NCBI GenBank assembly: GCA_903912925.1
Contig: CAIWJG010000923.1
Span: 1 to 49,413, forward strand
Origin: an uncultured Verrucomicrobia subdivision 3 bacterium
GTDB taxonomy: Bacteria > Verrucomicrobiota > Verrucomicrobiia > Limisphaerales > UBA8199
DNA length: 49,413 nucleotides
Direction: 5' to 3'
A model generated the notes under the pieces. That model did no database searches. It was not told where the DNA came from and worked only from the letters and a program-made list of their open reading frames with translations. How positions within the stretch are numbered: position 1 is the stretch's first letter; each line of letters begins with the position of its first letter. Shown in pieces: positions 1-49,413 of this stretch. The translations under genes and the position numbers were made by a program.

Positions 1-178
1 CCACCCCTAACCGCAGTGCTGGCATGTCGCCGCTGCTTGACCTCAGGATGACGCTCTGATCTGCGAGCCACAGTGCTCCGGGCAGCACGTCAAAAACAAT
101 CGGACGATTTCCCCGTTTACCCCCCCCCCCATTTACCAGGAACTCGCGAATGCGCCCCCGGTTGATCCGGATGACGCC
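1..178. other. Window edge: gene-free stretch with an 11-C tract
   Basis: No complete gene is visible. The frame of the hypothetical gene that begins at 179 stays open back to a TGA at 38-40, and the stretch just upstream of 179 reads plausibly as protein (Ile-Tyr-Gln-Glu-Leu...), but no ATG or GTG lies in that extension. A run of 11 C residues (120-130) interrupts it, so an indel in the homopolymer, real or from assembly, could hide the true 5' end. Positions 143-158 match 49250-49265 exactly (CTCGCGAATGCGCCCC), one arm of a palindromic element at the other end of the window. Confidence 0.4.
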
Positions 179-778
179 GTGCCCAAGAGTTATGCGGACC
201 TGCTGGCGGGCTATGTGGGGCAACTGAATGCGGTGCAGGATGGCCAGTTGAACGGGTATGGGCTGCACCTGGATTCGGCCTGGAACCTTTATTCGGCCAG
301 CTCCAATAACGCGCTGACGGCGGTATTTCTGGGCGCACAGAGCTGGGCGGTGACCTATCCGATGCCATTAACGGTGACCAATACGATCATCGCGACGGTG
401 GCTAATCGAACGAATGCGACGGTGAAGGTGGCGACGAATGGACTAGCGACGGCTCCGGCGCTGAAAATCACGCATTATCTGAATTCGCCAAACTGGACGT
501 ACTTGAGCGCGGTGCCCACCAACAGTGGGACTAACTGGGTTTTCACATTCACGATACCCTATACGGACAGCGCCTTTGTAGCCCCGGTGATACAAAGCCT
601 CAATCCCGGCGTGTTCAGTATGGCGACGATTTTGCAGTTGCCCACAATGACCATTACGAACGCGACCAACACCACATGGGGATATGGCGCCGGGCTGATA
701 GTCCGAGACGGGAATTACCTATATGAGTCGGTGGTGGGCACGAATAGTTGGAAGCGGGCGGGATTTTCGAGCTGGTGA
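179..778 (+). CDS. Hypothetical protein, possibly 5'-truncated
   Basis: I do not recognise a family. The 199-residue product from a GTG at 179 is rich in Thr, Asn, Ala and Val, with alternating beta-prone stretches and a Trp-rich end (last residues FSSW). It has no signal peptide, haem motif or catalytic signature. The composition resembles the beta-rich, Asn/Thr-rich secreted proteins common in Verrucomicrobiota, so it may be the C-terminal part of an extracellular protein. The frame remains open upstream for about 45 codons without a good start, across an 11-C tract, so the annotated start may be internal and the gene may be truncated or frameshifted. It is on the opposite strand to the large operon that follows and is separated from it by about 550 bases of apparently decayed sequence. 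The reading frame is credible; the function is unknown. Confidence 0.45.
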   Translation: MPKSYADLLAGYVGQLNAVQDGQLNGYGLHLDSAWNLYSASSNNALTAVFLGAQSWAVTYPMPLTVTNTIIATVANRTNATVKVATNGLATAPALKITHYLNSPNWTYLSAVPTNSGTNWVFTFTIPYTDSAFVAPVIQSLNPGVFSMATILQLPTMTITNATNTTWGYGAGLIVRDGNYLYESVVGTNSWKRAGFSSW

Positions 779-1328
779 GGATGGTTTGAAGTCCCCTGCA
801 AGAATCCTGCAGATTGGCTTAAAGTGTATCAAACCTCTGCGAAACTGTATCGAACCGGGCGCGTTTTACTTCCGGTGAGCCGGAGGAACTTCAGAAATCA
901 ATTTATGATAAATTCGACGTGAAATGGGATCGACTTCCGGAGACGAAGCTGGAAGTCGCAACCGAGGCGATTTTGTAGTGCCAAACAATTGGGAGGCCCT
1001 GTTTACAGGGGTTTGGTGAGGGTCGTGCGAAACTTGGGTTAATCTTCCGTTTGGCCAAAAGGTCGGACTTCCAACTAACGCTGGTGCGATCCTGAAACCC
1101 AAGCCCAAAGCGCTCTCCTATACACCAAGATCTTCCGCGATGGTCCGCTTGGCCATCTGAGGAATACCGAGCCCGGCAACGTAGGGACGCTCGTGGCTTT
1201 CTCGGGGAACTCGAATTGTGACAACTATCGCCCCGATGCTCCCAAAACCCGAGGTCTGTTCACTGAGTATTTCACGGAGCTAATACTACTCCTTTCAAGC
1301 CGCTTCCCGGTTGGATTTCCGCTGTAAT
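779..1328. other. Gene-free 550 bases with two possible gene remnants
   Basis: No intact gene is visible. Two plus-strand open stretches look like old coding sequence without starts. One, 823-978, ends in a tag after a charged stretch containing ELQKSIYDKFDVKWDRLPET. The other runs from 1079 to the TAA at 1324-1326 and contains FRDGPLGHLRNTEPGNVGTL followed by VAFSGNS. Neither has a start codon with a ribosome binding site and I cannot assign either to a family. The stretch also covers the 3' flank of the convergent minus-strand gene ending at 1329; no strong hairpin with a T-run was seen there. Confidence 0.3.
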
Positions 1329-3890
1329 TCAGTGGAACGAGGTGGTGGGTTTGTACCAGAGGGACTCCCAGTACTGGCGCTCCACGGCGTAGCAATCCAT
1401 GGGGGTGGCGGGACTCAAAGTCGCTGGCAGAATGCCATAGCGCTTCATTTCGCGGACCCAGTCAGCGCGGGGCTCGAAGCCGGCCATGTCGAAGCGCCGC
1501 GTCCCTTGGGCGAGGGATTCCTGGCCGGCAACGCACAAGGCGAGCAGGGCCTGGTAGCCGGGATCGGCTTTATCAGCGAAGACAGTCGCGCGTTCCTTGG
1601 TCTTTGGGTCGCGGCAGAGGCCCCAGCCGCCGGCAGACTCGGCCAGCGGTCCCAGCAGCATGAGCGACTGCTCGGGACGGGAGAGGTTGAAGACGATATG
1701 ACGACTGGTTAGCAGGCGAGGGTCGTCCATGCTGGGCTGCCAGAAGGAGACGCCGCGTTCGTCGGCCAGAGTGTGCGGCAGGAGCCTCGCCGGTTCGGCG
1801 TGGCAGCCGGCGCAGCGCTTCTCAATCACCTTGTCGGCGGCGCGAGTGGCGGCCCACTCCTCTCCGGTATGAATGATCTGGTTTTCGGAATAGTTGCCGA
1901 TCATGCCGCAGCCCAACGCGGCGTAGGTGCCGGGATAGGCGGCACCGCTGTCAATCCAGAGCCGTAGCAGCTTCTTCTGCAGCGGGGTGGCTCGGACGCC
2001 GTAGTGGGTCCCATCCAGCAAGGTCAGCAGGTGGCTGGCGGAGGAGCCGAGCGTGCGCGGGGCGTAGTTGCTGCGGGGCTGGTTGCGGCCGTCGGATACG
2101 AGCCGGGCGATGGTCATCATGTAGTAGCTGTGGCTGTAAAGCGGGCCGTGGTCGCCGGTGAGGATGAGCCGCCCGGCGCGCGGGCCGCCAGCGGCGGTCC
2201 GCTCGTAGCCGTGGCAACTCACGCAGAGGGCGTCCAGCACTGGCTGAACGTCGCGCGGGTAATCAATGACGTCAGGGACATCGGCGATAGGTTCGATGCG
2301 GCTGGCCGGGCGGCGCAGCGCAGCGAGATCCATGTCGGCAGGGCGGGGTGCCTGGGTGCGCTGTTCGTGGCAGCCGACGCAACTGGTAGTCTCGCCCGGT
2401 TGCACCGTCAGGAAGCTCTGCATGCGCTTGACGGAAAGATCGTCCTTGTCCAGCGCGACGAAGAAGAAGCTGCGCAGTGCGGGCAGATCGAAGCAAGCCG
2501 AGCCGTCCTCCCCGACGGGCACGGTGCCGACGATGCGTTCGAGGGTGAAGGTGCCGCCGTAGCTGATCGGTTCCATGCCGCCGGTGTAGTGGATCGGCAT
2601 GGGCAGGGTTTCGAGCACGAGCAGCTTCTTGATCTCGCCGCGCTTGACGCCCGCCATGTTGCGGCCGTTGTAGATGTCGGCCAGCACCAGTCGGCCGGTC
2701 GCTTCCCGGGTGTTGACACGGTCGGCGATAATCCGCTCGCGGGGGTGCGCCATGAGGGGGCGTGGCTCGTGCAGTTCCATGCGGGCATCGAGGTCGGCCT
2801 TGGGCAGCTTAAAGATTTCCTGCTCCGCGCCGGTGCCGTCCATGACAACGAGCGAGGGCCCGACGGCTGCCATGAAGCAATTCTCCGAGAATGCCCACGG
2901 GTCACGGTAATGGTTGCCGCGGCTGACGGGGCGGGCGAAGGATTGGGCGTCGGGGCCGGCGGCAGGGTCCACTACGGTGATCTGCCCGGCGTGCTCGCGC
3001 TGGCCATGCCCGGGGGAGAAGCTCGCCACGATTTTGTCCGAGCCGGGGATGGGCTTGGCGTCAATCATGACTATGTCGGGATGGAGGTTGCCGTACCAGG
3101 TCATCTGGGCGGTGCCGTCGGGGTTGACGGTCCAGAGATGGTGGTAGTGAACCTGGCTGCGATCAACGTATTCCCAGCGCGTGTAGAGCAGGCGACCATC
3201 GGGCAGCGGCCAGGGGGTGTTGTCCTGTTCATTGTTGCTGGATATGGCGCGGATGTTTTTGCCGTTGGCGTCGCACCGGTACATGACGGCGACCTGGGTG
3301 AGCCAGCAGTTGACCCAGCGCTTGCAGCGGGTGGAGATGAAGACGATGTCGCCGTCGGGCAGGTAGGTGGGCTCGATGTCGTCGTAATCGCCGTCGGTGA
3401 GCTGGCGCAAGCCGGTGCCATCGGCATTCACCTCATACAGGTGATACTGCTCGGTGCCGCCCTTGCGATAGCTGAAGAGGATCTTCTGGCCGTCGTAATG
3501 GGCTTGGGGATCGCGCACACCGCCGCGGGGGTCATTTAGCAGGGTGGTGAGTCGGCCGCTGCCCACGTTCCAGCGATAGAGCCTGCCTCCTTCTCTCCAT
3601 GCCTTGCGATTGGCGTCATGGGCATAGTAGCCGATGTTGGCGTACCAGTGGCCGTCCGTCTCGTTGAACTTGCGTGCCGCAAAGACGATATCGTTCACTC
3701 CTGCCATCGGCCCCGCGCGCGACTGATCGAGCAGGGTGGCGGCCTGCGCCGTATGGCTCAGTGCCCAGAGCAGCGTTATGAGGGGAAAAGCTGAAATACT
3801 GAAAAGCTGAAACGCTGAAATAGGCGCAGGCACCCGTAGTGAGAATTGCTGGCATCTTGGGGTCAAATTCACGGCTGGTGAGAGTTTCAT
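1329..3890 (-). CDS. HzsA-like exported multihaem propeller protein (three CXXCH)
   Basis: This is a predicted exported c-type haem protein of the hydrazine-synthase-alpha-like (HzsA-related) group. Residues 1-50 form a long signal peptide ending in HTAQA. Residues about 60-330 carry TolB/PD40-type propeller repeats (for example LRQLTDGDYDDIEPTYLPDG, a classic blade). A middle domain follows, then a C-terminal cytochrome-like part with three CXXCH motifs: CVGCH near 503, CVSCH near 555 and CAGCH near 692. Family members are multihaem proteins; only anammox HzsA has a known reaction, so hydrazine chemistry should not be assumed here. The gene overlaps the upstream HzsA-like gene by four bases, suggesting translational coupling. 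Part of the signal peptide (residues 24-35) is encoded by a dispersed short repeat. The domain class is fairly secure; the substrate is unknown. Confidence 0.8.
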   Translation of the reverse strand: MKLSPAVNLTPRCQQFSLRVPAPISAFQLFSISAFPLITLLWALSHTAQAATLLDQSRAGPMAGVNDIVFAARKFNETDGHWYANIGYYAHDANRKAWREGGRLYRWNVGSGRLTTLLNDPRGGVRDPQAHYDGQKILFSYRKGGTEQYHLYEVNADGTGLRQLTDGDYDDIEPTYLPDGDIVFISTRCKRWVNCWLTQVAVMYRCDANGKNIRAISSNNEQDNTPWPLPDGRLLYTRWEYVDRSQVHYHHLWTVNPDGTAQMTWYGNLHPDIVMIDAKPIPGSDKIVASFSPGHGQREHAGQITVVDPAAGPDAQSFARPVSRGNHYRDPWAFSENCFMAAVGPSLVVMDGTGAEQEIFKLPKADLDARMELHEPRPLMAHPRERIIADRVNTREATGRLVLADIYNGRNMAGVKRGEIKKLLVLETLPMPIHYTGGMEPISYGGTFTLERIVGTVPVGEDGSACFDLPALRSFFFVALDKDDLSVKRMQSFLTVQPGETTSCVGCHEQRTQAPRPADMDLAALRRPASRIEPIADVPDVIDYPRDVQPVLDALCVSCHGYERTAAGGPRAGRLILTGDHGPLYSHSYYMMTIARLVSDGRNQPRSNYAPRTLGSSASHLLTLLDGTHYGVRATPLQKKLLRLWIDSGAAYPGTYAALGCGMIGNYSENQIIHTGEEWAATRAADKVIEKRCAGCHAEPARLLPHTLADERGVSFWQPSMDDPRLLTSRHIVFNLSRPEQSLMLLGPLAESAGGWGLCRDPKTKERATVFADKADPGYQALLALCVAGQESLAQGTRRFDMAGFEPRADWVREMKRYGILPATLSPATPMDCYAVERQYWESLWYKPTTSFH
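3785..3820. repeat. Short-period CTGAAA repeat inside a signal-peptide coding region
   Basis: On the minus strand this reads as alternating TTTCAGC and TTTCAGTA units with a period of 9-10 bases. A 23-base block at 3790-3812 recurs exactly, in the opposite orientation, at 27190-27212 upstream of lpxA. Here it is translated as part of the signal peptide of the HzsA-like protein (ISAFQLFSISAF). Confidence 0.75.
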
Positions 3891-6856
3891 GGTTCGGACA
3901 GCATCGGGCTGAGGTCATGCCGAAAGTTCACTAGCTCCCGTTCCTGCTGCTCACTGAACGAGCCGAGACGGTGCGCGTAGGTATCCATCCACGTCGCCAG
4001 GCGACTTAGGCTGTCGGCATCGAGCTTCACCTTCTGGTGGCCATCGGGTTGAGTTAGAAGCTTCCACAGCTTGCTGCTGGCCGCAACAGCCTGGTTGGGA
4101 ACAGATCGGTCGCGCTCGAATGCCTGCGCCTTTAGGTCGGCATTCCCGAAGGCCAGCAGCGCCTGGTAGGCGTTGGTGGGGGCCAGATTCAGCTTCGCGG
4201 CCTCGGCATCCTTGCCATCGGCCCTGTGGCACTCAAGGCAGTGCCGATCGAGGACGGGCTGAACAAGCTGGTCGAAACGTAGCGGCCAGGAGCCCGCCGG
4301 CCCGGGGGTTGGTTTTGATGGCTGCCGCAGCACGGCGAGCGCAGGCTTGCCAGCGGGCGGCGTGGAATCGCGGTGCTCGTGGCAACCGACGCACGCGAGC
4401 GTCTGGCCCGGCATCGCGTAGGTGAGGGTGCGCATGGTCTGCACGGCAGCGCCACTGGCGTCGAGCGCCTGAAAGAACAGCGGCAGGCCGGACGGCACGC
4501 GGAAGTAAGCCGAGCCGTCCGCTTCCACTGGCACCGTGCCGAGGACAAACTTGCCCGGATCCTCGGCTGAGATGCCGAGCACCGGGCTGTTCATCTGCGG
4601 TTGGACCTTCGGCACGACTGCAACGAGCCTGAGTTGTTTTACCGATCCGCGCGGAACCCCGTCGAGGCCGATATAGACATCTTGAACGAACAGCCGTCCT
4701 TCCTGTGCGTTGTTCAGAGCTGCTACGGCAGGTTGCGTCGGCGGCTGGGGTCGCGGCGCAATGGGTATGGGCGAAACGCAGGAGATCTCGGGGTCGCGAC
4801 AGAGGAGTTCCTGGTTGCCAAAGGCATCGAGCAGGTAAAGGCCCATCGCATTAGGCGGGTTCCGTTGGTCGGTGACGCGGCAATGTGGGGGCAGCTTCTG
4901 GTCGGCCCACCCGACGAGGAAATACTCCTCGGAGAGCGGCCAGGGGTTGGCGTAGTAATGGTCGCCGTTGGCCTCGGTTTCCGGGAAGGGCACCTCGGGC
5001 GTCAGGCGCGTCAGCGGCGCGTCGCCTTCCGTGCCGCGGTTGCGGTCCAGCAGACAAAGTGTGCCTCCGCAGATCGAGTGGTGAGCTGAGGCGGTGAAGA
5101 CGAGCTTCGAGGAGCCGGGAATGGAGCGTGCTTCGAGCTTCACCTGCGGTTTCACGGTGTAGTTGCCATAGACGAGCTGCGGGTTGGTCCCATCCTGGTT
5201 TGCGGACCAAAGGCTGAAGAAATGGCCGTTGAAGCGGTCAATGTAATCCCAGCGGGTGTAGAGAATGCGGCCATCGTCGGCGACCGAAGGTGCCCACTCG
5301 AAGTTCTCGAAGGCCGAGAGCGGCCGGAGGTTGGTGCCGGCGGCGTCCATCGCGTGGAGTGTGAAGACGGGGACCGGGCGGTAGTTATCGCCGCCGCAGC
5401 GCACGTAGCTGTCCGGGCGGTCGGCAGTGCGGGTGGCGTCGGAGAACCACTGGCTGCACTGGACGGCGGTGCCCTTGCGCGTGGAAAGGAAGACGATGTC
5501 CCCGCCCGGAAGGTAACGCGGGTCGAAGTCGTCGTATTTGCCGTGGGTGAGCTGGCGGCGTCCAGAGCCATCTATGTTCATCTGGAAGATGTGGTAGAAG
5601 GCATCCTCGGGGACGCGCGACTTGTCAGCCTTATTCCGCTCGTCGGCGAGTTCGGGATGGAAGGTGCAGGCCGCAAACAGCAGCTTCTTGCCATCAAAGG
5701 ACAGATCGGGCCCCATGAAGTTGCCGATGGGCATGTCGCTCGTGAGGCAGCGCACCTGCGGTTCGCCGGACTTGAAGCCGCTCAGCACGCACACGCCGCC
5801 GCCGGGCCGCGACCACCAGCCGTAGAACTGGTCGCTCATGTGCGGGAACATCGTGGGCGCGCGCTTGACGAAGAGGAGCGTATCAAAGCCGAGCAGCGGA
5901 TTCGCCAGCGCCATCTCGCGGATGGCCCAGCGTGTGCGAAAATAGAGCGAGCGGCGAGCGGCGTCGGGCGCGTCCGCCGGCAGGCCCTGGAGTTCTCCCG
6001 TAACTTGGTGGAGGGTCGCGATGTGGCTGTTCACCTTGGCCCCGAGCCGGCGTTGGCTCTCGGCCAGTTTCAACCCGCGCTCCACCGCCAGAGCGATGGG
6101 ATACTTGCGCGGTGGTGCAACGTCCGCCGGTGCATGTTTCGCCGACCACTCACTGACGCTGCTTTGTGTGGCGGGTTTGCCGAGGGCGATGTTGCGCTCT
6201 CCGCCGACGGCATAAGCTTCCACTTCATCCAGATGAAGGTAGCTCTGGCCTTCAATCGCCAGCCGCACGAAACGCGCCTCTGCGCCGTCCAGCTTGACGG
6301 TCAGGGGCTTTCCGTCAGTGGCCCCGTAGAAGACTGTGCCGCCATGCTGGTAAGCCTTCCGGAACTGCCGGCCATCACTGGAGAGCAGAACCATTAGGCG
6401 CGAGTTGCGTTCCGCGAAGCCGTCGCAGCGGTTGTAAATGACCAGGTGGTCGAGATTCAGCGGTCGTCCCAGGTCAACCTGCCACCAGGGATCCTTCTCC
6501 ACACTGGTATGGAATCCCCATTTACCGTCCTTCACCCCGTCCACCGCGCCGCCGGCATCTTCTTCGCAGGTCGCGGCTCCGGGTGCAGTGGGGGACCGCT
6601 TGGCGTCCTGGCGGAGCCAGTCCGCTTCGACTTGCTCACGCCACGTTGCCGCGGGCATTGCGGTTGCCGAGGCAAGAAGCGCCGTCACCGCTAGCGCCAA
6701 TGCAAGGGTAGAGGAGCAATTCTTATTGTGGGACAAATGGGACGAATGGGACGAATGGCGGATGATCCCATGTGGCCTCGGACACCCTAAAGGGTGGACC
6801 CAAAACCTCCCAGACCAGCCAAAATGAGAACTGCTGAGGGCAGGGCGCGCGTTCAT
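3887..6856 (-). CDS. HzsA-like exported dihaem protein with N-terminal discoidin domain
   Basis: This is a paralogue-like partner of the downstream gene. After a signal region (hydrophobic LALALAVTALL, residues about 51-61), residues about 85-220 form an F5/8 type C (discoidin) domain, recognisable from WWQVDLGRPLNLDHLVIYNR and the paired RFVRLAIEG strand. PD40/TolB propeller blades follow (HGKYDDFDPRYLPGGDIVFL), then an HzsA-type middle domain and a C-terminal haem part with CVGCH (about 822-826) and CLECH (about 873-877). The discoidin domain suggests carbohydrate or surface binding, so the substrate may be polymer-associated. The start is uncertain. The ATG at 6856 gives an unusually long N-terminus whose residues 34-43 come from a 9-base tandem repeat; an in-frame TTG at 6736 would give a normal signal peptide. 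It lies 11 bases after the dihaem peroxidase-like gene and overlaps the next gene by 4 bases. Confidence 0.8.
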   Translation of the reverse strand: MNARPALSSSHFGWSGRFWVHPLGCPRPHGIIRHSSHSSHLSHNKNCSSTLALALAVTALLASATAMPAATWREQVEADWLRQDAKRSPTAPGAATCEEDAGGAVDGVKDGKWGFHTSVEKDPWWQVDLGRPLNLDHLVIYNRCDGFAERNSRLMVLLSSDGRQFRKAYQHGGTVFYGATDGKPLTVKLDGAEARFVRLAIEGQSYLHLDEVEAYAVGGERNIALGKPATQSSVSEWSAKHAPADVAPPRKYPIALAVERGLKLAESQRRLGAKVNSHIATLHQVTGELQGLPADAPDAARRSLYFRTRWAIREMALANPLLGFDTLLFVKRAPTMFPHMSDQFYGWWSRPGGGVCVLSGFKSGEPQVRCLTSDMPIGNFMGPDLSFDGKKLLFAACTFHPELADERNKADKSRVPEDAFYHIFQMNIDGSGRRQLTHGKYDDFDPRYLPGGDIVFLSTRKGTAVQCSQWFSDATRTADRPDSYVRCGGDNYRPVPVFTLHAMDAAGTNLRPLSAFENFEWAPSVADDGRILYTRWDYIDRFNGHFFSLWSANQDGTNPQLVYGNYTVKPQVKLEARSIPGSSKLVFTASAHHSICGGTLCLLDRNRGTEGDAPLTRLTPEVPFPETEANGDHYYANPWPLSEEYFLVGWADQKLPPHCRVTDQRNPPNAMGLYLLDAFGNQELLCRDPEISCVSPIPIAPRPQPPTQPAVAALNNAQEGRLFVQDVYIGLDGVPRGSVKQLRLVAVVPKVQPQMNSPVLGISAEDPGKFVLGTVPVEADGSAYFRVPSGLPLFFQALDASGAAVQTMRTLTYAMPGQTLACVGCHEHRDSTPPAGKPALAVLRQPSKPTPGPAGSWPLRFDQLVQPVLDRHCLECHRADGKDAEAAKLNLAPTNAYQALLAFGNADLKAQAFERDRSVPNQAVAASSKLWKLLTQPDGHQKVKLDADSLSRLATWMDTYAHRLGSFSEQQERELVNFRHDLSPMLSEP
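6730..6756. repeat. 9-base tandem repeat, three copies (GGGACRAAT)
   Basis: GGGACAAAT, GGGACGAAT and GGGACGAAT lie head to tail at 6730-6738, 6739-6747 and 6748-6756. On the coding (minus) strand they give Ser-His-Ser-Ser-His-like residues near the start of the second HzsA-like protein. The array looks like intergenic sequence read through from the upstream ATG, which supports a downstream start for that gene. Confidence 0.7.
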
Positions 6857-6867
6857 GACCGGCGGCG

Positions 6868-8787
6868 TTACAGCGAGAGCAGATAGGCGGCGAGGTCGTC
6901 AATCTGCTGCGGAGTCAGATGGGAGGTCTTGCCGTGCTTATCGCCTGGATTGCTGGTTGTGAGCACCTGTTGCATCGTGGCTGCCGAGCCGTCGTGGAGG
7001 TAGGGGGCAGTCCGCCAGCCTTCGACGAGCGACGGCGTGTCGAAGCGATCGGAGGGCTTGTCGAAGCGCCCGCGTGTGCCGACATCGTAGGTCTTCAGGT
7101 CGGTGAACACGCCTGGCGGATGGCACGAAACGCAGCCGACCTGGCGATCTTTGAACAACTTCTCCCCGCGCTTGGCGGAGTCGGAAAGGTGGCGATTAAC
7201 GAGGAGCGGACTGGGCACGGGCTTGAGGGATTTGAGATACGCGTCCATGGATGTGGCGACCTCCTCCGGTTGCACGGTGAAGAGGATGTGCTGGATGCCG
7301 GCGCGGACCGCCGTTTCGGCTGTGTCGCGTACACTCATGCTCATTGAGGGCGGAGTTTTGTGGGCGAGCAGCAGGGTCTTGGTGTTCTTGGGGTTGCCGA
7401 TGCCATCGTTGAGCAGGTCCCAGTTCAGGGCGTCCACGCGCCCCTGGCCGGGATGGCAGGTGGCGCAGCTTTGCCAACCCTGAAAGCAGATGCCGGCGTC
7501 ATTAAAGTAGAACTCGCCTTTCCGGATCAGGGGCATGCGGTCGAGCGGGGAAACGGGCTGCTTGGCGCCGGCGGCGGCGGGCTGGCTGAGGAGCGGGATG
7601 GACTGGGGCCTGAACTCGGGGCTGCTGAGGTCAACGAGGGTGAGGGAATCGGAAAAGTAATTGGCCACATACGCCTTGCGGCCGAGCAGAACCACCGCGC
7701 GGGGGCCAAGATCATACTGGGGCAGCCTGACCCGCTGGCGCAGCCCAACGAGAAAGGCCAGGTCGCTCGGCACGTCAGCCTGGACGCGGGAGGCGGAGTA
7801 GGCAGGACCAGATTTGGAGGCGTCGAGCGTCGCGGGTATCTTGGCGAGCCTGGCAAGGACGCCCGGGAAATCAATGACGCTGATCTCGTGCGTGCCGGCA
7901 TGGGTGATGAGCAGCGTCGCGCTGTCAGCGGACCAGGCAATGCCCCAGGGGTCGGCGGCGCCGCGGTCAATGTTGTCCAGCAGTACGGTGTTGAGGATCT
8001 CCATCCGCGCCAGGTCGATGATGGTCGCCGCATTGCTGTTCATCCAGCCGCGGTCAAGCTGGGTTGCAGGCAGGCGGAAGTGGGGCAGGATGTGCGAAAC
8101 CACCGCGTATTTGCCGTCCGGGGAGACGCGCAGGTCGTTGAGCAGCCCGCTGCCGTCGGGCAGAGCGAGTTCCTTGACGACCTTGCGGGTAGCAGTGTCA
8201 ATGACGCTGACGACGGCGGCGACGTGCTCGGCGTCAGCAGCGCCGGTGTGCAGATGATTCGCCACGAGCAGAAACCGCCCGTCGCGGGTAATATCGGCTG
8301 CCGTCGGCTCGCGCTGGACCGGGATGCGGCACAGCTCCTTGCGGGTCTCGAGATTGATGACGCTGATGTCGTTGTTAAAGCGGTTACAGACGAACAGGGT
8401 CTTTCCATCCGGGCTGAGCACGGGGGCGGTCGCGTTGTGGCCGGCGGGAAGGGTCGCCAGCACCTTGCCAGATCCGGTGTCAAGGACGCGGACGCTGCTC
8501 TGCGGCGCGGCGCAGGTAACGTAGAGGCGCGCGCCGTCGGGCGAGACGGCTAAGCCGGTGGGTGTGTGAGGCACCGAGATCTGCCTGGTGACCGTGCCGC
8601 TCGCAAGGTCAAAGACCGCCACTTCGTTGGCGGTGGCACCGGCGATGAATACCCGTTTGCCGTCCGGCGTGGCGGCGAGCGCCGCCGGGGAGAGCGAGCC
8701 TGGTTGCGGGAGCGAAGCGGCAGGCGCTGCCTGGGGAGCAAAGCAGGCAAGGCAGACGGTCAGGACTACAGTTCGAGGATTGAGCAT
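6868..8787 (-). CDS. YVTN beta-propeller / MauG-type dihaem cytochrome c peroxidase family protein
   Basis: This is a predicted periplasmic redox protein. Residues 1-24 are a signal peptide (CFAPQAAPAA). Residues about 30-400 are seven-bladed YVTN/40-residue repeats (LAVSPDGARLYVTC, LSPDGKTLFVCN). The C-terminal third is a cytochrome c peroxidase/MauG-like dihaem domain with CATCH at about 441-445 and CVSCH at about 552-556, followed by TPSLVEGWRTAPYLHDGSA, the hallmark loop of this family. MauG-type proteins reduce peroxide or carry out long-range oxidation of a protein or small molecule. The propeller fusion is common in Verrucomicrobiota and Planctomycetota; its substrate is not known. It lies between the methyltransferase gene (38-base gap) and the two HzsA-like genes (11-base gap), so it is likely co-transcribed and may exchange electrons with them. 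The family assignment is strong. Confidence 0.85.
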   Translation of the reverse strand: MLNPRTVVLTVCLACFAPQAAPAASLPQPGSLSPAALAATPDGKRVFIAGATANEVAVFDLASGTVTRQISVPHTPTGLAVSPDGARLYVTCAAPQSSVRVLDTGSGKVLATLPAGHNATAPVLSPDGKTLFVCNRFNNDISVINLETRKELCRIPVQREPTAADITRDGRFLLVANHLHTGAADAEHVAAVVSVIDTATRKVVKELALPDGSGLLNDLRVSPDGKYAVVSHILPHFRLPATQLDRGWMNSNAATIIDLARMEILNTVLLDNIDRGAADPWGIAWSADSATLLITHAGTHEISVIDFPGVLARLAKIPATLDASKSGPAYSASRVQADVPSDLAFLVGLRQRVRLPQYDLGPRAVVLLGRKAYVANYFSDSLTLVDLSSPEFRPQSIPLLSQPAAAGAKQPVSPLDRMPLIRKGEFYFNDAGICFQGWQSCATCHPGQGRVDALNWDLLNDGIGNPKNTKTLLLAHKTPPSMSMSVRDTAETAVRAGIQHILFTVQPEEVATSMDAYLKSLKPVPSPLLVNRHLSDSAKRGEKLFKDRQVGCVSCHPPGVFTDLKTYDVGTRGRFDKPSDRFDTPSLVEGWRTAPYLHDGSAATMQQVLTTSNPGDKHGKTSHLTPQQIDDLAAYLLSL

Positions 8788-8825
8788 TTTGGGTGGTAAG
8801 TTGGACGGGCGTTCGCGGCGTTAGG

Positions 8826-9839
8826 TTAAGGCTGGTGGGTATGGGCGTAGGCGCACAGAGCGCGCAGATTTTCCGGCGGTGTGTCGCGCGGCACTTCGCA
8901 GCCGGCTCCGACAATGAATGGCGTGCCGGCTTGCTGGTGGCATTCCGTGATGGCAGCCGTGACGTCTGCGGGGTTGCCGTTCCGCAAGACCGATACCGGG
9001 TTCAAGTTGCCCAGCAGGATGGTGTGGGGTCCCATCTTCTGCCGCGCTTCGGAGATCGGGGCCATCGAGTCCAGATCCACAATGTCGCAACCGAGCTTGC
9101 CCATACCCTCCAGGATGCGGCGAGTGTGGCCGCAGATATGCAGGCGCACTTTGCCGCCCAAGGCGTGGATACCGTCCACCAGCTTCTTCTCGTAAGGCCA
9201 AACGAACTCGTGGTAGATGTCCGGGCCGACCAGCGAGGCGGCGGCATCGCCGACTCCGATCACGTCCGCGCCGGCCTTCAACTGCTCGCGGGCGAAGCGC
9301 AGTTCCAGCTCGATCACGAAGGCGAACAGATCATGCACGAAGGGCGGGTCGTCGAAGAAGTCCATCATCAGGGTGTTGATGCCCCGAAGGTCGGCGCCTT
9401 CCGCGATGGGACCTTCGATCCAGCCTTCGATTATCTTGTCTTTGCCGACGCGCTCCTTAAATAGCGCCAGGGCCTTGATTCCGTTGTGCATCCGGCCGCC
9501 GCCGAGGGGGTCGGGGATCTTGAGGGAGGCGAGCTTGGTCTTGTCCGCGAGCAGGGCTTGGTCCTCAATCAGGGCGACCGGCTGGCTCTCGAAATACTCG
9601 ACCGGAGCGCCGCAGTCCGCCGCTTCCCGGGCAGGGTCGGACATGGTGTTGACGTAATCAAAGCCAAAGGCCTCGGCGGTGCGGATTTGGCCCTCAACCA
9701 GGACTCGGTAATCGGTGCAGTAGTCGCGGTAGCGCGCCCCGGTTTGCACGGCGGCGAACATCATCGTGATCGGCATCAGGGGCAGCCGGTCCACCGGCCG
9801 ACCCTCCAGATGGGCGAGCACTCTTTCTCGACTGGTCAT
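8826..9839 (-). CDS. UroD/MtaA-family cobalamin:cofactor methyltransferase
   Basis: This 337-residue cytoplasmic protein belongs to the uroporphyrinogen decarboxylase superfamily. It has the zinc site of the corrinoid-dependent methyltransferase branch (MtaA/MtbA type) rather than being HemE: His234-x-Cys236 in LHICGHT and Cys314 in GAGCEVP, a spacing close to that of the characterised enzymes. Enzymes of this branch move a methyl group between a methyl-corrinoid protein and an acceptor thiol or tetrahydrofolate-like carrier. The gene directly upstream encodes a corrinoid protein (60-base gap), its natural partner. No substrate-specific first methyltransferase (MtxB type) and no reductive activase are visible in the window. 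The start is supported by the conserved opening SRERVLAHLEGRPVDRLP. I am confident of the family but not of the acceptor or the physiological substrate. Confidence 0.85.
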   Translation of the reverse strand: MTSRERVLAHLEGRPVDRLPLMPITMMFAAVQTGARYRDYCTDYRVLVEGQIRTAEAFGFDYVNTMSDPAREAADCGAPVEYFESQPVALIEDQALLADKTKLASLKIPDPLGGGRMHNGIKALALFKERVGKDKIIEGWIEGPIAEGADLRGINTLMMDFFDDPPFVHDLFAFVIELELRFAREQLKAGADVIGVGDAAASLVGPDIYHEFVWPYEKKLVDGIHALGGKVRLHICGHTRRILEGMGKLGCDIVDLDSMAPISEARQKMGPHTILLGNLNPVSVLRNGNPADVTAAITECHQQAGTPFIVGAGCEVPRDTPPENLRALCAYAHTHQP

Positions 9840-9899
9840 AGCATCTGGTCGCGGGCCGCAGCGACCACCGGTGACGTGCGCCTCGAAATCGTTCGGATC

Positions 9900-10538
9900 T
9901 TAGGCCGCGGCGACGGCCTTCTTCGCGAGGGCCACGGCACCGACCGCGTTCTCGCTGTAGCCATCCGCGCCAATCTCGTCGGCGTATTTCTGCGTGATGG
10001 GCGCGCCGCCAATCAGGACTTTGACTTTGTCCCGCACGCCGGCCTGCTTGAGCGCATCAATGGTCGTCTTCATTGAGGGCATGGTCGTCGTGAGCAGGGC
10101 GGACATGGCGATGATATTGGCCTGCCTCGAGTTGACGGTCTCGATGAACTTCTCCGGGCTCACATTGACGCCCAGGTCGATGACTTCAAACCCGCCGCCT
10201 TCGAGCAGGGAGGCGACCAGATTCTTGCCGATATCGTGCAAGTCGCCTTTGACGGTGCCAATGGCGACGCGGCCGACCGGCTTGTCGCCACGGGCAGTGA
10301 GGATCGGGCGGATGATCTCGAGGGAGGCCTTCATGGCCCGAGCGGAGATGAGCAGTTCGGGGACGAAATACTCATTGGCCTCGAAGCGACGGCCCACCTC
10401 GTCCATTGCGGGCACCATGTATTCGTTGACGAGTTTGAGTGGGTCAACCCCGTCTGCCAGGGCTTGTTGAGTGATGGCCTGAGTGGCTTTCGCGTTACCG
10501 CTTACCACCGCTTCATAAAGTTCTTTCAGATCCGGCAT
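9900..10538 (-). CDS. Corrinoid (B12-binding) methyl-carrier protein, MtbC/MtaC-like
   Basis: This 212-residue protein has the two-domain layout of methyltransferase corrinoid proteins. An N-terminal four-helix cap (residues 1-85, with DEVGRRFEANEYFVPELLIS) is followed by a Rossmann-like cobalamin domain. The base-off/His-on signature is complete: Asp99-x-His101-x-x-Gly104 in GDLHDIGKNLV, Ser146-x-Leu in MSALLT, and the Gly178-Gly179 turn in VLIGGAP. His101 should be the lower axial cobalt ligand. Such proteins accept a methyl group from a substrate-specific methyltransferase and pass it to the MtaA-type enzyme encoded next. The ribosome site AAAAGGACT lies just before the ATG, supporting the start. 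It sits 64 bases downstream of the sugar porter, in the same direction as the whole haem-protein operon. No cobalamin riboswitch is recognisable in the gap. Confidence 0.9.
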   Translation of the reverse strand: MPDLKELYEAVVSGNAKATQAITQQALADGVDPLKLVNEYMVPAMDEVGRRFEANEYFVPELLISARAMKASLEIIRPILTARGDKPVGRVAIGTVKGDLHDIGKNLVASLLEGGGFEVIDLGVNVSPEKFIETVNSRQANIIAMSALLTTTMPSMKTTIDALKQAGVRDKVKVLIGGAPITQKYADEIGADGYSENAVGAVALAKKAVAAA

Positions 10539-10602
10539 AGGAGTCCTTTTAGTAACTGTTGCGCACGTTGGAAAGCAGATTAGGCAAGGGGGCCGGTCTG
10601 AG

Positions 10603-12066
10603 TCAACGGCGAATTGCGGATTTAGCAGCGGATTTAGTCTTCCCCACCGCCCAGCTTCGCTCGATTTCCTCGAGGGAGCGGCCTTTGGTTTCGGGGACCA
10701 GGGCCCAGAGCACCCCGATCAGCACCAGGCAGAACACCGCGTAGATGTAGAACGGAAAGGCGTGGTTGAACCGCTGCACAAACCAGGAATCCTTCGCGTC
10801 CATCATCGGGAAGGTCTGCGTGACGGCGTAGTCGGCCATCCACAGGAAGAACGTGGCCAGACCCAGGGCGCGCCCGCGAACGGCCGTGGGGTAGATTTCC
10901 GACAGAATCACCCAGGTTACCGGGCCCACCGAAAGTCCGAAGCAGACCACGTAAATAATGATAAACAGCAGCATCCAGCCGCTTACGGTGGTTGGGTCGG
11001 CGATGTTCTGGGCCATGATCCCCATCGCGAGCAGGCCGACGCCCATGCCGACTGACCCAAGATACATCAGCGGCTTGCGCCCCCACTTATCCACGCTGGC
11101 AATCGCGACCACGGTGGACAGGGCGCTGGCGCCGCCAATGACGATTTGTTGCAGCATTCCGGCATCAACGCCGGTCGAGGCGCTCATGTTCTTGAAGATG
11201 GTGGTGCCGAAATAGAGGAACACGTTGATGCCGGTAACCTGCTGCAGGATGGCCAGGAGGATCCCTACTACCAGCGGGAGCCGCAGCTCGCGGGAGAACA
11301 ACTCGGCCCAGTTGCCTCTTTCGGTTGACAGAGCGGCTCGAATGCTGGCCAGCTCGCTCTGGGCGAAGTCCTCCCCAGCTACTTTGGTGAGAATGGCCTT
11401 CGCCTCTTCGGTGCGGCCCATTTCGACGAGCCAACGGGGGCTTTCCGGAATCCTCAGGAGGAGTAGGGCAAAGGCGATGGCGGGTAGGGCACCGCTGGCA
11501 AACATCCAGCGCCAGCCCACCGTCTCGTTCCAGGCCTGATCTCCGTACCGGGCTATGAAGTAGTTGACGAAATAGACCACCAGGATGCCGCCGACGATGG
11601 CGATCTGGTTGACAGAGACGAGGCGTCCGCGCAAGTGGGCGGGGGCGATTTCGGCGATATACATGGGAGTGGACATGGAGGCGATGCCGATGCCGATGCC
11701 GCCCAGCCAGCGAAACAGGATGAACGTCCAGATGTCCCGCGGGAGCGCGGTGCCGATGGCGGAGATCAGGAAGAGCCCGGCCGCCAGGAGCAGCGCCTGC
11801 TTGCGCCCGAACCGGTCCGAGATGGGCCCGACGATCAGCACCCCGGTCGCGCAGCCGATCAGCACGCAACCGGATGCCCAGCCTTTCATCCCCACTTCGA
11901 GGTGGAAACGAGCTGTTAGGAACTCGATTGCGCCGGAGATAACACCCGTGTCGTACCCAAAGAGCAGCCCGCCGAGGGTGGCGACGAGGCAGATCGGGAC
12001 GAGGTAGGAAAGGTTGGTGCGCACCGTCGCAGACGGTTGGCTGGCAGGCGTTGCAACAACTGGCAT
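10603..12066 (-). CDS. Sugar porter (MFS) proton-coupled monosaccharide transporter
   Basis: This is a twelve-helix major-facilitator protein of the sugar porter family (XylE/GalP/AraE-like). Visible signatures are GGLLFGYDTGVISGA in helix 1, DRFGRKQALL after helix 2, PMYIAEIAPAHLRGRLVSVNQ after helix 4, PESPRWLVEMGR at the central loop, and PETKGRSLEEIE at the C-terminus. These identify import of hexoses or pentoses, probably with protons. The start was set at the ATG at 12066, giving 487 residues, close to the family norm. A longer frame to 12198 only adds a basic tail and would run into the opposite gene's promoter. It heads the minus-strand gene series that continues with the corrinoid pair, and it is divergent from a glycosidase 133 bases away, which suggests shared induction by a sugar. 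The family call is very secure; the exact sugar is unknown. Confidence 0.92.
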   Translation of the reverse strand: MPVVATPASQPSATVRTNLSYLVPICLVATLGGLLFGYDTGVISGAIEFLTARFHLEVGMKGWASGCVLIGCATGVLIVGPISDRFGRKQALLLAAGLFLISAIGTALPRDIWTFILFRWLGGIGIGIASMSTPMYIAEIAPAHLRGRLVSVNQIAIVGGILVVYFVNYFIARYGDQAWNETVGWRWMFASGALPAIAFALLLLRIPESPRWLVEMGRTEEAKAILTKVAGEDFAQSELASIRAALSTERGNWAELFSRELRLPLVVGILLAILQQVTGINVFLYFGTTIFKNMSASTGVDAGMLQQIVIGGASALSTVVAIASVDKWGRKPLMYLGSVGMGVGLLAMGIMAQNIADPTTVSGWMLLFIIIYVVCFGLSVGPVTWVILSEIYPTAVRGRALGLATFFLWMADYAVTQTFPMMDAKDSWFVQRFNHAFPFYIYAVFCLVLIGVLWALVPETKGRSLEEIERSWAVGKTKSAAKSAIRR

Positions 12067-12199
12067 GGGCGTCACTTTCTCAGGCCCGCCGCGGCGCGTC
12101 AATGGCTTTGCGCGCCGCGCAGGCTGGACGGCAAGGCGGCTAGCGTGGCTCCTTTTCGACTGGACAAGCCACTTCTGGGCTCCCACCGTCGCCTTCACA
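12067..12199. promoter_or_regulatory. Divergent promoter region with a GC-rich palindrome
   Basis: These 133 bases separate the start codons of the sugar porter and the clan-A glycosidase. They hold a perfect 9-base inverted repeat, CGCGGCGCG (12090-12098) and CGCGCCGCG (12111-12119), with a 12-base spacer. Its place between two carbohydrate genes makes it a candidate operator; no regulator gene lies next to it. Clear -10/-35 boxes were not seen. Confidence 0.4.
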
Positions 12200-13294
12200 A
12201 TGCTCCGTATCGGTTGGCTAAATCGGCTGCGGCTGAATTCATTCAGCCTCGTCGTGTTGCTTCACGCCGTCTGCCTTTCCCCGGGCGCCGCAGCGACGAG
12301 TCTCACGATCGAAGGCTCCCATTTCGTGGTGAACGGCAAGCCGTGCTTCCTCCTGGGCATCAGCTACTACGGTGGTTTGGGCGCATCGGAGGATTCTATT
12401 TGCAAGGATCTCGATGATGCGCAGCGTTACGGGTTCAACTGGCTGCGCCTTTGGACGACCTGGGCGGGATTCGGCAGCGATGTGTCCGCGGTCGGCACGG
12501 AGGGCGGGCCGCGTGAACCGTTCCTGGGTAGGCTGAAGTGGCTGGTGGTCGAGTGCGACCGACGCGGCCTGGTCGTGGACATCACGTTGAATCGGGGCAA
12601 AGCATCTCGCTCAAGTCCTGCCGGCGGTTGGGTTCCCGACCTTGCGAGTCACCAACGCGCGGTCGAAACGCTCGTCACCGCTCTCAAGCCGCACCGCAAC
12701 TGGTATTTGGATTTGGCCAACGAGCACGATGTCCGCGATGCCCGTTACGTGTCGGCGGAAGAGTTGAAGGCTTTACGTGAGACGGTCCGCCGCCTTGACT
12801 CGGCGCGGCTGGTGACAGCCTCGTTCGGCGGGCATGACCTGGACGAACAGGAGATGCGCGACAGCTTCGTCGAGATCGGCCTGGACTTTCTCACCCCTCA
12901 CCGGCCGCGCACCGCGGACTCACCCCATCAGACCGAGGCGCAAACCCGAGCAGCACTCGCCGTTATGGACCGGCTTGGCCGCCCAGCGCCCGTGCATTAT
13001 CAAGAGCCTTTTCGGCGCGGTTACGGCGCTTGGCAGCCTAACGCCGAGGATTTCCTGATTGACCTGCGCGGGGCTATCGCCGGCGGAGCTGCCGGGTGGT
13101 GCTTCCATAACGGCGCACAAAACGGGGCTCTCGCCAGCCAACCCCGCCGTTCATTTGATCTGCGCGACAAACGCTTGTTCGACCAGCTCGACAGTGAGGA
13201 AATGAAGGTCATCGCCGTCGTTAAGAAGGCCGTTGGTGAGCGGAGCAACATCCCGAACCAGAACACCCGTGACGCCAGGAAACTGTCCAGATGA
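12200..13294 (+). CDS. Secreted clan-A (GH5-like) glycoside hydrolase
   Basis: This is a predicted secreted TIM-barrel glycosidase of 364 residues from the ATG at 12200. Residues 1-32 form a signal peptide (SFSLVVLLHAVCLSPGAAA). The mature part begins with FVVNGKPCFLLGISYYGG, the usual first strand of cellulase-like barrels, followed by GFNWLRLWTTWAG. The clan-A acid/base signature Asn-Glu is seen in YLDLANEHD (Asn174-Glu175), and Glu269 in HYQEPFRRG is placed as the likely nucleophile. An upstream in-frame ATG (12014) is rejected because it would lie within the divergent transporter gene and hide the signal peptide. The pairing with the sugar porter suggests release of a sugar that is then imported. 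The exact GH family and the polysaccharide remain unknown. Confidence 0.72.
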   Translation: MLRIGWLNRLRLNSFSLVVLLHAVCLSPGAAATSLTIEGSHFVVNGKPCFLLGISYYGGLGASEDSICKDLDDAQRYGFNWLRLWTTWAGFGSDVSAVGTEGGPREPFLGRLKWLVVECDRRGLVVDITLNRGKASRSSPAGGWVPDLASHQRAVETLVTALKPHRNWYLDLANEHDVRDARYVSAEELKALRETVRRLDSARLVTASFGGHDLDEQEMRDSFVEIGLDFLTPHRPRTADSPHQTEAQTRAALAVMDRLGRPAPVHYQEPFRRGYGAWQPNAEDFLIDLRGAIAGGAAGWCFHNGAQNGALASQPRRSFDLRDKRLFDQLDSEEMKVIAVVKKAVGERSNIPNQNTRDARKLSR

Positions 13295-13376
13295 ATTCTT
13301 TGGGGACAGGCATTTTCTGGCACGTCATGTGCTTTGCCACTAAATTCTCTGCCGGACTCTTTTTCAACTTTTCCTG

Positions 13377-13405
13377 TTGACTGGTTTCTTGATTTGCAGT
13401 AAAAG
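13377..13405 (+). promoter_or_regulatory. Candidate promoter for the PEP-CTERM gene
   Basis: TTGACT (13377-13382) and TAAAAG (13400-13405) are separated by 17 bases and lie about 130 bases before the ATG of the PEP-CTERM gene. The -35 box is good and the -10 box weak, so this is only a candidate. The rest of 13295-13538 holds no gene I can support. Confidence 0.3.
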
Positions 13406-13538
13406 CTTGCACTAGTTCTTGAGATTAACTTTTATTGCCGGATTGCGGGTGCTCGTGTCCGGGTTGAGGATGCGGCTTAGAATGAGTGAAGAGCGGGTTG
13501 GAATAGTTGACTCAAGAAGCAGACAACCGTGCGGGAAT

Positions 13539-14093
13539 ATGAATATGAATATCAAGATAAAGAACCTCGCTTTAAGGGCCCTGATCGTTGGCGCGTCGGT
13601 CCTGTTTGTGACTACTTGGTCCATCAAGGCCGAACAATTAATCTTTGATGAATATGGCAACTCGAGCTATCTGCCCGGGTATCCAGTAAATCCTGACCCC
13701 ACCGGCGGAGTGCCGGATTGGGATGTGCTCATGTATGACTTGCCTTTCGCGGGGGTTGCGGGGGATCTATTAATCTACGAAGAGTCTAGTGGAGATCTTG
13801 GTGACATCATTCGTTTCGATGGGAATTGGCACTTGATCTTTTATTCGAGTGGCGCCAGTGGCATTATTACACCCGCCGACGTGCCTTATCCACCTAGCCC
13901 GATCCTTGGTAATGTGGAGAATGCAACTGACGTGGGGGGCTACGCCTATTATACCCCTACTGCGGGCACGCCAGGTTATGATTTGTCGAACCCCACTTAT
14001 CGCTTCAGCGAAGTTCCGGAGCCAGGCACCGGGGCGCTGGTTGCTTTGGGAGCCGGGCTGCTGCTGGTGGTGCGCCGGCGTCTCCAACGCTAA
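13539..14093 (+). CDS. PEP-CTERM sorting-domain protein
   Basis: This small exported protein of 184 residues starts at the ATG at 13539 (MNMNIKIK). It has an N-terminal signal peptide (ALIVGASVLFVTTWSIKAE) and ends with a canonical PEP-CTERM sorting tag: VPEPGTGALVALGAGLLL, then VVRRRLQR. Such tails are recognised and cut by an exosortase, after which the protein is exported or anchored at the surface, often with exopolysaccharide. The middle is rich in Gly, Pro, Tyr and Asp and matches no domain I recognise. No exosortase gene is in the window. A longer in-frame start at 13419 is unlikely because it would put 40 extra residues before the signal peptide. A strong terminator follows at 14135, so it is probably a single-gene transcript. 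Confidence 0.85.
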   Translation: MNMNIKIKNLALRALIVGASVLFVTTWSIKAEQLIFDEYGNSSYLPGYPVNPDPTGGVPDWDVLMYDLPFAGVAGDLLIYEESSGDLGDIIRFDGNWHLIFYSSGASGIITPADVPYPPSPILGNVENATDVGGYAYYTPTAGTPGYDLSNPTYRFSEVPEPGTGALVALGAGLLLVVRRRLQR

Positions 14094-14134
14094 CTGCTCT
14101 CCACTTCCAAACAGGATTTCATGTCATTTGAGCG

Positions 14135-14175
14135 ATCGGTGACCTGGTGCTGAACCAGTTCACCGATTTTGCTTT
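14135..14175 (+). terminator. Rho-independent terminator after the PEP-CTERM gene
   Basis: A 14-base stem with one mismatch (14135-14148 and 14154-14167) encloses the loop GCTGA and is followed by a T-rich run (TTTGCTTT). It begins 41 bases after the stop of the PEP-CTERM gene. Confidence 0.7.
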
Positions 14176-14258
14176 GGGGATTGACCTCTTAGCTCCGCCG
14201 CCGACGTCTTTGCACTATTGTAGCTTCGAACCTTTCCGAAGCAGCTAGGCGCTGTAGC

Positions 14259-17200
14259 ATGACCGTCGAATCCTCTCGCAAGCTGGAGCGCAGTTTCGTT
14301 CGGGACGGCCTGCCTTGGGTGGTCGGGGCAGCAGCCTTGGCGGTTTATCTGGCCACCCTTAACCATTGGGTGACTTTCAACAGCCTCGCTCTGGTGAGCC
14401 AGGTGAACGGTTGGAACTGGCAGCCAAGGCTGTCCCAGCCGCTGCTGTGCCTGCTCACCTTCCCGTTCCGCTGGTTGCCGGCCGGGTGGGTGCCACTAGC
14501 ACTAAACGCGTTTACGGCCTTCTGCGCGTCATTGACGCTGGTGACCTTGGCGCGTTCGGTCGCGCTGTTGCCGCATGACCGCACGGAACAGCAACGACTC
14601 CTCGTCCAGAACGAATACGCCCTGCTGTCCCTGCGCAATGCTTGGGTTCCGGTCGTCCTGGCCGCTATCGCTCTGGGGCTGCAATTGACCTTTTGGGAAC
14701 ATGCCACCGCCGCCTCCAGCGAGATGCTCGACCTGCTATTGTTTGCCTATATCATCCGGTGTCTGCTCGAACACCGCATTCACGAGCGGCAATCGTGGCT
14801 GGACCGGGCCACGATCCTCTTCGGGTGCGCGATGGCCAACCAGTGGGCGATGGTCGTCTTCCTGCCGCTCTTTCTCGTGGCGCTGCTCCGGACCAAGCGG
14901 CTGAGCTTCTTCAGTCTCGGCGCCATCCGGAGTATGGACCTATCCGGGTGGGAGAACGCCGCACCCGCCATTAGGGCAGATCTTCGCTTCTTCCTGCGCA
15001 TGGCGCTGCTCGGGCTGGCTGGGTTGACGCTCTTTCTGGTGCTGCCGCTCGTGCAGGCGTTCTCCCCGGATTCAACCCTTAGCTTCTGGCCAGCTCTGCA
15101 CCGGGCTGCGGTTTCCGACAAAAACACCCTCCACATTCTCTTCCGCTGGTTCTGGAGCTACCACCGCGACCTCGCGCTGCTGCTGGCCGCCGCCTCCCTG
15201 CTACCGGTCCTCCTGCTGAGCATCCGCTGGAGCGCGTCTGCCGGCGGGGAAAGCCACGCCCCGTTTGACCTGGCCCCTTTCATCTTGCGCGTCTTCCATG
15301 CCTTTCTGTTGTTGCTCTGCCTCTGGACCGTCTTCGACCCGCCGTTCAGCCCGCGTCAAATCGCCCGTCAGACTGGTCTCCCTTTGTTCTTCCTGCCCCT
15401 CTATTACCTTATCGCCCTGTGCATTGGCTACTACAGCGGATTCTTCCTGCTGCTGTTCAGCCCTGCGGCTCTCCAGCGAACCGAATCCGACCCGCTCCCC
15501 AATCGATTCTTCCTCCTGCTGTTCGGCCCTGCGGCGCTCCGATTCACCCGCCTGCACCACACGGTTCGGCGTGTCCTGTTCCAGATGGTGCCCCTACTTA
15601 TTTACGTAATTCTAAGTTTGGCACTCGGCGGCTTGCTGCTGGCGAATGTCCCCGCCATTCGTGTGACCAACGCACCGCACCTCGACCAGTACGCCAGGTT
15701 GACCGCGGGATCACTGCCGCCGGAAGGGGCGGTGGTGCTGAGTGACGATCTCGCCCGCCTGACGCTGCTCCAGGCCGAGCTGGCTCGTGAAGGCAAGCTG
15801 GGACGCTACGTGCCCGTGGACACGCGCTCCCTGCCTTCTGCGACCTATCGCGCCCGGCTCAGGCGGGATTATCCGGGGAGATGGGAGGAGCCAAATCCCG
15901 AGGCGAAGCCGACCGCGGCCAAGCGCGCAACCACTCACGCCAACTGGCCTTCGAGTGTGGCAGGCCTCGTTCAGCTTGTGTCCCACCTGGCGCAGAGCAA
16001 CCGCGTTTATTGCTTGCAGCCCAGCGCCGGGGCCTTGCTCGAACAATTCTATTTTCAGCCGCACGGACTGGTCCATGAAATGAAATCGTATCCTGCCAAT
16101 TCCCTCTGCGCCCCGCCGCTTACTTCCGCGGAACTGGTGGAAAACCAAACCTTCTGGCAGCGCGCCATCGAGAGCGGCGTAAAGCCGCTCGCCGGCGTCG
16201 TAACCCAACCGGAAGTCCCCCGGGCGGCTCTTAAAATAAGGCTGATGGAGTTGGTGCATCCTACTCCCCCCCCGCCCGCCCCGCTCCAAGCGCTGGCGCG
16301 GTGGTACTCTGAGGATCTGAACCGCTGGGGCGTTGCCCTCCAGCGAAATGGGCGGTGGAGCGAGGCCACGCCTTGCTTTGCGTTGGCCCAGGATTTGAAC
16401 CCCGACAATCTCCCGGTTCGGCTCAACTTGCAGTGCAACAGTAATCTGCTGGCGCACCACAAGCAACCGGTCGTCCGGCCTCGGTCCTTCCAGGACCAGT
16501 TCGCCAAGTACCGCAGTTGGAAGCAAATCCTGACCGAGAACGGCCCAATCGACGAGCCGAGCGGCTGCTATCTACTGGGACTGAGTCTTTCTACGGCAGG
16601 GATGTTGAGGCAGGCGTGCCAGCAGTTTGATCGTATCAACGCTCTGGTGCCGGGCGACGTCGCCCTGCGATTGATGCTGGGCGAATCGTTCAACCGCTGT
16701 TCGATGCCCGACCGGGCCCTCCAGATCGTGGCCGAAATGCGGGCTGAATCTGACCTCCGACGACTCGGCCCGACGAACGAGGTGGAGATCGCGTTTCTGG
16801 AAGCTAGCGCGTGGTATGCCAAGACCAATCGTCCCCAAGCGGAAGCGATCATTTACTCGCTGCTAGCCACACATCCCGGTGATGCAGCTCTCTCGGACCG
16901 GGCTGGGGCGGTTTTCACGGCGCACCAGAGCTATTCCAACGCGCTCCGAATCGTCCGCCAGCAGTTGCAGTTCACCCCCGGCAACGTTCCTGCCCTGGTT
17001 AATCAGGGCAGCCTTTACATCCTGATGGGCGATTACTCGAACGCCATACCCGTGCTCACACGCGCGCTGTCCTTGACGAACGCCTACTCAGCTCGGGTCA
17101 ACCGCGCCTGCGCCTATTTGCAAACTGGCCGCCTGGACGCGGCGGCGGCCGATTACCAGGAACTCCTCGACGCGTTTCCCGCCGCTTACCGCCCGTACCA

Positions 17201-17348
17201 TGGGCTAGGAGAAATCGCCTGGCAGAAGCGGGACACCAATGCGGCGATCCGGTACTACCAGCAGTACCTCGCCAAAGCTGCGGGCGACACCGACGAGGCC
17301 AGGTTTGTCGCTGCACGGCTCAAGTCGCTCCAGCAACGGCGGCCTTGA
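14259..17348 (+). CDS. DUF2723-like multi-spanning membrane protein with C-terminal TPRs
   Basis: This large integral membrane protein has 1029 residues. The N-terminal half (about 15-470) contains ten or more hydrophobic helices with the opening GAAALAVYLATLNHWVTF and a loop TFWEHATAASSEMLDLL, which resembles the DUF2723/GT-C-like group related to protein O-mannosyltransferases. The C-terminal half (about 680-1029) is a TPR solenoid (for example ALVNQGSLYILMGDYSNAIP and DAFPAAYRPYHGLGEIAWQK). In Verrucomicrobiota such fusions are common near cell-surface genes; a role in lipid-linked sugar transfer to exported proteins is possible but unproven. An internal duplication gives two near-identical FFLLLF(S/G)PAAL segments 22 residues apart. 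It stands between the PEP-CTERM terminator and the GH2 gene. The membrane plus TPR layout is certain, the DUF2723 assignment moderately so. Confidence 0.7.
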   Translation: MTVESSRKLERSFVRDGLPWVVGAAALAVYLATLNHWVTFNSLALVSQVNGWNWQPRLSQPLLCLLTFPFRWLPAGWVPLALNAFTAFCASLTLVTLARSVALLPHDRTEQQRLLVQNEYALLSLRNAWVPVVLAAIALGLQLTFWEHATAASSEMLDLLLFAYIIRCLLEHRIHERQSWLDRATILFGCAMANQWAMVVFLPLFLVALLRTKRLSFFSLGAIRSMDLSGWENAAPAIRADLRFFLRMALLGLAGLTLFLVLPLVQAFSPDSTLSFWPALHRAAVSDKNTLHILFRWFWSYHRDLALLLAAASLLPVLLLSIRWSASAGGESHAPFDLAPFILRVFHAFLLLLCLWTVFDPPFSPRQIARQTGLPLFFLPLYYLIALCIGYYSGFFLLLFSPAALQRTESDPLPNRFFLLLFGPAALRFTRLHHTVRRVLFQMVPLLIYVILSLALGGLLLANVPAIRVTNAPHLDQYARLTAGSLPPEGAVVLSDDLARLTLLQAELAREGKLGRYVPVDTRSLPSATYRARLRRDYPGRWEEPNPEAKPTAAKRATTHANWPSSVAGLVQLVSHLAQSNRVYCLQPSAGALLEQFYFQPHGLVHEMKSYPANSLCAPPLTSAELVENQTFWQRAIESGVKPLAGVVTQPEVPRAALKIRLMELVHPTPPPPAPLQALARWYSEDLNRWGVALQRNGRWSEATPCFALAQDLNPDNLPVRLNLQCNSNLLAHHKQPVVRPRSFQDQFAKYRSWKQILTENGPIDEPSGCYLLGLSLSTAGMLRQACQQFDRINALVPGDVALRLMLGESFNRCSMPDRALQIVAEMRAESDLRRLGPTNEVEIAFLEASAWYAKTNRPQAEAIIYSLLATHPGDAALSDRAGAVFTAHQSYSNALRIVRQQLQFTPGNVPALVNQGSLYILMGDYSNAIPVLTRALSLTNAYSARVNRACAYLQTGRLDAAAADYQELLDAFPAAYRPYHGLGEIAWQKRDTNAAIRYYQQYLAKAAGDTDEARFVAARLKSLQQRRP

Positions 17349-17465
17349 GATTAGAGACTCCTTACGTCGTCTCCTACAGCTTCAGATGGGAGCCCTTATA
17401 ACCGACTTTGTCCCTGGCCGTGGCCGAAGCGGCTGGTCGAAGCAGTTGCGGGTGGACATGAACTG

Positions 17466-17505
17466 GGGGAGTGGGTGTAATGGGCGGGTGGGAATGTGTG
17501 AGTGA
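17466..17505 (+). repeat. G-rich short-period repeat before the GH2 gene
   Basis: An imperfect array of GGGTGTAAT / GGGCGGGTG / GGGAATGTG units ends at the GTG start of the GH2 gene. It may supply the purine-rich ribosome binding site (GGGTGGGA). The rest of 17349-17501 shows no gene. Confidence 0.4.
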
Positions 17506-20024
17506 ACAATTTCATGAACGACCTGAACCGCTTCCGAATACTTTGTACCGCTGGGCTGCTGGCAGCTTTGTCGCTTGGTCTAAGTCCCCTGCACGCTTCG
17601 GCAGAACGGGCCGTCATTTCTCTCGATGGCCAGTGGGAAATAGCGGAGGGAACCATGGAGGCGGCCCCGACACGCTTCGAGCACCGAGTTCCGGTACCCG
17701 GGCTGCTTGACGAGGCGCGACCCGCCTTCGCCGAAGTAGGGCTCAAGAGCGCTAGGCGGGAAGCCTTCTGGTATCGTCGCACGTTTCGGGTGAAAGGCGA
17801 AGTGCCTGCGGTAGCGCTCCTCAAGCTGCATAAGGCGGCCTATGGTTCCCGAGTCCTGCTGAACGGTGTTCTGCTCGGTGAGCACCTGCCCAGCTTTACG
17901 CCCGGCTACTTTGATGGGCGGCTCGCCCTGCGCGGCAAGGGGGGTGAGAACGAACTCATCGTCAGGGTCGGCGCAACGGCCGAAGCCCTGCCGCCAACCG
18001 TTGCTTCCGGCTGGGATTACGAGAAAATCCGCTATATACCGGGCATCTTCGATTCGGTCGAGTTGATCTTGTCGGGGACCCCGAACATCGTTCGCGTGCA
18101 GGTCGTGCCCGAGATCGCCAGCCAGACCATTCGCGTGCAGGCAGTCATGCGGAATGCCGGCCCGAAGGTCAGCGCCCAGTTACGCTTCAAGGTGCGTGAA
18201 GCGCGCTCCGGAAGGCCCGCGGGCGAGGGCCACTCGGAGCAGATCACCCTCGACGGCAACGCCGAGCAAGTCGTGGAAGTCCGGATTCCCATTCGCCACT
18301 GCCGGCTGTGGTCTCCGGAAGACCCTTTCCTTTACGAGCTGGAAGCGAGCACCGGCGTGGACACGCTGCGCACTCGTTTCGGCATGAGAGAGTTCCGACT
18401 GGACCATGCCACTGGCCGCGCGATGCTGAATGGCCGCCCCTATTTCCTGCGCGGCAGCAACGTAACGATCTACCGGTTCTTTGAAGACCCGCAGTGCGCG
18501 GATCATCCCTGGCGGGAAGATTGGGTGCGGCACTTGCACCGGCAATTCAAGAGTATGCATTGGAATGCACTGCGATACTGCATCGGATTTCCGCCAGAGA
18601 TGTGGTATCGGATTGCCGACGAGGAAGGCATCCTGATCCAGGACGAGTTTCCCATTTGGGGCGGCGGGCCCAAGGTCTGGCCGCCCGAGTTGACCAGCCA
18701 GCAGTTGATCCGGGAATACACGGAGTGGATGCAGGAGCGCTGGAACCACCCGTGCGTGGTCATCTGGGACGCGCAGAACGAAACGCACACGGAGGAAACG
18801 GGGAAAGCGCGGCAGGCGGTGCGCGGCCTCGATCTGTCAAACCGCCCCTGGGACAACGGCTACGGCCTGGCGGGGTCGCCAGACGACTGCTTCGAGTCGC
18901 ATCCCTATCTCTTTCAAAACGCAAACTTCAAGCTTTCCGGCCTGGCTCGTGTCTCCGGTGTGCCCAAAGGCAATGCCAGGGCGAACACGGGCAACAACCC
19001 GATCATCATCAACGAATATGACTGGCTCTGGCTGAACCGGGATGGCTCGCCGACGACGCTTTCGCGAAAGGTGTTCGAGAACCTGCTTGGGCCGCAGGCA
19101 ACCGTGGAACAGCGGCGCGAACTTTCAGCCCGCTACCACGCGGCGCTCACTGAGTTCTGGCGGTCGCAGCGTGCCTGCGCGGGCGTGCTGCACTTCTGCG
19201 GCCTCGGCTATTCCCGGACCAACGGCCAGACGTGCGACAACTTCATTGACCTCGACAAGCTGCGGTTTGAGCCGGCGTTCCAGCGTTACATGGCCGACGC
19301 CTTTGCCCCGGTGGGATTGATGATTGACGAGTGGCGCTCCCAACTTCCGGCGGGCAAGGAGCTAGATGTGCCGGTGGTGGTCATTAACGATCTCTACCGA
19401 GACTGGAACGGCAAGGTCCGGTTCCGCATTTTGCGTGGTCGCAAGGTGCTCAGCGAACAAATTCGAGCCTGCGTCGTGGCGGCGTTTGGCAAGACGAGTT
19501 TGAGCTTCCCGTTGGCGGTGCCAAACCAGCCCGGAGACTACCAGCTTGAGGCTGCTTTGGTGGGCGGCGGCGGGAAGACGGTACGCAGCCGGCGAGATTT
19601 CAAAGCGGGCATGGGGGGAGATAATCAGGAGGATGGGATCGCGCGAGGGAAACCTGTCAAAGCCTCGTCCACATACGTCGAACCAGGCACTGATTACCGT
19701 CCCGAGAATGCCGTGGACGGGCTGTCCGACACGCGATGGTCATCTGAATTCAGCGATCCGCAGTGGCTGGCCATTGATCTAGGGGCTCCCAGCAGGATCT
19801 CCCGCGTCGTGCTGAATTGGGAGACTGCCTGCGGCCAGAGCTATGCTATTCAAGTCTCTTTGGACGGCAATACTTGGACAGAGGTCTTTACAACCGCAGA
19901 CGGCAGGGGAGAGACGGAGGAAATCAAGCTCGCGCCGACTACGGCACGCTGGGTCCGTTTGTACGGGTCCAAGCGGGCCACGCCATTCGGCTATTCACTC
20001 TGGGAAGTGAAGGTCTTTCCGTAA
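17502..20024 (+). CDS. Secreted GH2 glycoside hydrolase with C-terminal discoidin domain
   Basis: This exported family-2 glycosidase has 840 residues. The signal peptide spans residues 1-34 (CTAGLLAALSLGLSPLHASA). It is followed by the sugar-binding jelly roll (LDGQWEIAEG... AFWYRRTFRV), the immunoglobulin-like domain (about 195-300) and the TIM barrel (about 305-620). The acid/base signature is IWDAQNETH (Asn426-Glu427), and Glu505 in IIINEYDWLW is the likely nucleophile. Residues about 700-840 form an F5/8 type C domain (ENAVDGLSDTRWSSEFSDPQ, then WLAIDLG) expected to bind sugar polymers. GH2 covers beta-galactosidases, glucuronidases and mannosidases; the sequence does not settle which. 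The GTG at 17502 or the ATG at 17514 could both be the start. The discoidin module is also present in one HzsA-like protein of the window, hinting at a common surface substrate. Confidence 0.88.
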   Translation: MNNFMNDLNRFRILCTAGLLAALSLGLSPLHASAERAVISLDGQWEIAEGTMEAAPTRFEHRVPVPGLLDEARPAFAEVGLKSARREAFWYRRTFRVKGEVPAVALLKLHKAAYGSRVLLNGVLLGEHLPSFTPGYFDGRLALRGKGGENELIVRVGATAEALPPTVASGWDYEKIRYIPGIFDSVELILSGTPNIVRVQVVPEIASQTIRVQAVMRNAGPKVSAQLRFKVREARSGRPAGEGHSEQITLDGNAEQVVEVRIPIRHCRLWSPEDPFLYELEASTGVDTLRTRFGMREFRLDHATGRAMLNGRPYFLRGSNVTIYRFFEDPQCADHPWREDWVRHLHRQFKSMHWNALRYCIGFPPEMWYRIADEEGILIQDEFPIWGGGPKVWPPELTSQQLIREYTEWMQERWNHPCVVIWDAQNETHTEETGKARQAVRGLDLSNRPWDNGYGLAGSPDDCFESHPYLFQNANFKLSGLARVSGVPKGNARANTGNNPIIINEYDWLWLNRDGSPTTLSRKVFENLLGPQATVEQRRELSARYHAALTEFWRSQRACAGVLHFCGLGYSRTNGQTCDNFIDLDKLRFEPAFQRYMADAFAPVGLMIDEWRSQLPAGKELDVPVVVINDLYRDWNGKVRFRILRGRKVLSEQIRACVVAAFGKTSLSFPLAVPNQPGDYQLEAALVGGGGKTVRSRRDFKAGMGGDNQEDGIARGKPVKASSTYVEPGTDYRPENAVDGLSDTRWSSEFSDPQWLAIDLGAPSRISRVVLNWETACGQSYAIQVSLDGNTWTEVFTTADGRGETEEIKLAPTTARWVRLYGSKRATPFGYSLWEVKVFP

Positions 20025-20095
20025 AGGGGGGCACTGGTTTGGGGGCGAGGTCGAAGATGCCGCCCTGAAGTCCTTGCGCGGGTTGGACAAACAAA

Positions 20096-20119
20096 AGGCG
20101 CGAGCTGACGCTCGCGCCT
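20096..20119 (-). terminator. Terminator of the minus-strand hypothetical gene
   Basis: A perfect 10-base stem (20096-20105 and 20110-20119) with a four-base loop is followed, in the minus direction, by TTTTGTTTGT. It lies just past the stop of the gene ending at 20143. On the plus strand it lacks a T-run, but it could still help separate the convergent GH2 transcript. Confidence 0.75.
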
Positions 20120-20142
20120 GACAGGAAGAATGAACCGCTCAA

Positions 20143-21003
20143 TCAGGGATTGATCAACCGACTGAACACCGAGCCTTTGGTCCGATCAATTGGGAGAGTC
20201 CAGGAGTTGTTCGTGCTGGAGTCCGTGATGGTGTACCAGTTTGACCCGTTTGCTATGATGCCCCCGGAGATATTAGTTTGGACCTGCAATTTCCAGCCGA
20301 TATGGTCGCACGGCCAGGAAAAGAGTAGATTCGATCCGCTCAGCACGGAGGTCAGCTTGGGCCGGTCCATGCTGATCGCCGGTGCGGTGCTCGCCTCCAT
20401 CTTGGCGGCGAAATCTACTTTGCCCGCGCCAGTGCTGTTGGTCATTAGGCTCCAATTGCCACTGCCACTTCTTTGCCAATAATCCGGATAGTCCTGCCCG
20501 GTCACCGCCGGCGAGTAGAGGTCCACCCCCACGCGGTCCGTCCATCCCATCCCCTGAAACTGCACGCTCCAGGTCATATTTGAAACGACCGGCATAAAGA
20601 GACCGGTGCAGAAATCGGCACCGGCGAAATTCAGCGTGCTGCGGGGGGTCGGGTCGACGGAGAACCAGCCGCTGTCGTAGAAGTTGGTGCCGGGAGCGGT
20701 ATAGCCGTTGGTCACGGCGCCGTTGTTCTGGTAAAAGCGCACGCGCGCCTTCACCTGGCCGGCAAACGCGTAGGGGTTAGCGCTGTTGGTGCCCCAGTAC
20801 TCGAATGAGAAATTCGTGAGGTATCGTGCCGGGTAGTTCGTCAGAATAATCTCGTCACCCACCTCGAAGGTGCGAGTATCGAAACGGGTCGTGAGATCGT
20901 TGGCGGAATTGTCAAAGATAGTCGTTGCCCGGAGCGGCAAGGAGAACCCCACCCACAACACGCCGATAGCCAGAAACACATTCATTTTACCAAATACTTT
21001 CAT
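20143..21003 (-). CDS. Secreted hypothetical protein with common Verrucomicrobial C-terminal module
   Basis: This predicted secreted protein of 286 residues starts at the ATG at 21003, chosen because it has a good ribosome site (GAAGGAAC) and begins a signal peptide (NVFLAIGVLWVGFSLPLRA). The middle is beta-rich and contains FEYWGTNSANPYAFAGQVKA. The end (about 235-286: LFSWPCDHIGWKLQVQTN, then SVFSRLINP) resembles a C-terminal module I recall from many secreted proteins of Pedosphaera-type bacteria. A role in cell-surface attachment or secretion is possible but unproven. No catalytic motif is visible. It is convergent with the GH2 gene and has its own terminator. The frame continues upstream to 21081, but without a comparable ribosome site. 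Confidence 0.7.
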   Translation of the reverse strand: MKVFGKMNVFLAIGVLWVGFSLPLRATTIFDNSANDLTTRFDTRTFEVGDEIILTNYPARYLTNFSFEYWGTNSANPYAFAGQVKARVRFYQNNGAVTNGYTAPGTNFYDSGWFSVDPTPRSTLNFAGADFCTGLFMPVVSNMTWSVQFQGMGWTDRVGVDLYSPAVTGQDYPDYWQRSGSGNWSLMTNSTGAGKVDFAAKMEASTAPAISMDRPKLTSVLSGSNLLFSWPCDHIGWKLQVQTNISGGIIANGSNWYTITDSSTNNSWTLPIDRTKGSVFSRLINP

Positions 21004-21144
21004 AAGTTCCTTCGCAGATTGCGGACGCAACACACTAGATTTAGTCGCCAATGTTAGCAGGTCTAGCCAAAACGGCATCAACTGTCAACAATATTCTTTC
21101 CGTATTCTTTCGTTGCCACCCAAATATATTCGAGGCCTGACCAC

Positions 21145-21255
21145 TTACTCTTTCCGGCGGAACCGGCCTGCTGCGATCAAAACGAACGCGAAATACGCCA
21201 GATGTCGCTCAGTGCCCGCCAAGGGAATCTGGTCCTCGATGAGCGCTTGTTTCAT
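21145..21255 (-). other. Possible 36-residue ORF with sorting-tail-like end
   Basis: A small minus-strand frame lies in the gap between two divergent genes. It begins MKQALIEDQIPLAG, continues with the hydrophobic stretch AYFAFVLIAAG and ends RFRRKE. A hydrophobic segment followed by a basic tip resembles the tail of surface-sorting signals, but no PEP motif is present and no body precedes it. It may be a tiny membrane peptide or the remnant of a lost surface protein. The remainder of 21004-21357 shows no gene. Confidence 0.25.
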
Positions 21256-21357
21256 GACCTGCCGACCTGTACCGAGATGCACAACATTGTAGCCCTACGA
21301 ATTTCATTCTACTTTAGGGAAGTTGGACCTATTGTCAACGTCATAGTTGCAGCATAA

Positions 21358-23043
21358 ATGAAGAAAGTCATTCTAGCGAGCGTAGTAGCAGCCGTAGTTG
21401 CAGGGGTGCTCGGCCTGTGGTTTTTCGTCCGCCCGGCTTACAAGCGGAACCGGGAAACCCGGGCCGTCGAGCAGGCCAGCAGCTACCTGGCCAAGGGCGA
21501 TTACCGCAATGCCTCGCTGAGTGCGCGCCAGGCTTTGCGGATAGATCCGCTCGACCTGGAGGCCTGCCGGATTATGGCCGATTTGGCCGAAAGGTCGCGC
21601 TCTCCCGCCGCTTTGGACTGGCGCCGCCGGATTGTGGAGGCGGCCCCCACCGTCGAGAACAAACTGCTGCTCATCTCCAGCGCGATGCGGGCACAGGCCC
21701 CACCTTACCCCCTGGCAGCGGATACGCTGGAGGAGCTCAAGGGTTCTGCCACCAACGTGGCGGCTTACTACGCGGTTTCGGCTGAACTGGCCCTTCGCCT
21801 GAAGCGAACCGCCGAAGCCGCCACCCAATATGAACAGGCCAGCAGGCTCGAACCGACCAATGAATTGTATCAGTTGAATTTGGCTGTCCTCCGGCTCCAG
21901 TCCACCAATGCGCTCGATTCTTTGCCAGCCCGCGCCACGCTCGAACGCCTGCGCGCCAGCACGAATGTCGGCGCCGTGGCCCTCCGCTGGCTGGTGTCCG
22001 ATAGCCTTGGACGGGACGACCTTCCGGCGGCTGAAGCGTTCTCCCGGCAACTGTTGGCCGACGCTCGTGCGCTACCAGATGACCGGTTGCAGCATCTTAC
22101 CATTCTCCGGCAAGCGAAGCGCCCTGAGTTTGACGCTTATTTGAGCGTCCTGCAAAAGAGTGCGCTCACCAATGCGCTGGAAATCTACGGTATTGCGGCC
22201 TGGATGGTTGGCCACAGCCTCGCGGGCGAAGCGTTTGGATGGCTGACCAATTGTCCGGCCAAGGTGCGGACGGAGCAGCCGGTGCCTCTGGCGCTGGTGG
22301 ATTGCTACCTGGCGAGGAAGGATTGGGCCGGTCTGGAGACCTTTCTTGAGGCGCAGAAGTGGGGCGACCTGGAGTTCATGCGCTTAGCCTTTCTCTCGCG
22401 GGCGGCGGCAGAGCAGAACCAGAAACTAGCCGCCGAGACCCGTTGGCGGGCGGCGGTGCGAGAGGCGGGCGAGCGCCTGGGCCCATTGAACGCCTTGTTG
22501 ATTATGGCGACCAGTTCGGGGCGGCAGCAGGCCAGGGAAGACCTGCTGTGGCAGATTGCCAAACGGTTTCCCGCCCAACATTGGGCCTTGCGCGAGCTGG
22601 AGCGGTCCTACCTGGCAGCCGGCAACACCCGCGGGCTGAACAGGCTGTATTCCACGATGTCCAGTTACGCGCCGAAGAATTTTGCCGCCCGAAACAACCT
22701 GGCGGCGACCTCCCTGCTGCTCAAGTTGAACCTGACCCAGGCGCACGAGTTGGCGAAAGATATCTATTCCGCGCATCCGGAAGAAGCCATCGTCACTTCC
22801 ACTTACGCCTTTTCGCTTCACCTTCAGGGGCGGACCAAGGAAGGCTTGGCCGCTCTCGAAAAGCTCAAACCCGAGGCGCTTGAAACTTCCTCCGTGGTCG
22901 TCTATTACGGACTCCTGCTGTCGGAGGCGGGCCAAACCAACAAGGCGAGCAAGTACTTGGGCATCGCCGAAAAGTCCGATCTCTTGCCAGAGGAGAAGGC
23001 GCTGGTTACCGAAGCCATTAAGCGAATTGGACCCCGGAGTTGA
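21358..23043 (+). CDS. Membrane-anchored TPR protein
   Basis: This 561-residue protein has one N-terminal membrane helix (VILASVVAAVVAGVLGLWFF, residues 4-23) and a periplasmic TPR solenoid. Helical repeat pairs are recognisable throughout, for example ASSYLAKGDYRNASLSARQA near 41-60, AATQYEQASRLEPTN near 158-172, and AFSLHLQGRTKEGLAALEKL near the end. TPR proteins act as scaffolds; no enzymatic motif is visible. The next gene begins 15 bases after its stop, so the pair is probably co-transcribed and the TPR protein may act with the caspase-fold protein encoded there. The composition and TPR style resemble the C-terminal half of the DUF2723-like protein upstream. The fold call is good; the function is unknown. 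Confidence 0.72.
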   Translation: MKKVILASVVAAVVAGVLGLWFFVRPAYKRNRETRAVEQASSYLAKGDYRNASLSARQALRIDPLDLEACRIMADLAERSRSPAALDWRRRIVEAAPTVENKLLLISSAMRAQAPPYPLAADTLEELKGSATNVAAYYAVSAELALRLKRTAEAATQYEQASRLEPTNELYQLNLAVLRLQSTNALDSLPARATLERLRASTNVGAVALRWLVSDSLGRDDLPAAEAFSRQLLADARALPDDRLQHLTILRQAKRPEFDAYLSVLQKSALTNALEIYGIAAWMVGHSLAGEAFGWLTNCPAKVRTEQPVPLALVDCYLARKDWAGLETFLEAQKWGDLEFMRLAFLSRAAAEQNQKLAAETRWRAAVREAGERLGPLNALLIMATSSGRQQAREDLLWQIAKRFPAQHWALRELERSYLAAGNTRGLNRLYSTMSSYAPKNFAARNNLAATSLLLKLNLTQAHELAKDIYSAHPEEAIVTSTYAFSLHLQGRTKEGLAALEKLKPEALETSSVVVYYGLLLSEAGQTNKASKYLGIAEKSDLLPEEKALVTEAIKRIGPRS

Positions 23044-23058
23044 CCAGGCCGCGGAGCG

Positions 23059-24480
23059 ATGAAGCTGATACTTGCCGTGTTGACTTCCGCACTGATTTGC
23101 GGGCACGCGCAGGATTATGCAATTGTGGCGTCCGCCCGGACCGAGACGAACTCAGGCTGGCGGGAAGTTGTGACCGAGTTGCGGCAGAAGCACTCGGCAG
23201 CCGTGATCGCCTACCACGCGTCGGTGGAAGAGGCTCTGCCCGCCCTCCGCAAACTCTTTCCGCGCTATGTCTGCTTCGTTGCCCCGCCCACCGAAGTCTC
23301 CCGCGAGTTTGTTGCCCGGGTTCACCGGCTCACGCGCCGGCTTAACTACGACCCTTATCCGGACTGCTGCTGGGGAATCCTCACCGGATATGATGCGGCC
23401 AACGCTTGGCGGATCGCCCGTTGTTCCGAGCCGTTGACCATTCGCAAGGTGGTCGCGGGCACTCCTATTCCCCTCCAACAATTCGACGAAGGCAGGTGGT
23501 ATAGTGAGCTGGATTCCGGTCGGATGATGAGCCGGGAAAAGGGCGGTCAACCCCGGGAAATGCAGGTGGCGTCCGATACGACCGAAGCGCTGGTCAAATC
23601 GCTGACCGAGTACCGGGCCGACATGTTCGTCACTTCCGGCCACGCCACGGAGCGGGATTGGCAAATCGGCTACGGCTATCGCAACGGCCAGTTCCGTTGC
23701 GAGCGTGGGATGCTCTATGGCCTGGACACCCAGGGCCAGAGGGATCCCGTGCAATCCGCCAACCCGAAAGTCTATCTGCCGGTGGGCAACTGCCTGATGG
23801 GTCACATCGATGGCACCGAGGCGATGGCGCTGGCCTTTATGAATAGCGCCGGGGTCAACCAGATGCTCGGCTACACCGTCAACACCTGGTATGGCTACGC
23901 CGGTTGGGGCTGCCTGGATTACTTTGTCGAGCAGCCGGGTCGCTTCACACTGGCGGAGGCCTTTTTTGCCAATGAGGCAGCTCTTATCAACCGGCTGCAA
24001 ACGTATTTCCCTGAACTCGTGGAGGCGGCATTCGACCCGCTGAGCAAGGCCACGCCGGTGATCAAAGTGAGTGCCGCCGCGCGGGCCGCGGGCTTGACGG
24101 AGCAGGACGGCCTCGGCTTGCTCTACGACCGGGACGCGCTGGCCTTTTACGGGGACCCTGCATGGGCCGCGCGTCTGGCGCCGAGCCCGACGGCCTGGGA
24201 GCAACATCTGAGTCTTACCAACGGCCTTTGGACGTTTGAGATACATCCCGAGCGCGGGGAACGAAGCTTCACGGCCGGGGACACCAATGGTTCGCAGCGA
24301 GGCGGGCGGCCGGTTGTTCAACTGCTGGCTGAGCCACTCGATCACATTCAGATAGTCGAAGGCCAGGACCTGAAGCCGGTGATTACCAGCCGGTTCATCC
24401 TGGTGCCCAATCCCGGTAAATGCGATCCGGCCATGACCTACCGGGTGACCTTTCGCGCCTCAAAGCCGATAAGCCGCTGA
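23059..24480 (+). CDS. Probable caspase-fold (C25-like) cysteine peptidase, exported
   Basis: This is a predicted exported protein of 473 residues with a signal peptide (residues 1-17, LAVLTSALICGHAQ). I recognise no named family, but the layout is that of clan CD peptidases such as gingipains (C25). An alpha/beta subdomain (DYAIVASART... FPRYVCFVAPP) is followed by a segment resembling the PD-x-x-x-G-R-I strand (YPDCCWGILTGYD). The candidate catalytic His195 lies in MFVTSGHATERDW and the candidate Cys245 in YLPVGNCLMGHIDG, followed by a helix and strand as in the caspase fold. Spacing of about 50 residues between His and Cys fits clan CD. The last 100 residues form a beta domain. It follows the TPR gene by 15 bases. 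A non-peptidase caspase-like fold cannot be excluded. The enzymatic call is an inference from the pattern. Confidence 0.55.
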   Translation: MKLILAVLTSALICGHAQDYAIVASARTETNSGWREVVTELRQKHSAAVIAYHASVEEALPALRKLFPRYVCFVAPPTEVSREFVARVHRLTRRLNYDPYPDCCWGILTGYDAANAWRIARCSEPLTIRKVVAGTPIPLQQFDEGRWYSELDSGRMMSREKGGQPREMQVASDTTEALVKSLTEYRADMFVTSGHATERDWQIGYGYRNGQFRCERGMLYGLDTQGQRDPVQSANPKVYLPVGNCLMGHIDGTEAMALAFMNSAGVNQMLGYTVNTWYGYAGWGCLDYFVEQPGRFTLAEAFFANEAALINRLQTYFPELVEAAFDPLSKATPVIKVSAAARAAGLTEQDGLGLLYDRDALAFYGDPAWAARLAPSPTAWEQHLSLTNGLWTFEIHPERGERSFTAGDTNGSQRGGRPVVQLLAEPLDHIQIVEGQDLKPVITSRFILVPNPGKCDPAMTYRVTFRASKPISR

Positions 24481-24740
24481 GGCAGTCGGATCCATCCAGC
24501 GAGTTTGGGTCTTGGTCGTCGCTTGACGACCTGTCCGGATGGGCCTTCAACTCGAGCCGCAACACCAGGACTTGCAAGCGTGGTGCCCCCGGGATGGCCT
24601 CAATTGCTTCGCCAGGACGAGGTCTGGATTTACCGGTTCTATGAGCGCCGCGCCGAGGTGTCTGCAAGCAGCCGCCGGCACCCCTCAGTCCAGTCACGGC
24701 ACGCCGAGCCGGTAACTAGCCTGCCGTTGGCGCGCTACTC

Positions 24741-24795
24741 GCCTGTGTTCCGCCTGTATTCCGCTCGTATTCCGCTTGTATTCCGCTTATACTCG
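24741..24795. repeat. 11-base tandem repeat, five copies
   Basis: Units GCCTGTGTTCC, GCCTGTATTCC, GCTCGTATTCC, GCTTGTATTCC and GCTTATACTCG follow each other without gaps. They lie in the otherwise gene-free 24481-24894 stretch before hflX, which shows no other gene I can support. Confidence 0.85.
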
Positions 24796-24894
24796 TGTTT
24801 TGCCATCCGGCACGACCAACCTTGGTAGCGGCACCCGCCCGGGAGATGCGTTCGGCTAAATGCGCCAAAAAGCTCTTTTTCTCCCGCCGGGAAC

Positions 24895-26259
24895 GTGGTA
24901 TTGTGCGGCACAGATAAATGGAAAGAGATCGAGCGTGATGCACGCGCAGAATTGAAAGCACTGATCGAGAACAGGAACCGACGGACGGAACGAGTGTTCC
25001 TCGTGGGGGTAGAACTCAAGTCACGGCAGAACAGGGAGTTGGATGATTCACTGACGGAGCTTGCCGAACTGGCTACTACGGCGGGCGGCGAAGTGGTCGG
25101 TGAGGGGATTCAAAAGCTGGCCACTCCTTGCGCGGCGACTTATATCGGCAAAGGCAAGGCGGAGGAGTTTGCCAAACAATGCCAGCAGGCGGATGTGGAC
25201 ACGGTCATCTTTGACGATGAGCTTTCCCCCGCGCAGAGCCGCAATCTGGAGAAGGCGTTCAACTGCAAGGTCCTCGATCGCACGTCGCTCATTCTCGATA
25301 TTTTCGCGCAGCGCGCGCGCACGCGGGAGGGCAAGCTGCAGATCGAGTTGGCGCAACTGCAGCATTTGCTGCCGCGGCTGACGCGGTTCTGGGGCCACTT
25401 GACGCGGCAAAAGGGCGGCATCGGCATGAGGAGCGGTGAAGGCGAGACGCAGTTGGAGACCGACCGGCGCCGCGTGCAGGATCGCATCGCCCGTATCGAG
25501 CGCGAGCTGGAGGTGGTGCGCCGGCAGCGCGCGACCCAGCGCAACTCACGGCAGCGCAATCATTGGGCGCTGGCCTCGATTGTCGGCTATACCAACGCGG
25601 GCAAGTCCACGCTGCTGAACACGCTTACCGGCGCGGCGGTGCTCGTGGAGGACAAGCTTTTCGCCACGCTGGACCCGACCACGCGCCGGCTGCGGTTGCC
25701 AACGAACCAAAACGTGCTGCTGACGGACACGGTTGGTTTCATCCGCAAACTGCCGCACGGCCTGGTGGAGGCGTTCAAGGCGACCCTGGAGGAAGTGGTC
25801 CAGGCGGACTTGCTGATACACGTGGTGGATGCGAGCCATCCCGAAGCGGATGAACAGATTAAGTCAGTGGATGCTGTGCTGACGGAGATCGGCGCCGAAG
25901 GTAAGCCGACCATCATGGTGTTCAACAAGATTGACCAGTTGAGTGGGAGCCGGGAAGTGCTCTCGCGATTCCTGGAGCGGCATCCGCACGGGGTCGCCAT
26001 TTCCGCTGTCACCGGCGAGGGTATTGAGGCATTGGTGGCCGAATTGGGCAGCCAGTTGCGGCCCCTTCGTGAGTTCATTGAGCTGTCTGTGCCACATGAG
26101 CAGGCGTCTGTCATCGCCCGGCTGCACGAGGTTGGCCAGGTGGTGGAACGGAATTACGACGGCGAGACTGCCCGCTTCAAGGTGCGGATCCCGCCGCATC
26201 TGCGCGAGGAGTTCGCGCCGTTCGTCGTGCGCGACTTGCAGGTGGCAGGGCTGCGCTAA
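24895..26259 (+). CDS. hflX: GTPase HflX, ribosome-associated
   Basis: This GTPase binds and splits stalled or hibernating 70S ribosomes during stress. All family marks are present. The N-terminal domain (residues 1-180) contains TYIGKGKAEEF and FDDELSPAQSRNLEKA. A coiled coil includes RQKGGIGMRSGEGETQLETD. The G domain has Walker A GYTNAGKST, switch II DTVGF, NKID and the late SAVTGEGI. A C-terminal domain follows. The length of 454 is typical. The start is uncertain: the GTG at 24895 is used here, and codons just downstream could also serve. It stands alone on the plus strand, preceded by an 11-base tandem repeat array and followed by a long hairpin repeat that may end its transcript. The assignment is very secure. 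Confidence 0.96.
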   Translation: MVLCGTDKWKEIERDARAELKALIENRNRRTERVFLVGVELKSRQNRELDDSLTELAELATTAGGEVVGEGIQKLATPCAATYIGKGKAEEFAKQCQQADVDTVIFDDELSPAQSRNLEKAFNCKVLDRTSLILDIFAQRARTREGKLQIELAQLQHLLPRLTRFWGHLTRQKGGIGMRSGEGETQLETDRRRVQDRIARIERELEVVRRQRATQRNSRQRNHWALASIVGYTNAGKSTLLNTLTGAAVLVEDKLFATLDPTTRRLRLPTNQNVLLTDTVGFIRKLPHGLVEAFKATLEEVVQADLLIHVVDASHPEADEQIKSVDAVLTEIGAEGKPTIMVFNKIDQLSGSREVLSRFLERHPHGVAISAVTGEGIEALVAELGSQLRPLREFIELSVPHEQASVIARLHEVGQVVERNYDGETARFKVRIPPHLREEFAPFVVRDLQVAGLR

Positions 26260-26274
26260 AGTCCGGCCAGAAGG

Positions 26275-26367
26275 AAAGGCTAAAGGCTAAAGGCTGAATG
26301 CTGAAGTCAAACCCATGCTCGATCCGCAATTCAGCCTTTAGCCTTTAGCCTTTAGCCTTTAGCCTTT
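26275..26367. repeat. Inverted array of 7-base GCCTTTA units (hairpin) after hflX
   Basis: The left arm (26275-26299) carries AAAGGCT units and ends in GAAT. The right arm (26329-26367) is the reverse complement, ATTC followed by AGCCTTT units, with more copies than the left. The arms can form a stem of about 24 base pairs with a loop of about 30. It could act as a transcription stop between hflX and radC, which begins at 26417. The differing copy numbers suggest slippage. Confidence 0.85.
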
Positions 26368-26416
26368 CTGCGAAATTCCTCTCGTGCCCGGAGTGGCGGC
26401 CCGTTAGAGTCCGGGC

Positions 26417-27127
26417 ATGAGCGGTATAAAACTCAAGGACCAGCCAGTCAGCGAACGTCCGAGGGAACGGCTTAGGGAGAAAGGGGCTGATTCACTGAGC
26501 CACGGCGAACTGGTCGCCATCCTCCTGCGCACCGGCTTGAAGGGAGTCAACGTGGTGGATCTCGGCAAACAGCTTGTCCAGCGCTACGGTTCTCTGGATG
26601 CGCTGGCCCGGGCGTCTTGGCAGGATCTGGCGAAGGAGCCCGGCATCGGTCCGGACAAGGCGGTGACGCTCGTGGCGGCGTTCAGCCTGGCTCGCCGGCT
26701 CGTCCGTGAGACGCACGGGACTGCTCCGGTGCTGGACACGCCGGAAGCCGTGGCCAACCTCATGCGCGAGGACGTTCGGTTGCGCAATGCCGAGGTGTTC
26801 CAGGTGCTGCTGCTGAACACCCGCCGGCGGCTGATCGGCGAGCCGGAGAAGATTGCCGATGGCACGCTCGACACCATCCTGGTCCATCCGCGCGAGGTGT
26901 TCCGGCCCGCCATCCAGAATAATGCCGCCGCGCTGGTGCTGGTGCATAATCACCCGAGCGGCGACCCGACGCCGTCGGAGGCCGACATCAAGGTGACGCG
27001 TGACCTGATTCGGGCTGGGCAACTGCTCAAGATCGAGGTGCTGGATCATGTGATTCTTGGGCGGGCGACTCAGGAGCGGCCGAAGGATTACACGTCACTG
27101 CGGGAGCTGGGGTACTTTTATACGTGA
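26417..27127 (+). CDS. radC: RadC family JAB1/MPN-domain protein
   Basis: This is a 236-residue RadC-family protein. The N-terminal part holds a helix-hairpin-helix-like segment (LAKEPGIGPDKAVTLVAAF). The C-terminal MPN/JAMM domain carries the metal-binding signature His177-x-His179-Pro-Ser-Gly...Asp190 in VHNHPSGDPTPSEAD, with Glu126 in NAEVFQVLLL as the upstream acid. The family was named for DNA repair, but that role was later questioned and its true substrate remains unclear. The length is close to the family norm and all metal ligands are present. It follows the GCCTTTA hairpin repeat and precedes lpxA; in the gap lie two further short repeat arrays. The family call is firm. Confidence 0.95.
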   Translation: MSGIKLKDQPVSERPRERLREKGADSLSHGELVAILLRTGLKGVNVVDLGKQLVQRYGSLDALARASWQDLAKEPGIGPDKAVTLVAAFSLARRLVRETHGTAPVLDTPEAVANLMREDVRLRNAEVFQVLLLNTRRRLIGEPEKIADGTLDTILVHPREVFRPAIQNNAAALVLVHNHPSGDPTPSEADIKVTRDLIRAGQLLKIEVLDHVILGRATQERPKDYTSLRELGYFYT

Positions 27128-27212
27128 AACGCGTGAGGCGGGAAACGTGAAACGTGAAACATGAAGGGGGGCGGGGAGCATGGGTCGGGTTTCAGCTTTT
27201 CAGTATTTCAGC
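27123..27212. repeat. Two short-period repeats between radC and lpxA
   Basis: Positions 27123-27165 hold GTGAAAC/GGGAAAC units (period 7-10); the same family, inverted, recurs at 36172-36198 before emrB. Positions 27190-27212 hold the TTTCAGC/TTTCAGTA block found again in inverted orientation at 3790-3812. The second block lies in a frame continuous with lpxA but upstream of its proper start. Confidence 0.75.
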
Positions 27213-27269
27213 ATTTTCCGCGTCAGTTTTGACTTGGCAATGGAGGCGGTTGGCCCACTTTGGACGGTG

Positions 27270-28076
27270 ATGATTCATCCGACCGCTATTATTCATCCTG
27301 GGGCGAAGCTGGACGCGAGCGTCCAAGTGGGGCCTTACGCCATCATTGATGAAGGCGTGGAGGTCGGCCCGGAGTGTGTTATCGGCCCGCAGGTATATCT
27401 GACTGGTCGGACGACCATTGGCGCGCGGAATCGCTTCTATGCGGGCTGCGTGATTGGCGAGGCGCCGCAGGACCTGAAATACAGCGGGGAGCCCACCGGG
27501 CTGCGGATCGGCGACGGCAACGTGTTTCGCGAGCACGTGACGGTACACCGTTCAAACAAGCCGGCGGAGTGCACGGTGATCGGCGGCCAGGGTTTCTTCA
27601 TGGCGAACGCGCACGTGGCGCACAATTGCCGACTGGGCGACGAGGTGATCCTGGCGAACGGCGTGCTCCTGGGGGGGCATGTGGCCGTGGATGATCGTGC
27701 TTTCCTTTCGGGCAACTGTGTCGTCCACCAGTTCGTGCGCGTGGGCACCTTGGCCATGATGCAAGGCGGCTCGGCGATCAGCCAAGACCTGCCACCGTAC
27801 ACCATGGCCCGCGGCGACAACGGCATATGCGGTCTGAACATCATTGGTTTGCGACGGGCCGGACTGACGCCGGCGGAGCGGCTGGAGTTGAAACAGCTTT
27901 ACCGCGTGCTGTTCCGCGAGGGGCAAAACCTGCGGGCGGCGGCAGTGAGCGCGCGGGCGAAATTCTCCAGCGCGCCCGCCAAGGTGATGCTGGATTTTCT
28001 GGCGGGTTCGAAGCGCGGGGTCTGCCGTGATACGGGGGTAGATTTGAGCTTTGACGAAGCTCGCGATTCCGGTTAA
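27270..28076 (+). CDS. lpxA: UDP-N-acetylglucosamine acyltransferase LpxA
   Basis: This enzyme performs the first step of lipid A synthesis, transferring a 3-hydroxyacyl chain from ACP to UDP-GlcNAc in the cytoplasm. The protein is a left-handed beta helix of hexapeptide repeats (IHPTAIIHPGAKLDASVQVG), followed by the conserved catalytic stretch MANAHVAHNCRLGD (His-x-x-His). Next come SGNCVVHQFVRVG and the C-terminal helical part with GLNIIGLRRAGLT. The start is set at the ATG at 27270 (MIHPTAI), giving 268 residues, close to the 262 of E. coli. The frame extends to 27180, but that extension is made of a dispersed repeat. It shows that the organism makes lipopolysaccharide. The next gene follows after 14 bases. 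Confidence 0.95.
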   Translation: MIHPTAIIHPGAKLDASVQVGPYAIIDEGVEVGPECVIGPQVYLTGRTTIGARNRFYAGCVIGEAPQDLKYSGEPTGLRIGDGNVFREHVTVHRSNKPAECTVIGGQGFFMANAHVAHNCRLGDEVILANGVLLGGHVAVDDRAFLSGNCVVHQFVRVGTLAMMQGGSAISQDLPPYTMARGDNGICGLNIIGLRRAGLTPAERLELKQLYRVLFREGQNLRAAAVSARAKFSSAPAKVMLDFLAGSKRGVCRDTGVDLSFDEARDSG

Positions 28077-28090
28077 GCTTTTGAGGTAAG

Positions 28091-29170
28091 ATGAGTTTCA
28101 GGTTCACGAGTTTTCACATCGGTCTGGCGGCAGCCACTCTGGTCCTGAGTGGCGTGCTGGTGGGCAACGCGCAGACGGGCCGGAAGGAGCGCGGGCGGTC
28201 CATTGAGTTCTCTTTGCCCAAGAGTGACGAGGTGACGACCAACTTGCATCAGTTGACGAACAAGAAGGACAGCCTAAGGGAGCTGGAGGATGACCTTTAC
28301 AAGCCGCTGCAGTCGTTCACGCCCAATGGTTCGCTCGAGGGTGTGACCGCTCCGCCTCCCCGGACCCCCTCCACGTCGCCGATTCAGAGCAAACGCGTGA
28401 AGGAGTTGCTGGAGCGGCGTAAGAACTGGGCCTTCATGAGTCCCGAAGACCTGGTCGGGGCGCCAACGGTTGAGGATGTGCTTAAGACGCCTCAAATCGG
28501 GCCGGAAGGTCAGGAGAAGAGGGAGCTGCCTACACTTGAGCGTTACTATGACCGCCTGGCTAACAAGCGGCTGGAACCGGATAACCTGCTTAAACCCAAG
28601 AACGAGGACTTGTTCGGAACGCCCGGTAAATCAAATGCGCGCGATGAGCACAACCCTCAGGAAGATTCAATTGTTCCCAGCGGGGTAAGGGAAAGCATGC
28701 AGACGCTCAACAAAATGGTCGAATCGGATCGTAATGACGGTCGCTTCTTGCGATCTGCAACGCATGGCGATTTGTCTGACCCCTTCGGTCTCGCGAACCA
28801 GACGATGACGAAGGAGCAGACGCAGGATCATAAGAAGCTGATGGACGATTATCGTTCCCTGGTGGACCCGAGCTGGCACCCGCCCGCAGTTGCCACGCCG
28901 GAGAATTTGCTCTCCACGCTCGCCGCCGACGCGACGTCAGCGGCAGGGAAGCCAGCGGTGGGCCTGCCCAGCTCTCTGAGTTCGGCCGCGCCCTCGGTGT
29001 TCGAGGAACAGATGAACATCACCAGTCCCCAGCTCGGTCCGGCAGCGCTGCCGGATATGAACTCGCGCGCGCTCGGGCAAACGAGGCCAACGCTGGTATT
29101 GCCGACGTCCGATCCAACCAGAGTTGCGCCGCCCGCGCCCGTTTTCGCTGCCCCGAAGCGGGCTTTCTAA
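28091..29170 (+). CDS. Exported hypothetical protein, disordered and Pro/Ser-rich
   Basis: I do not recognise this 359-residue protein. It has a signal peptide (residues 1-28, GLAAATLVLSGVLVGNAQT) and a low-complexity body rich in Lys, Glu, Pro, Ser and Asn. Charged segments such as VKELLERRKNWAFMSPEDLV and TLERYYDRLANKRL alternate with Pro-rich linkers (VTAPPPRTPSTSP), and there is an Ala/Pro-rich C-terminal tail. No enzymatic motif, membrane segment beyond the signal, or Cys pair is visible. A periplasmic scaffold or envelope-associated role is possible. The ribosome site TTGAGGT lies just before the ATG. It follows lpxA by 14 bases in the same direction, so it may be co-transcribed and linked to the envelope. 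Its stop overlaps the stop of the convergent moeA by four bases. Confidence 0.65.
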   Translation: MSFRFTSFHIGLAAATLVLSGVLVGNAQTGRKERGRSIEFSLPKSDEVTTNLHQLTNKKDSLRELEDDLYKPLQSFTPNGSLEGVTAPPPRTPSTSPIQSKRVKELLERRKNWAFMSPEDLVGAPTVEDVLKTPQIGPEGQEKRELPTLERYYDRLANKRLEPDNLLKPKNEDLFGTPGKSNARDEHNPQEDSIVPSGVRESMQTLNKMVESDRNDGRFLRSATHGDLSDPFGLANQTMTKEQTQDHKKLMDDYRSLVDPSWHPPAVATPENLLSTLAADATSAAGKPAVGLPSSLSSAAPSVFEEQMNITSPQLGPAALPDMNSRALGQTRPTLVLPTSDPTRVAPPAPVFAAPKRAF

Positions 29171-30411
29171 TAGCAGTCCCAGCGCAGCACGGTCACGGTG
29201 CTTCCCGCCGCCAGGGTAGTATGAGCCGGTACGTCCACCAGTCCATTGGCCGCGGCCAGTGAACTGAGCAGGTGGGAGGCTTGCCGGCCGGCCAGTTGAA
29301 TCTTTCCGGTCGAATCCACTTTGACGCTCATGAAATGCCGGCGCTCGCCTGGATTCAACAGCGGTTCGGCCAGCACCCCCGGGTGAGCTGGCAGGGAAAC
29401 GTCCGTTGCGCCCTGCCAGCGCAGCAGTGCGGGGCGCACGAGCAACCGGAAGGTGACCAGGGCTGAAACGGGGTTGCCGGGCAGGCCGAATAACAACTTT
29501 CCCTGGCAGCGGCCAAAGACAAACGGGCGGCCTGGCTTCATCGCCACTTTCCAGAACTCCAGCCGACCGCCGATTTGCTCGAAGGCCAGCTTGAGGAAAT
29601 CCATTTCGCCAACCGAAACGCCGCCCGAAGTCACAACCGCATCGCATTGATTGAAAGCGTCTGCCAGCGCCTGGCTGGTTCCGGCGAGCACATCTGCGAC
29701 CAGGGGCAAGGTTTTTGGGACCGCGCCGACACCTTCCATCAGTGCCGCCAGGGCGGTGCGATTGCTTTCGTAGATTTGGCCGGGCACCAGCGGTTGGCCG
29801 GGCTCCGTGAGTTCCGAACCGGTGGCCAGCAGGCCCACCACTGGCCGTCGTCCCACGCGCAGTCGCCCGAAACCGGCTGCCGCCAGCAGTCCGATCCGAC
29901 CCGGGGTTATGGCTGCGCCCGCCTCGGCGAGTATCGTGCCCTGCTTCACGTCCTCCCCGCGGGTCCGGACATTTTCCCCGGGACCAGCCGGGGCCAGGAT
30001 TACTACCTCGCCCGGCGCGGCCGGGTTAATGTGCGTGTCTTCTTGCATCACGACGGCGTCGGCACCAGCCGGGAGGGGCGAACCAGTGAACAGACGCACG
30101 CAGGTGCCGGGAGTAACCTCACCCAAGAATACCTCCCCGGCGGCAACCTTTCCCGCCAAACGCAGACGTGCCGGTGAAGCCGGTTTGGCTGAGGTCACGT
30201 CGGCGGCCCGCACCGCGTAGCCATCCATCGCTGAATTATCGAAGACCGGCAGGTCAATGGGCGACCGGATTTGATCAGCCAGAATGCGACCGGAAGCAGC
30301 TCGCAACGAGACGGATTCGCTTTCGGGTGCGGGCACTTCGGCCAGCACCCGCGCCAGGGCTTCTTCAAATGCAAGCATAGGCAGGGGAAGGGGTGGCTGC
30401 ATCCAACGCAC
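29167..30411 (-). CDS. moeA: Molybdopterin molybdenumtransferase MoeA
   Basis: MoeA inserts molybdate into adenylylated molybdopterin to give the molybdenum cofactor. The protein shows all family blocks: LPVFDNSAMDGYAV near 50-70, LFTGSPLPAGADAVVMQEDT, ATGSELTEPG, TSGGVSVGEMDFLK and MKPGRPFVFG, then LLFGLPGNPVSALVTF. The outermost start is a GTG at 30411, which touches the stop of the PilB-like gene. In-frame ATGs at 30402 and 30378 also exist, and the latter (MLAFEEALARVL) matches the usual MoeA beginning. No molybdoenzyme is encoded in the window, so its client is elsewhere. It lies downstream of the PilB-like gene in the same direction, probably by chance of operon order. The family assignment is very secure. 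Confidence 0.95.
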   Translation of the reverse strand: MRWMQPPLPLPMLAFEEALARVLAEVPAPESESVSLRAASGRILADQIRSPIDLPVFDNSAMDGYAVRAADVTSAKPASPARLRLAGKVAAGEVFLGEVTPGTCVRLFTGSPLPAGADAVVMQEDTHINPAAPGEVVILAPAGPGENVRTRGEDVKQGTILAEAGAAITPGRIGLLAAAGFGRLRVGRRPVVGLLATGSELTEPGQPLVPGQIYESNRTALAALMEGVGAVPKTLPLVADVLAGTSQALADAFNQCDAVVTSGGVSVGEMDFLKLAFEQIGGRLEFWKVAMKPGRPFVFGRCQGKLLFGLPGNPVSALVTFRLLVRPALLRWQGATDVSLPAHPGVLAEPLLNPGERRHFMSVKVDSTGKIQLAGRQASHLLSSLAAANGLVDVPAHTTLAAGSTVTVLRWDCY

Positions 30412-32150
30412 TAGTGGGCCGAAGTCAGGACGAGCACTTGCTCCAGCGTGGAGATGCCCTCGCGGGCACGTGCCAGCGCGGCCATGCGCAGCGTGCGCAT
30501 GCCCTGACCGATGGCAACCTTGCCCATCTCCCGGGTGCTGGCGCGAGCGATAATGAGCTTGCGAATTTCATCCGTGATGGTCATGGCCTCGATGATGGCC
30601 ATACGACCGCCATAGCCGGAGTTCTTGCAGCGGTCGCAGCCCCGCCCGCGATACAACGTGACGCCATCAAAGATGTTCGGGTCGATGCCCAAATCCTGAA
30701 ACATCTTGGACGGATAAGATATTGGCTCCTTGCAGTGGGAGCAAATGCGGCGCATCAGGCGTTGGGCGCAAGCGAGGATAACGGATGAAGAGATGAGGAA
30801 CGGCGCGATGCCCATGTCGTCGAGGCGCGCAATGGCGCCGGGGGCGTCGTTACAGTGCATGGTGCTCAAGACCTGGTGGCCGGTCAGTGCCGCTTCGATG
30901 GCGATTTCCGCGGTCTCGGTATCGCGGATTTCGCCGATCATGATGATGTCCGGATCCTGGCGCAGGATCGAACGGAGCGCGTTGGCGAAAGTCAGCCCAA
31001 TTTCCTTCTTCGTCGGCACCTGGTTGATACCGGGAACCTGAAACTCGACGGGGTCCTCCACCGTCACGATATTGTAGATCGGGTTGTTGAGTTCGTTGAG
31101 CGCGGAATACAGCGTGGTTGTCTTGCCGGAACCGGTCGGGCCCGTGACAAGAATGAGCCCGTGCGGGGCATCCACGGCGGTCTTGAACTGCTGAAACGTG
31201 TCCGGGTCGAGGCCCAGCTTGTCGATGCTGGCGGAGAGGTTCGATTTGTCCAGCAGGCGCAAGACGATCTTCTCCCCGTGTACGGTCGGCATGATGGAGA
31301 CGCGCAGGTCGTAATCTTTCCCGCCGACGCGGATGCGCATGCGCCCGTCTTGGGGCAAGCGGCGTTCGGCGATGTCCAGACTGCTCATGATCTTGAACCG
31401 CGAGACCAAGGCCAATTGTAGCTGCTTGGGCGGCGGGGTCGCGTCCGCCAAAACGCCGTCGATGCGGTAGCGCAGCCGCAGCGTCTTCTCAAAAGGCTCG
31501 ATGTGGATATCGCTGGCGCGGTCTTTGACTGCCTGGACCAGGATGAGGTTGGCTAGTTTGATGACCGGGGCTTCCTCGCTGGAAGCGGCCAGTTGGTCGA
31601 GATTAACTTCTTCGACGGTGTCGCGGGAAACCTCCAAGCTGTCGGCGTCGGCATCGGCATCGCCCTTCTTCTGGGCATCCTGGATGATGTCCTCCATGCT
31701 GCCGCTCTTGGAGCCATCGATCTGGTTGAGCTTGTCCAGGATGGCTTTTTCCGACGCGATCAGGGTCGCGACTTCCAGCCGGGTGATGCGCCGGACGTCG
31801 TCAATGGCCAGCACATTCAGCGGGTCGGCCATTGCCAGGAAGAGCTTGTTTTCCAGCCGCGACACGGGGACGACCTTATGGTTGTAAGCCATTTCGCGCG
31901 GGACCAGGTCTGCCACTTCGAGGGGGATAGTGAGGCGGGCGAGATTGATCGGCGGCGTGTTCAGCACGCGACCCATCGAGACGGCCATGTCCGCCTCGGT
32001 GACATAAGCCTTTTCCAGGATCAGTTTGAGCAGGCGGGTGCCGGCTTTCTTCTGCTGCTCGAGCAGTTCTTCAACCTGCTTGGCGGTCAGCAGACCATCT
32101 TCCACCAGGGCGTCGGCGATTCGTTCGCCAAATGTTTTGGCTGGAGGCAT
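30411..32150 (-). CDS. Type IV pilus / type II secretion assembly ATPase (PilB/GspE)
   Basis: This hexameric ATPase drives pilus or pseudopilus assembly at the inner membrane. Residues 1-150 are the MshEN/GspE N-terminal domain (LGR-like MGRVLNTPPINLARL). The motor domain has RASDIHIEP at 211-219, Walker A GPTGSGKTT at 337-345, an Asp box near 365 (VEDPVEF), Walker B DPDIIMIGEIRD at 399-410, and a His box near TGHQVLSTMH. The four-Cys zinc site is complete (Cys470, Cys473, Cys505, Cys508). The length of 579 is typical. Directly upstream (4-base gap) is a second protein that carries only a degenerate N-terminal domain of the same kind. No other pilus or secretion genes are present. PilB and GspE cannot be told apart from the sequence alone. 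Confidence 0.93.
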   Translation of the reverse strand: MPPAKTFGERIADALVEDGLLTAKQVEELLEQQKKAGTRLLKLILEKAYVTEADMAVSMGRVLNTPPINLARLTIPLEVADLVPREMAYNHKVVPVSRLENKLFLAMADPLNVLAIDDVRRITRLEVATLIASEKAILDKLNQIDGSKSGSMEDIIQDAQKKGDADADADSLEVSRDTVEEVNLDQLAASSEEAPVIKLANLILVQAVKDRASDIHIEPFEKTLRLRYRIDGVLADATPPPKQLQLALVSRFKIMSSLDIAERRLPQDGRMRIRVGGKDYDLRVSIMPTVHGEKIVLRLLDKSNLSASIDKLGLDPDTFQQFKTAVDAPHGLILVTGPTGSGKTTTLYSALNELNNPIYNIVTVEDPVEFQVPGINQVPTKKEIGLTFANALRSILRQDPDIIMIGEIRDTETAEIAIEAALTGHQVLSTMHCNDAPGAIARLDDMGIAPFLISSSVILACAQRLMRRICSHCKEPISYPSKMFQDLGIDPNIFDGVTLYRGRGCDRCKNSGYGGRMAIIEAMTITDEIRKLIIARASTREMGKVAIGQGMRTLRMAALARAREGISTLEQVLVLTSAH

Positions 32151-32154
32151 TGGC

Positions 32155-33006
32155 TTATCGGAAGAGCTTGCGGACGTTGCTGAGCAGGTCGGCTGGCGGC
32201 ACTAAATACCACAGCAGGCGGTTGGGGGTGGCTTCCGCCAGTTCTTTGGCAGCCTGCTGGTTGAAGGGATTGGCGGTGGCCACGAGGACCGATTTGCTCA
32301 TGCGGTCGAAGGGCAACACGCACCACCTTCGGCAGGTATCGGCCGGGAAACTCCGGGCCAAATCCATGTCGATATCGTAACTTTGGAGCGGCAGGAAGGC
32401 GAACCGCGACTTGTCGCATAAAACCTTCAGCGACTTGTCAATAGGCAGAATTCCCCTGTCGGCCAACACCTGGATGAACGGCTCCAGCACGCTGCCGGTC
32501 GAAAGGGTTGGATCGACGGTGGACCAGCACAGGTCAAAGTCGCCGACCGTGATCAGCTTGCTTTCAACGAAGAGCTTATGCATGGACTTTCGCCCATCTT
32601 CAACTTCTGCCGGGGGCGCCTTGCTGGCAGTTCTGCGGGTATCACCCTTCGGGGCGGGTGCTTTAGCCATGAGGGTGGTTTCCACCCCCATTGGCTCGAG
32701 GGTGAAGTTGTTAGCTTTGCTCTCGATTTGCTCCAACGCCGCTTTTACGTCGGGATCGTCGGGGCAACGCTGCAGGATGGTTTCGTATTCGAGGATGGCC
32801 GAGGATAGCTGGCCCATTTGAACGTAGGCATGGGCGATTCGTTTGGACGTGCTGATGACGTCCTTTTGGCGGCTCAGCTTGGAATAGGCTTCCTTGAGAA
32901 TTTCCAGCGATTGATAGTCGTGGGGTTGCGACTGAGTGATGACTTCAAACATCTCAATCGTCTGCGCCAGTTGAGCTTCTTCACTGGGACTTAATGTGCT
33001 TGCCAT
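32155..33006 (-). CDS. TPR protein with a degenerate GspE/PilB N-terminal-like domain
   Basis: This 283-residue cytoplasmic protein has two parts. Residues about 10-100 are TPR-like helices (AHAYVQMGQLSSAILEYETI). Residues about 140-283 resemble the MshEN/GspE N-terminal domain that binds partner proteins or cyclic di-GMP: SKLITVGDFDLCW... PFIQVLADRGILPI... KSVLVATANPFNQQAAKELA. There is no Walker A or B motif, so it cannot be an ATPase. It is encoded four bases upstream of the PilB/GspE-like ATPase, which strongly suggests a partner or regulator of that motor. The central Ala/Pro/Lys-rich stretch is a linker. I infer the domain similarity by pattern only; the TPR part and the operon link are clearer. 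Confidence 0.65.
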   Translation of the reverse strand: MASTLSPSEEAQLAQTIEMFEVITQSQPHDYQSLEILKEAYSKLSRQKDVISTSKRIAHAYVQMGQLSSAILEYETILQRCPDDPDVKAALEQIESKANNFTLEPMGVETTLMAKAPAPKGDTRRTASKAPPAEVEDGRKSMHKLFVESKLITVGDFDLCWSTVDPTLSTGSVLEPFIQVLADRGILPIDKSLKVLCDKSRFAFLPLQSYDIDMDLARSFPADTCRRWCVLPFDRMSKSVLVATANPFNQQAAKELAEATPNRLLWYLVPPADLLSNVRKLFR

Positions 33007-33321
33007 GCGAATTCAATTTTGCCGGCCGACCGATGCATTCCCATCGCCGCAACATGTTGGCGGCCGGACGCCTTGGGTTGAAGCAAACTTGCGGCCAGTC
33101 TAGGCGGCGGCAGTGATTATGGCAAATCTCCCTGCTGCCTGGGGCAGAATGTCGTCAACGCCAGACACTTGTGTCCCATTTTGTTCCGCGATTACCTCAA
33201 GCCGGGCTGCTTCGGGGGCACTGGGGTGGGGGAATTATTAGTAAGGAATAGCGGCGACAACCATGCTGGAAGTTGGTTATTCGATGATCCAGCACCCCAG
33301 AACCCCAATACCCCAATTCCT
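33007..33321. other. Gene-free stretch with CCCCA short-period repeat
   Basis: No gene is supported here. Positions 33289-33320 carry a pyrimidine-rich array of CACCCCAGAA / CCCCAATA / CCCCAATT units (period 8-10) directly abutting the stop of the minus-strand DUF1232-like gene. A G-rich segment at 33214-33232 on the same strand may partly pair with it. Confidence 0.5.
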
Positions 33322-33726
33322 CTAAGGCTGGCTGGTGATCTTGGACCACTCGGTGTTTTGCACCACGGCGTAAATCGCAAAAGCCTTTTCGTTTTGAATC
33401 AGGACCGCGCGCACCACGCTCGAATCATCGGCGCGGCCAAGGTTTAAGACCGAGTCGGGAATAATGCCCACCTTCTTGTGGGCGTAAATCAGCGCGAAGA
33501 CCGCCTGGGCAAAAGCGACGTACGGCAAGTCTTTGTAGGCACCTTCCGCAGTGTCTTCGACAGCGTCGGTCAGGAATTCGAGCTGATCTACGAGGTGTGG
33601 AAACAACGGCTCGTAAATCTGGGTGAATTCCAGCTTCCATTGCGGCAGATGCCGGAGAACTTTCTCGACAATTCCCGGTGTTATAGTTGCCGCTCCGCGA
33701 TTAACAAAAGCCACAATTTCTGGCAT
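33322..33726 (-). CDS. Small DUF1232-like protein
   Basis: This 134-residue protein has a central hydrophobic helix (YVAFAQAVFALIYAHKKVGI) followed by IPDSVLNLGRADDSSVVRAV. The order hydrophobic helix, Ile-Pro-Asp, Gly, Asp-Asp, Val resembles the DUF1232 (YkvA-like) family of small membrane-associated proteins of unknown function. The N-terminal 60 residues (VEKVLRHLPQWKLEFTQIYE) are amphipathic helices. It stands alone on the minus strand between the pilus ATPase group and the lysR gene. Its 3' end abuts a CCCCA repeat array. The coding frame is convincing; the family match is tentative. Confidence 0.55.
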   Translation of the reverse strand: MPEIVAFVNRGAATITPGIVEKVLRHLPQWKLEFTQIYEPLFPHLVDQLEFLTDAVEDTAEGAYKDLPYVAFAQAVFALIYAHKKVGIIPDSVLNLGRADDSSVVRAVLIQNEKAFAIYAVVQNTEWSKITSQP

Positions 33727-33771
33727 GGGCAGACTCTATCCCAAAGTGGGCCGCGAAGGAAAGATAAATAA

Positions 33772-34686
33772 TCAGAACTCGGCGCGGCTGGGCTCCGGCG
33801 AGACCGGGAAGTGTTTTTCGGCCGTGGCTACGAACTGCTCGACCACGCGTGACGCCCCCTGGCGGCGCCAGACCAGGGCCCAATCCCACCACAGCCTGGG
33901 CTTGCTTAAGGTGCGCCACACGATGCCGCTGATGCGCTCGATGTTCTCGAAGTGAGGCAAGACGCTTACGCCGAGACCCACCGAGATCAAGCCGAGCATG
34001 TTAGTCGGGTAACCGCCTACCTCCTTTACCACCCGAGGCCGGAACCCGGCATTCGCACACAGACGGAAGAACTCATCGTAGAATTCCGGCCGGGATTCGC
34101 GCGTGCAGAACACAAAATCCTCGCTGCGCAGATCGCCCAGTTCCAGGGCCGGCCGCCGGGAAAGTGGATGATGTTGGGGCAGCACAATCTTGAACGGCAT
34201 ACGCCAGATGACCTGGTGTTCGAGTCCGTCCAGCGGGGCCGGCAAGTACAAGAAGGCCAGGTCGAGCCGGCCCGCGCGCAGTGCTTTCAACTGCTCGGCG
34301 GGCAGCCCGTGGAAGTAGTCAAACTGCACCTGGGGGTGGATTCGCTTGAAGGCCGTGATGACGGGTGCGAGGTAGCTCAGGTGGAGACCGCTGGGAAAGC
34401 CCAGCACGAGGCTGCCGGTCATCGTGCCGGCCGCGGAGCGGGCTTCGTTGGCGGCCTCGGTGGCCAGGGCCAGGATCGAACGCGCCCGCTGGTAGAAGAC
34501 CCGGCCCGCCCGCGTAAGCTGCACCCCGGTGCGGCCCCGGTCGAACAGCGGCATCTGCAGTTCCTCTTCGAGGTTCTTCATCTGACGGCTCAGCGCGGGT
34601 TGGGCCACCCGCAAGCGCGCCGCCGCGTGGGTAAAGTTCAGTTCCTCAGCCACTGCGACGAAGTAACGGAGGTGTCTCAGTTCCAT
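33772..34686 (-). CDS. LysR-type transcriptional regulator, likely of the emrAB efflux genes
   Basis: This 304-residue regulator has an N-terminal winged helix-turn-helix (MELRHLRYFVAVAEELNFTH, then AAARLRVAQPALSRQMKNLE) and a C-terminal periplasmic-binding-like sensor domain. The start is set at the ATG at 34686 because the family invariably begins this way; a longer frame to 34851 would run into the opposite gene. LysR proteins often regulate the divergent neighbour, here the EmrA/EmrB efflux pair starting at 34772. The 85-base gap contains a perfect 6-base inverted repeat with an 11-base spacer, fitting a LysR operator. The inducing ligand is unknown. The family assignment is firm. Confidence 0.94.
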   Translation of the reverse strand: MELRHLRYFVAVAEELNFTHAAARLRVAQPALSRQMKNLEEELQMPLFDRGRTGVQLTRAGRVFYQRARSILALATEAANEARSAAGTMTGSLVLGFPSGLHLSYLAPVITAFKRIHPQVQFDYFHGLPAEQLKALRAGRLDLAFLYLPAPLDGLEHQVIWRMPFKIVLPQHHPLSRRPALELGDLRSEDFVFCTRESRPEFYDEFFRLCANAGFRPRVVKEVGGYPTNMLGLISVGLGVSVLPHFENIERISGIVWRTLSKPRLWWDWALVWRRQGASRVVEQFVATAEKHFPVSPEPSRAEF

Positions 34687-34715
34687 GTCTCCACCATACC
34701 TGCCGCGCATGGCTG

Positions 34716-34738
34716 GACCAAGCAACAAAGTATTGGTC
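34716..34738. promoter_or_regulatory. Candidate LysR operator between lysR and emrA
   Basis: GACCAA (34716-34721) and TTGGTC (34733-34738) form a perfect inverted repeat with an 11-base spacer. It lies centrally in the 85-base gap between the divergent start codons, the usual place for a LysR site. Confidence 0.55.
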
Positions 34739-34771
34739 GAAACCCGCCCCAAGCTGCTTAAGTGGTACGTG

Positions 34772-35926
34772 ATGATTGAGACAAAGGCAACGACGACCGG
34801 CACCGGTCGCGGGGGCGATGCGCGCAGCCCGCAACCCGAGGTTCGCCCCATCCCCGAACTCCAGACCTATCCACGAGTTGAAATAAGCCAGGATTTGGCC
34901 GGCGCTCAACCCGCCACCGGCAACCCCCGGCACTTCTTCCGCCGCCTGCTCTACGCGCTGCTGGCCGCCGCCGTCACTGCCGCCGCCGCCTGGTCCGCTT
35001 ACCGTTGGTGGGATTATACCCGCATCTGGGTGAAGACGGACAACGCTTACGTCGCCGCGCACATCCACCAGGTGAGTTCGCGCGTGGCCGGCACGGTGAG
35101 CGAAGTGCTGATTGAGGAGAACCAGGTAGTCGCCGCCGGCCAGTTACTCGCCCGGCTGGATGCGCGGGACTTCGAGGTGAAGCGTCAGCAGGCCCTCGCG
35201 CTTTTGGCCCAGGCACGGGCGCAGGTTCAGCCGGCCCAGGCGCGGATTGCGCAGGCGCAATCGGATGTCACGCGTGAGCAAGTTCGTGCCACCAAGGCGC
35301 AGCAAGACCTGGAGCGGGCGAAACAGCTCTCGCAGGGCGGCAACGCGGCCATCTCCCAGCAAGAGTTCGACACCGCGCAGGCGCTGGCCGATGGTGCGCT
35401 GGCAGGCTTGCAGTCGGCCAAATCCGCCCTGCAGGCGGCGGAGGCTGGCATTGGCGTCGTCGAGGCGCAGGTAAAGGTCGCCGAGGCGAATGTCAAAGAG
35501 GCCGAGCTGCAGCTTTCCTACACGGACATCCAGGCTCCTACGGCCGGGCGCATCGGGAAAAAGAACCTGGAATCGGGCAACCGCGTTCAGCCGGGGCAGG
35601 CGCTCCTGGCATTAGTCCAGCCGAACGTATGGGTCGTGGCGAACTTCAAGGAGACGCAGCTTGCTTGCATGAAGCCGGGCCAGGCGGTACGGCTGTGGGT
35701 GGACGCGTTTCCCGGCCGGGAGGTGACGGGCCGGGTCGAGAGCCTCGCTCCTGCCAGCGGCGCACAGTTCGCGTTGCTGCCGCCGGATAACGCGACGGGC
35801 AACTTCACTAAGATCGTCCAGCGCGTTCCCGTGAAGATCGTCTTCGACAACCAAAGCGCCAGCGACCCTGAAGGCCGCCTCGTGCCGGGGCTGTCGGCGA
35901 TCGTGGAGGTGAAGGTGCGTGAGTGA
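34772..35926 (+). CDS. emrA: EmrA/HlyD-type membrane fusion protein
   Basis: This is a periplasmic adaptor of a multidrug or metabolite efflux pump. From the ATG at 34772 the 384-residue protein has a cytoplasmic tail of about 50 residues and one membrane helix (LLYALLAAAVTAAAAWSAYR). Next comes TDNAYVAAHIHQVSSRVAGT, the classic EmrA biotinyl-lipoyl half-motif, then a long alpha-helical hairpin rich in Ala and Gln (LAQARAQVQPAQARIAQAQS). The second lipoyl half and beta barrel follow (LSYTDIQAPTAGRIGKKNLE, SGNRVQPGQ). It acts with the EmrB-like transporter encoded 288 bases downstream and presumably an outer-membrane channel encoded elsewhere. The divergent LysR gene is the likely regulator. 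The assignment is strong. Confidence 0.92.
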   Translation: MIETKATTTGTGRGGDARSPQPEVRPIPELQTYPRVEISQDLAGAQPATGNPRHFFRRLLYALLAAAVTAAAAWSAYRWWDYTRIWVKTDNAYVAAHIHQVSSRVAGTVSEVLIEENQVVAAGQLLARLDARDFEVKRQQALALLAQARAQVQPAQARIAQAQSDVTREQVRATKAQQDLERAKQLSQGGNAAISQQEFDTAQALADGALAGLQSAKSALQAAEAGIGVVEAQVKVAEANVKEAELQLSYTDIQAPTAGRIGKKNLESGNRVQPGQALLALVQPNVWVVANFKETQLACMKPGQAVRLWVDAFPGREVTGRVESLAPASGAQFALLPPDNATGNFTKIVQRVPVKIVFDNQSASDPEGRLVPGLSAIVEVKVRE

Positions 35927-36039
35927 CGCCGCCGGCTAGGTTCTTCCATCGTAGCATCGAACGTGAGTTCGATCATTATTTCCGGTGAGCGGCGCGATCG
36001 GAAAATCAACGCGAGGGAAGAATATGGAGGAGATGGGGA

Positions 36040-36198
36040 CGCCGGGTGCCCTCACCCGGCGGGGGATGACGTTAGAGCCTGAAATCCGAAACCCGAGGAC
36101 CGAAATCCGAAGGAAGGCCGAAATCCGACCGAAGCTTCACCTTGCGCTTGCCGGCTGCGACTTCGGATTCCCTTCACGTTTCACGTTTCACGTTTCAC
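36040..36198. repeat. Mosaic of three dispersed repeats between emrA and emrB
   Basis: Three repeat types follow each other. A hairpin (36040-36061, stem CGCCGGGT/ACCCGGCG) has a near-copy at 36267-36286 inside emrB. Next is an array of GAAATCCGAA/ACCCGAGGAC units (36081-36129), shared with 41344-41400 in a sulfatase gene. Last is a TTCACGT array (36172-36198), the inverse of that at 27123-27165. The gap 35927-36214 holds no other gene. Confidence 0.8.
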
Positions 36199-36214
36199 CC
36201 TGGGGATCACCATA

Positions 36215-37834
36215 ATGAGAGCTGCTGCCCAAAGCCGCTCGGGCACGGCTCACCTCGGGGATGTCGGCCGGGTGCCCCCACCCGGCGCTGATCCTGACCA
36301 CGTGCCGGCGCGGCATTGGGTGGCGCTGTGCGGGGCGATGCTGGGCGCGTTCATGGCGGTGCTGGACATTCAAATCACCAACGCCTCGCTCAATGACATC
36401 CTCGGCTCGCTTGGGGCGACGCTTTCGGAGGGTTCCTGGATATCGACCAGCTACCTGGTAGCGGAGATCATTGTCATCGCGCTGACGGGCTACCTCTCCG
36501 ACGTGTTCTCAGCCCGGCGCTACCTGGTGGTCAATGCCGTCCTGTTTCTGGTCTTTTCCGTGGCCTGCGCCTGGGCGTGGGACCTGACCAGTATGATTGT
36601 CTTTCGAGCGCTGCAAGGCTTCGCCGGCGGGGTGCTCATCCCCATGGCCTTCAATCTGGTGCTGAAGTTGTTGCCGCCGGCCAAGCGCCCGCTGGGTTTC
36701 GCCCTGTTCGGGATGACGGCGACCTTTGCGCCGGCCATTGGGCCAGCCATCGGCGGCTGGCTGACGGACAATTACGGCTGGCCCTCGATCTTCTACTTGA
36801 ACCTCTTGCCCGGCGCGCTGCTCATCGGCGCGGTGGTCTGGGGGCTGGAACCGGAAAAGATGCAGCTCGCGCTGCTGCGGCGTGGCGACTGGTTGGGCAT
36901 AGGCTCGATGGCGATTGGCTTGGGCTCGTTCATCGTGTTCCTCGAAGAGGGCAACCGCAACGACTGGCTCAACTCGCAGTTCATCGCCGCGCTGGGCCTG
37001 ACGGCGGGGGTGTTTCTGACCGCGTTCGTGGTGATCGAGCTGGTGCGGCGCGAGCCGTTCATCAACCTGCGCCTGTTGGCTGACCGCAACTTCGGCCTGG
37101 GCACCATCGTGAGCACGGCCTTTGGGGTGGGGATGTATGGGATGATGTTCCTGCTGCCGGTCTATCTGGCGCAGGTGCAGGGCTACAACGCGCAGCAGAT
37201 CGGCCAGACCATCATGTGGAGCGGCATACCGCAGGTGTTCATGATGCCGGTGGCGGCGCTGTTGATGCGGTGGTTCGACGCTCGAATCCTGCTCACGCTC
37301 GGGCTGGCACTTTTTGGCGGCAGCAGCTTGATGAACAGCACGATGACCAACCTTACCGCTTACGACCAGCTCATCCTGGCGCAACTGGTCCGCGCCCTCG
37401 GTTTGCCGCTGGTGATCGTGCCGCTGACTTCGCTGACGACCGGGCATATCGGACCCCAGCAGTCCGGCTCCGCCTCTGCCCTCTACAATATGTTTCGCAA
37501 CCTGGGCGGCAGCATCGGCATCGCGGTGCTGGCAACGCAGTTGGACCTGCGCGAGAAGTTCCATTCGGTGCGGCTGGGCGAGGGGATCAACGCCTTTAAT
37601 CCCGCAGCGAACGAGCGGCTGGAATCACTGGCCCGGCAGCTCATGGCGCGCGGCGCCGACGCGGTCGCCGCGGGGCAGCAGGCCCTGGGCGCGGTGGCGG
37701 GCCTGGTGCGCCGGGAGGCCTATGTGATGGCCTATGGTGATTGTTTCTATCTGCTCGGCCTCTTGATGTTTTCCATGGTGCTGTTGGTATGGCTGTGCCG
37801 GGGCGTGAAAGGCGGCAGTTTGGCGGCCCATTAG
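36215..37834 (+). CDS. emrB: EmrB/QacA-type (DHA2) drug:H+ antiporter
   Basis: This is a fourteen-helix major-facilitator efflux transporter of 539 residues. The DHA2 signatures are present: LGAFMAVLDIQITNASLNDI in helix 1, then WISTSYLVAEIIVIALTGYL, RALQGFAGGVLIPMAFNLVL, and GPAIGGWLTDNYGWPSIFYL in helix 5 (motif C). It should work with EmrA, encoded upstream, to expel hydrophobic compounds, using the proton gradient. The first 35 residues are odd: residues about 18-24 are encoded by a hairpin repeat whose near-copy lies 227 bases upstream, so the leader appears to derive from a dispersed repeat. The true start could be further in, near residue 40. The transporter class is very secure; the substrate is unknown. 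Confidence 0.92.
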   Translation: MRAAAQSRSGTAHLGDVGRVPPPGADPDHVPARHWVALCGAMLGAFMAVLDIQITNASLNDILGSLGATLSEGSWISTSYLVAEIIVIALTGYLSDVFSARRYLVVNAVLFLVFSVACAWAWDLTSMIVFRALQGFAGGVLIPMAFNLVLKLLPPAKRPLGFALFGMTATFAPAIGPAIGGWLTDNYGWPSIFYLNLLPGALLIGAVVWGLEPEKMQLALLRRGDWLGIGSMAIGLGSFIVFLEEGNRNDWLNSQFIAALGLTAGVFLTAFVVIELVRREPFINLRLLADRNFGLGTIVSTAFGVGMYGMMFLLPVYLAQVQGYNAQQIGQTIMWSGIPQVFMMPVAALLMRWFDARILLTLGLALFGGSSLMNSTMTNLTAYDQLILAQLVRALGLPLVIVPLTSLTTGHIGPQQSGSASALYNMFRNLGGSIGIAVLATQLDLREKFHSVRLGEGINAFNPAANERLESLARQLMARGADAVAAGQQALGAVAGLVRREAYVMAYGDCFYLLGLLMFSMVLLVWLCRGVKGGSLAAH

Positions 37835-37976
37835 GTTCAAGCCTGGCAAAAATGGCCTTGATTTGACGCGGGCTGGCCTCTTAGTGTGGCGGAAATGAAA
37901 TTGTGCCAGAACTAATGCGCTTCCGGAAGGCGAGCGTGAAGACGCAATTTCCTAACACGCAAGACAATTAACAATT

Positions 37977-39440
37977 ATGGCAAACAACCAAAGCTACAAA
38001 GTGAAGTTCTTCAGCGGCGAGGAAGTCCCGCTGGAATTGCACAAGGTCCGAATCGTCCAGAAGCTGAACCTGATCCCGATCGAGGAGCGCCTGAAGGCCA
38101 TCGTCGAAGGAGGGTTTAACACGTTCCTGCTGACCACCAAGACGGTCTACCTGGATATGCTCACCGACAGCGGGACCAACGCGATGAGCGACAATCAGGT
38201 GGCGTCCATGCTGCGGGCGGATGATGCTTATGCCGGCTCGCAGAGCTATATGCGATTGGAAGAGTCCATCCAGGAGGTGTTTAACTGCAAGTATTTCCTG
38301 CCGGTACACCAGGGGCGCGCCGCGGAGAACATCATCTCCAAGGTGTTCATCAAGCCGGGTGATGTGGTCCCGATGAACTATCACTTTACGACCACCAAGG
38401 CGCACATTGAGATCAACGGCGGCTCCATCCTGGAGATTTACACCGACGAAGCGCTCAAGGTAAAGAGCAGCCACCCGTTTAAGGGCAACCTGGACGTGGC
38501 CAAGCTCAGGGAGGTCATCAAGAAGTATGGCGTCGGCAAGGTGGCCTACATCCGACTGGAAGCCTCGACCAACCTGATCGGCGGGCAGCCGTTCTCCATC
38601 GCCAACATGCGCGAGGTGAGGAAAGTGGCGAAGAAACACGGCCTGATGATTGTGCTCGACGCCAGCTTGATCGGGGAGAATGCCTATTTCATCAAACAGC
38701 GCGAGCCGGAGTTCAAGAACAAGTCCATCAAGCAGATCCTGCACGAGATGATCGGCCTGGTTGACCTGACTTATTTCTCGAGCCGCAAGGTCAGCTCGAC
38801 GCGTGGCGGGGGGATTTGCACCAACAACCTCGAAATCCACAACAAGATGAGGGATCTGGTGCCGTTGTTCGAGGGCTTTTACACCTACGGCGGCATGTCC
38901 ATCCGCGAGGTCGAGGCGATGGCCATCGGCCTGATCGAAACGCTCGACGAGACGATCATCTCGCAGTCGCCGAGTTTCATCCGTTACATGGTCAACGAGC
39001 TGGAGCGTCTGGGCGTGCCGGTGGTGACGCCGGCCGGCGGCCTGGGTGTGCACATTGACGCCGGGCAATTCCTGTCGCACGTCCCGCAGAAGGAATACAC
39101 GGCGGGCGCGCTGGCGGCGGCGTTCTTCCTGATTTCCGGTGTGCGCGGTATGGAGCGCGGTACTATCTCCAGCGTTCGCGACGTTAATGGCAACGATGTG
39201 CTGGCGGATATTGAGCTGCTGCGCCTGGCGATGCCGCGCCGTGTATTCACGCTGTCGCAGGTCAAATACGCGATTGACCGGCTGCACTGGCTGTATATGA
39301 ACCGGAAGCTGGTGGGCGGCCTGAAGTTCTACGAGGAGCCTCCCGTGCTGCGCTTCTTTGGCGGCAAGCTCAAGCCCACCAGCCCGTGGCCAGAGAAGCT
39401 CGTGGCTAAGTTCCGGGCGGACTTTGGGGACAGCCTGTAA
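37977..39440 (+). CDS. Tyrosine phenol-lyase/tryptophanase family beta-eliminating lyase
   Basis: This PLP enzyme of 487 residues cleaves aromatic amino acids to phenol or indole, pyruvate and ammonia. Family blocks are clear: MLTDSGTNAMSDNQ, DDAYAGSQSYMRLEESIQEV, PVHQGRAAENIISK, IGGQPFSIANMREVRKVAKK, ENAYFIKQREPEFKNKSI and the end GLKFYEEPPVLRFFGGKL. The PLP lysine should be Lys271 in FSSRKVSSTRGGG, although the usual (G/A)KKD block around it is replaced. At two sites it follows tyrosine phenol-lyase rather than tryptophanase: FTTT at 137-140 (FDTT in tryptophanase) and MERG at 392-395 (VEIG in tryptophanase). The odd active-site loop means a different substrate is possible. It stands alone, followed by a hairpin that may end transcription. 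Confidence 0.85.
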   Translation: MANNQSYKVKFFSGEEVPLELHKVRIVQKLNLIPIEERLKAIVEGGFNTFLLTTKTVYLDMLTDSGTNAMSDNQVASMLRADDAYAGSQSYMRLEESIQEVFNCKYFLPVHQGRAAENIISKVFIKPGDVVPMNYHFTTTKAHIEINGGSILEIYTDEALKVKSSHPFKGNLDVAKLREVIKKYGVGKVAYIRLEASTNLIGGQPFSIANMREVRKVAKKHGLMIVLDASLIGENAYFIKQREPEFKNKSIKQILHEMIGLVDLTYFSSRKVSSTRGGGICTNNLEIHNKMRDLVPLFEGFYTYGGMSIREVEAMAIGLIETLDETIISQSPSFIRYMVNELERLGVPVVTPAGGLGVHIDAGQFLSHVPQKEYTAGALAAAFFLISGVRGMERGTISSVRDVNGNDVLADIELLRLAMPRRVFTLSQVKYAIDRLHWLYMNRKLVGGLKFYEEPPVLRFFGGKLKPTSPWPEKLVAKFRADFGDSL

Positions 39441-39501
39441 GGCAGCCCTACTTACTGCCGAGACCGCGGGATAGACGAAACCGAGCAACCCCTCACCCCA
39501 G

Positions 39502-39528
39502 CCCTCTCCCCTTCGGAAGGGGAGAGGG
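39502..39528. repeat. CCCTCTCCCC hairpin repeat after the lyase gene
   Basis: A perfect 12-base stem (39502-39513 and 39517-39528) with a three-base loop lies about 60 bases past the lyase stop. The sequence type (CCCTCACCCC then CTCTCCCC with its inverse) is a widespread dispersed palindrome in several bacterial phyla. It lacks a T-run but could slow transcription. Confidence 0.65.
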
Positions 39529-39641
39529 AGCAGCCTCGGCAGCTTTGGGGAGTAGCAGCGGACGTCAGTCCGCTCAAACATCCTCCTCAGTATTTAGGTT
39601 TCCGTAAGCCCGTCGACCGGGGTAGCATTGGGCGTATCCGA

Positions 39642-41297
39642 ATGAAGCCGAACCTGCACCGAGACCTCTGCACCACATTAGTCCCAATAGCTTGCGCGGC
39701 AGTCATGCTTGCGGCCGCGCTACTGCCAATGGCCGCCGTCGGCGCCGCCGCTGCGCCCAGGCCCAATATCGTAGTCGTCCTGGTTGACGACATGGGCTTC
39801 TCGGACATCGGCTGCTACGGCAGCGAGATCCCGACGCCGAATCTCGACAAGCTGGCGGCGGGCGGTCTTCGCTTCACCCAGTTCTACAATACCGGCCGTT
39901 GCTGCCCGACACGCGCTTCCGTTCTTACCGGGCTTTATTCGCATCAGACCGGCGTGGGGCACATGATTGAAGACGGTGGCGCGCCCGGTTATCGCGGGCG
40001 GCTCAACGAGAGTTGTGTAACGCTGGGAGAAGTGCTGGGGCCGGCGGGATACTTCACGGCCATGAGCGGCAAATGGCACGTGGGACAGGAGCGTGGAGTT
40101 GTTCCCTGGGAACGCGGCTTCCAACGCAGCCTGAACTCTCCGAAGGGGGGATTCTACTATCCCGAGGGTAAGGAGAAACGGCTTTTCCTCAACGGCAAGG
40201 CGCTGGCCGACGATGCTCCGGAGTTGCCGAAGAACTGGTACACCACCGACCTTTATACCGACTTCGGCATTCGGTTTATTGACGAGGCGCTCGCCGCCAA
40301 GCAGCCCTTCCTGCTCTACCTGGCCTATAATGCACCGCATTTCCCGTTGCAGGCACCTGCGGACGAGATCGCTCAGTTCCGCGGCAAATACAAGATCGGC
40401 TGGGACAAGCTCCGTGAGCAACGCTACGCCCGGCAGAAGGAACTCGGCGTGGTGGACAAGGCATGGCCGCTTTCGCCCCGGCCCGACCTGGTAGCGGCAT
40501 GGGATGCGTTGAGCGAGACAGATAAGGACCGCTATGACCACATCATGGCCATTTACGCTGCGTGCGTGGCGCACATGGACACGGCGGTGGGGCGGTTGGT
40601 GGCGGCGCTCAAGGAACGCAGCGTGCTCGACAACACGCTCATCCTGTTCCTGTCGGACAACGGCGGCAACGCCGAGAGCGGTTCGCGTGGGAGGCTGGAA
40701 GGCGATTCGCCCGGGGCGGGCGGCTCGACGGTCTTCTGCGGTCAGTCGTGGGCAACCTTGGAGAACACCCCGTTCCGTCGGTATAAGCATTTCAACCATG
40801 AGGGAGGCATCGCCACGCCGTTGATCGCCCATTGGCCGGCAGGCATTGCGGCGCGCGGCGAACTACGCGAGCAGCCGGGCCACCTCGTTGATGTCATGGC
40901 CACGTGTGTGGACCTTGCGGGCGCGAAATACCCCGCCGAATTCCACGGTCAAGCGATTCTGCCGATGGAGGGCCGCAGCTTGGTACCGGCTTTCGCGAAC
41001 CAGCCGATCCAGCGTGACGCGCTCTACTGGGAGCATGAAGGGAATGCCGCGGTGCGCGTGGGCGATTGGAAACTGGTGCGGCTGGGGCGGAACGGCGCGT
41101 GGGAACTCTACAACCTCAAGGCCGACCGCACTGAATTGCATGACCTGGCTGCGGTCGAACCCGCCCGCGCGGCGGAACTGGCGGCTAAATGGGAAGCCTG
41201 GGCCGACCGCGCTAATGTGAAACCGTATCCGGGTTCGCCTGAGGCGAATAAGGCCAGCAAGAAGGGGAAGAAGCAGCAGTCGGCACCGGCATCGTAA
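39642..41297 (+). CDS. Exported sulfatase 1 (arylsulfatase-like)
   Basis: This is a formylglycine-dependent sulfatase of 551 residues with a signal peptide (residues 1-38, AVMLAAALLPMAAVGAAAA). The catalytic core is complete: Asp49-Asp50 in VLVDDMGFSD bind calcium, and Cys87 in GRCCPTRASVLTG fits the C-x-P-x-R rule and is the residue turned into formylglycine. The second-half motif is FLSDNGGNAE, and the first has GKWHVGQE. It probably removes sulfate esters from polysaccharide in the periplasm or outside. It is the first of three consecutive sulfatase genes (16-base gap to the next), which differ enough in sequence to suggest different linkages. No formylglycine-generating enzyme is in the window. 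The assignment is very secure; the substrate is unknown. Confidence 0.94.
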   Translation: MKPNLHRDLCTTLVPIACAAVMLAAALLPMAAVGAAAAPRPNIVVVLVDDMGFSDIGCYGSEIPTPNLDKLAAGGLRFTQFYNTGRCCPTRASVLTGLYSHQTGVGHMIEDGGAPGYRGRLNESCVTLGEVLGPAGYFTAMSGKWHVGQERGVVPWERGFQRSLNSPKGGFYYPEGKEKRLFLNGKALADDAPELPKNWYTTDLYTDFGIRFIDEALAAKQPFLLYLAYNAPHFPLQAPADEIAQFRGKYKIGWDKLREQRYARQKELGVVDKAWPLSPRPDLVAAWDALSETDKDRYDHIMAIYAACVAHMDTAVGRLVAALKERSVLDNTLILFLSDNGGNAESGSRGRLEGDSPGAGGSTVFCGQSWATLENTPFRRYKHFNHEGGIATPLIAHWPAGIAARGELREQPGHLVDVMATCVDLAGAKYPAEFHGQAILPMEGRSLVPAFANQPIQRDALYWEHEGNAAVRVGDWKLVRLGRNGAWELYNLKADRTELHDLAAVEPARAAELAAKWEAWADRANVKPYPGSPEANKASKKGKKQQSAPAS

Positions 41298-41313
41298 CAC
41301 GAAGAAGGGATGT

Positions 41314-42990
41314 ATGAAGAGGTTGCTTGCCAGACGGGGGGGGCGAAATCCGAAACCCGAAACCCGAGATCCGAAGGAAGACCGAAATCCGAAATTCGAA
41401 TGGGCTGCGCACGTTCCATGCAAGCGAGGTCGCATCTCGTTTCGGGTTTCGGATTTCGCCCTCCCTCTCCTCCTGTGCCTGCTGCTCCCCCTGGACTCCC
41501 TCTCCGCCCCAGCCGCTCCGCCTAACATCGTCGTCATTCTCGCCGATGACCTCGGCTACGGCGACGTGGGTTGCTATAATGCGCAGTCGAAGATTCCCAC
41601 GCCGCACTTGGACCACCTCGCTGCCGAAGGGATGCGTTTCACCGATGCCCATGCGCCGGATGCGGTCTGCACGCCCACGCGGTATGGACTGCTGACGGGC
41701 CGATACGCTTTCCGCTCGCGGCTCAAGTCTGGCGTCGTGCCGCCCTGGGGGTCACCGCTGATCGAACAGGGGCGGGTCACGCTGCCAGCGTTCCTGCGCC
41801 AGTGCGGCTACGCTACTGCTTGCATCGGCAAATGGCACCTCGGCTGGGATTGGCCAACCACGGACGGCCGCCACGCCGCCAGCAAGGAGGGGCTCGGGAA
41901 CGTGGACTTCAACAAACCCATTCTCAACGGCCCGACATCCAGAGGGTTCGATCTCTATTTCGGCGTGGACCTCCCGAACTACCCCCCGTATTGCTTCATC
42001 GAGAATGACCGCACCGTCGGCATGCCCTCGCTGCCCGCGCCGCTCCAGAAAGGGGCGATCAACCGGCCCGGACCAATGCTGCCTGGTTGGAGTCTGACGA
42101 ACATCATGCCCGAGATCACGCGCCGAGCGGTGCGCTATGTGGAAGCTGCCGCACAGGGCAAGCAGCCGTTCTTCCTCTATTTCCCGCTCACGGCGCCGCA
42201 TTATCCTATTGTGCCCACCGCCGAATTCAAGGGCCGCAGCCAGGCGGGCGATTATGGTGATTTTGTGGCGCAGGTGGACGGCACCGTCGGTGAAGTGCTG
42301 GCTGCGCTGGCCCGCAGCGGCCTGGCGACTAATACGATCGTCGTGTTCACCAGCGACAACGGGCCGGAGTGTGTTGAGGTTGCCCCCGGGGCTTATGAGC
42401 GCATCCGCCGGTACGGCCACTCGAGCATGGAGGGTTTGCGAGGCGTAAAGCGCGACACCTGGGAAGGCGGTCACCGCGTGCCATTCCTGGCACGCTGGCC
42501 GGGCCACATACCCGCAGGCGCGACCAGTGCGGAGACGATCTGCCACGTGGACCTCATGGCCACTTGCGCGGCGCTGCTCGGGGCGAAGCTGCCTCGCGAT
42601 TCTGCTGAAGACAGTTGTAACATCCTGCCCGCCTTGTTGGGCAAGCAGCTCGGGCAGCCGATTCGCGAAGCCACGGTGCTGCACGGTTGCAATGGGAGCT
42701 TTGCCCTGCGGCAGGGCGACTGGGTGCTGATTGATGATCCTAGCGGCGACAATAACGGCGGCAAGAACCACCTGGGCGAGCCCGAGTGGTTTAAGCAGGA
42801 GCGCGGCTACGCGAAGAACGAATTGCCCGGAGAACTCTACAACTTGCGGGACGACCTTCCGGAGCGGCGCAACCTTTACGCCGAGAAGCCTGAGGTGGTG
42901 AAGCGCCTGAAAGCGCTGCTGGAGAAGTATAAAGCCGCGGGACGAAGCACGCCGGGGCCGGCGATGAAGAATACGCAGATGTCCGAATGA
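41314..42990 (+). CDS. Exported sulfatase 2 with a repeat-derived leader
   Basis: This sulfatase of 558 residues resembles the N-acetylgalactosamine-6-sulfatase-like group. Core motifs are Asp78-Asp79 in [14 protein letters not shown], Cys119 in [15 protein letters not shown] (C-T-P-T-R, the formylglycine site), GKWHLGWDW and FTSDNGPEC. The leader is abnormal. Before the hydrophobic signal core ([17 protein letters not shown], residues 49-65) there are about 48 basic, Pro-rich residues, and residues 10-50 are encoded by a 121-base inverted-repeat element. I see no in-frame ATG, GTG or TTG between the element and the signal core, so the repeat appears to be translated. It follows sulfatase 1 by 16 bases and its stop overlaps the first possible start of sulfatase 3 by four bases. 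The enzyme class is very secure. Confidence 0.92.
41341..41461. repeat. 121-base inverted-repeat element inside sulfatase 2
   Basis: The left arm begins at 41341 with GGGCGAAATCCGAAACCCGA. The right arm (ending at 41461) is its reverse complement: 23 bases are perfect and five more pair after a two-base bulge. The interior holds further GAAATCCGAA units like those at 36081-36129. It lies wholly within the 5' coding part of sulfatase 2. Confidence 0.88.
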
Positions 42991-43013
42991 ACCCTGCAAT
43001 CGGGATGAAAGTT

Positions 43014-43094
43014 GGGAACATCCAACAACCAATGGGCTCGACTGGTAACCTCAGTGGATGTTGGGAGTTGGATGTTGGATGTTGGATGTTCTCC
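43014..43094. repeat. GTTGGAT 7-base array with inverted partner before sulfatase 3
   Basis: Three head-to-tail GTTGGAT units (43067-43087) and a partial fourth lie at the start of sulfatase 3. GGAACATCCAAC (43015-43026) is nearly the inverse of 43081-43093, so the unit can fold back. Read as protein it gives [11 protein letters not shown], a pattern typical of translated intergenic repeats rather than of a real leader. Confidence 0.75.
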
Positions 43095-44870
43095 TTCGCT
43101 TCAAGATGCCTCGGGCGGCTCGCTTTGTTCCTGATTCTCCCCTTATTGCTAATCCACGCGTCCGCCGCTACCCCGGCGACCAAACCGAACATCGTCATCA
43201 TTCTCGCCGACGACCAGGGCTGGGGCGACTTGAGCGTCAACGGCAACACCAATCTTTCAACGCCCCGTATTGATTCGCTGGCCAAGGATGGTGCTCTGCT
43301 GGAGCGGTTTTACGCTTGCCCCGTCTGCTCGCCCACTCGCGCTGAGTTCCTCACCGGTCGCTACCATCCGCGTGGAGGAGTACACAGCACCTCGACCGGC
43401 GGCGAGCGGCTCAACCTCGACGAGAAGACGATAGGGGATACATTCAAATCCGCCGGCTACGCCACGGGCGCGTTCGGCAAGTGGCATAACGGGACGCAGT
43501 ATCCGTATCACCCCAACGCCCGGGGCTTCGACGAGTATTACGGCTTCTGCTCTGGTCACTGGGGCAGCTACTTCGATCCGCCGCTGGAACACAACGGGAA
43601 GCTGGTGCAGGGCAGGGGATTCATCATCGATGACCTGACGGACCACGCACTGGGTTTCATAGCGACTAATCAGAGCAGGCCGTTCTTCTGCTACGTGCCG
43701 TTCAACACGCCGCACTCACCGATGCAAGTGCCTGAGCGTTTCTGGCAGAAGTTCGCGAATGCAGACCTGAAGCTGCGCGCCCGGAAGCCGGAGCAGGAGG
43801 ATGTCCCTTTCACCCGCGCGGCGCTGGCGATGTGCGAGAACATTGATTGGAACGTGGGCCGCATCCTGGACCGGTTGGACGAGTTGAAGCTGGCTGACAA
43901 TACTATCGTGCTCTACTTCAGCGACAACGGCCCGAACAGTTGGCGCTGGAACGGCGGCATGAAGGGGCGCAAGGGCTCCGTGGACGAAGGCGGGGTTCGT
44001 GAGCCGTTCCTGATCCGTTGGCCGGGGCACATACCCGCTGGAGCACGCATTCCTCAGATTGCCGGGGCCATTGATCTATTGCCGACGCTGGCGGATCTGG
44101 CCGGCATCCCAGTCGCCAGCACGAAACCCCTCGACGGCCTTAGCCTCAAGTCGCTGCTGCTGGGCGCCGCCAAAGACTGGCCGGACCGCATGATCTTCTC
44201 GCACTGGGACGGCAGGGTGAGCGTGCGCACGCAGCGTTACCGCATGGATGATCACGACCAGTTGTTCGACATGGAGGCTGATCCGGGGCAGGACCATGAC
44301 ATCTCCGATACGGCTGCCGAGGTGAGCGCGCGTTTGTCCAAGGCACGGGCGCAGTGGAAGGCGGACCTGCTGCCGGGTCTGACGAAAGACACCCGCCCAT
44401 TCCCGGTGGGCTATCCCCAGTTCCCCATGACGCCGCTGCCCGCCCGTGATGGTGTACCGCACGGAAACGTCCGGCGCAGCGCCTCCGCGCCCAACTGCTC
44501 GTTCTTCAAGAACTGGAAGCGTCCCGAGGACAGCATCACCTGGAATATCGAGGTGGCTACGGCAGGCAAGTACGAGGCGGTGATCTACTATACGTGTCCG
44601 GCTGCGGACACCGGCTCGACGATCGAGCTGAGCTTTCTGGGCAGCCGGTTGGAAGGAAAGGTAACGGAGGCTAACGATCCCCCGCTGCGCGGCGCTGAAA
44701 ATGACCGCGTGCCGAGGCAGGGAGAGTCTTACGTGAAAGACTTCAAGCCGCTGCGCTTGGGAACGCTGGAGTTGAGCAAGGGCCGAGGGTTGCTGACGCT
44801 GCGCGCGTTGTCCGTGGCTGGCAGGCAGGTCATGGACGTGCGGTCAATCATGCTGACGTTTCTCCCATAG
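43086..44870 (+). CDS. Exported sulfatase 3 with C-terminal beta domain
   Basis: This sulfatase has 594 residues from the ATG at 43086. That start is chosen because it gives a standard signal peptide ([20 protein letters not shown]). An in-frame ATG at 42987 overlaps the upstream stop (ATGA) and would suit coupled translation, but it adds 33 residues encoded largely by a repeat array. Core motifs are Asp42-Asp43 in [11 protein letters not shown], Cys81 in [15 protein letters not shown] (C-S-P-T-R, formylglycine site), [10 protein letters not shown] and [10 protein letters not shown]. The last 140 residues ([20 protein letters not shown], then [11 protein letters not shown]) form a beta-sandwich like carbohydrate-binding modules. 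Hence it probably acts on a polysaccharide. It ends the sulfatase tandem and is convergent with the histidine kinase gene. Confidence 0.92.
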
Positions 44871-44969
44871 CCCGTTGGGGAGGCGCCCTGCGGCGGCTTG
44901 GGTAGGCAGTCGTCGCTACGCGACGGTATCCAGATTGCTCCCTGTGCTGGCAGCCGACAAAGCTTGGAG

Positions 44970-46241
44970 CTACCTCCTGCGTGCGGGGAGGTGGATGCAG
45001 AAGGTGGTTCCAACCCCCAGCTTTGATTCGACGGCGATCGCTCCTCCATGCCTCTGAATGATCGAATGGCAGATTGTCAGCCCCAAGCCCATGCCCTTTT
45101 GAGATCCCCGCTCCTTCGTTGAGAAATAGGGGTCAAAGATCTTCGGCAGCAATTCCTTGGAAATGCCGCTGCCCCGGTCCGCAATGCTCACACGAACGTA
45201 GTCCCCTGGCGGCAGGACCGGACTCTCCTGGGGTCCCAGAACCACATTCTCTGCCCGGACGGAGATTGCTCCACTCTCCGGCATCGCTCGCCGCGCATTC
45301 AGCATCAGGTTCAGGACGACCTGTCCGATCTGGCCGGCATCCACCTCCGCCAGCCAAAGATTCTCGGCCGGGGAGAAAGCACACCTTAACTGTGAGCCGC
45401 TCAGCGAAAGGCGTATGGATTCCTGAATCACGCTGGACAGGCGGGTCGGCTTCCGGAGCGGCGCACCTCCGCTGGCAAAATCGAGGAGTTGCCGGGTCAA
45501 ACCTCCAGACTCCAGGGTCGCCTGCTTCGCTTGCTCCAAAACGTCTGCCAAGATCCCGCCGGGAGGGATGAGCGTCTGGGCCAGCTCGACGTTGAGGAGG
45601 ATTGCCATCAGCAGGTTGTTGAAATCATGGGCAATGCCGTCCGCCAAGACCCCCGTGGACTCCAGCCGATTCAGGGTGAGACGATCTTCCTCGGCCCGCT
45701 TGCGCTCGGTGATGTCCTGGAGCACCGCGCGGCACTCCTGCCCTGACGCCGCAACCGCCGCTTCGATTCGCGCGGCGAAGTTGGGCTTTCCCTCGTTGAG
45801 GATCGTCACTTCGCAGAACTCCCTGGCCTTGCTCGCGAAGACCCGCGCGAGGAAGGCGTTGAACGCGGGCAGGTCCGCCGCGGAAACGCAGAGCCCGAAG
45901 CACCGCTTGACCAACCGGGATCGCTCGATCCCCAACAGACTGGCGCTGGTGAGGTTGGCCTCGCGAATCGCCCCCTCGCGGTCAAGCGTCAGGTAGCCCA
46001 CCGGGGCGAAATCATAGAGGTCGGTGTATTTGTCCAGCGCCGCCTCCAGCTTGTCCCGGGCTTTCCGGAGTTCTTTGTTTTGCATCTCCAGCTCCATCTG
46101 GTGGACCTGCAATTCATGGACGAGGCGCTGCGGGTCATTACTGGGTGGGGCTTGGCCCGTTCCTGTCTGCTGCTCCCGCAGGCGTTGTTCGGCGCGGCGC
46201 CGCAGTCCGGCGGCCGTGGGTGGAGGATGGTTCTCTTGCAT
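44970..46241 (-). CDS. PAS-domain sensor histidine kinase
   Basis: This is a soluble two-component histidine kinase of 423 residues without membrane helices. A coiled-coil start (MELEMQNKELRKARDKLEAA) leads to a PAS domain at about 70-180 (LYDFAPVGYLTLDREGAIRE, closing with VLQDITERKRAEE). The phosphoacceptor His205 lies in VLADGIAHDFNNLL. The ATP-binding domain has the N box NLMLNARRAMP, DRGSGI, FDPYFSTK and GMGLGL. It is encoded 36 bases downstream of the CheB-CheR-PAS protein, whose C-terminus ends where a kinase domain is often fused in relatives. The two proteins probably form one signalling system. No response regulator gene follows in the window. Being soluble, it may sense cytoplasmic redox or ligands through PAS. 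The assignment is firm. Confidence 0.93.
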   Translation of the reverse strand: MQENHPPPTAAGLRRRAEQRLREQQTGTGQAPPSNDPQRLVHELQVHQMELEMQNKELRKARDKLEAALDKYTDLYDFAPVGYLTLDREGAIREANLTSASLLGIERSRLVKRCFGLCVSAADLPAFNAFLARVFASKAREFCEVTILNEGKPNFAARIEAAVAASGQECRAVLQDITERKRAEEDRLTLNRLESTGVLADGIAHDFNNLLMAILLNVELAQTLIPPGGILADVLEQAKQATLESGGLTRQLLDFASGGAPLRKPTRLSSVIQESIRLSLSGSQLRCAFSPAENLWLAEVDAGQIGQVVLNLMLNARRAMPESGAISVRAENVVLGPQESPVLPPGDYVRVSIADRGSGISKELLPKIFDPYFSTKERGSQKGMGLGLTICHSIIQRHGGAIAVESKLGVGTTFCIHLPARRR

Positions 46242-46270
46242 GGAGCAATGGGGGGACTGGTAGAAAGCAA

Positions 46271-46298
46271 GCAGTAATCAGTAATCAGTCATTACTGC
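46271..46298. repeat. GTAATCA short repeat with inverted ends
   Basis: GCAGTAAT (46271-46278) and ATTACTGC (46291-46298) are perfect inverses flanking GTAATCA units. The stop codon of the CheB-CheR gene (46278-46280) lies inside it, so the last residues of that protein are repeat-derived. Confidence 0.7.
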
Positions 46299-48980
46299 GC
46301 CGATTTCCGCTCCTTTTCCCCCACCCCGCTGGCCGCCTTTTCCGGCCTGGTCCGCGAGGTATCCCTCCAAAACGGCCTGCGTCTTGCGCAGTTCCGCCTC
46401 CATCGCCTTGGCGGCGGTGATGTCAGCGAAGGTGATCACGACACCTTCAATTCGGTCGTCCAGCGTGCGGTAGGGCATGATGCGCACGGTAAACCAGCGG
46501 CCGTCCTGCGCGCTGATCGGTTTCTCGGTCGCGGCCAGCGTTCGCAGCACCTCCCGCGCTTCCTCGGCTAGCTCCGGGTAGTGCAGCTCCGAGGTCAGGT
46601 CGGTGATGGGCCGGCCCACGTCAGCCGGGATGAGCTTGATGATCTTCGCCGCCGTGGGAGTGAACCGCCGCACGTTGAGTTCATTGTCCAGAAACAGGGT
46701 GGCGATATCCGTGCTGTTGAGCAGGTTCTTCATATCGTTGCTGGTCCGGAAAAGCTCGTCCAACTTGGCCTGCAACTCAGCGTTTACAATCTGGTGCTCC
46801 TCGTTAAGCGACTGCATCTCCTCCTTGGAGGTGGTGAGTTCCTCGTTGGTGGACTGCAGTTCTTCATTGGTGGATTGCAGCTCCTCGTTGGTGGACCGGA
46901 GCTCCTCCTGCGAGGTCTGCATCTCTTCGTGGGTGGCCCGACCATCGGAGCGGACCTGCAGAAGCTGCCCCTCCAGTGCTGCGAGCTGTGTATTGTGAGG
47001 GTGAGCTTTTGTCGGCCGGACCGCCGCTTTGGCTGCCTCGGGCGTGGCTACGTCAGCGAAAACGATCATCACCAACCCTTGCAGCGGCCCGGGATCTTCA
47101 AGGCACTGGACGGTCACATCCACGCGCTGCTCCCCGCCGTTGGTCTCGACCTTGAGTCCGTGGAGGGCCACTTTGCCCTTTTGCCGGAGCACTTTCTCGA
47201 AGGCGTCGGACAGCTCATAGCTCAGACCCTCGCGGGCCATGGCGAAGATGTTCCAGTTGGCCTTGCCGGCGGCCGGTTCCAGGTATTTGCCGGTGTGGCC
47301 GCTGACGTAGATGATGTCGCCCTTGTCATTGACGAGCACGGCTGGCAGGGAGTATCGCTGCAGGACCAACTGATCGGCCAGGGACTGGAGGCTGGGCGGC
47401 GGTTTCGCCGTTGCTCGGGGCTTGGGCCTGCCGGGCAGGGCCGCGTTAAAGGACGAAGGAAATTCAATCGGCTCTGGCAGCAAGCCGGACGTCGTCCGCC
47501 GATAGATCCTCGATTTGCCGCTCAGGGGGGTAAACAGGTCAGTGAAGTCGGCAATGGTCTCCGCGCTGCCGAGAAACAGGAGGCCGTCGGGGCCGAGGCT
47601 GTAGTGAAACAGAGGAATCAGTTTCTTTTGCACCTCCGGGGCCAGATAGATCAGCAGGTTGCGGCAGCTCAAGATGTCCAGCTTGGTAAAGGGCGGCTCC
47701 ATGATGAGATTCTGCCGCGCAAAGACCACCATATCGCGAATCTCTTTGCGCGCCCGGTAGCCGTGTTCCTCTTTGGCAAAGAACCGGGTCAGCCGCTCCG
47801 GCGACACGTTGGCGGCAATGTTATCCGGAAAGAGGCCCTGGCGAGCCCGGTCAATCGCGTCCCGGGCCAGGTCGGTGGCGAAGATCTGCAAGGCGAAATG
47901 CCCCCTGGGCATGGCCTGCTCGACGGCCTCCTGGAACACCATGGCCAGGGAATAAGCCTCTTCCCCGGTGGAGCAGCCGGGCACCCACGCCCGCAGAGTC
48001 CGGCCGGACGGGCGGCTCGCCAGCAGCGCCGGAATGGCCTGGGTGCGCAACTGTTCCCAGGCCGCCGGATCGCGGAAGAAGTTCGTCACCCCGATCAGCA
48101 ACTCCTTGAAGAGCAGATCCAGCTCCTGCGGGTTCTCCTGCAAGTAGCGGATGTAGGCGGCCATCGTGGTGATCTGGTGAACGCTCATGCGGCGCTCAAT
48201 CCGGCGGTAGAGAGTGTTCCGCTTGTAGAGGGAGAAGTCCTGGCCGGTCTGAGCGCGCAGCAGGATGATTACCTTTTCCAGGACGTTCAGCGTCTTGTCT
48301 TCCAGGGCCGCTTCCGACGGGACGATGCGCGGCGCATGCTGGAGATACGCGATGATGTTCCCCGGCAGCTCGTCCACCGGGGCCACGATATCCGCCAGCC
48401 CGGCAGCAATCGCGCTGCGCGGCATGCTGTCGAACTCGGCCGTCGTCGGCTCCTGAACCAGCACCAGGCCCGCCTTCTCCTTGATGGCCCCCAGCCCCAG
48501 CGTGCCGTCGGAGCCCATGCCGGAGAGAATCACGCCGATGCTGTGCTCCCGCCGGTCCTGCGCCAGAGAACGAAGGAAGAAATCAATCGGCAGGCGCAGT
48601 CCCCGCGGCGCCGCCGGCGCGAGCAGATGCAGCACGCCGTGCAGGATGGACATGTCTTTGTTTGGCGGAATCACATAGACGCAGTCCGGCTGCACCGGGG
48701 TGCAATCCTTGACCTGGAAGACCTTCATGCCGGTGGCGCGTTGGAGCAGTTCGGCCATGATCCCCTTATGGGTGGGGGCCAGGTGCTGGATAATCACGAA
48801 CGCCATGCCGCTCCCCGCGGGCACGTGTTTCAGGAACTGCTCCAAAGCATCGAGTCCTCCGGCGGAGGCGCCGATGCCGACGATGGGGAATGTAACGTTT
48901 ATCGCCCGGGCGGCGCTTGCTTGATCAGCAATCTTGCTGGGCTTTTTCCGCCCGCGTTCCGGTGTAGACTTGGTTTTCAT
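46278..48980 (-). CDS. CheB-CheR-PAS fusion signalling protein
   Basis: This multidomain protein has 900 residues from the ATG at 48980, which is preceded by AAGGCGAG; a longer start at 49061 is possible. The CheB methylesterase domain (about 30-215) has the full triad: Ser39 in GIGASAGG, His66 in IIQHLAPTHKG and Asp158 in GMGSDGTLG. The CheR methyltransferase domain (about 240-490) has GVTNFFRDP and the SAM motif GCSTGEEAYSLA. A PAS-like segment follows, then a coiled coil of repeated EELQSTNEEL units, then a final PAS domain (LLNSTDIATLFLDNELNVRR). Such hybrids are found outside classical chemotaxis and usually feed a histidine kinase. Here the kinase is a separate gene 36 bases on. No receptor (MCP) gene is present. 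The domain calls are very secure; the pathway is unknown. Confidence 0.93.
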   Translation of the reverse strand: MKTKSTPERGRKKPSKIADQASAARAINVTFPIVGIGASAGGLDALEQFLKHVPAGSGMAFVIIQHLAPTHKGIMAELLQRATGMKVFQVKDCTPVQPDCVYVIPPNKDMSILHGVLHLLAPAAPRGLRLPIDFFLRSLAQDRREHSIGVILSGMGSDGTLGLGAIKEKAGLVLVQEPTTAEFDSMPRSAIAAGLADIVAPVDELPGNIIAYLQHAPRIVPSEAALEDKTLNVLEKVIILLRAQTGQDFSLYKRNTLYRRIERRMSVHQITTMAAYIRYLQENPQELDLLFKELLIGVTNFFRDPAAWEQLRTQAIPALLASRPSGRTLRAWVPGCSTGEEAYSLAMVFQEAVEQAMPRGHFALQIFATDLARDAIDRARQGLFPDNIAANVSPERLTRFFAKEEHGYRARKEIRDMVVFARQNLIMEPPFTKLDILSCRNLLIYLAPEVQKKLIPLFHYSLGPDGLLFLGSAETIADFTDLFTPLSGKSRIYRRTTSGLLPEPIEFPSSFNAALPGRPKPRATAKPPPSLQSLADQLVLQRYSLPAVLVNDKGDIIYVSGHTGKYLEPAAGKANWNIFAMAREGLSYELSDAFEKVLRQKGKVALHGLKVETNGGEQRVDVTVQCLEDPGPLQGLVMIVFADVATPEAAKAAVRPTKAHPHNTQLAALEGQLLQVRSDGRATHEEMQTSQEELRSTNEELQSTNEELQSTNEELTTSKEEMQSLNEEHQIVNAELQAKLDELFRTSNDMKNLLNSTDIATLFLDNELNVRRFTPTAAKIIKLIPADVGRPITDLTSELHYPELAEEAREVLRTLAATEKPISAQDGRWFTVRIMPYRTLDDRIEGVVITFADITAAKAMEAELRKTQAVLEGYLADQAGKGGQRGGGKGAEIGAVMTDY

Positions 48981-49118
48981 TGTTCTCGCCTTGGCCAGTT
49001 CTCCGGTGCGCAGGCGTGGCATCCTGTTCGACGTGCCAAACTGGACACGAGCCTTCATCACCGCGAAGTAACTTTGCTCGATTGGTTGGGTGGCTGCAAC
49101 AGAAATGTTCCTGGCGGC

Positions 49119-49280
49119 GGTTTTTCGGGCGCATTCGCGATTTGTTGGTACGGAGTCCCGGCTTTAGCCGGCGAGGGCCAGGATTGGCAAGCCAACGGGC
49201 AGGGCGGTGGCGCGCCAGACCGGCTAAAGCCGGGACTCCGCACCTGGACCTCGCGAATGCGCCCCGGTTTTTCGGGCGCA
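49119..49280. repeat. Nested inverted-repeat element with flanking direct repeats
   Basis: Inner arms of 21 bases (49151-49171 and 49220-49240, core CGGCTTTAGCCGG) and outer arms of 14 bases (49127-49140 and 49251-49264) are all perfect inverses. A 15-base direct repeat, GGTTTTTCGGGCGCA, lies at 49119-49133 and 49266-49280 and overlaps the outer arms. The structure resembles a small non-autonomous mobile or REP-like element. No transposase is present nearby. Confidence 0.85.
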
Positions 49281-49319
49281 CGACAGATTTCTTCGGGGTG
49301 GGCGGCCGACTCTCATTAA

Positions 49320-49410
49320 CACCTCGCTTCAGCGAGGTGGGTGTGGCACGCGAACAGGCTCCCCAACCGCTTCAGCGGTTTACGGTGGCGGGTAAACCGC
49401 TGAAGCGGTT
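49320..49410. repeat. REP-like hairpins at the window end
   Basis: Three 4-base-loop hairpins occur: CACCTCGC-TTCA-GCGAGGTG (49320-49339), AACCGC-TTCA-GCGGTT (49365-49380) and its inverse AACCGC-TGAA-GCGGTT (49395-49410). The last two also form a larger inverted repeat. The pattern is that of REP/BIME elements linked to TnpA-REP transposases; the window ends before any such gene could be seen. No gene is visible in 49062-49413. Confidence 0.8.
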
Positions 49411-49413
49411 CCG

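Follow-up and report, generated by a model that had tools for sequence, protein, structure and literature searches.

A heptamer-built palindromic repeat in the signal-peptide coding region of a verrucomicrobial sulfatase gene, probably a tolerated in-frame insertion

The window, that is, the whole stretch of 49,413 nucleotides that was analysed, contains an open reading frame at 41314–42990 (558 aa) that encodes a sulfatase (Pfam Sulfatase, PF00884, E 4.9e-55) and encloses an entire palindrome. A preliminary description of this DNA had reported a 23-base perfect inverted repeat at 41341–41461, lying wholly within the coding sequence and read as the leader of the protein. The repeat was found exactly there: the perfect core of 23 nt pairs 41341–41363 with 41439–41461, and the extended arms (41337–41363 and 41439–41465) measure 27 nt at 96% complementarity. 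By chance, no 23-nt perfect inverted repeat at such spacing is expected in 49 kb. The left arm runs on as heptamers to 41400; the preliminary description missed this extension and also the existence of many further copies of the element. The features at the locus are listed below, where family A denotes the CCGAANN heptamer repeat and family B a second one built on AACATCC.

41314–42990, forward strand: sulfatase gene (PF00884) whose leader holds the element, from the open reading frame and the Pfam match
41314–41334, forward strand: basic n-region MKRLLAR ahead of the element, starting at ATG 41314 (direct reading of the sequence)
41337–41465, no strand assigned: family-A heptamer palindrome in the sulfatase signal-peptide coding region, 129 nt or 43 codons, with putative boundaries taken from the extended inverted repeat
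41344–41400, forward strand: left arm, nearly complete, of CCGAANN heptamers with an AAG(A/G) interruption (direct-repeat family D1, set against other copies)
41401–41438, no strand assigned: loop, different in most family copies according to a comparison of loops among copies
41439–41465, reverse strand: right arm, shorter than in other copies, from the inverted-repeat call and copy comparison
41461–41514, forward strand: hydrophobic core and c-region (18 residues) directly 3' of the element, from the sequence, a start-codon scan and orthologue comparison
43016–43091, no strand assigned: heptamer palindrome of family B (AACATCC) within the leader of the sulfatase that follows (42987–44870)

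Canonical in-frame start codons (ATG, GTG or TTG) upstream of the catalytic domain are confined to ATG 41314 and TTG 41323, both of which precede the palindrome, while between the palindrome and the catalytic domain no in-frame ATG, GTG or TTG occurs and only CTG codons are available (41473–41491, 3' of the palindrome). Because of this gap in canonical starts, the element must be translated if either ATG 41314 or TTG 41323 is used, and its reading as a leader is borne out to that extent. Further, a Shine–Dalgarno-like sequence (GAAGAAGGG) lies immediately 5' of ATG 41314. One alternative is that the element constitutes an untranslated 5' UTR and that the protein begins after it at a non-canonical codon, e.g. 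CTG. Coding composition, which begins at ~41452 at the end of the palindrome, and the CTG codons just mentioned both speak for this arrangement. However, we regard it as quite unlikely, as a CTG start from 41473 onward would leave no basic n-region, whereas ATG 41314 is accompanied by both the Shine–Dalgarno-like sequence and the basic MKRLLAR. A start after the element was rejected for want of a canonical codon there.

Orthologues of the sulfatase with 51–80% identity have short signal peptides that lack the element, and deletion of 41337–41465 in silico (129 nt, 43 codons) leaves what reads from the sequence as an ordinary signal peptide of 24 residues. The nearest named relatives of the protein come from Verrucomicrobia and Planctomycetota metagenome assemblies, which makes a verrucomicrobial source probable. 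In a genome of the same genus, the best match has E 2.6e-55 and 40% identity and is not a close orthologue. The orthologue alignment that the preliminary description had called for thus points to an insertion. That description had also named two outcomes that would speak against it, namely orthologues sharing the leader and a start downstream of the element; no orthologue with the same leader and no canonical start after the element were found. That the element reached the sulfatase leader by an insertion event is inferred, and the same applies to its exact boundaries. The leader of the next sulfatase (42987–44870) carries a family-B element, and in a related genome (locus L043) the orthologue of this second sulfatase, 83% identical, has a family-A arm at the corresponding place; therefore, two families occupy equivalent leaders independently. 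The first sulfatase of L043 has no such arm.

Family A, to which the window palindrome belongs, is dispersed in well over a hundred copies. A 17-mer from its arm, CGAAATCCGAAAYCCGA, has 822 matches with at most one mismatch in the 8.8-Mb genome, as against 1 for the reversed control, and a search of the same genome with the whole element gave at least 73 scored matches, with 40 of 454 first-look candidates scored. In a survey sample of 1.30 Mb of own-genome sequence, made up of contigs picked for carrying matches, 166 family-A clusters were present and 70 of these were inverted pairs. The pairs are built from a common arm like GAAATCCGAAACCCGAAACCCGAGATCCGAAGGAAGGCCGAAATCCGAAATCCGAA, i.e. (CCGAANN)n plus a 4-nt interruption, that flanks differing loops. 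The elements that could be placed are intergenic in 116 of 139 cases. More than half of the loops are singletons (37/68), and two loop clusters, with 14 and 7 members, show that certain elements have multiplied in their entirety. Within a subset of family A (L151, L153, L175, L177, L187, L202, L220, L224 and L236), one loop is held in common together with the outer flanks TAAAGTCGGTTAGGATCTGCC ... GAGAGCTGCTCGCTG, so that a larger unit must have spread as a whole. The exact family-A motif is present in 20 of the 58 genomes searched, own genome included, with a patchy distribution.

It was also proposed in the preliminary description that a stem of this strength should hinder translation or act as a switch. 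The strong stem predicted near the start of the gene (−83.6 kcal/mol compared with −69.8 ± 4.9 for shuffles, z −2.83) could be taken for a regulatory hairpin that damps or switches sulfatase translation from within the 5' coding region. We nevertheless give this explanation very little credence. Copies of the element occur throughout the genome, chiefly in intergenic DNA and with mostly unrelated loops, and the sulfatase orthologues do without it. Moreover, the predicted fold leaves ATG 41314 mostly unpaired, the stem beginning 23 nt from the first base of that codon, and a search of Rfam returned nothing above the gathering score. A translational switch or riboswitch was rejected on the basis of the Rfam result and the generic nature of the element. 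No terminator or promoter was found within it. Overall, the palindromic leader and its insertion survive from the earlier reading, but the special switch or translation block in the sulfatase gene does not.

In our view, the element is most likely a selfish-type palindromic repeat that was inserted in frame, was tolerated in a permissive n-region and needs no function to account for its presence. Signal-peptide n-regions are variable, and export removes them. A family-A copy would have come to sit between the n-region MKRLLAR and the hydrophobic core of the sulfatase, and its length of 129 nt would have kept the reading frame. The gene could stay open because a run of stop-free heptamers encodes a single heptapeptide whichever of the three frames of a strand is read. 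Indeed, open frames amount to 3.84 of 6 in inverted-pair elements, compared with 1.09 in mononucleotide shuffles, which preserve base composition only, and 1.96 in random intergenic segments, which are themselves partly repeats. As the added residues would lengthen a segment that the exported protein no longer carries, the insertion could be tolerated and a function would be unnecessary; the permissiveness of the n-region and arms that rarely contain stops would likewise explain the tolerance. The signal peptide containing the element probably still works and the effect of the element is presumably near neutral. Candidate routes for multiplication of the repeat are mobilisation of the single-stranded hairpin and slippage growth in 7-nt steps.

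Several known systems resemble these elements in part. REP/REPIN sequences are likewise short, dispersed extragenic palindromes and have been reported from the PVC group (PMC3733652). An origin as a REP-type palindrome moved by a Y1 (RAYT) transposase would suit the palindromic, dispersed and mostly intergenic character of the element, the 17 Y1_Tnp matches in the genome and the report of GTAG REPs from Verrucomicrobia (PMC3733652). However, we think this origin very unlikely, as none of 69 elements carries a GTAG or CGTC tag within its outermost 12 nt, and the motifs of five heptamer families are absent from the loci of the eight stronger Y1_Tnp matches (~2–3 kb each). Unlike REP/REPIN sequences with their RAYTs, the elements described here are longer, have period-7 arms and are unassociated with Y1_Tnp genes. 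Membership of the REP/RAYT system was rejected owing to the missing tag and the lack of adjacency to Y1_Tnp genes. The TAACTGA repeats of Beggiatoaceae and Cyanobacteria are also heptamer tandems that are mostly intergenic, with many near start codons; they are usually located upstream of the start and untranslated (PMC4679880). In contrast to the inverted heptamer arms found here, TAACTGA repeats are direct, with one inverted case only in the genome studied (PMC4679880).

The closest kinds are the inverted GGGAATC heptamer pairs of Xanthomonas with regard to architecture and the Rickettsia palindromic elements (RPEs) with regard to in-frame insertion. In Xanthomonas, 70–75 cases per genome consist of two close runs of GGGAATC heptamers in convergent, inverted orientation, and Nostoc contains heptameric repeats of GGGGA(C/T)T, with G-quadruplex potential as the interest of that study (PMC4692102). 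Degenerate heptamer runs in mostly intergenic positions are common to those repeats and the present families (PMC4692102). As in Xanthomonas, the tandem units are exactly 7 nt long, with some positions fixed and others variable, (CCGAANN)n, and two runs converge in inverted orientation in 70/166 family-A clusters. The heptamer itself, however, is not GGGAATC or GGGANTN but CCGAANN, AACATCC, AAACGTG, AATGCAG or AAAGGCT. The architecture is therefore of the same kind and the family is different. Further, unlike in Xanthomonas and Nostoc, several families coexist and nest in this genome, with some copies read as the leaders of proteins. RPEs are ~150 bp long, fall into several families, are found in frame in protein genes, nearly half of them being located in genes, and encode a conserved peptide (PMC10969869). 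They share with the present elements the palindromic structure, the multiplicity of families and in-frame insertion in a protein gene, here as a palindrome of 129 nt that is missing from orthologues. However, most copies here are intergenic, the loop peptide is variable and the organism is unrelated. The heptamer arms are a feature of the elements here, and PMC10969869 does not describe them for RPEs. The sulfatase element may thus work like an RPE, by analogy and with no claim of membership of an RPE family.

At least four further heptamer families are found in the same genome, namely AACATCC (family B), AAACGTG, AATGCAG and AAAGGCT, and AAACCCG/AAATCCG was also seen. Among exact tandem runs in the 1.30-Mb sample, 199 have period 7 and 46 have period 14, and no other period from 4 to 15 exceeds 36; loci of other genomes (531 kb) gave a single period-7 run. 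The families nest, with family B lying within the family-A loop in L222 and L250 and AAACGTG within family A in L179, L207 and L245. An AAAGGCT palindrome with 25-nt perfect arms is situated at 26274–26368 of the window, between two genes and just 3' of an HflX-like open reading frame. Literature searches, incomplete in coverage, yielded no description of these heptamer families.

In the sampled genome, 9 of 246 signal-peptide genes and 3 of 399 others are fused to a repeat that is followed by no start codon (Fisher p=0.013). Because this count rests on home-made gene calls, crude signal-peptide calls and cut-offs fixed after examples had been seen, the excess of repeat-derived leaders among exported proteins is no more than suggestive. 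One of the three non-signal fusions (L178) is a Tat-type signal by eye. When any nearby repeat was counted, no general preference for exported genes was apparent (83/246 exported vs 123/399 others, p=0.49), and a second genome (G036), thinly sampled, gave 1/78 vs 0/134 fusions. A broader proposal, which we hold to be rather unlikely, is that several heptamer-palindrome families of different sequence in related verrucomicrobial genomes, all made by a shared 7-nt copying mechanism that has yet to be described, recurrently supply the n-regions of signal peptides. If this were true, selfish repeats would be raw material for new export leaders. Odd leaders of predicted exported proteins, such as those resembling FRISDFG, NIQHPTS or SAFCILH, may be translated dispersed repeats, and such leaders bear on the annotation of start sites and signal peptides. 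The sulfatase also provides a case for studying palindromic-repeat insertion at one permissive gene site, and it prompts one to ask why a single genome should host several heptamer families, all with a period of exactly 7.

Elsewhere in the window, the reverse-strand genes 1329–3890 and 3887–6856 have leaders that are apparently repeat-derived ahead of the signal core (ISAFQLFSISAF and RHSSHSSHLSHNKN), and both are repeat-masked. In a separate repeat (KAEIGKAES ... FCFLLSTFLLS; L192, L233 and L158), the reverse arm itself encodes a hydrophobic signal-like core. Finally, strong inverted repeats of a non-heptamer type are located near the end of the window, at 49127–49264 (45 nt, 87%) and 49365–49410 (19 nt, perfect).
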